38,133 bases of DNA from Firmicutes bacterium HGW-Firmicutes-4 (GTDB taxonomy: Bacteria; Bacillota; Clostridia; Eubacteriales; Eubacteriaceae): NCBI GenBank assembly GCA_002841405.1, contig PGZR01000016.1, positions 1-38,133 of the forward strand, written 5' to 3'. Each line of letters begins with the position of its first letter. Position 1 is the stretch's first letter. The notes beneath the pieces were generated by a model. That model did no database searches. It had not been told where the DNA came from and was given only the letters and a program-made list of their open reading frames with translations. The translations under genes were made by a program, and so were the position numbers. Shown here in pieces: positions 1-38,133 of the stretch.

Positions 1-525
1 GGTCAGCCCCAGCATATTCAGGGCCGCCTTGGTGGCCGCATACATCGATTGGAGACCCATCGGTGACCAGGCGATGCCAGAAATGGTATTGACAATCTGA
101 CCGCCGCCCTGGGCCTTCATATAAGGAATCACATGGCGGATACCATAGAGGGCACCATAGAAGTTAAGGTCAAAGGCGGCCTTCCAGTCCTCGTTGGTCA
201 GCTCGGTAAAGCTGCCGGTTAAACCGGCGCCGGCATTGTTGAATAACAGATCGATCCGGCCGCCAAAGAATGCGGCGGCATCGGCCAGCATCGTCGTGAC
301 GCTGTCCTCCAAGGTCACGTTACAGAAGATGCCGATGATTTTATCGGGATAGGCGGCTGCCAGCCGAGCGCTTTCTTTTTCCAGGTTGGCCTTGTTAAAG
401 TCAGCGATGGCCACCTTTTTGGCGCCGTTCTGGAGCATCGTTTCGGCCAGCGCATTGCCAATCCCTGAGGCCCCGCCGGTCACCACTGCTGTCTTGCCGA
501 CAAAGTAATTATCAAATCCATACAT
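1..525 (-). CDS. SDR family NAD(P)-dependent oxidoreductase (3' end outside window)
   Basis: Reading leftward from ATG at 523-525, 175 codons stay open to the window edge. The start is fixed by AAAGGAGG about 9 bases upstream. The Rossmann glycine motif TGGASGIG lies near residues 15-22, NNAG near residue 80, and the catalytic YxxxK (YAATK) near residues 165-169, so this is a classical short-chain dehydrogenase/reductase with its active site inside the window. Family knowledge: such enzymes interconvert alcohols and ketones with NAD(P)H in the cytoplasm. The substrate cannot be read from the sequence. The gene begins 20 bases after the end of the disrupted membrane-protein gene and was probably co-transcribed with it. 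The remaining C-terminal part (usually 70-90 residues) is off the window. Confidence 0.93.
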   Translation of the reverse strand, partial: MYGFDNYFVGKTAVVTGGASGIGNALAETMLQNGAKKVAIADFNKANLEKESARLAAAYPDKIIGIFCNVTLEDSVTTMLADAAAFFGGRIDLLFNNAGAGLTGSFTELTNEDWKAAFDLNFYGALYGIRHVIPYMKAQGGGQIVNTISGIAWSPMGLQSMYAATKAALNMLGLT

Positions 526-545
526 TTCTTGTTCCTCCTTTGATT

Positions 546-1083
546 TTATATCGCCATCAGTCCCGATATGGCTGGGCCACCGAGGCTTTGCCGTGGGCCG
601 GATTGGCCACCGCTGACATCCGGCTGGACGTAACGGTAAATCGCCACCTCCAATATTTTGGCACTGAGGAAACAGGCATAGACCAGTTTGCAGACCAGTA
701 TCTGCCCGAACCACAGCGTTTCAAAATCGTAAAAGAATGAAGATCATCCCGTTGATCAGGGGCGTCAGAAGACCAAAAAACAGGGCGCAGAGCAGCGCCA
801 GCAATAACGGATTCCGAGGCAAACGCATCATCATGCGGCTGACCGGCAGATTGGTGGGTAGGGTCTTATTTGCCAGGGCCCGGGTTACATAATGGCGCAC
901 AAAAAAGACGTTGATCACGACGGTCATTACCCCGCAGATCACCGCATCAAGCATAATATCCGCCAAACCGAAGCTTTTGCCCCAGTTGAGCGCCACCATA
1001 ATCGCCAGGTTGATCCCCAGGGTCAAGAGAATCGCCGTCGTATTGTTCATATAGGGAAGCCGCATTTTTTTCGGTTACTTCAT
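546..1083 (-). pseudogene. Small membrane protein gene with early stop codon and frameshift
   Basis: A good ribosome site (AAAGGTG) precedes ATG at 1081-1083, but codon 3 is TAA (1075-1077). The frame then continues through PKK into MRLPYMNNTT and three hydrophobic segments. It hits TGA at 721-723 after ILLRF. One frame over, the leftward sequence stays open to TAA at 546-548 and reads plausibly (YDFETLWFGQILVCK, then YRYVQPDVSGG). Dropping one T from the run opposite 731-734 joins the two parts into a protein of about 175 residues with four to five membrane segments. The ribosome site, the join and the close spacing to the SDR gene indicate one ancestral gene carrying two lesions. Restart at the ATG at 1063-1065 could still make a 114-residue N-terminal product. 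I do not recognise the family. A sequencing error could explain one lesion but less easily both. Confidence 0.62.
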
Positions 1084-1098
1084 GATTTCACACCTTTC

Positions 1099-1112
1099 TA
1101 CTTAATTAGGTA
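1099..1112. promoter_or_regulatory. Near-perfect 14-bp palindrome, possible operator
   Basis: TACTTAATTAGGTA is palindromic except for one pair. It sits between a weak promoter-like TTGTTT-N17-TACCTA (leftward) and the ribosome site of the broken membrane gene and SDR unit. Position and symmetry suit a MarR- or TetR-type operator, but no cognate regulator is adjacent. Confidence 0.25.
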
Positions 1113-1143
1113 CCCAAATAATTAAAATAAAACAATTGAACTC

Positions 1144-1172
1144 AAAAAACGCATCAAAGACTTGAATGCGTT
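1144..1172 (-). terminator. Rho-independent terminator after the PAS-GGDEF gene
   Basis: Read leftward, AACGCAT pairs with ATGCGTT (1148-1172), with partial inner pairing, and is followed by a T run opposite 1144-1149. It lies about 60 bases past the stop of the diguanylate cyclase gene. Confidence 0.7.
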
Positions 1173-1233
1173 ATACTGGCGGTGGTTTTACCGGCCCTGA
1201 TCTCGTTTTCAGTTGCGCTGCGGATCTGCTTGA

Positions 1234-2211
1234 TCACATAGCGATCCGGTTTCGGCCTGACTCCTTGGCTTGATATAACTTCTGGTCGGCACGGTCGATA
1301 AACGCCGTCACCGCCTCGCCCCGGTATTCGGCAATGCCGCCGCTGATGGTTATTTTCAGCCCCTCGGCAAATGGATAGGCTTCTATGCGGGCGCGGATTC
1401 TTTCACAAACCAGGCCGGCGCTGGCCTGATCCGTATTGGGAAAGACGACCAAAAACTCCTCGCCGCCGTATCTTCCCACCACATCCTGAACCCGGATATT
1501 CCCGGCAATGATATTCGCCGTTACCTGAAGCACCTGATCGCCAAAAACATGTCCTTTGCTATCATTGACCGTTTTAAAGCGGTCAATATCAAACATCGCA
1601 ATTGAAATTGGCTGGCTGTTATGCCGGACCTCATGGATCCAGCTTTCCAGCTGCGCCAGCACCGCTCTGCGATTCTTGATCCGGGTCAGGGCATCGGTGA
1701 CATTCTCCGCTTCCAGCAGTTTGTTTTCATGCTCCAGCTGCAGCGCCCGTTCCTTTTTTTCGGTGATATCAAAAACGATCCCAGCCGCAAATTCCGCTTT
1801 GCCAGCGGCATCCCGCTGGGTTACCTTGCCACGATCATAAAACCACTTCCAGGAGCCATCCCGGGCCTGGATCCGGTACTCGCATTCGTATACATCCGCT
1901 TTTCCCTCCATGTTTTGCCGCATCGCAGCCATTACTACCGCGTAGTCATTGGGATGAAGTTTATCCGTAAAAAACGAATAGCTGATCTGTTCCGGCAGTT
2001 CATCGCTGCGGTAGCCCAACGCCGTAACCTTTAAGGGATTGAAGACAATCTTGCCAGTTTTAAGATTAAGGTACCAATGACCCAGATTGCCCGACCAGGC
2101 AAAATCCAGCCGCACTTCCTGCTCTTTTTGGGTCAGTAGCTCTTTGTTAAGCATCTCGAGTTCATCGATCCTTTCAAGCAGCTGTGCTCTGCTACAATTT
2201 GAATAATCCAT
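1234..2211 (-). CDS. PAS domain diguanylate cyclase
   Basis: 325 residues. A short N-terminal helix rich in charged residues (about 1-35) is followed by a PAS_3-type domain (about 45-155, ending in the typical DITEKKE linker), a coiled linker (about 155-170) and a GGDEF domain (about 170-325). The active-site motif is GGEEF. The inhibitory I-site RxxD (RVQD) lies exactly five residues before it, so product feedback by c-di-GMP is expected. The reaction is 2 GTP to c-di-GMP in the cytoplasm. No membrane segment is present, so the PAS domain should sense a soluble signal; no heme or flavin ligand is obvious. ATG at 2209-2211 is preceded by GGAGAGGA. The gene stands alone and ends in its own terminator. 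Confidence 0.95.
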   Translation of the reverse strand: MDYSNCSRAQLLERIDELEMLNKELLTQKEQEVRLDFAWSGNLGHWYLNLKTGKIVFNPLKVTALGYRSDELPEQISYSFFTDKLHPNDYAVVMAAMRQNMEGKADVYECEYRIQARDGSWKWFYDRGKVTQRDAAGKAEFAAGIVFDITEKKERALQLEHENKLLEAENVTDALTRIKNRRAVLAQLESWIHEVRHNSQPISIAMFDIDRFKTVNDSKGHVFGDQVLQVTANIIAGNIRVQDVVGRYGGEEFLVVFPNTDQASAGLVCERIRARIEAYPFAEGLKITISGGIAEYRGEAVTAFIDRADQKLYQAKESGRNRIAM

Positions 2212-2429
2212 TGCTCTTCCTCTCCTGTTGTAAATTTAATCGCTTGCTCTATTTATCAAACTATTTACCCAAACAACCATGATCAAATCAAATCTGGGCC
2301 AGACCTATATTTTCCCGTTCCCGCAGTATCATCAGCAATTTCCCATTCCTTAACTATTTACTTAATTATGTTTAGAGCGTTTAATCCCGGGTATATATAA
2401 TAAATAAACTCAACGGAAATAGAAATTTT

Positions 2430-2470
2430 AAAAAAAATGCCGTAAAACAGCGACAAGCTGATTTGCGGCA
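2430..2470 (-). terminator. Bidirectional-looking terminator after the S8 protease gene
   Basis: A long hairpin (2438-2470; arms TGCCG-AAA-CAGC and GCTG-TTT-CGGCA with single mismatches) is followed leftward by a run of eight T opposite 2430-2437 and rightward by CTTTTTT. It lies 50 bases past the protease stop codon. Confidence 0.85.
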
Positions 2471-2520
2471 CTTTTTTCAACCAGTTAAGTTGTCTGAGTT
2501 CAAAGAGCGGTCACCCGACG

Positions 2521-4212
2521 TTAAGGTCGCTCCACGTTTCCCGATACTTCACTTCCTTTTAACTTCACCTGAATCCGGATCCCTTCCATGCGGTAGCCCA
2601 AACCTTCAGTTCCAGCTATTTCTCCATTCTGGGCCCAATCCATCCAACCGATATTCTCGACATGAACCTGATAGTTTACATCAAAAAGATCGGCATCGGC
2701 CCCGGTTAACTCAATTTTAATCGCTTCCAGACGCAGTGATTCCCCCGTCGTGCCGCTTAATGCGCCATTTTCCACAAAATCCTGCCAGCCCTGATTCTCG
2801 ACATGGGTTTGATACCGAACCCCAATATCGTAGTTGTTGGCATTGACATTGAGTTCAATGGCTTCCAGACGCAGGGCCTCGCCCACGCTGCCACTGATTT
2901 CGCCATTGTTTACCAGCGCCTGCCAGCCGTTATTTTGAACTTGGGTACGATAGGCGGTCGTCATCACGGGATCTTTCGATATGACCTGGGCTAAGGCCTG
3001 ATCCAGTTGAATCAGGCCATAACCATAGTGATCGTCACGGCCTTGTTCACCCAGATCAATGGCCGTTTCTTTTAAAATCGCCTCGACCTCAGCCGCCGCA
3101 AGCGTCGGATCCGCTGCCATGAGAACCGCACCGGCGCCGGTCACAACCGGACATGAAAGAGAGGTCCCGGACTCGGTGATATAATCATCCTGAGCCCACA
3201 GGGTCGTGGTCTCAACACCTGGCGCGCACAGATCAACCTTTTCATTGTACTGGGAAAAATCAGCAATGACATTGTTACGATCCGTGGCCCCCACCGAGAT
3301 GACTCCGTCATAGGCCGAAGGAATCATCGTTTTTCCAGCATTTTCGGGATCGGCGCCATCATTTCCAGAAGCCGCTACCAAGATCTTTCCCGCGCCGGCG
3401 GCGTAGGCGATGGCCGCCTCCAGAACTGGCGAGACCTCATATCCCGCAAAGCTCATATTGATCGCCCGCACCTCGGGGCGATTGGCCGCATGATAAAGGG
3501 CGGCGCAGGCATAACCCAGGTTGGCCTCATTATCATCGGCCGTTTCACCCCCAATTCGGTACGGGGCGATTTTAATATCGGCGTTGCCGGCCACGCCGGC
3601 GATGCCAATCTCATTATTGGCAATCGCGGCAATACAGCCACTGATGGCGGTGCCATGGCCAACCACATCGATCGTCTCGGTTTGTCCGGTGACATAATCA
3701 TAACCATCGACAGACTGGCCGATGATATCCGGGTGGTTGCTGTTAAGACCGGTATCAAGAACCGCCACGACAACCGACTCTTGATTGTTGACCTGGTCCC
3801 AGGTCTGATCGGCGCCGACGCCTTCAAATTGCCAGGCTTGGGCTAGTTTGGGATCGTTTGGTAAGGTTGAAAATTTAAGGTAGGCATTTTTTTGTGCGGC
3901 CAGCACCCGGGGATTCTTTAACAGCTCAGCAACCAGTGCATCGGCCTGATCGCCATCCCTGACCTTGATCAAATCAACCTGATCATTTAGTTTTTCGCCG
4001 GCTTCGATTTGATTGGTCGTCAGCCCCAGATCTTTAATCGTGCCTTCATGTTGATAAATCACGACAATTTCGTCATCAATGTCCACATCATGATCCAAAC
4101 CCTCGACTTGATCATAACTCAGAATGCCTTGATTGGCGGCAACCGCCCCGATTGGTAAACCGCAAAGGATTATAATCACGATGAGCCCAATAATACGCTT
4201 CTTTAATTTCAT
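2521..4212 (-). CDS. Secreted subtilisin-like S8 serine protease with three C-terminal ChW repeats
   Basis: 563 residues. A signal peptide (about 1-26) precedes a propeptide-like region (about 30-120) and an S8 domain (about 125-415). The catalytic residues are Asp153 (VLDTG), His186 (GHGT), oxyanion Asn283 (ASGND) and Ser351 (SGTSLSCP), all intact. The C-terminus carries three ChW repeats of about 36-40 residues, starting near 421, 468 and 515, each with the form Y.(T/V)HVEN.GW...NG..(S/A)G..G...RLEAI. Family knowledge: ChW (clostridial hydrophobic with conserved W) modules occur on secreted clostridial proteins and are thought to mediate surface or polymer binding. The protein is probably exported and held on the cell surface or substrate. 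The next gene upstream encodes another ChW protein, so the two may act at the same place. ATG is preceded by an AGAAGG-like site. Confidence 0.95.
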   Translation of the reverse strand: MKLKKRIIGLIVIIILCGLPIGAVAANQGILSYDQVEGLDHDVDIDDEIVVIYQHEGTIKDLGLTTNQIEAGEKLNDQVDLIKVRDGDQADALVAELLKNPRVLAAQKNAYLKFSTLPNDPKLAQAWQFEGVGADQTWDQVNNQESVVVAVLDTGLNSNHPDIIGQSVDGYDYVTGQTETIDVVGHGTAISGCIAAIANNEIGIAGVAGNADIKIAPYRIGGETADDNEANLGYACAALYHAANRPEVRAINMSFAGYEVSPVLEAAIAYAAGAGKILVAASGNDGADPENAGKTMIPSAYDGVISVGATDRNNVIADFSQYNEKVDLCAPGVETTTLWAQDDYITESGTSLSCPVVTGAGAVLMAADPTLAAAEVEAILKETAIDLGEQGRDDHYGYGLIQLDQALAQVISKDPVMTTAYRTQVQNNGWQALVNNGEISGSVGEALRLEAIELNVNANNYDIGVRYQTHVENQGWQDFVENGALSGTTGESLRLEAIKIELTGADADLFDVNYQVHVENIGWMDWAQNGEIAGTEGLGYRMEGIRIQVKLKGSEVSGNVERP

Positions 4213-4239
4213 CCGAGACCTTCTTTCTACTGCTTTTTA

Positions 4240-4410
4240 CTATGTTAAAAGATTTTTGTCATCATTCCGATAATGATAATCCATTAAAGTCTGCGCGCAG
4301 GTGGTGCCACCGGTGTAATCATCGGATTGACGCAAATTCGGTATATCAAGGAATTTTTCTACCGCTGTTGGATGACCAATATAAATATCAGGTTTAACAT
4401 CGCAATTTAT
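4240..4410 (-). pseudogene. Decayed C39-like cysteine peptidase fragment
   Basis: 57 codons stay open leftward to TAG at 4240-4242 without a usable start codon; TAA at 4411-4413 closes the frame upstream. The translation contains IPNLRQSDDYTGGTTCAQT followed by LMDYHYRND. This resembles the active-site region of C39-like (papain-fold) peptidases, typically QSxxYTCGxTxxQxxLxYY. The usual nucleophilic Cys in YTCG appears here as Gly. The missing start, short length and lost Cys indicate a gene remnant. It abuts the S8 protease gene and probably marks an older, larger secreted-peptidase locus. Family assignment is by motif resemblance only. Confidence 0.5.
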
Positions 4411-4465
4411 TTATTATACGCTTTCCCAGGTCAATTTTCCATATTTTGTCACAATTCTTTAACTC

Positions 4466-4494
4466 AAAAAGCACATCCGTGAGGATGTGCTTTT
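4466..4494 (-). terminator. Perfect 12-bp hairpin terminator
   Basis: AAAAGCACATCC and GGATGTGCTTTT (4467-4494) enclose a 4-base loop. Leftward it is followed by TTTTTGAG, so it fits the end of the ChW/DUF3494 transcript, 140 bases past that stop codon. It also carries a T4 run rightward. Confidence 0.82.
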
Positions 4495-4635
4495 GGGGTT
4501 TATTTAGTGCTCGAAACTATTATACGGCTTCGAGTAACTCAAATCCTGGCAGCAAGAAGGGAGCCTTTGATTCAGCACAACTAATCGATTTAATGCATTG
4601 TTTTTTACTTCTGAATCAGTGCCTGCGAGCCTGAT

Positions 4636-6105
4636 TTATACAGGAGCGACTACGGTACTCTGAATTAAAGTGACTGCTGTCTGAGTCAATAACCGACCAT
4701 TGATCGATGCTTGAGATCCCAGGCCGATGTTTGTTTTGCCCAGGACAATTCCTTCAAAATGTGAACCTGTTCCAATTGAAACGGTTTCCGAGGCCTGCCA
4801 GAATATATTTTTAGCCTGTACACCGCCAGCTAGAATAACCTTTGTGTCACTGGCTTGAGTGATTCCTTTGGCAATTTGGAAGATGAACACATCATTTGGA
4901 CCGCCACTCAGAGTAACATCCGAATTGATTAAAACATCGTTATCCCAATTGTAAACCCCTGGAGTCAGCGTTTGACCACTGATATCGCCAGTGAACTGGT
5001 TCGTATAATTAACCGCTCTGCCCGCCGCATCAACGTAGGCTGTTTCCATATCACTAACGGCAGTGGTAAGGTTAACACCGGTTGGCGCTGCGTAGTCTGA
5101 TGCGTATGCTTTGCCCGTAATTTGTGGGGAAGTCGCAAACACATTCGTGGCATCAGCCGTCAGCGAGAATCCTGTCATGGCCGCTGCCGCAATGGGGCTA
5201 ACGCCAATATCTCCGGTAATTGCAGAATCTGGCACCGTCGAAATACCTGTTTTGGCCAAGATCGCAAAATTAGCTGCTGTCCCCAGGTTAACAGGTTCAG
5301 TCACGATTGCACCTGGTGCGACAACGGTTACATCACAACTGGCGGTCTTGTTGCCATCGACAGTTGTGACCACGATTGTGGCAATGCCGGCACTCACAGC
5401 GGTAACGCTGCCGTTTTCATTGACGGTAGCAACGGCTGTGTTGTCGGATGACCAGGTGACGCTTTTATTGGTGGAATCCGCTGGTAAAACGGTTGCTGCC
5501 AGTGTTTGGGTCTCACCAACTGTAAGGTTGGCTGTTCCTTTATCCAGGCTTACCGATACCGGATTAATGACATCCTCTGTTTTGATGATTCTAATTTCCA
5601 TTGCTTCTAATCTTAAACCCAGTCCTCTGGTTCCTGCTAATGCGCCATCAGAAACCCATCCCTGAGTCCAACCCTGATTTTCAATATGAACCCGGTATTC
5701 TACGGAGTATCCAGGCATGTTGATCAGATTAATATTAACGGCTTCCAAACGTAAGCCCTGACCTTCAGTTCCGGCCAGTTCCCCATTTTTTCGAACGCTC
5801 TGGTCGCCCTGATTTTCCACATGGACATTATACTCAATCCTGGCCTCCGCCGGAGCATTAACCAGTTGAATTTTCAGAGCCTCCATACGAAGTCCCTGAC
5901 CTTCCGTACCAGACATTTCGCCATCAGAGACCCAGCCGGTCCACCCTTGATTTTGGACATGGGTTTGATATGTCACGCCAACGGGGCTGGCAGCCGCCGT
6001 GTTTCGCTGGTCTTCCTGTGCGAAAACGTTTCCAGCTAGAAAGAAATTGGCAATCAAAAGGAACGATGCTAATAACAAAGCTTGTGTTTTTTTGAAATTC
6101 TTCAT
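4636..6105 (-). CDS. Secreted ChW-repeat / Big2 / DUF3494 (ice-binding-like) protein
   Basis: 489 residues. A signal peptide (about 1-29, cleavage near VFAQ) is followed by three ChW repeats (about 43-80, 88-125 and 131-170), a bacterial Ig-like Big2 domain (about 180-265; typical VTWSSDN, GSVTAVSAG, GIATI) and a DUF3494 domain (about 272-485; typical NLGTAANFAILAKTGIS, ITGDIGVSP, GVYNWDN). Family knowledge: DUF3494 is the fold of bacterial ice-binding proteins and many adhesins of organisms that never meet ice, so an adhesive or surface role is more likely than antifreeze. In the second ChW repeat both Trp positions are replaced (NQGDQSVRKNG against NQGWTGWVSDG in repeat 1). No LPxTG or other anchor is visible. 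ATG is preceded by AAGGAG. Confidence 0.92.
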   Translation of the reverse strand: MKNFKKTQALLLASFLLIANFFLAGNVFAQEDQRNTAAASPVGVTYQTHVQNQGWTGWVSDGEMSGTEGQGLRMEALKIQLVNAPAEARIEYNVHVENQGDQSVRKNGELAGTEGQGLRLEAVNINLINMPGYSVEYRVHIENQGWTQGWVSDGALAGTRGLGLRLEAMEIRIIKTEDVINPVSVSLDKGTANLTVGETQTLAATVLPADSTNKSVTWSSDNTAVATVNENGSVTAVSAGIATIVVTTVDGNKTASCDVTVVAPGAIVTEPVNLGTAANFAILAKTGISTVPDSAITGDIGVSPIAAAAMTGFSLTADATNVFATSPQITGKAYASDYAAPTGVNLTTAVSDMETAYVDAAGRAVNYTNQFTGDISGQTLTPGVYNWDNDVLINSDVTLSGGPNDVFIFQIAKGITQASDTKVILAGGVQAKNIFWQASETVSIGTGSHFEGIVLGKTNIGLGSQASINGRLLTQTAVTLIQSTVVAPV

Positions 6106-6472
6106 TTTTCTCCTTATTTTTTTTATTTTATTCTTGAAAACTCGAAAAGACAGTGTTGGTACTAATTTTTTGATAGAAAACTATCTTAACTTCCTCGAAT
6201 CTTATTTTTTTACTCCTCTCATTGGTCTATATCATATCACGCTGATCGACATAATTTCATTTTTATTGAAAAAAACACCCAAACACCTCTTGCATTAAAG
6301 AAAACTCTACCTCACTAAACTAATGCTGCCAGGCGACTCACTTTGTTTCATTCGATACCCGTCCTGGCCCATCTTGCACACATGCCCTAGGCCTCAACCG
6401 ACTTATTAATTTCTGCCATCGCCATCTTTCTTACCTTTCGCTGCGTTCGGCTAGCCCAAATTGATGCCGCAG

Positions 6473-6582
6473 CTATTTCTGTGTATGACACCAATGACCG
6501 TAAAGCAGCCCGTCTTTGATATAATCCTGGGGATCAGCATCATCGGACGGCTGGCACGTTATAATTCGCCCTTTACACCTTC
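6473..6582 (-). pseudogene. Possible remnant of a DnaC-like (phage/plasmid replication ATPase) N-terminus
   Basis: Read leftward, the frame gives PSDDADPQDYIKDGLLYGHW then CHTQK and TAG (6473-6475). Many phage-type DnaC-like proteins begin with a closely similar segment, DY-GxDGLLYCGKCHTPKQ. Here one zinc-finger Cys is lost and a stop follows. The neighbouring frame stays open to 6387 (RTQRKVRKM near its end), which may be the next part after a frameshift. If correct, this is a trace of a vanished mobile element. Evidence is motif resemblance in a very short stretch. Confidence 0.3.
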
Positions 6583-6725
6583 ATTCTTAAGACACAACGA
6601 ACTATTGATTGATGTGGAAATGACACTCTAAAAATTATTATCTATTCTGGCTGGCTGTACTGAATACGAATGCGTTTAGGGATGTCTTCTCGTTTCATTC
6701 TGTTTTTTCATTTTTCAGCGGCAAT

Positions 6726-6767
6726 ATAAAAACCCGACTATAGCTTTGTTTGCTTGCAATCGGGTTT
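6726..6767 (-). terminator. Terminator-like hairpin without an adjacent gene
   Basis: AAACCCGA and TCGGGTTT (6730-6767) enclose a long loop. Leftward it is followed by TTTTTATATT. It lies 138 bases beyond the stop of the frameshifted gene at 6905-7062 and could end the argD-to-tfoX transcript. Confidence 0.5.
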
Positions 6768-6779
6768 GTCTTCTCTATG

Positions 6780-6809
6780 AAACTGCTACCTCACAATAGC
6801 AGTTTTTTC
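6780..6809 (+). terminator. Terminator-like hairpin, rightward
   Basis: AACTGCTA and TAGCAGTT (6781-6804) flank an 8-base loop and are followed by TTTTTTC. No rightward gene precedes it, so it is either an orphan left after deletion or the tail of an unseen small RNA. Confidence 0.5.
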
Positions 6810-6904
6810 TTCCGTCTGAATGAATCCAATTTGATGGGTATTCTCCATAATTCTATGGTTCATTAGTGAATCATTCTGCGTCCTTTTCCTTGCCCACATC
6901 AAAA

Positions 6905-7062
6905 TTAACCAATCTTTTTAATTGAAGCGAATCGGTATGGTCTTAATCGCTCCTGCAGGATTCGATTGATTAGCATTGGCAACAGGGTGCTCGCCACTAG
7001 AAATACGATCATCCACAGGATCAATGGTTTATAGGTTTTTTATAAGACTGCTGATCGATCAT
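6905..7062 (-). pseudogene. Small membrane-protein gene fragment with frameshift, overlapping tfoX stop
   Basis: ATG at 7060-7062 overlaps the TGA of the TfoX gene (ATGA), the usual arrangement of translationally coupled genes. The first codons read MIDQQSYKKP, then the frame is lost. One frame over it continues YKPLILWMIVFLVASTLLPM with a basic tail to TAA at 6905-6907. The span is 158 bases, one short of a multiple of three, so a single lost base near 7043 (in AAAAAACC) explains the break. The repaired product would be about 52 residues with one membrane helix. It could be a small membrane protein or the N-terminal stub of a larger one. I do not recognise it. Confidence 0.45.
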
Positions 7063-7394
7063 TTTTTCTTTTTCTTGGGCTTGGGCATTGGCAGTTCCTG
7101 ATAACTGGCCCGCAGTAATTCGGCCAACCATTCCCGATCATCCAGCGAATCAATCAAAAACTGTGGCTTGGCACCCGGATATGGCAGACCTTCTTCAACA
7201 GCTCCCAAATGATCTTCAATCATGACTTGCCCTGCTTCCGTTTTCTTGAGAAATAACTGATTATCGCAGATTAGTCCAACAATCTTTTCGTCAAGATAAA
7301 CACCATATTCACCAAACATTTTTTTGCAGCTGATGTTTCCCGCTGCCATTAACTGATCACAGACATAGTCTGCAAATTCCTTACTGGTTCCCAT
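7059..7394 (-). CDS. TfoX/Sxy N-terminal domain protein
   Basis: 111 residues, nearly all one TfoX_N domain: FADYVCDQL, then KKMFGEYGVYLDEKIVGLI and FLKKT. It ends in a Lys-rich tail (PKPKKKKK). Family knowledge: TfoX/Sxy is a competence regulator in gamma-proteobacteria, but stand-alone TfoX_N proteins in Firmicutes have no established role. ATG is preceded by GGAGG. It is the last intact gene of a leftward group with gaps of about 60 bases (argD, yjbQ-like, hydrolase, tfoX-like). Confidence 0.9.
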   Translation of the reverse strand: MGTSKEFADYVCDQLMAAGNISCKKMFGEYGVYLDEKIVGLICDNQLFLKKTEAGQVMIEDHLGAVEEGLPYPGAKPQFLIDSLDDREWLAELLRASYQELPMPKPKKKKK

Positions 7395-7457
7395 TGTTGC
7401 CTCCTCAATTTAACATCTTACGATCTTTTGATCTGGTTATGACTTAATTTGCCGTTC

Positions 7458-7985
7458 TTATCGGTTGATAATACGGATCTGCATGCTTGCCATCACATCC
7501 AAAGCCGCCTCATTGAGACGGTCTTCATTACTGGCGACACAGCTGGCATCAACAATTATTTCCGCTTCCGGCAGGGCCGCCTTGGCCAGCACGGCGTCGG
7601 AAATCAGACAAATATTTGAAACCACCCCAACCAACTCGACCCGTTCATACTGGTTTACTGCCAGATAATTGGCGAGTTCCATTGATCCAAATGCGATCTT
7701 TTCGATGCATGCGTCAGTATCCAAGCGAAGCTGGGCCACCTTGCCATAAAGCTCCCACCCGGCGGTTCCTTTGATACAATGAATAACCGGTAAATTTCTA
7801 CCTTCCTGGGTGTTTAGATAATCGGCGGCATGGGTGTCATATGCAAACAGAATTTCCTGACCGTTCTGACGATATTCCATTATTTTTTGGGCAATCGGTT
7901 CCTCAAGACGAACCGCCTGGGGAAAGCCAAGGGCCCCATCGACAAAATCTTGCTGGTAATCTATTACCAATAGGATGTTTTTCAT
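7458..7985 (-). CDS. Isochorismatase-family cysteine hydrolase, nicotinamidase-like
   Basis: 175 residues covering the whole isochorismatase-like fold. The catalytic triad is visible as Asp9 (VIDYQQDF), Lys96 (IEKIAF) and Cys126 (VVSNICL). Asp50-x-His52 and His69 match the metal ligands of nicotinamidases, so nicotinamide deamidation to nicotinate is the leading guess. The length is shorter than classical PncA (about 210), and other cysteine amidohydrolases share these residues, so the substrate stays open. It lies 56 bases after the YjbQ-like gene in the same direction. Confidence 0.88.
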   Translation of the reverse strand: MKNILLVIDYQQDFVDGALGFPQAVRLEEPIAQKIMEYRQNGQEILFAYDTHAADYLNTQEGRNLPVIHCIKGTAGWELYGKVAQLRLDTDACIEKIAFGSMELANYLAVNQYERVELVGVVSNICLISDAVLAKAALPEAEIIVDASCVASNEDRLNEAALDVMASMQIRIINR

Positions 7986-8041
7986 CTATTCAGTCTCCTT
8001 TTTTTCTTATGTTGACCCTATTGATGAGCCTTTAAATCACC

Positions 8042-8464
8042 TTACTCACCAATTATTTTGATAAGCACCCGCTTATCCCGTTTTCCATCAAATTCAAAGT
8101 AAAAAATCTGTTCCCACTGGCCAAAATCCAGCTTGCCGGCGGTGATGGCCACCACGGTTTCTCTGCCCATAATCGTTCGTTTCAAATGGGCATCGGCATT
8201 ATCTTCATAACCATTATGCCGATACTGACTATACGGCTTTTCCGGTGCCAGTTTTTCGAGCCAGACCTCATAATCCTGATGTAAGCCGCTCTCATCATCG
8301 TTTATAAATACACTGGCCGTGATATTCATTGCATTGATCAAAACCAGCCCCTCTTTTATGCCACTTTCTGCCAATGCTTTCTCAACATCTCTCGTAATAT
8401 TGATCAATCCTCTTCGTCTGGGTAAATTAAAATGCAACTCTTTGCGATAAGAAATCATTTCCAA
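8042..8464 (-). CDS. YjbQ family (UPF0047) protein
   Basis: 140 residues, a full-length single domain. Typical family motifs are seen: [18 protein letters not shown], a histidine-rich centre ([20 protein letters not shown]) and [18 protein letters not shown] at the end. Some members show weak thiamine-phosphate synthase activity when overexpressed; the physiological role is unsettled. The gene lies between argD and the nicotinamidase-like gene and probably shares their transcript. Confidence 0.9.
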
Positions 8465-8524
8465 TTCTCCTTGTTTTTCTTTATTCTACTACAAAAAACC
8501 GAAGGCGTGAAGTCATTCATAATT

Positions 8525-9709
8525 CTATACCAAATTCAAAATACTTTTTAAGATCCCAATCATTTCGTCGATCTGTTTTTTATCAATCACCAATGGCGGT
8601 AGGAATCGCAATACATTTGGTCCGGCGGTGATGATGAGCAGTCCCCGTTCCTGGGTTTTTGCGATGATATCTGCAACCGGACGATCCAGCTCCAGGGCCT
8701 GCATTAACCCCATCCCGCGTCGTTTCTTGATCACCGGATAATCGCTGACCAGCTTATCCAGTTGCGCTTCCAGATAACTGCTGACCTCTTTGACATGATC
8801 CAGCAAAGCAGTCTGCTCATAGAGATCCAAGACCACCTCAACGGCTGCGCCAGCCAGGGGATTAAAGCCATAGGTGGTGCCGTGATCGCCCGGTTCTAAA
8901 ACCGTGGCGGCTTTTCCCCGGGCCGCAAAAGCACCGACAGGAATGCCGCAGCCGAGGGCCTTGGCTGAAGTCACCACATCCGGGATGACGCCATAAGCCT
9001 GGTAAGCAAACATTTCTCCGACCCGTCCCATGCCGCATTGAATTTCATCCAGCATCAACAGCAGATCATGTTCTTCACAAAGCTTTTTCACCCCGCTTAC
9101 AAACTCAGCGGTGGCCGGATACAGGCCCCCTTCGCCCTGAACGGTTTCCATTAATATGGCACAGGTTTTTTCATTAATCTGCGCTTTGACACTGGCCAGG
9201 TTATTAAACTGGGCAAACTTGATATTTGGCATCATCGGGCCAAAAGCTTCCTGGTATTTGGGTTGTCCGGTAACTGCCAAAGCCCCCATGCTGCGGCCGT
9301 GAAAGGAATGCTCCATGGCAATGATTTCGCCAGCGGGACTGCCGGTCTTATTAAAATAATATTTTCGGGCAATTTTTAACGCTCCTTCGATGGCTTCGGT
9401 TCCGGAATTGGTAAAGAACACCTTCTCCATCCCCGATACCCGGGCAAACTTCTCAGCCGCCTCGGCCGAGGGCTTGTTATAAAACAAATTGGAGGTATGA
9501 ATTAATTGATCGATCTGCGCTTTCAGGGCCTGGTTATATGTTTTGTTTTGATAACCTAAGGCAAACACGCCAATGCCCGCTGCAAAATCAAGATATTTTT
9601 TGCCCGCGTCGTCATAGAGATAAACACCTTCCCCGGATTCCAATACAATCGGATAGCGATTGTAGGTTTTTAAAAAAAAGTCTTCGGCTTTTTCGATGGT
9701 CTGATTCAT
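8525..9709 (-). CDS. argD: Acetylornithine/succinylornithine-type class III aminotransferase
   Basis: 394 residues. PLP-dependent fold type I, class III: GTEA phosphate-binding loop at 103-106, HSFHGRS at 134-140, Asp221 (LDEIQCGMGR) and the Schiff-base Lys250 (TSAKALGCGIP). Role: transfer of the delta-amino group of N-acetylornithine to 2-oxoglutarate in arginine synthesis. The usual GGNPLA motif reads GFNPLA here, and no other arginine gene is nearby, so a related omega-amino-acid substrate is possible. ATG at 9707-9709 was chosen over the GTG three codons upstream because AAAGGA lies 10 bases before it but only 2 before the GTG. A strong promoter lies just upstream (9740-9768). Confidence 0.87.
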   Translation of the reverse strand: MNQTIEKAEDFFLKTYNRYPIVLESGEGVYLYDDAGKKYLDFAAGIGVFALGYQNKTYNQALKAQIDQLIHTSNLFYNKPSAEAAEKFARVSGMEKVFFTNSGTEAIEGALKIARKYYFNKTGSPAGEIIAMEHSFHGRSMGALAVTGQPKYQEAFGPMMPNIKFAQFNNLASVKAQINEKTCAILMETVQGEGGLYPATAEFVSGVKKLCEEHDLLLMLDEIQCGMGRVGEMFAYQAYGVIPDVVTSAKALGCGIPVGAFAARGKAATVLEPGDHGTTYGFNPLAGAAVEVVLDLYEQTALLDHVKEVSSYLEAQLDKLVSDYPVIKKRRGMGLMQALELDRPVADIIAKTQERGLLIITAGPNVLRFLPPLVIDKKQIDEMIGILKSILNLV

Positions 9710-9739
9710 GTATAACACGTCCTTTCAAATTTGTTTGTA

Positions 9740-9768
9740 ATTGTAACACACCATTATTTTAATTGCAA
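9740..9768 (-). promoter_or_regulatory. Sigma-70-type promoter of argD
   Basis: Leftward TTGCAA (9763-9768), 17-base spacer, TACAAT (9740-9745), 31 bases before the argD ATG. It has the same hexamers and spacing as the divergent MarR promoter. Confidence 0.75.
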
Positions 9769-9794
9769 GTAACAACTATTGTTTTTGTCAAACA

Positions 9795-9823
9795 TTGCAA
9801 ATGCAAAGCAAACATGCTACAAT
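9795..9823 (+). promoter_or_regulatory. Sigma-70-type promoter of the MarR gene, with overlapping palindrome
   Basis: TTGCAA (9795-9800), 17-base spacer, TACAAT (9818-9823), 25 bases before ATG. The -35 box is part of the palindrome TTGCA-AA-TGCAA (9795-9806), a possible autoregulatory operator. Confidence 0.72.
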
Positions 9824-9848
9824 AAACCCATCTTAAGGAGGTGCTATT

Positions 9849-10289
9849 ATGAATCGAGCCGAACCAAAACAATTTCGAGAACAAATCCGAATCCTTGAAC
9901 GAAAACTGGGACTCCTAAAAAAAAATAATGGCAGCTGCTGCGCCGCCGTTCTGAGTCTGGCCCAATGCCACGCCTTAGTGGAAATCGGCCGTATTAACTC
10001 GATTTCTTTAAAGGATCTGGCCGTCATCCTGGCCATTGATATGAGTACCACCAGCCGCACCGTGGACGGTCTTGTAAAAAAGGGCTATGTCCAACGCATC
10101 CCTTCACTTGAAGACCGGCGTAGTGTTGACATATCCCTTACTGAATCTGGCAAAGTTATATTTGAAACAATTGAAAGTAATAATGACACTTTCTTTGCCG
10201 ATATTTTTGCAAACATTCCCAATGACGAAAAAATGACGGTGCTTCATGCCCTGGATGTCATTCTGGCAGCTTTTGATCAGGAATCTTAA
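9849..10289 (+). CDS. MarR family transcriptional regulator with N-terminal Cys pair
   Basis: 146 residues with a winged-helix MarR fold. The recognition region is DMSTTSRTVDGLVKKGYVQR followed by the wing SLEDRRSVDISLTESG, where the DRR motif is diagnostic. An adjacent pair of Cys (NGSCCAAV) and a third Cys (LAQCHALVEIGR) lie just before the DNA-binding domain. Such clustering suggests a thiol- or metal-responsive regulator, but this is inference. It is divergent from argD across an intergenic region with two matching promoters. Natural targets are itself and the argD group. ATG is preceded by AAGGAGG. Confidence 0.9.
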   Translation: MNRAEPKQFREQIRILERKLGLLKKNNGSCCAAVLSLAQCHALVEIGRINSISLKDLAVILAIDMSTTSRTVDGLVKKGYVQRIPSLEDRRSVDISLTESGKVIFETIESNNDTFFADIFANIPNDEKMTVLHALDVILAAFDQES

Positions 10290-10331
10290 GGCACCTTGAA
10301 ATAAGATGCCAACCGCAGATGTTTTGTGATC

Positions 10332-10396
10332 TTATCGCTCAGACGTCCCCATGCGCAGGTCGTATACCCTGGTTATCTGCCAGCTTTCTGCGATAA
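10332..10396. repeat. 65-bp element bounded by inverted repeat TTATCGC/GCGATAA
   Basis: TTATCGC at 10332-10338 and GCGATAA at 10390-10396 bound a GC-richer core that can also fold internally (CTGG and CCAG arms). It stands alone in the gap between the MarR and HxlR genes. It may be a short dispersed repeat or a structured RNA; a terminator is less likely because no T run follows on the MarR strand. Confidence 0.3.
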
Positions 10397-10468
10397 ATTG
10401 ATGACTAAATATAAAATTAAATTCGCGTATTAGCCTATACCTTATTCTAAAGTGACAAGGAGTTTTAC

Positions 10469-10834
10469 ATGAAAATCCGCACTGATTATACCTGCCCCCT
10501 TGAGATTGTCCACGATATTATCAAAGGCAAATGGAAAACCATCATCATTTTTCAGATGAGAACTGGCGCTGTTTCGCTCTCGCAACTGGAGAAAAGCATC
10601 GCTGGCATCAGCCAAAAGATGCTCTTGCAGCAATTGAAAGAGCTTCGATATTTTGGGCTTGTCACCAAAGAAAACGCTCCAGGCTATCCCCTTCATGTTG
10701 ATTACGATCTCACAAAACGAGGCAAACAGATACTTAAAGCCATTGAAATTATGCAGGAAGTTGGCATTGACTATATGATTGAGCATCACCTGACCGAGAG
10801 CTTGGAGCAGAAGGGCATCAGTTATCCAAAATAG
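10469..10834 (+). CDS. HxlR family transcriptional regulator
   Basis: 121 residues, the usual length for HxlR winged-helix regulators. Motifs: CPLEIVHDIIKGKWKTIIIF at the N-terminus with the conserved Cys9, then ISQKMLLQQLKELRYFGLV and VDYDLTKRGKQI. Family knowledge: many HxlR proteins sense electrophiles or redox state through that N-terminal Cys (YodB, HypR). The cysteine hydrolase follows 99 bases downstream in the same direction, with an inverted repeat at its promoter, so it is the likely target. The start is preceded by ACAAGGAG. Confidence 0.93.
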   Translation: MKIRTDYTCPLEIVHDIIKGKWKTIIIFQMRTGAVSLSQLEKSIAGISQKMLLQQLKELRYFGLVTKENAPGYPLHVDYDLTKRGKQILKAIEIMQEVGIDYMIEHHLTESLEQKGISYPK

Positions 10835-10860
10835 TTACCGATTTTTCCATATTTGTAGCA

Positions 10861-10880
10861 TACCCACAAAAAAGTGGGTA
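10861..10880. promoter_or_regulatory. Perfect inverted repeat, candidate HxlR operator
   Basis: TACCCAC, six A, GTGGGTA. It ends one base before the -35-like hexamer of the cysteine hydrolase promoter. No T run follows, so it is not a terminator of the HxlR gene. Confidence 0.55.
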
Positions 10881-10881
10881 A

Positions 10882-10910
10882 TTTACCTCCTGATTAAAAT
10901 GAATTATACT
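10882..10910 (+). promoter_or_regulatory. Promoter of the cysteine hydrolase gene
   Basis: TTTACC (10882-10887), 17-base spacer, TATACT (10905-10910), 23 bases before ATG. The -35 is weak, which would suit an activator or repressor acting from the adjacent repeat. Confidence 0.55.
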
Positions 10911-10933
10911 GTCAAAAACAAGGAGGTTTATAA

Positions 10934-11485
10934 ATGAAAAAAGCACTTATTCTCATCGATATTCAAAATGATTATTTTCCGGGCGGCCGTTTTGAGCTTA
11001 ATCAGCCGGATGCCGCGGCTCAAAATGCCAAGCGCGCTTTGGATTACTTTAGAAAAAAAGGACGGCCCATTTTTCATGTTCAGCACATCAACACAAACGC
11101 TGAAGCCCCTTTTTTCATCGCCAATACCGCAGGAGTCAATATTCATCCCCTGGTATCGCCCTTTCCCGGCGAAAGCCTGATTGTTAAAAATACCCCGGAT
11201 AGTTTCGTTAATACGGATTTGTTTCAGTCCCTCAATGAATTGGGTATCAAACAGGTAGTGATCTGCGGCATGATGAGCCATATGTGTATTGACACAACGG
11301 TGCGTTCCGCCAAGAGACTGGGACTCGCCATTGAATTACTGAGCGACGCCTGCACCACCAGAGATCTACGCTGGGAAAACACCCCAGTTCCTGCTAAACT
11401 TGTTCACGCCACGTTTATGGCGGCCCTGCAAAATACCTTTGCTGATGTCAAGGAAACAATGACGTTTATAAAATCTGATCCCTGA
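10934..11485 (+). CDS. Isochorismatase-family cysteine hydrolase
   Basis: 183 residues. Catalytic triad Asp9 (LIDIQNDYFPGG), Lys85 (IVKNTPDSF) and Cys118 (MMSHMCIDTTVR). The second half has the family signature (LLSDACTTRD). The metal-ligand pattern of true nicotinamidases is not evident, so it is more likely one of the broad YcaC/isochorismatase-like amidases or esterases; the substrate is unknown. This is the second member of the family in the window and only distantly similar to the one at 7458-7985. It is preceded by ACAAGGAGG and by the candidate HxlR operator, so it is probably induced by the stress the HxlR protein senses. Confidence 0.9.
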   Translation: MKKALILIDIQNDYFPGGRFELNQPDAAAQNAKRALDYFRKKGRPIFHVQHINTNAEAPFFIANTAGVNIHPLVSPFPGESLIVKNTPDSFVNTDLFQSLNELGIKQVVICGMMSHMCIDTTVRSAKRLGLAIELLSDACTTRDLRWENTPVPAKLVHATFMAALQNTFADVKETMTFIKSDP

Positions 11486-11531
11486 TTAGAGCCTAGTGTG
11501 ATGAGTGGCCGTTCTTTATTGCTTGTTGAAG

Positions 11532-14420
11532 CTACTCGCGTTCTTTTAAAATTTCTACCAGAGAAATCTTTTTCAGGTGCCTACCAACCATAAAATTAAC
11601 GGCGGCGTAAGCACCTAAAATAATCGCCACCATGATCAGATCGGATTGGGGTGACATGGTGGCATTCATCCCGGCCGAAACATTGGATACCATGTAGGGG
11701 AAAATCTTATTGATAATCATTTTACTGACCGGAATGGCAATAATTGTCGAGAGCGCAACCGTATAGAAGGTAGTGCCCAGGTATAGCTTTTTTATTTCCC
11801 GTTCATTATAGCCAAACACCTTGATTAATGAAATGCTAAAGGTTGATTTATCAATCATCATTTTTACTAACAAATACATCACAATCGCAAAGAGCAGTAC
11901 CGATGCGCCCAGAATGGTAATAACCAACCCATACATCATCGTGAACATTTGTCTGGCCGCAGCGACCATTTTATCGACCGTTATGACGGTGGCAATTCTT
12001 CCCGCTTCAATCGATAGTTCCTGATCAGACATCAGCGTATTATAGTAGTCGTCTTCCTTTCCAAACAGCTCGCGCATGTTATTAATATCCATGAAAATAT
12101 ACAGGCCGCTGGCAAAATTCACCACTTCTTTTACCCTAAAGTTATAGTTTCGATCTTCCAGATTATCAGACAATGTAATCTCATCGCCCACTTTATAACC
12201 GAACTTATTGGCAACTGAGTCAGAAATGACCACATCATTTTTTTCGCCAGCCAGCGAAAAATCAAAATAGGGGTTTTCATCATCAATCCCCTGAACCGTC
12301 ACGTCCATCTCACCTCCGGTTAAATAAAGGTCTGCCGTCAAGGACTCGGTATAAGCTTTTGTGGCATCACCGGGAGCCGTTTCCATGGGATATTTCAGCA
12401 GGTAAAGGTAATTGTAGGCGACATCGGAGGCCACATTATTGACATAGGCACTGACACTCCCATAAATACTGAATCCAAAAACCATCAGCAAAATGGCAAT
12501 AGAAAGTCCACAGAACAGCGTGATATTTCCCCGAATTTCCCGCAACAGCTGGCGAATCCGATAGCGATTAATAAAACCCATCTCCTTTAAGTCAATGTTT
12601 GTAAGCGGATGCTGTTTCTTTTCCCGTCTGAGCAGTTTGAGTGGCGCCATTGATAATTTGTTGTTGATAACCATATAATTGACAAACAAAGCAATTAATA
12701 TCGGTAGCAAAATGCCATAAATCAAAAGATAGGGCGGAAATACGATCGTATAACCGGGGTAAGAGTAATAGGCAACATTTTCTTTAATATTTTCTCCTAT
12801 TAGCAGAAAACCCAAGCCCGTTCCCAGCATTGATGCTGCTGTGACAATCACCGTTGGCAAGATCATAAAATGTCTCAGCAGCTCTTTTTTTACGTAACCC
12901 ATTGAATAGAGTGCCCCAATCACGGCGCTTTCCTTATCAATGGTATGAATGACAAATACTGAAATCATATAAGCAATTAAGGTGAGTATAATCACCCCCG
13001 CTATTAAAGCAGAGTTTTTATTGATCGCTGCATCGCTTTTACAGCTTGTAATCCGCTGATTATCATCAGCCTCCAGAAAGGTGATCAGATTGACGTATTG
13101 ATAATCCATATTTTGATCGATAAAATTAGTGACCTGGTTTTTAAGTTCTCCCATCCCACTGTTTAACTCGGCCGAGCCATTACGCAAGGTATTGACCCCA
13201 CTTGCTACGGCTAAACTGCCTTGATACAAGCCATCTGCACCCGCTGACAATTCCAGCGACCCGGAATAGGCCGATTCGACACCATTGGTATAAGCGCTCA
13301 GGCCCTCTTTAAAGGCTTTATAACTATCCAGCTGGGCTTTCATGGTATTAAGGGCCATCACAGCATTCGCATCGGACTCGCCAATGGTTTTGATTAAACG
13401 ATCAATCACGGTACCGTAATTATCGCCGGTAACGGTGACTGTTATCCCCATCTTTTCAAATTCACTATTTACTTGAGCAATCATCCCCTGAAAAACATCG
13501 TCAGCAGCTTTATTCAAGGTTACATTGGCACTTGTCAATTCTTCTAAACCTGAGCTTAATTGATCGGTTCCATTTGCCAGACTGCCTGCTCCCGCTGCCA
13601 ATTCACTGCTTCCTTGTTCGAGCGAGCTGGTTCCATTGGCCAGTTTTTGCGTCCCATCCGCCAATTCATTAACGCCACCGGATAAATCATTCTTTCCTTT
13701 TTCAATGGTATTGATGATTTCTTGCATATATTTATTGGCGACCCTGTTTTTATCAAAATCCAGATCGATCAGTTTTTCTTTTAGTTCAGAAGCAGTCAGA
13801 TTCCCATCCAACTTGTAACTGTAATTGTATTCGACATTGAGATCTTCTGCCAGCAATTGATTAAATTCCGCTTCAGAGACAAATCCAAGGCTGAATTGTG
13901 TTAAATCCGCCAACACGTCCGAAACATTTTGGACGACATTGGAGTAATCCGGGACTGTTGCTATCCCGGTCACCAGATAGCTTTTGTGATTCACGATCAT
14001 CGACTCACCAACATCGATCCGATGATTTTCGGCATAATGTTTCTCCAGAACGATTTCACCCGTTTGATCGGCCAGCCTTCCTGCTTCCAGCTCAATGGTA
14101 TTAATGTTATTTCGATTTTTAAAGATCCGCAGAATGGACTTTTCAGGACCCGGCAAATCGACATAGAAGGCTGCTTCGGTTCTTGCTCCCAGCTTTTCAA
14201 GTTGCTGCTGCTGATTTTCGGTTAGCGGAACATAAACTGAAAATTCGCCGTCTTCCAGGCGATTCTTTTCATTATTTTTATCAATGGTATAATTGACAAC
14301 ATCGGTAGAGCCAGCCATACTGACGACCAACGCCAGCGAAAAGATGATTAAAAATGCCAATGCTCCATATCGTACCCAGTTATCTTTGAGTTCTCGGATG
14401 ATGCGCTTATTTAAAATCAT
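11532..14420 (-). CDS. FtsX-type ABC transporter permease with long extracytoplasmic repeat domain
   Basis: 962 residues from the chosen start. One N-terminal membrane helix (about 15-35) is followed by a large extracytoplasmic region, an FtsX core of three helices (about 470-610), a second MacB-like periplasmic domain and a C-terminal FtsX core (about 830-960). The first extracytoplasmic region contains runs of an 11- to 14-residue repeat of the form (L)A.G...L..G...L, for example ADGTQKLANGTSSL and AAGAGSLANGTDQL, predicted to be elongated. Such repeats also occur in YhgE/Pip-type proteins. The ATP-binding partner is immediately upstream. ATG at 14418-14420 (MILNKR) was preferred to ATG at 14433-14435 because GGTAGG lies 6-7 bases before it. 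The cargo is unknown; export of a peptide, lipid or toxic compound is likely. Confidence 0.9.
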   Translation of the reverse strand: MILNKRIIRELKDNWVRYGALAFLIIFSLALVVSMAGSTDVVNYTIDKNNEKNRLEDGEFSVYVPLTENQQQQLEKLGARTEAAFYVDLPGPEKSILRIFKNRNNINTIELEAGRLADQTGEIVLEKHYAENHRIDVGESMIVNHKSYLVTGIATVPDYSNVVQNVSDVLADLTQFSLGFVSEAEFNQLLAEDLNVEYNYSYKLDGNLTASELKEKLIDLDFDKNRVANKYMQEIINTIEKGKNDLSGGVNELADGTQKLANGTSSLEQGSSELAAGAGSLANGTDQLSSGLEELTSANVTLNKAADDVFQGMIAQVNSEFEKMGITVTVTGDNYGTVIDRLIKTIGESDANAVMALNTMKAQLDSYKAFKEGLSAYTNGVESAYSGSLELSAGADGLYQGSLAVASGVNTLRNGSAELNSGMGELKNQVTNFIDQNMDYQYVNLITFLEADDNQRITSCKSDAAINKNSALIAGVIILTLIAYMISVFVIHTIDKESAVIGALYSMGYVKKELLRHFMILPTVIVTAASMLGTGLGFLLIGENIKENVAYYSYPGYTIVFPPYLLIYGILLPILIALFVNYMVINNKLSMAPLKLLRREKKQHPLTNIDLKEMGFINRYRIRQLLREIRGNITLFCGLSIAILLMVFGFSIYGSVSAYVNNVASDVAYNYLYLLKYPMETAPGDATKAYTESLTADLYLTGGEMDVTVQGIDDENPYFDFSLAGEKNDVVISDSVANKFGYKVGDEITLSDNLEDRNYNFRVKEVVNFASGLYIFMDINNMRELFGKEDDYYNTLMSDQELSIEAGRIATVITVDKMVAAARQMFTMMYGLVITILGASVLLFAIVMYLLVKMMIDKSTFSISLIKVFGYNEREIKKLYLGTTFYTVALSTIIAIPVSKMIINKIFPYMVSNVSAGMNATMSPQSDLIMVAIILGAYAAVNFMVGRHLKKISLVEILKERE

Positions 14421-14428
14421 TGAAAAAC

Positions 14429-15127
14429 CTACCATTCCAGTTGACTGGCCGGTTTTAATACCGTATTGGCGTAGTCCTGGCTGATTTGGCCGTCTTTGAT
14501 TTTGATGACACGATGAACCATCTCTTTAATCGCAGTATTATGGGTAACAATGAGCATGGTGGTCCCATATTTTTTGTTAATCTTCTCTATCAGCATCAGA
14601 ATCTCCCGAGATGCCTGATAGTCCAGCGCTCCGGTCGGTTCGTCACACAATAACAGTTCGGGGTTCTTGATCAGTGCCCGGGCAATGGCACACCGCTGTT
14701 GCTGCCCCCCCGATAATTGGGAGGGAAATTTTTTCTGATGCTCGGATAATCCCAATATTTCCATCAACTCGTTAATATCCAGTGGTGTTTTGGTCAGGTA
14801 TTCACAAACCTGGATATTTTCTTTAACGGTAAGATTGGGAACCAGATTGTAAAACTGAAAAATAAAACCCAGCAAATTACGTCGATATAGCGATGATTCT
14901 TTGGGATTCAGTTTAGAAATCTCAATATCATTTATTTTTATGCTGCCACTATCGATGGTATCCAATCCGCCGATGGTATTAAGCAGCGTCGATTTTCCCG
15001 ATCCACTTGGCCCCAATATCGCACAGATCTGGCCCTTTTGAATGCCCGTCGAAACACCTTTAAGTACCTGAACATAGCTTCCCCCTTCGCCATAACTTTT
15101 TTTTATATCATTCACTTCAATAAACAT
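14429..15127 (-). CDS. ABC transporter ATP-binding protein (MacB/LolD type)
   Basis: 232 residues from ATG at 15125-15127, chosen because AAAGGGG lies 6 bases before it; the in-frame TTG nine codons upstream lacks a ribosome site. Walker A is GPSGSGKST, the Q loop is FQFYNL, the signature is LSGGQQQR and Walker B is [12 protein letters not shown], followed by the H-loop His in IVTHN. It belongs to the MacB/LolD class that pairs with FtsX-fold permeases, as here: the permease starts a few bases after its stop. The operon carries a TetR-type operator 77-93 bases upstream. Confidence 0.95.
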
Positions 15128-15203
15128 TTTTGCCCCTTTCATCTCAAGCATCAATTTTTTTGACTTATTTTTTGATTTGCTAAAACCGCTTGAAGTTTGC
15201 GCA

Positions 15204-15220
15204 ACATAACAGTGTTATGT
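15204..15220. promoter_or_regulatory. TetR operator upstream of the ABC exporter operon
   Basis: Perfect 17-bp palindrome ACATAACA-G-TGTTATGT, shared with one mismatch at 15938-15954 before the TetR gene. Confidence 0.82.
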
Positions 15221-15225
15221 CCGGT

Positions 15226-15261
15226 TTAAAAATAAAATTGAATTCCAGATTCGAATTCAAT
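15226..15261 (-). terminator. Terminator of the TetR gene
   Basis: ATTGAATTC and GAATTCAAT (15237-15261) flank a 7-base loop and are followed leftward by TTTATTTTT. This separates tetR transcription from the ABC operon, whose operator begins 6 bases further on. Confidence 0.8.
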
Positions 15262-15288
15262 CGTATTTTTCGATGTTACTGTTTTATA

Positions 15289-15912
15289 CTATTCCTTTTT
15301 TAAGATCTCCAACCAGCCACCAGTCAGGTATTTGGCAATGATCTCCGCTTGAATCAGGGCTTCTTCCAAAGTCAATCCATGGGTCAGCAATTGGGCAAAT
15401 GAGGACGTCTCCAGATGGGCCAGCCAATGCATGGTGTAGGGATTGATCTCATTTTCCCGACCATTCACTGAAGTAATATGATCCAGAAATTGAAGCGTAT
15501 TTTTTTCCATCAAGTCGACCAGTTCATCATAGAAATTCTCATAGGCTGATCCGTTGGCTTTACTCAGAAGTAGAAGAAACGCCTCTTTATTGGCGTACAT
15601 ATACGTTACAAATTCACGGCCCTGTTGAATTCCATCCTCAATTAATTCCTGCGGCGTTGTTTTTGCTTCCGCATAAATTACTTGCTCTTTTTCGGTATGA
15701 TGGATAATGAACATTTTTACATCTTCAGCAACATTTTTTACCAATGCCGCAAACAGATCATTCTTATCTTTAAAAAAGAAATATAATGCACCCGTTGTTA
15801 CCCCGGCTTTTTTGCAAATTTTTCGCATTGATGCTTTTTCGTAGCCCAGTTCAAGAAACTCATCCTTGGCAACTTTTAATAGCCGTTCTCGTGTTTCTGT
15901 TTCATTCCCCAT
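15289..15912 (-). CDS. TetR/AcrR family regulator of the ABC exporter
   Basis: 207 residues. The N-terminal helix-turn-helix (about 5-50) contains TRERLLKVAKDEFLELGYEK and the recognition part GVTTGALYFFFKDKNDLF. The C-terminal ligand domain is all-helical and unassigned. Two near-identical 17-bp operators, one before this gene and one before the ABC operon, show that it very likely represses both and is released by a ligand that the exporter removes. The DNA-binding role is certain by family; the ligand is unknown. It ends in its own terminator. Confidence 0.93.
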   Translation of the reverse strand: MGNETETRERLLKVAKDEFLELGYEKASMRKICKKAGVTTGALYFFFKDKNDLFAALVKNVAEDVKMFIIHHTEKEQVIYAEAKTTPQELIEDGIQQGREFVTYMYANKEAFLLLLSKANGSAYENFYDELVDLMEKNTLQFLDHITSVNGRENEINPYTMHWLAHLETSSFAQLLTHGLTLEEALIQAEIIAKYLTGGWLEILKKE

Positions 15913-15937
15913 TTTACACCTTTGTTCAAACCATTTT

Positions 15938-15954
15938 AGATAACAGTGTTATGT
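15938..15954. promoter_or_regulatory. TetR operator upstream of the TetR gene (autoregulation)
   Basis: AGATAACA-G-TGTTATGT, one base different from the perfect palindrome at 15204-15220. It starts 26 bases before the TetR start codon, so a bound repressor would block transcription. Confidence 0.78.
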
Positions 15955-15979
15955 TACCATGATAATCCGCTCATGTCAA

Positions 15980-16021
15980 TCCTTGTGGCCTCGAATTGGA
16001 GTTTGAACCAGACCACAAGGA
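15980..16021. repeat. Inverted repeat of unknown role
   Basis: TCCTTGTGG (15980-15988) and CCACAAGGA (16013-16021) form a 9-bp stem with a 24-base loop, in the gap between the TetR gene and the end of the binding-protein gene. No T run follows on either side. Confidence 0.3.
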
Positions 16022-16138
16022 GACAAGCTGCGAGAAATCCGGGCCTGCGGATCCTTAAAACGATTAATCAGGTATTATTTTAATCATACCGTTATCTGTC
16101 TGCAGATTTTTCATTTGTACTTTGCGTTTGCTATAATA

Positions 16139-18505
16139 CTATTTCATTTCGAGCACGCCAGGCTTGAGCAGATCCTGGCTGTAAAGGCCATTATTTTCCC
16201 AATTATACCCCTCAGCCGTGGGAGTCAGATGATAGAATTTATAGTAACCAATCTGTCGGTCACCGTTCCGGTCAAGTTTCAGGACCCCGCCAAGGCCATG
16301 AAAGCCGGCCCCGGTAAGATAACCATTAAGTACTTCCGGGCTTGCATTACTGCCTTCCTGAAGATAAGCACAGCCCAGTAGCCAAATCCCATCAAATGAG
16401 CTGATCAGACTTTCCTTAAGTGGACTATCAACTTCAAGTTCATCGTTAATGACATAATAAAGAGGATCAAATTTATCACCATAGGGACTAAAATCAATTG
16501 TCGTATAATCAAGCTGAGCGGCTGTTTCAGCAGCCTTTGCATCTTCCAACAGGGCCTTTGACTGAGCCGAACTGTCGGTGCCGTACCATTTAAGCTGACG
16601 CAGGGTACTGTCTTCCGGCAGAGCTTTAAAAAGATCAACCACTTCATTGTAAGAAACGCTCAAAACCGCAATCCGACCCGGATCACCAGCGGCCGCCGCA
16701 GCTTCAGCCATTGACACCGGCATTACCAGGTCCGGATTGGTCACATCATAACCAAAGGCCACAACCTCTCCCGAAAAATCAGCCTTTATCTGATTGACCA
16801 TCGCTTCGCCGTAGCTATCATCGGCATAAAGAACAATCAACTCCTCAATCCCCCGTTGGGCTAACAGGGTCGACAGAGCTTTGGTCTCAACTCCATCATT
16901 CAGCACCAGCCGATAAAGCCGATCGGCCTGAGCCAAAGCCATGCTAGATGAGAGTGGTGAGATGGCCGTGGTCCCAACCGCATCAAAAACCGGCTTAACC
17001 GCTGCCAACTCAGCGCTGTTGATTGGTCCGATGATGCTGGTGATGCCCTGGCCAATCAGAGTCTGGGCCGCTGCAACCGCTTGAGTGTCGTCACTGCCAG
17101 TATCCTCGATCACCAGCGTCAGGTTCAGGTCCGAGTTGCGAGTTTTGGCATAGTTATTAAACTGAGCCACCGCATATTCGAGGATCATCTTAATTTCTTC
17201 GCCATTCTCACTGCGGTTTCCCGTTAGTGGCAATAACGCTCCGATTTTCACCTCACCGCCGACTGGTGAAATTTTTTCTTCAATCGTCTGAACGATCGGC
17301 TCGCCAGCGCCGAGGCTGACATAATGACCCACACATTTCCAGCGGTAGGCATCACCTTCCTTAACACAGACATAGCGCATGTATTTGGATCCTTTGGTAT
17401 CGCCATTTTCGTCCATCGTGTTAAACGAGCCGAAAGCATTACGAAAGCTTGCCGCCTGGGTTACCAACACTGACTTCAAGTCCTCAATTTCTGCGTTTGC
17501 ACCGCTGACACCGTAGGTATCAGCCAGTAACCATAAGGCATCCCAGGTTGTAATCGCATAGGGTGAATAATCGCTGGCACCATCAAGCTGGGCCTGCAGA
17601 TAAGGCAGCGCGTCAAGGTCGATCCCCCGATCACCCAGGGTTAAACCTTCCATTGCTGTTTGTTGCAGGAAAGCCGCCGCTTTCTCATTTTCCAGAATTG
17701 TCTGGTTGCCAATGATATCAGCGCTAGCATACCATTTCATCGTCGTTAGATTGGGGTCATCCGAAAGATTGTCAATCAGACCGACCACCGCCTGACTGGG
17801 AGCAACTACCACCACCGCCGTTGATCCGTTCGTCGCTGCCGCCAGTGACTTAATCGTCGCAGCAACCGCCTGATCTTTGGCTGTATCGGCGGTAATCGCC
17901 ACCGAGCCAAGCACCTCGATGTTTTGGGCCGCAGCCATCTCAATCAGATAGTCGTTATAGCCACGACCATAGGTGTCATCAACAAAGATCGTTATCAGGC
18001 TATTGATCTGCTGGCCATCTTTAATGATCCGGGTCAGACCACCAACCTGACTTTTATCAGTCCCGACCATCCGAAAGAAATTATCCGGCAATGACAGTTC
18101 TCTGGCCGTTGCCGAGGGACTCAGCAGCAGCATTCCGTTAGAATTGGCATAATCCAACACCGCCAGCGCTTCCTCACTAATCATCGGGCCAATCACCGTG
18201 GTGATCCCGGCCGCTTTTAATTTTTCCAGTTCAGCCAGGGCCGTGACCGGATTACTGCCCGTATCACGAAGATCCAGCTCAATTTTTAAGCCCCGGTCGG
18301 CTAGGTAGCTGTTGACGTGAGGCAGCGCTGCTTCAAGGGCCTTGTTGGTAGCCGTTCCCGTGGCGCTCCAGGTGCCAGTTTCAGGAAGCAGAACGCCAAC
18401 CTTGATCGTAGTGAGAGCGGTCATATCGGCAGGTTTTGGTATCAGCGCCGATGTGCCCATGGCCAGCACAAAAACAAGCAGCAGTACAATCACTGATTTT
18501 TTCAT
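16139..18505 (-). CDS. Exported protein with two tandem Peripla_BP_6 (LivJ/LivK-like) domains
   Basis: 788 residues. The N-terminus (MKKSVIVLLLVFVLAMGTSA) is a signal peptide or anchor with no lipobox Cys. Two receptor-type periplasmic-binding domains follow (about 33-400 and 420-780). Each opens with the same pattern (IKVGVLLPETGTWSATG; VKIGALLPLTGNRSENG) and repeats GITTVIGP/GITSIIGP, LLSPSATA/AISPLSSS and IFVDDTYGRGY/VLYADDSYGEA. Single-domain relatives are about 380 residues, so this is an internal duplication or fusion. No permease or ATPase is adjacent. It could be an orphan binding protein or an extracellular sensor part. ATG at 18503-18505 has AGAGGA before it; the 47-codon upstream extension lacks a ribosome site and would bury the signal peptide. 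Confidence 0.9.
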   Translation of the reverse strand: MKKSVIVLLLVFVLAMGTSALIPKPADMTALTTIKVGVLLPETGTWSATGTATNKALEAALPHVNSYLADRGLKIELDLRDTGSNPVTALAELEKLKAAGITTVIGPMISEEALAVLDYANSNGMLLLSPSATARELSLPDNFFRMVGTDKSQVGGLTRIIKDGQQINSLITIFVDDTYGRGYNDYLIEMAAAQNIEVLGSVAITADTAKDQAVAATIKSLAAATNGSTAVVVVAPSQAVVGLIDNLSDDPNLTTMKWYASADIIGNQTILENEKAAAFLQQTAMEGLTLGDRGIDLDALPYLQAQLDGASDYSPYAITTWDALWLLADTYGVSGANAEIEDLKSVLVTQAASFRNAFGSFNTMDENGDTKGSKYMRYVCVKEGDAYRWKCVGHYVSLGAGEPIVQTIEEKISPVGGEVKIGALLPLTGNRSENGEEIKMILEYAVAQFNNYAKTRNSDLNLTLVIEDTGSDDTQAVAAAQTLIGQGITSIIGPINSAELAAVKPVFDAVGTTAISPLSSSMALAQADRLYRLVLNDGVETKALSTLLAQRGIEELIVLYADDSYGEAMVNQIKADFSGEVVAFGYDVTNPDLVMPVSMAEAAAAAGDPGRIAVLSVSYNEVVDLFKALPEDSTLRQLKWYGTDSSAQSKALLEDAKAAETAAQLDYTTIDFSPYGDKFDPLYYVINDELEVDSPLKESLISSFDGIWLLGCAYLQEGSNASPEVLNGYLTGAGFHGLGGVLKLDRNGDRQIGYYKFYHLTPTAEGYNWENNGLYSQDLLKPGVLEMK

Positions 18506-18687
18506 CGTTATCCTCTTTTCTTTTAATCGATTCTTAATATACTCAGTATAATCTTCCTTCAACCGGTTCGCAACCCCGAAATGATTGAAGGTCCGAACGC
18601 GTTTTTGAGCCCGGGAATACTTTGTCATTATATCCACATTACCCAATCCCCCTCTTTTTTGTTTGATTTAAAACTTCAGCATTCCCC

Positions 18688-18717
18688 TTGCCGCAAAGGT
18701 TTCAGTTAGTGTATACT
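18688..18717 (+). promoter_or_regulatory. Promoter of mutM
   Basis: TTGCCG (18688-18693), 18-base spacer, TATACT (18712-18717), 45 bases before the mutM ATG. Confidence 0.6.
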
Positions 18718-18762
18718 CATGGTAACCACCAAAAACAGTATCCATAAAAGCAGGTGAAAGTT

Positions 18763-19575
18763 ATGCCCGAACTCCCAGAAGTCGAAACCGTTCGCAGAAC
18801 GTTAAAGAATTTTATTATTGGCAAAGAAATTACCGAAATCCGGGTTCATTACGATAAGATCGTCTCCGGGAATACGGATACGTTTGTGACCGCGTTGACC
18901 GGTCAAACCATCCTTGATATCGATCGCGTGGGTAAATATTTAGTTTTTATTTTGGATCAGGATGCGTTTATTTCTCACTTGCGAATGGAGGGTAAGTACA
19001 ATATCGTTGATGCCTCCAAACCACTGAGCAAACATGAACATCTCACCTTTGTCTTGAGTGATGGCACCGAACTGCGCTATCAGGATACCCGAAAATTTGG
19101 CCGTTTAGCACTGGTGAACAAGGAAAGTTATCGTCAGGATTTACCGCTTTGCAAGCTTGGTCCGGAGCCATGGGATGCCGATCCTAAGGCGATCTATGCA
19201 AGAATACACCAGAGCAATCTGCCGATTAAAACCTTGCTGTTGGATCAAACCATCATGACTGGAATCGGTAATATTTACGCCAATGAAATCTGTTTCACTC
19301 TAAAAATAAATCCTACCACCCCCGGCAAACGAGTCAGTAAAAAGCGGGTTGTTGAATTAATCGCCGTATCGAAAGAAATTCTGGCCCAGGCCATTGTCCA
19401 GGGTGGAACCACGATTCACTCTTTTGATGCCAACGGCATTACCGGATTATTTCAAATGCAGTTACAGGTGCATCTGCAAAAGGTCTGTCCCGTATGTAAT
19501 GGGGCTGTCATCAAAAAAATGGTTCGCGGCAGAGGTACCTATTATTGTCCAACCTGCCAGAAAAAAAAGGGCTAG
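18763..19575 (+). CDS. mutM: DNA-formamidopyrimidine glycosylase (Fpg)
   Basis: 270 residues. The N-terminus MPELPEVETVRR is exact for Fpg: after Met removal Pro is the catalytic nucleophile and Glu3 (counting Met as 1) the acid. Lys58 (RVGKYLVF) is the conserved beta-turn lysine. The helix-two-turn-helix includes GIGNIYANEICF. The C-terminal zinc finger is C-x2-C-x16-C-x2-C (CPVCNG, then YYCPTCQ). It excises 8-oxoguanine and formamidopyrimidines and nicks the abasic site. ATG at 18763 was chosen over the GTG three codons upstream because Pro must be residue 2 and AGGTG precedes it. The stop codon lies inside a hairpin shared with the convergent gene. Confidence 0.97.
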   Translation: MPELPEVETVRRTLKNFIIGKEITEIRVHYDKIVSGNTDTFVTALTGQTILDIDRVGKYLVFILDQDAFISHLRMEGKYNIVDASKPLSKHEHLTFVLSDGTELRYQDTRKFGRLALVNKESYRQDLPLCKLGPEPWDADPKAIYARIHQSNLPIKTLLLDQTIMTGIGNIYANEICFTLKINPTTPGKRVSKKRVVELIAVSKEILAQAIVQGGTTIHSFDANGITGLFQMQLQVHLQKVCPVCNGAVIKKMVRGRGTYYCPTCQKKKG

Positions 19576-19602
19576 GATCGCATCGTTGCTATCCTGGCCC
19601 TT
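19561..19602 (-). terminator. Terminator shared by mutM and the convergent diguanylate cyclase gene
   Basis: AAGGGC-AGGAT and ATCCT-GCCCTT arms (19567-19602) with a 12-base loop. Leftward it is followed by eight T. Rightward the U tract is weaker (CTTCC, then TATATTTT). The hairpin overlaps the last codons of mutM. Confidence 0.75.
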
Positions 19603-19606
19603 CTTC

Positions 19607-21181
19607 CTATATTTTGGCTTGATTATGGTTCTCTAAAACAGTTCGGTTTCGACCCGAATTCTTCGCCTTATACAAAGCACGATCTGCGCGATTCATAAGT
19701 GCATCAAAGTCAGCTATTTCATCGCTTAGCTCTGCAACACCGATACTGACTGTTACCCTGATGGACTTTTCCTCATAGGTTATCATCTTCTCCGCCACGG
19801 CTTTCCTAAACTCTTCAGCTTTATCAACCGCTTTCCCGGCATCAGTCTTTAACATCACCACAGCAAATTCTTCACCGCCAATCCGGCCCACAATATCGGT
19901 CCCTCTGAATGTATCCGCAAGCATTGCGGCAAAATCACGTAGCACCGCATCACCGCCGTGATGACCATAAGAATCGTTGACTTTTTTAAAAAAATCAATA
20001 TCCATCATTAACACGGACAGGTCTTCATGATAGCGCCGGGCCCGCAGATCGGCTTCTTCTGCAGATGCTGTGAATCTGCGTCGGTTATTGAGTCCGGTGA
20101 GCTCATCGGTATTGGCAATTTCAATCAGTCGCTGTTTCAGATTTTCCCGCTCAGTAACATCTTCAAAGGTAATCAGATATCCAACGATTTCTTTTTTATT
20201 ATGAACATCGCTGCTTCTGATGCTGACATAGCGGTCAACTCCTTCGACCGAAAAATGAAAAATCCGGGTTTTTGAATTTTTAACGCAGTCCAGAATATCT
20301 TGTCGATCCGCTAACAGGATTTCCAGTTGCTCTTCGTTTATGGAAACATTAAACCACCGAAAAAAATTGATGCTGGCTTCATTGTAATCAACGACCCGAT
20401 AAAAACGATTCAGGAGTATCAGACCGGTTCCGCTGTCTCCAAAAACCCGTTCCCGGGCCAGGTCTTTTATTTCCAGAAAATTGTATCGCGTCAATGACAG
20501 GTACAACGACAAAATGCACGGCGGTAGGACCAACGCCGTATAGTCAATGCCGATTCCGCCAGCATTAACGGCCACAAATGGCATTGCAATATACATCAGC
20601 CCCGATACCAGAAGCAGTAATCTGAACTGAATTTTTTCGTCACCGGTACTGTTTCGATACCGTTGATAATAAATCCATGTACAGATAAACAGTGTGAGCA
20701 ACACATAGGCAACCTGAACAAAATACCATGGGCCTTTGCTCAACAGCATGAAGTTGACCCCCCTAAATTGCTGGAGTTCAATCTCACTATAAAACCAATG
20801 ATGCCAGTCATTGGTCAGACGCATAAAAAATGTAATCACCGGGATGGCGAATACAACCATCCCGCCTAACCCCTTTAAATATTTCCCCTTGCCGGTATAC
20901 AATATACTCACAATTAACCACAGTGCCGGGAAAAAGGGAATCCCAAAATATTGAACCTGATTCCAGAAAAACATGTCCTGGAGCGAGCCCGCATTGATTT
21001 CCAGCAGATATCCCAAAAGATATATCTGTGTTGTTAAACAGAATACCCCAAACGCCTTCGCATAACTTGATTTTCCGCGTACAAATGAATTGGCAAACAT
21101 AAAAGAAAGAAGTAATACTCCGAAGAACAGATAGACACTGATGAACTTAATAATCATTTTATTACTTTTAGACCTCCCCAT
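19607..21181 (-). CDS. Membrane diguanylate cyclase: 7TM, PAS, GGDEF
   Basis: 524 residues. Seven predicted membrane helices (about 8-230) match the N-terminal 7TM region also found in some histidine kinases. A PAS domain follows (about 245-345, ending LITFEDVTERENLK), then GGDEF (about 350-515). The active motif is GGEEF and the I-site RGTD lies five residues before it, so it should be active and feedback-inhibited. It makes c-di-GMP in response to a membrane or extracellular signal. The start is uncertain: ATG at 21179-21181 has no good ribosome site, whereas GGGGAGG lies 15 bases before ATG at 21155-21157 (MIIKF). A promoter is visible at 21275-21303. Confidence 0.92.
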   Translation of the reverse strand: MGRSKSNKMIIKFISVYLFFGVLLLSFMFANSFVRGKSSYAKAFGVFCLTTQIYLLGYLLEINAGSLQDMFFWNQVQYFGIPFFPALWLIVSILYTGKGKYLKGLGGMVVFAIPVITFFMRLTNDWHHWFYSEIELQQFRGVNFMLLSKGPWYFVQVAYVLLTLFICTWIYYQRYRNSTGDEKIQFRLLLLVSGLMYIAMPFVAVNAGGIGIDYTALVLPPCILSLYLSLTRYNFLEIKDLARERVFGDSGTGLILLNRFYRVVDYNEASINFFRWFNVSINEEQLEILLADRQDILDCVKNSKTRIFHFSVEGVDRYVSIRSSDVHNKKEIVGYLITFEDVTERENLKQRLIEIANTDELTGLNNRRRFTASAEEADLRARRYHEDLSVLMMDIDFFKKVNDSYGHHGGDAVLRDFAAMLADTFRGTDIVGRIGGEEFAVVMLKTDAGKAVDKAEEFRKAVAEKMITYEEKSIRVTVSIGVAELSDEIADFDALMNRADRALYKAKNSGRNRTVLENHNQAKI

Positions 21182-21274
21182 CCGCTATCAATTATTTGAT
21201 ATCACTTTGCCAGATAAATTGTTTCTTTATATTAGAATCTCCCAAAGCTGATCACTCACTTTTAATTAAACTAA

Positions 21275-21303
21275 ATTATACTGTAAAAGATGCGAAATCA
21301 CAA
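21275..21303 (-). promoter_or_regulatory. Promoter of the 7TM-GGDEF gene
   Basis: Leftward TTGTGA (21298-21303), 17-base spacer, TATAAT (21275-21280). It lies in the 364-base gap 21182-21545, where I otherwise see only an unassigned short open fragment near 21309-21383 and no gene. Confidence 0.65.
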
Positions 21304-21545
21304 GAAATGAAAAGCCATTGCCGAGATGAAAGGCTTCCCGACCATCTTTAAAGATCTTGAAATTCACCGGAATGGCATATTGTGAAGTGAATTATCCGCT
21401 CCTTGCGAAAAATAATTATCCACAGCGATGAGAGGTTGGGCTATCGAAGCGAAAAAAAGATTTCAGATCAGAAGTCGTTAGAAAATGAAACAAAAGATTC
21501 ATAACGGAATGCTTACCTATCCGGCTCTGCTTTTTTAGTATTGCG

Positions 21546-23009
21546 TTAATCTTGGCCAGCGTTCATTTCTTTTTCTTGCATCACGGCTTTGTTCAGGGTT
21601 CGGGACTTTTTCGCGATCAGTCGCATCAGCGTTAAGATGGCACCAATAAGACAGATTACCGCCGCCGTCAAATAAACGATTCTCATACCATTAATAAAGA
21701 CCCCATTCTGACCGACCACATAATCGGTCACACGATAGCCCAGCTCACCACTCATACTGCCGTAAAGCAAGGTGGTGGCCAAGGCAATCCCACACACCAT
21801 CCCCAAATTTCGAACCAGGGCATTGATACTGCCGGCAATCCCCAGCTGATGTCGGCCCACAGTTGACATGATCAGGGAATTATTCGGCGATTGAAACAAG
21901 CCCATCCCCAACGATAAAACGACAATAAAGATAACCATGGTTATCAGGGTAGACTGTTCCGTCAGGGTGGACATCAAAAACAAACCCAAACTGATCAGCA
22001 GCAGACCGATGAAGGTTAACAATTCCGATCCGATCTTGTCAGACACATGACCGCTGACGGGTGCCAAGACGGTTAGTATCAATGGAAAAATCATCATAAT
22101 CAGGCCCGCCTGTTCCGGAGTATAGACCATTACATCCTGAAGATAGAATGGTTGGATAATGCTGTTGCAGAAAAGCCCCACAAAGGTAATAAAGGCGCAA
22201 AATATACTCAGTGAAAATAATTTATTTTTAAAAATCTCCAATGGGATCAGGGGGTTCTCACGTTTTTGTTCAACCACGATAAACGCGATGAATGATACGA
22301 TTGACACAACAAAACCGGTTAATATCAGCGGATTGGCAAAGCCTAGACTGGGTACCTGCCCCAGGGCCACAAATAATGGTACGATACTGAACATAAACAA
22401 TACCGCTCCCAGAACATCCAGCCGGTTCGTGGCCTTTTTATTGCTACGTGGCAGTAGCTTGATGGCAAAAAATAAGACCACCACCCCCACCGGAACATTG
22501 ATCAGAAAGATATATTCCCAGCTGGAGGTGCCCACAATGATCCCCCCCAAACCGGGACCAACCAGCGATCCCAATGCCACGGATGTGCCGGTTAAACCCA
22601 GAGCCTTGCCCCGCTCAGTGGCCGGAAAAACCTGGGTAATGATGCCCTGATTGTTGGCCATGGTTGCCGCGGCACCAACCGCCTGAATAATCCGGGCGCC
22701 AATCAGCACCGGAAAGGAACTGGTGATCCCGCATAGCAGCGACCCCAGCGTAAACAGTGCAATACCAAAGGTAAATATCTTAGTTTTACCCAGCATATCC
22801 CCCAGTTTTCCAAAGATCAGGATGATCCCCACAATAACAATCAGATAGCTGGTCACCACCAGCTGAATCTGAGATGTATCAACGTCCATCACCCGGGCCA
22901 TCTGGGGCAGAGCGACATTAACAATACTGCTGTCCAAAGTAGCCATGAAGGTGGACATGACCACAATTAGCAGAATCGGCCATTTATTTTTCTCATTCGT
23001 TTTTTCCAT
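21546..23009 (-). CDS. DHA2-family (EmrB/QacA) MFS drug efflux transporter
   Basis: 487 residues with about 14 membrane helices, the DHA2 number. The TM1 signature is LDSSIVNVALPQMA, motif A is GKLGDMLGKTK, and motif C-like residues follow in TM5 (GPGLGGIIVG). It exports drugs or other amphiphiles using the proton gradient. ATG directly abuts the stop of the upstream MarR gene, whose last codons (GAGGAGGAA) supply the ribosome site, so the two are translationally coupled. Expression is set by the MarR protein through the promoter at 23473-23517. Confidence 0.95.
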   Translation of the reverse strand: MEKTNEKNKWPILLIVVMSTFMATLDSSIVNVALPQMARVMDVDTSQIQLVVTSYLIVIVGIILIFGKLGDMLGKTKIFTFGIALFTLGSLLCGITSSFPVLIGARIIQAVGAAATMANNQGIITQVFPATERGKALGLTGTSVALGSLVGPGLGGIIVGTSSWEYIFLINVPVGVVVLFFAIKLLPRSNKKATNRLDVLGAVLFMFSIVPLFVALGQVPSLGFANPLILTGFVVSIVSFIAFIVVEQKRENPLIPLEIFKNKLFSLSIFCAFITFVGLFCNSIIQPFYLQDVMVYTPEQAGLIMMIFPLILTVLAPVSGHVSDKIGSELLTFIGLLLISLGLFLMSTLTEQSTLITMVIFIVVLSLGMGLFQSPNNSLIMSTVGRHQLGIAGSINALVRNLGMVCGIALATTLLYGSMSGELGYRVTDYVVGQNGVFINGMRIVYLTAAVICLIGAILTLMRLIAKKSRTLNKAVMQEKEMNAGQD

Positions 23010-23453
23010 TTATTCCTCCTCGGCTCTTAGCTGCTGGGTTCGCATTAATATTTTTTTCATAGCGGTCAGGGTCACAGCCTTCTCTTCCGGCGATAAATCG
23101 ACCGAGATTAAGTCAACAATCTCCTGAACATCCCCATGCATCTGCGGCAATGTCACTTTGGCTTTTTCGGTCAGATATAATTGATAGGCGCGGCAATCCC
23201 CATCTTTACCTACTTTATAAACATATTCCAGCTCAATTAGCCGTTTGATGGTGCGGGTGGTCATGGCCTTGTCGTTACCGATTTTTCGGCTAAGTTGGTG
23301 GAGACTGACGCCCTCGCTTTTTTCTAAAATGAAAAGGTAAGGCATTGAACCACTGCTTAAGCCATATTTTTTCATCACCTTGTCCAATTGAATTTGGTTG
23401 TTTCTGAATATTTTATTATTGAGCATAATAAAATGCATGTTTTCAATTTCCAA
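23010..23453 (-). CDS. MarR family regulator of the coupled efflux pump
   Basis: 147 residues, MarR winged helix: VSLHQLSRKIGNDKAMTTRT, a recognition helix with IKRLIELEYVYKV and the wing KDGDCRAYQLYLTEKAK. Start codon TTG at 23451-23453 is chosen because AAGGAG lies 7 bases before it. The efflux gene follows with no gap. Two symmetrical sites lie over its promoter, so autorepression and derepression of the pump by its substrate is the expected logic. Confidence 0.93.
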   Translation of the reverse strand: MEIENMHFIMLNNKIFRNNQIQLDKVMKKYGLSSGSMPYLFILEKSEGVSLHQLSRKIGNDKAMTTRTIKRLIELEYVYKVGKDGDCRAYQLYLTEKAKVTLPQMHGDVQEIVDLISVDLSPEEKAVTLTAMKKILMRTQQLRAEEE

Positions 23454-23472
23454 TGTAGCACTCCTTTTATCA

Positions 23473-23517
23473 TTGACTAGTCAACGTTATTATAAATTCT
23501 TATTGTTGAGTTGTCAA
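23473..23517 (-). promoter_or_regulatory. Consensus promoter with two MarR-type operators
   Basis: Leftward TTGACA (23512-23517), 17-base spacer, TATAAT (23489-23494): a full consensus promoter. The perfect palindrome TTGACTAGTCAA (23473-23484) sits at the expected transcription start, and a second, imperfect site TTGTTGAGTTGTCAA (23503-23517) covers the -35. Confidence 0.85.
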
Positions 23518-23606
23518 TTATATTTTCCCAATTTTTAATGTATACTATAAAATCTCAATAACGACAATTCAGCCGGTACTTTCTGTCATTTGTAGATAAA
23601 CATGAC

Positions 23607-23662
23607 AAAACAGTATCATCAAGAAGAGCGAATAAAAATGTTCTCATGAACGATACTGTTTT
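23607..23662. repeat. Long imperfect hairpin
   Basis: AAAACAGTATC (23607-23617) and GATACTGTTTT (23652-23662) form an 11-bp stem; inner TCA-AGAA and TTCT-TGA can extend it. Rightward it is followed by TG and later bases without a clean T run. A second short hairpin (AATGCG and CGCATT, about 23688-23714) follows. No gene is recognised in 23454-23959; these hairpins and the terminator at 23753 are its only clear structure. Confidence 0.45.
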
Positions 23663-23752
23663 TGATCTGATTATTTAGTATATATTCAATGCGTTCCATG
23701 GTTTTACGCATTGGGATGATCTATCGAAAAAACTAAAAACTGCTTCTATCAA

Positions 23753-23792
23753 AAAATGAGAAAGAGCATCTGTTTAAGCTCTTTCTCATTTT
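23753..23792 (-). terminator. Strong hairpin, terminator of the corrinoid/methyltransferase transcript
   Basis: AAAATGAGAAAGAGC and GCTCTTTCTCATTTT (15 bp) enclose a 10-base loop and are flanked leftward by TTTTTT. It lies about 170 bases past the stop of the methyltransferase gene and also suits the rightward strand. Confidence 0.75.
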
Positions 23793-23959
23793 ATAGGGAT
23801 GGTGTTCTTTTTGACAAAGCATCAAGTAATTTTCAATCAACATACAACGTGAATGTCTACGCAAGACCGCTTACCCACTATACATTATCAAAAATATAAC
23901 GCAAGTATTAGAACCCATTTATTTTTTCTTATCCGTTAACTTTTGCCTTAAGCAGTTCT

Positions 23960-24766
23960 TTATTCTTTTATTGATCCAATTTTACCTGCTCGGAAGGCCT
24001 TGCTGTATTTTCGGCAATGTTTGTCTTTACCTAGTAGTGCATAGGTAGCAAAAATTGTTCCCATCATGTCTCGGTTGAGTGGGTCAAGCACGGCAGAATC
24101 CATCCCTGCTTGAATCGCAAATGCCATGGCTGTTTTATTCAAAAGTGCACGAACTGGAAGTCCAAACGACATGTTGCTGATGGCCCCGGTTACGTGAATC
24201 GTTGGGTATAATTCCTTGATCATTGATATTTCTTTGGCAAAATTCAACATGGAGTTGTTTTCGGTTGATAGTGCCATTACGCAGGGATCAATATGAATAC
24301 GGTTCGCTGTGATGCCATGTTTAGCTGCTTTTTCAACCATACTTCTTGTGATATCTACCTTAGTCTGTACATCATTTGGGATTCCATTGTTATCACAAGT
24401 GAGGCCCACCACTTCCCAGGTATTTCCTTCCATAAGCGGTAGCAATACCTCGCATTTGTCACCTTCCTCCGAGATAGAATTCAACATCCCCGGTTTATTG
24501 GCATATTTAAACACTGCTTCAATTGCTCTTGGATTAGGACTATCAATACATAGCGGTGTATCTGTGGCATCCTGAACAACTTCAATAAGCCATCTAAGGG
24601 TTTCAATTTCATCTTCTGGGGATGTACTGGCGCAGACATCGATAAAACTAGCGCCTGCCTCAGCTTGTTTCACTGCTCGATCCGCAATAAATGCCACATC
24701 TCTATTTTCAATGGCATCTTTCACCGCTGGTATGCTACCGTTAATCTTCTCTCCAATTATTATCAT
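23960..24766 (-). CDS. Methyltetrahydrofolate:corrinoid methyltransferase (MtgA/MtvA type)
   Basis: 268 residues, a DHPS-like TIM barrel of the MeTr family. The N-terminus IIIGEKINGSIPAVKDAI is typical, followed by AGASFIDVCAST (pterin-site Asp), CIDSPNP, LNSISEEGDK, GLTCDNNGIP, RIHIDPCV and GAISNMSFGLP. In quaternary-amine demethylation this enzyme moves the methyl from methyl-Co(III)-corrinoid to tetrahydrofolate, feeding the methyl branch of the Wood-Ljungdahl pathway. It follows the corrinoid protein gene by 155 bases on the same strand and is divergent from the MttB-like gene, so the three form one pathway. The start is fixed by AGGAGG 8 bases before ATG. Confidence 0.92.
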   Translation of the reverse strand: MIIIGEKINGSIPAVKDAIENRDVAFIADRAVKQAEAGASFIDVCASTSPEDEIETLRWLIEVVQDATDTPLCIDSPNPRAIEAVFKYANKPGMLNSISEEGDKCEVLLPLMEGNTWEVVGLTCDNNGIPNDVQTKVDITRSMVEKAAKHGITANRIHIDPCVMALSTENNSMLNFAKEISMIKELYPTIHVTGAISNMSFGLPVRALLNKTAMAFAIQAGMDSAVLDPLNRDMMGTIFATYALLGKDKHCRKYSKAFRAGKIGSIKE

Positions 24767-24921
24767 ATTTTCGCCTCCTAGATTATTTTTTTTAATACTT
24801 ATCCAAAATCTCTCAACTCAAATTTATTCTGTTCTCATTTATATAAAAATGTTCTTCGCGGTTGTCTGTTTTCCCTAACTGAGTTTAGATACCTACTCTG
24901 CAAATTCAATCGCAGGAATAT

Positions 24922-25551
24922 TTATATCCATCCCTGACAAATTTTCACACCTTCTGCAGCGTTGGTTGTGAATCGATCTGCTCCCACATATTCACAGGTT
25001 TCTGCGGTTACAGGATTTCCGCCAATAATCACTTTGGCATCTATACCAGCTGCTTTAATAGCATCTACCGTTTCTTTCATAGAGTCAATAGCGAGGGTCA
25101 AAACCCCGCTCATCCCGATGATCTGAGGTTTGCATTCTTTCGCTTTTTCAACAAAGTTTTCTATTGCAACATCAATGCCTAAATCGATCACTTCAAAACC
25201 TGCCGCTTCTGCCATACTTTTGAAAATATTCTTTCCAATATCGTGTAAATCTCCATGAACAGTACCTGTAACAATAGTTCCTGCAACAACATTTTCCTGA
25301 TTTCCTAAAACAGGTTTCAAAACATTGATTGCTTCTGTTAATAATTCACCAGCAAAGATCAGATCACCAACAAAATAGTCACCTTTTTCAAATAGATCAC
25401 CAACGATCTCCATTCCACCCTGACATGCTATCACTGCTTCTTGGGCCTCTGCTTCTGACGGCTTAGTTTCTACAAATCCGTTGAGCATTTCCATTACTTC
25501 ATCTTCTTCTAAATCGCCAACCGCTTGAGTTAATTCTTTTAAATCCAACAT
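24922..25551 (-). CDS. Corrinoid protein (MttC/MtgC type)
   Basis: 209 residues. A B12-binding cap of four helices (about 1-85) precedes a Rossmann-like cobalamin domain (about 90-209). The lower-ligand motif is D101-L-H103-D-I-G106 (TVHGDLHDIGKN), with His103 as the axial cobalt ligand; S/T-L (MSGVLTLAIDSM) and GGNPV follow as expected. It shuttles the methyl group between the MttB-like enzyme and the methyltetrahydrofolate methyltransferase. It is the first gene of the leftward transcript, with a good promoter (25633-25661) and an inverted repeat in its leader. No reductive activator of the corrinoid (RamA or RACo type) lies in the window, so one must be supplied from elsewhere. Confidence 0.94.
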   Translation of the reverse strand: MLDLKELTQAVGDLEEDEVMEMLNGFVETKPSEAEAQEAVIACQGGMEIVGDLFEKGDYFVGDLIFAGELLTEAINVLKPVLGNQENVVAGTIVTGTVHGDLHDIGKNIFKSMAEAAGFEVIDLGIDVAIENFVEKAKECKPQIIGMSGVLTLAIDSMKETVDAIKAAGIDAKVIIGGNPVTAETCEYVGADRFTTNAAEGVKICQGWI

Positions 25552-25597
25552 TTTTTTACCATCCCTTTTTTAAATTTTAGTCCTTAAAGATAAATGC

Positions 25598-25622
25598 ACA
25601 TGTATATCTTGTGTGTACATGT
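25598..25622. promoter_or_regulatory. Inverted repeat in the leader of the corrinoid gene
   Basis: ACATGTA, 11 bases, TACATGT, starting about 11 bases after the -10 box. The symmetry and position fit an operator or a 5' leader structure. Confidence 0.45.
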
Positions 25623-25632
25623 TTGCAATCGT

Positions 25633-25661
25633 ATGATACACCCTTATTTATGCTTTGTCAA
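25633..25661 (-). promoter_or_regulatory. Sigma-70-type promoter of the corrinoid/methyltransferase transcript
   Basis: Leftward TTGACA (25656-25661), 17-base spacer, TATCAT (25633-25638). It lies 82 bases before the corrinoid start codon. This half of the module is therefore not obviously sigma-54 dependent. Confidence 0.78.
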
Positions 25662-25721
25662 GTAAACGATTCCATTTTTTAACTTCAAATTTTATCGCGC
25701 ACAATAGAGAATTCTTGTTTT

Positions 25722-25751
25722 GCACATATATCGTAAAAAAAAGATATATGC
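25722..25751. promoter_or_regulatory. Candidate upstream activator site for the sigma-54 activator
   Basis: GCACATATATC (25722-25732), 10 bases, GATATATGC (25743-25751): an inverted repeat with one bulge, 115-145 bases before the -24 box, the usual distance for enhancer sites of sigma-54 activators. Assignment rests on symmetry and spacing. Confidence 0.45.
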
Positions 25752-25867
25752 TATATTTGAAATAGACATTCGTATATTTCTACTGAAATATTTCGTAACT
25801 AGAATCAAAACAAAAGTTTTTGGGGTTAGTTAACGATGTTAAAGCCATTCTTCCTAATATTTATTTT

Positions 25868-25883
25868 TGGCACAATTATTGCT
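25868..25883 (+). promoter_or_regulatory. Sigma-54 (-24/-12) promoter of the MttB-like gene
   Basis: TGGCAC-AATTA-TTGCT matches the sigma-54 consensus TGGCACR-N4-TTGCW at every fixed position. It lies 50 bases before the ATG. A sigma-54 activator is encoded in the same cluster (30532-31932). Confidence 0.9.
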
Positions 25884-25932
25884 TTACATATCTCTATGAA
25901 TACAAAATTTTTTAAATCATGGAGGTTTAAAT

Positions 25933-27342
25933 ATGAAAAACAAAAACTACAGCAGTTTGTTCACGGGAAAAGAAGATGTCGCATTGATTCATGAAAAAAG
26001 CCTGTATCTGTTAGAAAACAAAGGTGTTTATTTTGAATCTGATGATGCCATTGAGCTCTTCAAACAACACGGCTGTCGTGTTGATGGCCGCATCGTATTT
26101 ATTAAACAAGATCTTCTTGAAAAAGCATTGAGTACGGTTCCAAGAACCTTTGATATGTATTCCAGAGGAAATAAGTTTACAGTAGGCATGAATGAAGCAC
26201 CGATGATGCAGTCCTCACTTGGCCCTGTTAATGTTGTTGACGCCGGGGTTTACCGTCGAGCGACTGATCAAGATTTTCTAAATTTTGTCAAACTTCATCA
26301 GACGAGCGAGATGATGGATCTCATCGATTGTGACATGATCGTTCCTAATAACATACCCCTGAAAAACCAGTTGGCATACACGACCCTTGCCACCCTGAAA
26401 TATTCGGATAAAATCATCGGCGGGCACAACGGGTCAAAAGAGCGTTGTGATACCTTCATTAGTCTCATGCAGGATTTCAATGATGACCACGAACATTGTC
26501 AAACCCTGACCCTAGCAACTAGCACCCCGCCTTTTGCCTGGAATAAGGAAATGTGTGCTACAATTTTTTCTTATGCGCAAAAAGGACAATGCCTCGTTAT
26601 TTCAGGTGTTGGTCTTCCTGGTATGACCTCTCCGCCATCCTTATCTGGTACTATTTTACAAAATAATGTTGAATTATTGGCCGGCATTGTTCTTACTCAA
26701 TTAATCAACCCTGGAAACCCAACTATATATCAGCTGACATCTCTGGAAAGCGATTTAAGATACTCACTTTGTGTTGCCGGCGGTGCTGAGACTGCACAAT
26801 CTTTCTTCACCATGGGTGAGTTGTCAAAATTCTATAATTTACCGTCCCGCGCCAATGGTTGTTTATCCGATGCCAAAAATGACGATTACCAAGCTGGTAT
26901 GGAATCGATGATGATCGCCCTTGCTGGGCGAATGGCTGAACCACAAATGGTTTATATGCTTAACGGTGTCTTAGACTCTTACGGAGCTCTCGGTTATGAA
27001 AAATTCATGCTTGACGAAGAAACAAATCGTATTGTAAAACATCTATTAAAAGGAACCACCGTCACCGAAGAACTGTTATTTATGGATAAACTGAAAAATG
27101 TTGAGCATAAAACCAATTACATCGCGCGTACACACAAAGCATATAAAGCTGATTTTTACTTACCGGCACTCTCAAATCGTCAATCTATTAGCAACTGGCA
27201 AAAATCCGGAAGCCCAAGTGTTCAGGAAAATGCCACGAAAGCCTGGAAAAAGCGTGTTGAAGAGTATACCTTGCCAACAAAACTTGAACCATTCCAAGAA
27301 AAACTCATTAAAGACTCAATTCCTAATGAATTTATGTTTTAA
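25933..27342 (+). CDS. MttB-superfamily quaternary-amine methyltransferase (non-pyrrolysine)
   Basis: 469 residues, a TIM-barrel of the trimethylamine methyltransferase superfamily. Recognisable parts are HEKSLYLLENKGVYFES, SLGPVNVVDAGVYRRAT near residues 95-115, LKYSDKIIGGHNGS and the glycine-rich SRANGCLSDAK. The frame has no internal UAG, so this is the non-pyrrolysine branch that includes glycine-betaine (MtgB), proline-betaine (MtpB), carnitine (MtcB) and gamma-butyrobetaine (MtyB) enzymes. It should take a methyl from a quaternary amine and place it on Co(I)-corrinoid. The substrate cannot be fixed by eye. The gene is driven by a sigma-54 promoter and followed by MFS and BCCT transporters, so import and demethylation are coupled. 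The start has GGAGG 8 bases upstream. Confidence 0.92.
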   Translation: MKNKNYSSLFTGKEDVALIHEKSLYLLENKGVYFESDDAIELFKQHGCRVDGRIVFIKQDLLEKALSTVPRTFDMYSRGNKFTVGMNEAPMMQSSLGPVNVVDAGVYRRATDQDFLNFVKLHQTSEMMDLIDCDMIVPNNIPLKNQLAYTTLATLKYSDKIIGGHNGSKERCDTFISLMQDFNDDHEHCQTLTLATSTPPFAWNKEMCATIFSYAQKGQCLVISGVGLPGMTSPPSLSGTILQNNVELLAGIVLTQLINPGNPTIYQLTSLESDLRYSLCVAGGAETAQSFFTMGELSKFYNLPSRANGCLSDAKNDDYQAGMESMMIALAGRMAEPQMVYMLNGVLDSYGALGYEKFMLDEETNRIVKHLLKGTTVTEELLFMDKLKNVEHKTNYIARTHKAYKADFYLPALSNRQSISNWQKSGSPSVQENATKAWKKRVEEYTLPTKLEPFQEKLIKDSIPNEFMF

Positions 27343-27415
27343 TTATCTCCCTCTTTTCTATATAAACGCATTAAATTATATAATAGTTTTTTTTGCTCAT
27401 ATAAAATTAATTAAC

Positions 27416-27449
27416 TGACAGAGCCTTTAATAATTCAAAGGCTCTGTCA
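27416..27449 (+). repeat. Perfect 13-bp intercistronic hairpin
   Basis: TGACAGAGCCTTT and AAAGGCTCTGTCA enclose an 8-base loop between the MttB-like and MFS genes. No T run follows, so it is not a standard terminator. It could stabilise the upstream mRNA end or lower expression of the transporter relative to the enzyme. Confidence 0.6.
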
Positions 27450-27469
27450 TAAAAGAAAGGATGTGCCCC

Positions 27470-28750
27470 ATGAATAATCAAGTGGTTCCTGGATCGGAGC
27501 TTAGTAAGCTCCGTATTCTCTTAATTGTCGCTCTCGTAAGTTTTGGTTCTTCTGTTCTTTTCCAAATTATTTACTTACGTTTTGTTTTTTACCAACCCAT
27601 TATCGAAGCCCTCAGTATTACCAATACTCAATTAGGTGCTTTGGGTGGCGTTTATGGAATGGTTGCAACGATTTGCTACCTCCCCGGAGGAATTATTGCA
27701 GACAAAATGCGTGCAAAATATTTAGCAAGTGGGGGTTTTATTTCCACTGCCCTTGTTACCTTCTGGTTTGCTTTGCTTCCATCCTATAATAGTTTACTGA
27801 TCATTTTTGGGCTTTTTGGTGCTACCAGTGTTCTTATTTTCTGGGGTATTCGCTACAAGCTGGTACGCCTGGTGAGCTCTGAAAAATCTTATCCTAAAAA
27901 CATCGGTTTAAGCTATGGTATTTATGGTTTAGCCGGACTAGTGCTTAATTTTATTGCTTTAAAGGTCTTTGAATTCTCCGGCACCGATGCCGCAGCAGGT
28001 CTAGTCACCATACTAATCATTAGCGCCATTCTAAACCTCATTTTTGGTGTAGCAACCTTGTTCATTGTTCCAAAATTTGATGATGAAATTAAAGTCAATA
28101 CATCTTTTAATATCAATGAATTTGTTGAAGCCATTAAGCATCCGGGTGTTTGGCTGACCACAGCTTCCATGTTTTTTGTCTATGGTGCTTATGCCGCTTT
28201 AACTTACACCACACCATATTTAACGGAAATATTTGGTGCTTCTCTAGCCCTTGTTTCCATTATCAGTATGATTCGCACCTATGGTATTTCATTGTTTTCA
28301 GCCCCAATTATTGGTGGCATTGCCACAAAAATAAATTCCCCGGCCAAGGTGCTTGTTCTAATCATGGCATTGACTGCCATCAGTGGAGTTATTCTAGCAT
28401 TTCTGCCAACCACTCAAGCCATGCTTATCGTTGCAATTATCGTTGTTCTTGTAGCCGGCTTTTTCACCAGCGGCGCTTATGGAATAGCCTCATCACAATT
28501 TACGGAATCCGGTGTTCCGACACGAATTTTTGGTACAGCAACTGGAATTCTATCGGTTATTGCGTTTCTTCCTGACATGTTTGTTTATCCAATGGCCGGA
28601 AAATGGCTTGACCAAAATCCAGGCCTTACCGGATATCAATATATCTTCTATTTTATCATTGCCTTCTCACTCGCCGCGGTTTTTTGCTCTCTAGCAATTC
28701 GGATCTATGCTCAAAAGAAAGTCAACCTTGTAGAAGCCGATGGAATTTAA
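27470..28750 (+). CDS. MFS transporter of the quaternary-amine module
   Basis: 426 residues with about 12 membrane helices. An MFS motif A variant is seen after TM2 (GGIIADKMRAKYLASGG). The sequence resembles the organic-anion/sugar-acid MFS groups rather than drug exporters. It lies 128 bases after the MttB-like gene with no promoter in between, only the hairpin, so it is likely on the sigma-54 transcript. Its job may be substrate uptake or release of the demethylated product. ATG at 27470 was chosen because AAAGGA lies 8 bases before it; the ATG three codons earlier overlaps that site. Confidence 0.88.
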   Translation: MNNQVVPGSELSKLRILLIVALVSFGSSVLFQIIYLRFVFYQPIIEALSITNTQLGALGGVYGMVATICYLPGGIIADKMRAKYLASGGFISTALVTFWFALLPSYNSLLIIFGLFGATSVLIFWGIRYKLVRLVSSEKSYPKNIGLSYGIYGLAGLVLNFIALKVFEFSGTDAAAGLVTILIISAILNLIFGVATLFIVPKFDDEIKVNTSFNINEFVEAIKHPGVWLTTASMFFVYGAYAALTYTTPYLTEIFGASLALVSIISMIRTYGISLFSAPIIGGIATKINSPAKVLVLIMALTAISGVILAFLPTTQAMLIVAIIVVLVAGFFTSGAYGIASSQFTESGVPTRIFGTATGILSVIAFLPDMFVYPMAGKWLDQNPGLTGYQYIFYFIIAFSLAAVFCSLAIRIYAQKKVNLVEADGI

Positions 28751-28771
28751 TCTCCATCATTAGGTATTCTT

Positions 28772-28815
28772 ACTTCAAGCTGATCGCTTCAGCTTGAAGT
28801 AGTTTTATTTTTTAA
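28772..28815 (+). terminator. Terminator after the MFS gene
   Basis: ACTTCAAGCTGA and TCAGCTTGAAGT form a 12-bp stem (28772-28800), then AGTTTTATTTTTT. It ends the sigma-54 transcript and separates it from the BCCT gene. Confidence 0.85.
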
Positions 28816-28826
28816 ATAAATTTATA

Positions 28827-28855
28827 TTTACAGTAAAACAATAGTACTCTATTAT
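28827..28855 (+). promoter_or_regulatory. Promoter of the BCCT transporter gene
   Basis: TTTACA (28827-28832), 17-base spacer, TATTAT (28850-28855), 48 bases before the ATG. The transporter thus appears to be expressed independently of sigma-54. Confidence 0.6.
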
Positions 28856-28902
28856 AAGTATCGTAACTCCTTTTCATATTTCTATCGGAGGTGAATGTTA
28901 TC

Positions 28903-30465
28903 ATGAAAAAGAAAACGAAATCACTTGATCAAATAAACGATAATACCTACGATGTCAAAATTGATAAACCCATTTACATCGGGTCGTTAATTACAATTCT
29001 TATTGTGTGCGGTTATTGTATTATCTTTCCAGACTCAGCCTTAGTCATTGTTGACATTGCGCGTTCTTTTGTTATTACAAAATTTGACTGGTTTTTCTTA
29101 ACCATTGGGATTATGATTCTATCCGTTTCAGTTTTTTTAGGTGTGAGCTCTTACGGCAAAATCAAATTATCGGATAAGGATGAAAAACCCGAGTTCAGTT
29201 ATTGGAGCTGGCTCTTTATGATTTATTTTTCAGCCATCGGTTCTTCAACTCTCATGTGGGCTATTTGCGAACCTCTGGCCTATCTTATTAAACCACCCTT
29301 CGGATATGAGCCATTCTCTGCTCAAGCCTACCAAATTGCTATTCCCTATGGTCTTTTTCATTGGGGGCCCATTGCCTGGTCATTTTTCGCATTTTCAGGA
29401 CTCGTAGTTTCTTACTGTTTTTACAAACGCAAGAAAAAACGGCTTCAGCTGTCCAGTGTGCTATCTGATGTTATCGGAGAAAAACAAGCCAATGGGCCAT
29501 TGGGCAAACTAATTGACATTGCCTCAGTTTTCTTTACTTTCTGCACTTTTGGTCCAAGCCTTGGTTTTGGCGTTCCGGTACTGACAAAGCTTATCAGCAA
29601 TGTGACCGGTTTGCCGGCCAATGATTTTTTGCAAATCTCAGTCCTGGTGATCTGGACCTTAATATTCACCGTCAGTGTTTATAGAGGTCTGAATAAGGGC
29701 ATTAAAGTTCTTAGCGATATCAACATGTGGCTTCTCGGAGCCCTTTTAATTCTGGTATTTCTAGTTTCAGATCCACTGTATATTTTAAAAAGCATCGTCG
29801 AACAATTCGGAACCTTTGTTGCCTATTTCATTCCTATGGCTACATACACCGATACCATGTCCGGCGGCACCTTTGCCCAGGACTGGACCGTTTTCTATTG
29901 GAGTTGGTGGATGGTTGAAATCCCCTTTATGTCCATCTTTATAGCCCGGGTTTCTAAAGGACGAACCATCCGAGAGCTGCTTTTCGGCATCATCGGTGCC
30001 GGTTCCATTGGAACCATGTCTGTCTTTTGGGTCCTTGGAAATTTCTCGCTCAAGCTCCAGTCCTCAGGCGCTCTGGATTTAGCCGACATCTATAATAAGC
30101 AGGGTCCCACTGAAGCTGTTGTCCAAACCATTAATGCCTTGCCCTTTGGCAATATCATATCAATCGTGATGATCCTGCTCTATTTTGTGTTTTTGGCAAC
30201 CTGCATCGATTCCGGTTCCTTTACCATGGGATGCATCGCTTCAAAAGATATTTTAGACGGCCAGCAACCCAGCAAAATAAATCGTGCCACCTGGGCAGTC
30301 ACCATTGCGCTTATTGGGATTGCAGTTCTCCGTCTCGGAGGCGGTCTTCAAGCCATTCAAACGATTGTTATTATTGTCGGTTTGCCCTCAGCTTTTTTAT
30401 TAATTCTCTTAGGCTGGTCACTTTTTAATTGGCTCAAAGAAGATTATCCAAAAATCACCTTATAA
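28903..30465 (+). CDS. BCCT-family transporter, CaiT-like, with altered substrate site
   Basis: 521 residues with about 12 membrane helices. The family signature is seen at 327-358: DWTVFYWSWWMVEIPF, then MSIFIARVSKGRTIRE. Trp154 and Trp159 (FHWGPIAW) match the paired TM4 Trp of CaiT (142/147) in spacing. Met343 in MSIF corresponds to CaiT Met331, which replaces a sodium ion; this suggests sodium-independent exchange rather than BetP-type symport. Glu339 stands where CaiT has Tyr327 and BetP Trp377, an aromatic substrate-site residue. The Gly-Met-Gly motif of sodium-coupled members is absent (IGSSTLMWAICEPL). Alignments are from memory. Probable role: uptake of the module's quaternary amine in exchange for its demethylated product. 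ATG at 28903 was chosen over GTG at 28891, which abuts the GGAG. Confidence 0.93.
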   Translation: MKKKTKSLDQINDNTYDVKIDKPIYIGSLITILIVCGYCIIFPDSALVIVDIARSFVITKFDWFFLTIGIMILSVSVFLGVSSYGKIKLSDKDEKPEFSYWSWLFMIYFSAIGSSTLMWAICEPLAYLIKPPFGYEPFSAQAYQIAIPYGLFHWGPIAWSFFAFSGLVVSYCFYKRKKKRLQLSSVLSDVIGEKQANGPLGKLIDIASVFFTFCTFGPSLGFGVPVLTKLISNVTGLPANDFLQISVLVIWTLIFTVSVYRGLNKGIKVLSDINMWLLGALLILVFLVSDPLYILKSIVEQFGTFVAYFIPMATYTDTMSGGTFAQDWTVFYWSWWMVEIPFMSIFIARVSKGRTIRELLFGIIGAGSIGTMSVFWVLGNFSLKLQSSGALDLADIYNKQGPTEAVVQTINALPFGNIISIVMILLYFVFLATCIDSGSFTMGCIASKDILDGQQPSKINRATWAVTIALIGIAVLRLGGGLQAIQTIVIIVGLPSAFLLILLGWSLFNWLKEDYPKITL

Positions 30466-30496
30466 AAAAAGCAGCCTGAAATTCGGGCTGCTTTTT
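30464..30496. terminator. Bidirectional terminator between convergent BCCT and activator genes
   Basis: AAAAAGCAGCC and GGCTGCTTTTT (30466-30495) with an 8-base loop give T runs in both directions. Confidence 0.9.
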
Positions 30497-30531
30497 AACG
30501 ATTCATTTAAATGGTTTCCCCATCTGCATTC

Positions 30532-31932
30532 CTATTTAATATCTTTACAAAATTCACTGACGAGACGAAACGCCTTTGAATGGCTGATATCCAAATCTTC
30601 TGCCACTTTTTTCATGCTTTTATGTTTTTTATATGACTCCCTAATCAAATGTTTCCCAACACTTTCCAGAATATAGTCATAACTTTCTTTATAAGTTTCC
30701 TCTACCATGGTAATCCCTTCCACAATAAATTCAGGAAGATCCCTAGCTTGAATCGGTCCGCCAGTAGAGAGAAGAACAGTTCTTTCAATGATATTTTTCA
30801 ATTGGCGAATATTCCCCGGCCAATCATATCCGATAAAAATAGCAACGACCTTGGGCGAAAATTCAATTTTCTTATTATATTTTTTATTATATTTTTTTAA
30901 AAAATATGACATCAAGGGAAGAATATCCTCTCGACGCTCACTTAAAGACGGAATTCGTATATTTATTGTGTTAATTCTCCAAAATAAATCAGCGCGAAAC
31001 TTCTTATCAGCTACAAGCTTTTCAAGATTTGCATTTGTAGCCGCGACAATACGTATATCCACATACTTCATTTCGTTTCCGCCAACAGGAATAAAACGTT
31101 TGTTTTCTAAAACATCCAATAACTTTGCTTGGAGGCTTGGGGCAAGTTCACCTATTTCATCTAAAAACAATGTCCCTTTGTCAGCCAGTTCAATTAGCCC
31201 AACCTTGCCCTTGGCGCTTGCCCCGGTAAACGCATGCGGGGCATAACCAAACAATTCTGATTCCAAGAGGTTTTCTGGAATTGCAGCACAATTTATAGCC
31301 CAGAATGCCTTATCTGCTCGATTGCTGATTTTATGAACATATTCCGCCACCAAAGTTTTTCCCACACCTGAATCACCAGTTAATAATATCGGTACATCTG
31401 ATTTTGCAACCCGTTTAAGTGTGATTAAAATCTTGCAGAAAATATAGCTCTGACCGACAATTTCATCGCCAGATTCATCTATTTCGAGAGTCATTATATG
31501 TTTTTTCGACACAATTGGTTCAATTTTTCGCCACGTCAGATCATAATCGATAGGTGGTTCATTAGCAATAGCAACCACCATTTCGATTTCATTATTTTCA
31601 TCTAAAATCGGTGTCAATACTGTCGAAATATTTTTGCCAATCAAAAGATAGTTTTGTTCAACAAAAATTGTCCGTTTCTCTTTCATGCACAAATCGAGTG
31701 CCGAAGGGGTCCATTTTCCCTTGCGAAAAGACTCACTATCCTGACCAACCATTTCTTTGGGGTTAACGCCATAATGTCTTAAAGAATTGGGGTTTGCATA
31801 CATAATTTTTTTGTTTTTATCTGTAACATAAATATCCGAAAAGCAGTTCTCTAAAATTTTTATATATACTTCTTTTGGAAGCGAATGAAGGTACTCCATA
31901 TATTCTTTATCATGGTCAAAGCTATTTTTCAT
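30532..31932 (-). CDS. PAS / AAA+ sigma-54-dependent transcriptional activator
   Basis: 466 residues. A PAS domain (about 20-130: DIYVTDKNKKIMYANPNSL) precedes the AAA+ sigma-54 interaction domain (about 160-395) and a C-terminal helix-turn-helix (about 438-460: SMKKVAEDLDISHSKAFRLV). Walker A is GDSGVGKT at 186-193 and Walker B GTLFLDEI at 253-260. The sigma-54 contact loop reads HAFTGA at 233-238, a G-to-H variant of GAFTGA. The WPGNIRQL motif is present. With a full sigma-54 promoter in front of the MttB-like gene and no other activator in the window, this is the obvious regulator. The PAS domain probably senses the amine or its product directly, because no kinase or receiver domain is present. 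Confidence 0.95.
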   Translation of the reverse strand: MKNSFDHDKEYMEYLHSLPKEVYIKILENCFSDIYVTDKNKKIMYANPNSLRHYGVNPKEMVGQDSESFRKGKWTPSALDLCMKEKRTIFVEQNYLLIGKNISTVLTPILDENNEIEMVVAIANEPPIDYDLTWRKIEPIVSKKHIMTLEIDESGDEIVGQSYIFCKILITLKRVAKSDVPILLTGDSGVGKTLVAEYVHKISNRADKAFWAINCAAIPENLLESELFGYAPHAFTGASAKGKVGLIELADKGTLFLDEIGELAPSLQAKLLDVLENKRFIPVGGNEMKYVDIRIVAATNANLEKLVADKKFRADLFWRINTINIRIPSLSERREDILPLMSYFLKKYNKKYNKKIEFSPKVVAIFIGYDWPGNIRQLKNIIERTVLLSTGGPIQARDLPEFIVEGITMVEETYKESYDYILESVGKHLIRESYKKHKSMKKVAEDLDISHSKAFRLVSEFCKDIK

Positions 31933-31986
31933 TTACATTCTCCTAAAGTCCAACAATATACTCTTTCCCTTATTATACTATACTTA

Positions 31987-32003
31987 TAGATAAATCACAT
32001 CTA
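31987..32003. promoter_or_regulatory. Short inverted repeat upstream of the activator gene
   Basis: TAGAT, 7 bases, ATCTA, 55-71 bases before the start of the sigma-54 activator and close to a TATAAT-like box read leftward. Possible autoregulatory site; weak evidence. Confidence 0.22.
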
Positions 32004-32116
32004 TTGACGATGCAACCATTAAACTTCTCGAATCATTTCAATTGCAAAGCATTCCGACTCATTTCATTACATCCCCTTACCTACATCTATTTCGGTAATT
32101 TTTACACTTATATCAT

Positions 32117-32746
32117 TTATACCAATCGTTTCAATCCGGCCGCGTCAAAAAGACGGTTGACCAGATCCGAACCGATCCCGATGACGGTTTCCTCATGGGT
32201 GAAATCGGTGATTTTTTCATCGAAAAGAATGGTGGCCTGGGCGGGCAGTTCATCGTCGCCATCCCAAAATAGAAACCGGATGGGCATACAGACAAAGGCC
32301 ATTGCCTGAAAGCCGGCGTCTGAATTTGATAACCGTTCAAACCCCAGTTTTTCTGCGGCTGTAATTAATTGCTGGGTTTTACCTTCAAATTTTTTGGCAA
32401 AAGGAGTCAGGGTCGATTTTTTAAATGCCGGGCTAAACGGCGCCGCACCCCGGAGCTCGTGGAGGGGAATGAAATTACCGGAATTTTTCGGTGCTTCTTT
32501 AGAGAAATGAAATAAGTGGTAGATCGCTGATTGGGTATAAAAATCTAGTTCTTCTGCCGGTTGATCAACCCGGATAATGCTAGCGTCGCTACGGTTAATT
32601 TGGTAGTCCACGCCAAAATAAGTAATCGGCAAATTATTGTCATTATATCCGGGCAGTCCCAGAGCAGCATAACGTTCTTCGTAATCAAACTCCAGCGCCT
32701 TTAATCGCCAATATTCACATACTTTTTTGTAATTATCTAGTTCCAT
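32117..32746 (-). CDS. DUF3786 domain protein
   Basis: 209 residues, one DUF3786 domain. The characteristic C-terminal part is present: MPIRFLFWDGDDELPAQAT, then ILFDEKITDFTHEETVIGIG. Family knowledge: DUF3786 proteins are common in acetogens and other anaerobes with corrinoid metabolism, often near corrinoid methyltransferase genes, but have no proven function. The gene sits beside the demethylation cluster, though with its own upstream region. No signal peptide or membrane helix is seen. It may be an accessory factor of corrinoid or C1 metabolism; this is inference. Confidence 0.88.
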   Translation of the reverse strand: MELDNYKKVCEYWRLKALEFDYEERYAALGLPGYNDNNLPITYFGVDYQINRSDASIIRVDQPAEELDFYTQSAIYHLFHFSKEAPKNSGNFIPLHELRGAAPFSPAFKKSTLTPFAKKFEGKTQQLITAAEKLGFERLSNSDAGFQAMAFVCMPIRFLFWDGDDELPAQATILFDEKITDFTHEETVIGIGSDLVNRLFDAAGLKRLV

Positions 32747-32923
32747 ATCATGCTCGCTTTCTTATCTTTCTCATTAAATAGTGGATAAACTGACATTCAT
32801 CTACTAAATATCTTCAATATATGAACGTATTAACAATTATCTTAGTTTTTTATTTCTCATTTGTCAATAACAATGACTGTATCGATCATCAACCCAGTAG
32901 CAGCAAAGATTCAGCAAATAAAG

Positions 32924-32964
32924 AAAAAACAGCCGACTGATATAAAGTCCGCTGTTTTTTTTTT
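32924..32964. terminator. Terminator after glutamate dehydrogenase, bidirectional form
   Basis: ACAGC-GACT and AGTC-GCTGT arms (32929-32955), with A6 on the left and T10 on the right. Leftward it lies about 100 bases past the gdhA stop. The rest of 32747-33063 shows no gene. Confidence 0.8.
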
Positions 32965-33063
32965 GTGAGGTGGATGTTATTACCTTAATAATTTAATCCA
33001 TGAACCTTGAAATAAAGTTGAAAAAGAAAAATGTTGCCAATCTTGATCAAATAGCAGCAGCGA

Positions 33064-34323
33064 TCAGGGGAAAATCCCTTTGATTTCTTCAGCGTAGATC
33101 AACCGTTTCAGAGCGATAATATAGGCGGCCATCCGCAGTGAACAATGGGATTGCTGGCTTTCTTCAAGGATCTCGATAAAAGCAGCAGACATAATTTTTT
33201 CCAGCGTTTTATTGACCTGATCCCGATTCCAGGTTAAAATCTGAATATTCTGAACCCACTCAAAATAAGAGACAATAACACCACCGCTGTTGGCAAAAAT
33301 ATCCGGCACCAGCACGATGCCCCGCTCTTCCAATAGCGCATCGGCGGCCACGCTGGTTGGTCCGTTGGCGCCTTCAATAATATAGGAACATTGCAGTTTT
33401 TCAGCATTTTCAGCATTGATCTGATTCTCCAGCGCCGCCGGGATCAGCACATCACATTTGCAGGTCAGCACTTCTTCATGAGAAATATGGCTGACCCCCT
33501 CTTTCTGATAATCTTTTAACTGCTTGCCTTTAATCTCCAGGAACTCCGATATTTCATCGGCATCGAGGCCATTTTCACAGTAGACGCCCCCGGAAACATC
33601 GCTTAAGGCGACTATTTTACTGCCCCGATGAAAAAGAATCCGGGCTGCATTGCCACCAACATTGCCCATCCCCGAAATCGCCACGGCTATATCCTCAAGC
33701 TTCTTGCCATCCCGTTCCAGAATCAGTTTAGTACTGATGGCCACGCCTCGACCGGTGGCTGAATTTCGTCCTTTGGAGCCACCCAGTTCTAATGGCTTGC
33801 CGGTGACAACACCGGGACAGGGCTTGCCTTTTAACATGCTGTAGGTATCGAGAATCCAGGCCATCGTTTGGGAGTTGGTGTTGACGTCGGGGGCCGGGAT
33901 GTCGGTATCGGCACCAATCAGCGGTTCAATGGCAAAGGCATAGCGCCTCGTCAATTTGCGCAGTTCCCGTTGGGACAGGTTATTGGGATCGACCCGTACC
34001 CCACCTTTAGCCCCACCGTAGGGAATATTGACCACGGCACATTTTAGGGACATCCAGGTTGCCAGGGCCTTTACTTCATTTAAATTACAATCCTGATGAA
34101 AGCGGATCCCACCTTTAAATGGTCCCCGGATATTGGAGTGCTGCACCCGATACCCTTCAAACACCTGCACCGTTCCATCATCCATTTCCACTGGCAAATA
34201 GACCTTTGTTTCCCGCTGGGGATTCTTAATGATATCAAACATATATTGGTTCATCCCGCCAATTTCCATTGCCTCTGTCATTACATCGACCACGTTCAAA
34301 TATGGATCATAGAATTCTCTCAT
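33064..34323 (-). CDS. gdhA: Glutamate dehydrogenase (Glu/Leu/Phe/Val family)
   Basis: 419 residues, normal for the hexameric NAD-type enzymes of Firmicutes. The substrate-site motif is GPFKGGIRFH at 67-76 with Lys70, and the catalytic lysine is Lys106 in PYGGAKGGVR. The nucleotide-binding fold has SGMGNVGGNAAR (GxGxxG). It interconverts glutamate with 2-oxoglutarate and ammonia. The direction and cofactor in this organism are not readable. It is divergent from an Lrp/AsnC regulator that probably controls it. A TTGACA promoter is present at 34372-34401. Confidence 0.94.
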   Translation of the reverse strand: MREFYDPYLNVVDVMTEAMEIGGMNQYMFDIIKNPQRETKVYLPVEMDDGTVQVFEGYRVQHSNIRGPFKGGIRFHQDCNLNEVKALATWMSLKCAVVNIPYGGAKGGVRVDPNNLSQRELRKLTRRYAFAIEPLIGADTDIPAPDVNTNSQTMAWILDTYSMLKGKPCPGVVTGKPLELGGSKGRNSATGRGVAISTKLILERDGKKLEDIAVAISGMGNVGGNAARILFHRGSKIVALSDVSGGVYCENGLDADEISEFLEIKGKQLKDYQKEGVSHISHEEVLTCKCDVLIPAALENQINAENAEKLQCSYIIEGANGPTSVAADALLEERGIVLVPDIFANSGGVIVSYFEWVQNIQILTWNRDQVNKTLEKIMSAAFIEILEESQQSHCSLRMAAYIIALKRLIYAEEIKGIFP

Positions 34324-34371
34324 ACAAATATCTCCTGTTTATGAATTGTTGCGGCACATCAACTGAAAACA

Positions 34372-34401
34372 ATCATAAACTTAAAGCATTTACATTGTCA
34401 A
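34372..34401 (-). promoter_or_regulatory. Promoter of gdhA
   Basis: Leftward TTGACA (34396-34401), 18-base spacer, TATGAT (34372-34377), 48 bases before the start codon. The surrounding gdhA-lrp gap is AT-rich, as expected for Lrp-type binding. Confidence 0.68.
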
Positions 34402-34575
34402 TCACTCAATATAAAACGATGATACCTAATTATTTTAAGTAGTCCCACCTAATTTAAAAAGTATTTTCGCTTTTTAACTTAATTTAATTATGTTAAAATA
34501 TTGTAACGAATGTACGCTATATTACATCAACAGTCCATTTACATTTATTTTCAAATATTTCAGGAGATTAAGACT

Positions 34576-35031
34576 ATGAAAAACAAGTTACTGGATGCCA
34601 TCGATCTGCAGATATTAAATCTGCTCCAGAAAAACGGGCGGATCTCAATCAAAGAACTGGCCGCCCAGGTCTATCTTTCGTCCCCGGCGGTTTCTTCCCG
34701 GATTGAACAATTGGAAAAAAATAACTATATTTGCGGTTACCAGGCGGTGGTGAATCCCATCAAAATGGGCTATCATATTAAAGCTTTTGTCAATCTCGAA
34801 GTGGAGCCGGTCTGTAAAAAAGAATTTTACCCCTACATCCAGACCTGCAACAACGTCATTGAATGCAATTGTGTCACCGGCGATTATTCGATGCTGCTGG
34901 AAGTGCTTTTCCCCAGCACCAGCGAATTGGATGGCTTCATCGGCGAGCTGCAACGATTCGGCCGGACCAAAACACTGATTGTCTTTTCAACTTCGGTGGA
35001 ACACCGGGGCATTGAGTTTTCGCTGGAGTAA
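34576..35031 (+). CDS. Lrp/AsnC family transcriptional regulator
   Basis: 151 residues from ATG at 34576, chosen because AGGAG lies 10 bases before it; the reading frame upstream to 34510 has no ribosome site. The N-terminal helix-turn-helix is typical (LDAIDLQILNLLQKNGRISI, KELAAQVYLSSPAVSSRIEQ), and a C-terminal RAM ligand domain follows (VNLEVEPVC, then CVTGDYSMLLEV). It senses an amino acid and controls amino-acid metabolism. Neighbours are divergent gdhA and convergent leuA, so glutamate dehydrogenase is the first candidate target. Confidence 0.93.
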   Translation: MKNKLLDAIDLQILNLLQKNGRISIKELAAQVYLSSPAVSSRIEQLEKNNYICGYQAVVNPIKMGYHIKAFVNLEVEPVCKKEFYPYIQTCNNVIECNCVTGDYSMLLEVLFPSTSELDGFIGELQRFGRTKTLIVFSTSVEHRGIEFSLE

Positions 35032-35149
35032 GCACTTAGCGGGCATTGGGATCACTTTACATCATCGGCGGATAAACCATCTGTGAATCTTAAAGAGATG
35101 CCGATCCACAAGCGATCAAAAAAGACTGTTTCGATTCATTTTGCAGCGC

Positions 35150-36670
35150 TTATTTAAGCAATATCTTATTGACCGCATTAATCAGCGCCAGGGCACTGGC
35201 CCGCATCACATCCTGTTCAATGGCCTTCCCCGCGAACAACTGGCCATCACAGCGAATCTGGGCTGTTACCTTGCCCAGACTGCCTTTGCCCCGGCTTAAG
35301 CTGTTAATCCGATAATCGATGAGTTCGATGGGCGCCCCGACGGCTTCCATAATGGCCCCATAAAGAGCATCGATGACGCCGGAGCCGCTGTGGCTGATCA
35401 CCACCACTTGCTCACCTCGGGCCAGCTTTACCGTCGCTGCAGGCAAACCGCTGGTCACATTCAACTCATAATCGAGCAACTGCCATAATTCTGGGCTATC
35501 ACCGCAGCTGGGGACGCCACTGTTTTTCAACAGCGTCAGCACATCATTATCATAGATTTCTTTGTTGTCATCGGCCATGGTCAAAAACTGCTGATAGATT
35601 TCTGCCACCGATTCCGCGGGGATATCAAAGCCCAGACGCTGAGTGACATGTATAAAAGCATGCCGACCGGATCTGGCGGTAAGAACAATTTCCATTGCCG
35701 GCGCCCCGATGGTTTCCGGATCCATAATTTCATAAACATCCTTTGATTTAAGCAGCCCATCCTGATGGATCCCCGAGGAATGGGCAAAGGCATTTTCCCC
35801 AGTGATGGCCTTGTTCACCTGAAGATCCAGCCCCATGGTGGCACTGACCATCCGGGAGGTTTCATAGATTTTCCGGGTATCCACCGTGGTATGTCCGCTA
35901 TAATAAGCTTCATGCAGTTGAATTCCCATAACCACTTCTTCCAGCGCGGTGTTCCCGGCCCGCTCCCCAATGCCGTTGATGGTACACTCCACCTTATCCG
36001 CTCCGTTTTTAACCGCGGCCAGGGTATTAGCGGTAGCCAGACCGGTGTCATTATGACAGTGAACGCTGAGCATCACTTTGGGGTCCAGATTTTTCAGCCG
36101 GTCATTGATGCGGTAAATCAGCTTCCCAAATTGTTCAGGAATGGCAAAGCCCACGGTATCCGGCACATTAATGATGGTTGCACCGGCCTTAACTACGGCT
36201 TCAATGGTTTGCCAGAGATATTCAAACTCCGAACGGCTGGCATCTTCCAGGGAATACTGAACCTGGGGCAATAGACTGCTGGCATATTTAACCGCGCCGA
36301 CCCCCATTTGAATAACCTGCTCCGGTGTTTTCCTGAATTTCTTGGCGACGTGCACATCCGATGAGCCTAAAACAATATGAATCAGTGGATTTTCGGCCGC
36401 CCGGATGCTCTCATAAATACAGTCTATATCCGCTTGGACCGCCCGACCCAGGGCCGCAATCCAGACGTCCTTGCCAATTTTGCGACTGATCGCCCGAACG
36501 GCCTCAAAATCCCCCTGTGAAGACGAAGGGAAGCCCACCTCCATCATATCGACCTTCATTTTGGCAATCTGCTCAGCCACCTCCAGCTTCTCAGCCAGAT
36601 TCAGTTTGGCGCCCGGTACCTGTTCACCATCTCTTAAGGTGGTATCGAAGACATAAATTTTTCGTGACAT
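35150..36670 (-). CDS. leuA: 2-isopropylmalate synthase
   Basis: 506 residues, full length. The HMGL-like barrel starts with [17 protein letters not shown] (Arg13-Asp14), and the metal ligands are in [14 protein letters not shown]. The GIGERAGN motif follows, then the C-terminal LeuA dimer (leucine feedback) domain from about residue 385. It condenses 2-oxoisovalerate with acetyl-CoA, the first step of leucine synthesis. Expression is governed by a T-box leader with a CUC (Leu) specifier. No leuBCD follows within the window. The start has AAAAGGAGAG 5 bases upstream. Confidence 0.95.
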
Positions 36671-36698
36671 AATCTCTCTCCTTTTATGAATTTTGGGT

Positions 36699-36800
36699 AA
36701 AAAAAGCTCCCTGACATCTCAATCAGAGACGAAAAGGGAGCTTTCCGCGGTACCACTCTTATTCATACAGCGATCTGTATGCACTTTATCGATACCCTTT
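36699..36800 (-). promoter_or_regulatory. Second (gene-proximal) T-box antiterminator/terminator module of leuA
   Basis: Read leftward: Stem III CATACAG-ATCG-CTGTATG (36764-36781), the T-box sequence AGAGTGGTACCGCGG (36745-36760, a full match to the core) and a terminator with AAAGCTCCCT and AGGGAGCTTT arms followed by a T run (36699-36744). Uncharged tRNA pairing with the TGG of the T-box would favour the antiterminator. No Stem I with a specifier loop is evident directly before this module. Confidence 0.88.
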
Positions 36801-36835
36801 ATCCTGCCCCTGAAGATTGTTTTTAATAAAATTTT

Positions 36836-36908
36836 GCAACCACGATTCCGCTCCGCTCCATCTTTGGTTCGCGGGCAGTCGCCAACTGCAAGCGCGCTTG
36901 CGATTGGC
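36836..36908. repeat. Palindromic element between the two T-box modules
   Basis: Two adjacent hairpins: GCCAA, the perfect palindrome GCAAGCGCGCTTGC, TTGGC (36881-36908), and GCAACCA with TGGTTCGC (36836-36872) around a purine-rich loop. The stretch is GC-rich compared with its surroundings and occupies the place where a second Stem I would be. It looks like an inserted dispersed repeat or a highly divergent Stem I. Confidence 0.5.
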
Positions 36909-36923
36909 TCGTTGCCTTCACGC

Positions 36924-37195
36924 AAAAAAACGTCTGTCTCAAACGAGACAGACGTAAAATCTGCTATACCACTCTATTTTATACAAGTCTTCAATACGGG
37001 TTTAATAAAACCGATATCCATCCCCTGTAACGGTGGGCTTCCGTCTTAACCTACTTTTTCACTGATCCTGTCAGCACTATTTCAGCAAGAAACTCCGAGG
37101 TGAGTTCATTATCTTCTGATTTCTGCTTCACACCACCCAGCAGATCTCTGAAAATCATCGAATAACTACTATTCCTCATCAACGTCTTTTTTATA
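36924..37195 (-). promoter_or_regulatory. First T-box riboswitch module of leuA, Leu (CUC) specifier
   Basis: Read leftward from about 37195: Stem I with GATGAGGAATAGTAG, CTGGGTGGTGTGAAGCAG and the specifier region GAA-CTC-ACCTCGGAG (codon CTC at 37102-37104), then Stem III (CGGTTT and AAACCCG arms), the T-box TAGAGTGGTATAGCAG (36961-36976, a variant of the usual GGTACCGCG) and a perfect terminator ACGTCTGTCTC and GAGACAGACGT with a T7 run (36924-36955). CUC encodes leucine, matching LeuA. The codon call is by eye from the conserved context. Confidence 0.88.
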
Positions 37196-37203
37196 TTTTA
37201 TCT

Positions 37204-37232
37204 ATCATAAACGAATCAAACCGGTTTGTCAA
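37204..37232 (-). promoter_or_regulatory. Promoter of the leuA T-box leader
   Basis: Leftward TTGACA (37227-37232), 17-base spacer, TATGAT (37204-37209), just before the T-box leader. Confidence 0.82.
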
Positions 37233-37245
37233 CCCCATAAAACAG

Positions 37246-37273
37246 AAAAAGCAGCCGTTCAATGAACAGCTGC
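37246..37273 (-). terminator. Terminator of the serine dehydratase gene
   Basis: GCAGC-GTT and AAC-GCTGC arms (37251-37273) followed leftward by TTTTT. It lies 160 bases past the stop codon and directly before the leuA promoter. The 160-base gap itself shows nothing else. Confidence 0.72.
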
Positions 37274-37436
37274 CAAGATAGTGAAGTGAAAAAAGATGTC
37301 GAAACTTTTTCCACTTCACAAATTATAAATTGTTAAGCTTAACTGAACGAGTTCACAACAAGTATACGCTCCTGTTCATCTTTGATTTCAATCTGGTTGT
37401 CCACTTATTTGCGACCCCAAATTATCCGGTCCTGAG

Positions 37437-38133
37437 TCAGCGCAGAATATCCCGGGCGATTTTCTTCGCCGTGGGGGTATCAGCCAGACCACCTTCCGCC
37501 GTTTCTTTTAATGATTTTGGCATGGCATCGCCGATCGCTTTCATGGCGCCAATCACCTCATCCACCGGGATGGTGCTCTCAATGCCGGCTAAGGCCATCT
37601 CCGCGGCAATCAGGGCATTGGCAGCGCCACTGGCATTGCGCTTGACACAGGGCACCTCCACCAGCCCGGCGACTGGATCACAGACCAGTCCCAGCACACT
37701 TTTTAAGGCCATCGCACAGGCATGGGCGCTCATTTGCGGGGTGCCCCCCATTAATTCAACTGCCGCTGCCGCCGCCATCGCTGCCGCACTACCGCATTCC
37801 GCCTGACAGCCACCTTCCGCCCCTGAAATGCTGGCCTTTTTGGCAATCACCATGCCCAGTCCGGCAGCGGTAAAAAGACTCATCACCACCCGCTCCTCGG
37901 CCAAATCGTTTTCTTCTTTCAAGGTCAGCAAAACGGCCGGAATAATCCCGCAGGAACCGGCTGTCGGCGCGGCCACAATTCTGCCCATACAGGCGTTCAC
38001 TTCGGCAATCGCCAGCGCCTTGGCCAGGGTTTTACTGAGCACCTTACCACTAAGGGATCTGCCCGCATCAACCGACTGTCTCATTTTATTGGCATCGCCG
38101 CCGCTGAGGCCGCTGGCCGATTTACTCACTGCG
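37437..38133 (-). CDS. sdaAA: L-serine dehydratase, iron-sulfur type, alpha subunit (5' end outside window)
   Basis: 232 codons to the right window edge, open throughout; the start codon lies off the window, and the GTG at 38127-38129 is internal. Motifs: SGLSGGDA near the left end of the protein segment, AAPTAGSCGIIPA, GGCQAECGSA and VCDPVAGLVEVPC. The Cys in the last three are those expected to bind the [4Fe-4S] cluster of bacterial L-serine deaminases. It converts L-serine to pyruvate and ammonia. The beta subunit would normally lie upstream, outside the window. Confidence 0.94.
   Translation of the reverse strand, partial: AVSKSASGLSGGDANKMRQSVDAGRSLSGKVLSKTLAKALAIAEVNACMGRIVAAPTAGSCGIIPAVLLTLKEENDLAEERVVMSLFTAAGLGMVIAKKASISGAEGGCQAECGSAAAMAAAAAVELMGGTPQMSAHACAMALKSVLGLVCDPVAGLVEVPCVKRNASGAANALIAAEMALAGIESTIPVDEVIGAMKAIGDAMPKSLKETAEGGLADTPTAKKIARDILR

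Follow-up and report, generated by a model that had tools for sequence, protein, structure and literature searches.

Gene content of the locus

The window, the whole 38,133-nucleotide stretch of DNA analysed here, derives from an Acetobacterium close to A. bakii and brings together genes for a methyltransferase II (MeTr), a corrinoid protein, an MttB-like methyltransferase, an MFS transporter, a BCCT transporter and a PAS/AAA+ activator. Profile matches recovered each of these six gene families, as named in the original prediction. The reverse strand encodes MeTr (23960..24766, 268 aa; Pterin_bind, PF00809, 72.2 bits; PRK07535, 347.1 bits against a cut-off of 259), a methylcorrinoid:tetrahydrofolate methyltransferase of the MtgA/MtqA type by function, and the cobalamin-binding corrinoid protein (24922..25551, 209 aa), which contains B12-binding (PF02310, 84.3 bits) and B12-binding_2 (PF02607, 51.3 bits) domains and a DxHxxG motif (DLHDIG). 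A sigma-70-like site, TTGACA-17-TATCAT, matching 11 of 12 consensus positions, lies upstream of this pair on the same strand (25633..25661); the scan for such sites returned 29 in the window against 28.9 expected, which is no excess. On the forward strand, the MttB-like methyltransferase I (25933..27342, 469 aa) is followed by the MFS transporter (27461..28750, 429 aa; MFS_1, PF07690, 76.8 bits) and the BCCT transporter (28891..30465, 524 aa counted from a GTG; PF02028, 452.2 bits), for which an ATG at 28903 behind AGGTG, read by eye, is the likelier start. The PAS/AAA+/HTH sigma-54 activator (30532..31932, reverse strand, 466 aa) matches Sigma54_activat (PF00158) with 210.2 bits. The locus thus encodes every component of a corrinoid-dependent quaternary amine methyltransferase system (methyltransferases I and II and the corrinoid protein) and very probably supports the use of methyl groups from a betaine-like compound.

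The intergenic regions contain several predicted RNA structures. An 11-bp hairpin without a U-run separates the MttB and MFS genes (27418..27447, forward strand; -15.9 kcal/mol, z -4.77); it is absent from the terminator scan list and is possibly an mRNA stabiliser or a partial attenuator. Between the MFS and BCCT genes sits a strong intrinsic terminator with a 14-bp stem and a U-run (28770..28802, forward strand; -20.4 kcal/mol, z -7.81). A further hairpin, in the gap where the BCCT and activator genes converge (30466..30496; -20.5 kcal/mol, z -6.73), likewise absent from the terminator scan list, is likely a bidirectional terminator.

The earlier description of the locus as a closed six-gene pathway is overstated, because a MeTr homologue lies near the MttB gene in one of eight neighbourhoods, the corrinoid/MeTr pair adjoining it in the window genome alone, and because the terminator parts the MFS gene from the BCCT gene. 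The corrinoid and MeTr proteins would thus be assigned to this MttB by an adjacency that is not conserved. A match to the corrinoid protein (E <= 1e-40) occurs in all 19 Acetobacterium genomes, and MeTr shares 86-91% identity with its counterparts next to other MttB cassettes in three genomes (G004, G007, G005).

A conserved sigma-54 promoter precedes the MttB-like gene

It had been claimed that a full-consensus sigma-54 promoter stands solely in front of the MttB-like gene, and this held. The pattern TGGCACN5TTGCW has a single exact match in the window, the -24/-12 site TGGCACAATTATTGCT (25868..25883, forward strand), with its first base 65 nt 5' of the MttB start, against about 0.04 matches expected as calculated by hand. 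Only this exact match carries weight, because matches with up to two mismatches (14 against 21.2 expected) do not exceed expectation. No site with up to three mismatches and GG and GC kept was found within 400 nt of the MeTr, corrinoid, MFS, EBP and DUF3786 starts, and the same 400-nt range upstream of the BCCT start contains one three-mismatch match. All eight members of clade A, the group formed by the window MttB and its orthologues, have a site with no more than one mismatch upstream of the MttB gene; the eighth site, exact and at 65 nt, was counted after an over-long ORF start had been shortened on the basis of the alignment. The genome encodes one RpoN, and the elements of a sigma-54-dependent promoter (-24/-12 site, RpoN and AAA+ activator) are all present. 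Full-consensus sites also precede mtcB and mtyB of E. limosum, so this control scheme is not unique to the window.

An activator-binding site was not established, as the k-mers common to four divergent members were no more frequent than in shuffles (six-mers, 14 against a mean of 10.1; seven-mers, 3 against 1.9; eight-mers, 0). The candidate TTTCGTAA was rejected, having two copies in the window against 1.4 expected. TTTC..GAAA repeats and TCGTAA occur upstream.

The intact promoter also bears on whether the locus might be decayed or silent. The draft assembly consists of 225 contigs, and we found nothing positive for decay; on the other hand, all frames are open and the MttB-like protein is 92% identical over its full length to its A. 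bakii orthologue, making such a state extremely improbable.

Phylogenetic placement of the MttB-like protein

The MttB-like protein belongs to the MttB superfamily (PF06253/COG5598), matching PF06253 (MTTB) with 287.3 bits against a cut-off of 25. Its 469-aa frame has no internal stop, in agreement with the reported absence of UAG, and Leu311 aligns with pyrrolysine 334 of the trimethylamine methyltransferase 7XCL, which identifies a nonpyrrolysine member. Clade A comprises eight proteins of 65-92% identity from eight of the 67 genomes of the order, covering Acetobacterium and all five searched Eubacterium genomes, including E. limosum. It is monophyletic (bootstrap 100, SH-aLRT 99), with clade B as its sister (100/99), in a tree that took in all 42 E. 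limosum MttB genes, left out MttB ORFs shorter than 420 aa and lacks some MttB loci, among them G004:C1, G020:C45, G007:C52 and C153. A 37% identical E. callanderi gene was discarded as the counterpart of the window MttB, the same genome holding a 66% orthologue; the pattern scan was insensitive, because it missed that orthologue.

Among the reference enzymes of E. limosum (G043), mtcB was found by way of published primers, and MthB was labelled by context, with EamA between MttB and MeTr/corrinoid and a divergent kinase (PMC12155760). PMC8604678 calls MtcB and MtyB the most similar MttB pair of E. limosum. In G043 the presumed pair are mutual best matches with 52.7% identity (published, 53%), but rank 26th of 861 MttB pairs by bits, which counts against the MtyB label; the label therefore relies on the mutual best match and gene context, and MtyB is to be read as the presumed MtyB throughout.

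The placement check suggested for the MttB-like protein put it outside MtgB, MtcB and MtyB and also outside MthB, to each of which it is 30-32% identical. The AU test rejected a joint clade with MtgB (p 6.5e-91), with MtcB/MtyB (p 7.3e-49) and with MthB (p 0.0057), the last lying on a long branch. We therefore consider it very unlikely that the protein is a drifted orthologue of the enzyme for glycine betaine, carnitine, gamma-butyrobetaine or phosphocholine. The shared superfamily, the even identity to each known enzyme and a neighbourhood like those of mtcB and mtyB would fit such an origin, but the tree and the AU tests refute orthology, and the sequence likewise rules out an MtcB or MtyB identity drawn from the similar layout. 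Moreover, the genome encodes an MtgB of its own, 69% identical to 9YCE, along with its own orthologue of MtyB (76%), which means that the glycine betaine and gamma-butyrobetaine roles are already filled. No mthK-like kinase gene was found among the window-cluster proteins scanned. For carnitine, where the tree contains no MtcB from the window genome, the reading would be one of convergence rather than orthology.

The main way in which the system could be already known is an identity with MtpB, the proline betaine methyltransferase. The E. limosum orthologue (G043:C1:636572 onward, 471 aa) would then be MtpB, and both enzyme and substrate would be published. With proline betaine, E. limosum produces MtpB (PMC8604678), and three of its 42 MttB genes are assigned, which leaves the clade A orthologue among the other 39. 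The window pocket, less polar than that of MtgB, might suit a ring betaine. Nevertheless, nothing was found that links clade A to MtpB, there are 38 other candidates, including the clade B gene G043:C1:1173896, and the literature passages give citations, kinetics and substrate statements for MtpB, but neither its sequence nor its locus. We regard this identity as unlikely.

Substrate pocket and transporters

Comparison with the residues around docked glycine betaine in MtgB gave Tyr94 as Leu96, Asn199 as Thr196, Arg309 as R306, His345 as Met342 and Phe353 as Y350 in the window protein. Only Arg309 is kept; since the other four of these five residues, a list derived from docking, differ, even a carboxylated betaine as the substrate class is not sure. 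Position 342 is Met in all 17 clade A and B rows and His, the proposed carboxylate-binding residue, in all 14 MtgB, MtcB and MtyB rows.

The substrate might accordingly not be an acidic quaternary amine at all; instead, DMSP or another sulfonium, or else a heterocycle methylated on nitrogen, would be bound in a pocket where Met342 replaces the His. DddT is also the nearest solved BCCT to the window transporter (344.6 bits, against 287 for CaiT and 207 for BetP). This match is unspecific, because the BCCTs of three other cassettes score closer to DddT (442.4 for the A. bakii MtyB cassette, 432.0 and 361.0 for two others), and it lends no support to DMSP as the substrate. MthB, too, lacks the His, having Gln, yet takes a quaternary amine. 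We give the sulfonium or heterocycle reading little credence.

The BCCT transporter is 95% identical in A. bakii and 75% in two other genomes (G045 and G020), and a BCCT gene adjoins MttB in all seven relatives compared. Its type varies among clade A members, which makes it a weaker clue to the substrate. The MFS transporter, 93% identical in A. bakii and 63-68% in five Eubacterium genomes, is proposed as the exporter of the demethylated product.

The activator as a proposed dedicated sensor

Activator orthologues adjoin or lie near the clade A MttB gene in five other genomes. The PAS domain is weakly recognized, with PAS_9 (23.4 against 27) and PAS_4 (21.4 against 23.1) both below cut-off, but its identity is 73-96% among the five clade A orthologues compared and 33-48% against all nine compared activators of other MttB cassettes. 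The best NCBIfam model is PrdR with 333.6 bits, far below its cut-off of 795, and an assignment to this proline reductase regulator, which would have pointed to proline, was rejected on this ground.

Comparison with known systems

This kind of system is already known, and its MttB branch differs from the four checked relatives MtgB, MtcB, MtyB and MthB. The view of an undescribed system is overstated: PMC8604678 describes an MFS neighbour and a divergent activator for mtcB and mtyB, and the full-consensus sigma-54 sites are shared with these genes. The E. limosum MtcB and MtyB cassettes, for carnitine and gamma-butyrobetaine, resemble the window in their nonpyrrolysine MttB, adjoining MFS and nearby PAS/AAA+ activator. 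They differ in MttB sequence (31% identity), in the His at position 342 and in the activator PAS (39-40%), and the window has a BCCT in its core. In addition, the corrinoid and MeTr genes adjoin MttB in the window, whereas E. limosum uses the shared MtqC/MtqA encoded elsewhere (PMC8604678).

MtgB (9YCE/2QNE) shares the superfamily, the expected fold and chemistry and the Arg309 position with the window protein, at 32% identity. In the MthB/MthC/MthA/MthK phosphocholine system of E. limosum, the methyltransferase I, corrinoid and MeTr genes also lie together. Unlike the window with its BCCT and MFS, however, it has the MthK kinase and EamA, MthB is 30% identical, and mthB has no sigma-54 site with up to two mismatches upstream. 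MtpB has in common with the window system that its species, E. limosum, also holds a clade A orthologue.

The clade B cassettes (G001, G004, G007, G020, G024, G042-G045) resemble the window in their sister-clade MttB, with about 50% identity and Met at 342, and in an activator nearby; those of G004 and G007 have the window-type corrinoid protein (76-78%) and MeTr (86-87%). In contrast, those of G001, G004, G007, G020 and G024 have two BCCTs and no MFS beside MttB, the sigma-54 site has one mismatch in three of nine, two in three and was not found in three, and the MttB proteins of the two clades show 36 fixed differences.

Clades A and B could together represent an MttB branch whose methyl donor is bound differently from the known acidic quaternary amines, with a Met-lined pocket instead of the carboxylate-binding His and a PAS-gated sigma-54 switch of its own in each clade. 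Candidates for the donor would then include sulfonium compounds, for example DMSP, as well as N-methylated heterocycles and bulky betaines. We consider this decidedly unlikely.

Proposed mechanism and significance

We favour, with some confidence, the reading that a single betaine-like quaternary amine, other than glycine betaine, L-carnitine, gamma-butyrobetaine or phosphocholine, induces the methyltransferase system of this locus and serves as its substrate. This reading is founded on the gene families, the promoter and its conservation, the clade placement and the co-conservation of the activator; from these we infer what class of compound the substrate is, together with every enzymatic, sensing and transport step. 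The amine would enter via the BCCT transporter, and the amine or a product would be sensed by the activator PAS domain. The activator would then drive RpoN polymerase at 25868-25883 to transcribe the MttB gene and, through the hairpin, the MFS gene. MttB would transfer a single methyl group to the Co(I) of its corrinoid partner, which in this genome is probably the protein encoded divergently next to it, and MeTr would pass the methyl group to tetrahydrofolate and thereby to the Wood-Ljungdahl pathway, while the MFS transporter would export the demethylated amine.

A physiological substrate has been identified for only six MttB-superfamily members (count in PMC12155760), against 42 MttB genes in E. 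limosum alone. Because clade A is conserved, has a putative dedicated sensor with a conserved PAS domain and includes an E. limosum orthologue, a single series of growth, proteome and deletion experiments should suffice to find its substrate; an mtcB deletion has been achieved in E. limosum (PMC10223405). Demethylation of betaines by this route yields no trimethylamine, which makes it of interest for gut health.

Genes, promoters and transcription layout

The window is contig 179 in a draft genome of 3.73 Mb. Profile matches confirmed that all six genes of the original prediction are real and belong to the families assigned to them: the methyltransferase II (MeTr), the corrinoid protein, the MttB-like methyltransferase I, the MFS and BCCT transporters and the PAS/AAA+ sigma-54 activator. 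The MttB-like frame, claimed to contain no UAG, is indeed open and places Leu311 where pyrrolysine would stand, and its product shares 92% identity with a protein of Acetobacterium bakii DSM 8239. The window genome has eight PF06253 matches, including two adjoining fragments on contig C95; there (G000:C95:21427-22742), two adjoining open frames jointly resemble a single MttB gene and look like one gene that is broken, or an assembly error.

A sigma-54 site (TGGCACN5TTGCW, 25868-25883) lies 65 nt before the MttB start as the sole exact match in the window, which bears out the claim that a full-consensus promoter stands only before this gene. RpoN is encoded in the same genome. All eight members of clade A, the clade of the window protein, are preceded by such a site with no more than one mismatch, and the eighth member (G046) has an exact site after correction of its ORF start. 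In Eubacterium limosum (G043), 8 of the 42 MttB genes carry one within 300 nt at the same tolerance, and three of these sites, those of mtcB and mtyB among them, are exact; the figure is 4 of 237 for unclassified comparison ORFs in the same regions, many of which are not genes. The known carnitine and γ-butyrobetaine cassettes thus have sigma-54 control in common with the window system. A literature search limited to one wording found nothing joining sigma-54, MttB and an enhancer binding protein.

The MFS and BCCT genes are set apart by a 14-bp terminator (28770-28802, z -7.81). A hairpin lacking a U-run sits in the MttB-MFS gap, and another is found where the convergent BCCT and activator genes meet. 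On the strand of the corrinoid/MeTr pair, opposite MttB, a sigma-70-like site agrees with 11 of 12 consensus positions (25661-25633); sigma-70-like sites in the region show no excess (29 vs 28.9 in shuffles). We infer that sigma-54 switches MttB and perhaps MFS too, while the transporter, the sensor and the methyl-transfer pair are expressed independently. An 8-bp inverted repeat, CATATATC-N10-GATATATG (25725-25750, z -2.28), in the interval separating the divergent corrinoid and MttB genes is a possible operator.

Among the five clade A orthologues compared, the activator PAS domain shows 73-96% identity, against 33-48% in nine activators from clade B (the sister clade), MtcB and MtyB cassettes. 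Two of the eight clade A activators fall outside this comparison: G046, with no activator within 20 kb, and G044, whose compared stretch reached none. Directly upstream of the window activator gene, on the same strand, lies a DUF3786 protein gene (32117-32746, minus strand, 151.9 bits).

Elsewhere in the window, a T-box leader (36941-37191, minus strand, 114.2 bits) precedes a 2-isopropylmalate synthase gene (35150-36670). Two further minus-strand genes encode a ChW-repeat peptidase of the subtilase family (2521-4212) and a protein with ChW repeats, a Big_2 domain and an ice-binding-like domain (4636-6105, 223.8 bits). A. bakii is cold-tolerant.

Phylogenetic placement and distribution

G043 was identified as E. 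limosum by its 42 PF06253 matches, as many as PMC8604678 and PMC12155760 give for ATCC 8486, and by a mismatch-free match to an mtcB primer from PMC10223405. This primer, with a second one that matches inside, locates MtcB in G043. MtyB was labelled as the mutual best match of MtcB (52.7%) with an adjoining MFS gene and divergent activator, and MthB by its flanks, where EamA, MeTr and corrinoid genes stand to one side and a kinase gene is divergent; 9YCE/2QNE served as the MtgB reference. The window protein is 31.8% identical to MtgB (glycine betaine), 31.5% to MtyB (γ-butyrobetaine), 31.0% to MtcB (carnitine) and 30.3% to MthB (phosphocholine).

In trees of 97 rows, and of 45 rows with bootstraps, clade A forms a single clade (bootstrap/SH-aLRT 100/99) with clade B as its sister (100/99). 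Joining clade A with MtgB (AU p 6.5e-91), with MtcB/MtyB (7.3e-49) or with MthB (0.0057; the MthB branch is long) was rejected. The proposed phylogenetic check thus placed the window protein outside MtgB, MtcB and MtyB. The comparison covered MtgB, MtcB, MtyB and MthB; with low probability, the window protein is instead an orthologue of MtpB (proline betaine).

Matches at E <= 1e-85 occurred in 11 of 67 genomes of the order; clade A (65-92% identity) comprises 8 of the 67, namely the window genome, A. bakii (G001), five Eubacterium genomes (G042-G046) and G020, and clade B (49-52%) 9 of the 67. Among 19 Acetobacterium genomes, two carry clade A and three clade B. A class sample gave matches at E <= 1e-110 in 5 of 391 genomes, all from this order, with at most four candidates scored per genome.

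The window genome also carries, at G000:C88:8454 (L118) and G000:C13:8618 (L115), its own MtyB orthologue (76%) and an MtgB orthologue (69% to 9YCE), from which use of γ-butyrobetaine and glycine betaine is predicted. The PAS activator accompanying this MtyB orthologue and its counterpart in the A. bakii MtyB cassette share 82% identity.

Exchange between cassettes

The module had been described as a closed pathway, which holds only locally. No MeTr homologue was found in the stretches compared near the other seven clade A genes (blastp E <= 1e-4 or 1e-5), and within those stretches a corrinoid gene occurs in G046 (39%) and, past the activator, in A. bakii (86%). The window-type corrinoid/MeTr pair travels between cassettes, since it is carried by the clade B cassette in G004 and G007 and by a third cassette kind in G005. 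The clade A BCCT and activator genes of A. bakii are separated by a nested cassette of MtyB type (75%; L009:12729-18742) with the order activator-MttB-MFS-BCCT; in E. limosum, other MttB genes occupy this place.

The MFS protein is 93% identical in A. bakii, 63-68% in the five Eubacterium genomes and only 26% in G020. A. bakii, G045 and G020 share the window-type BCCT, and a different type is present in G042, G043, G044 and G046. Among solved structures, DddT is nearest to the window BCCT (344.6 bits); this match gives no substrate, because the MtyB-cassette BCCT matches DddT better (442.4 bits). DMSP demethylation is possible for acetogens. In clade B cassettes of five genomes, the second BCCT (L110:13463-14980) is 63-67% identical to the A. 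bakii MtyB-cassette BCCT (L009:17219-18742). CaiT is nearest to the first, in the one tested, and clade B may have a carnitine-like substrate.

Substrate pocket

Glycine betaine has been docked in MtgB near Y94, N199, R309, H345 and F353 (PMC6855144); shifting the 9YCE numbering by one brought all five residue letters into agreement. The aligned counterparts in the window protein are L96, T196, R306, M342 and Y350. Every one of the 17 rows from clades A and B has Met342, as does one other row of the 97. His occupies this position in 57 of the 97 rows, including every MtgB, MtcB and MtyB row, and MthB has Gln. Docking plus alignment predict that the window pocket should bind its substrate differently.

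Judged from sequence, the window system is real, under sigma-54 control and of the nonpyrrolysine MttB type; it branches apart from four known enzymes, and its pocket is predicted to be altered.
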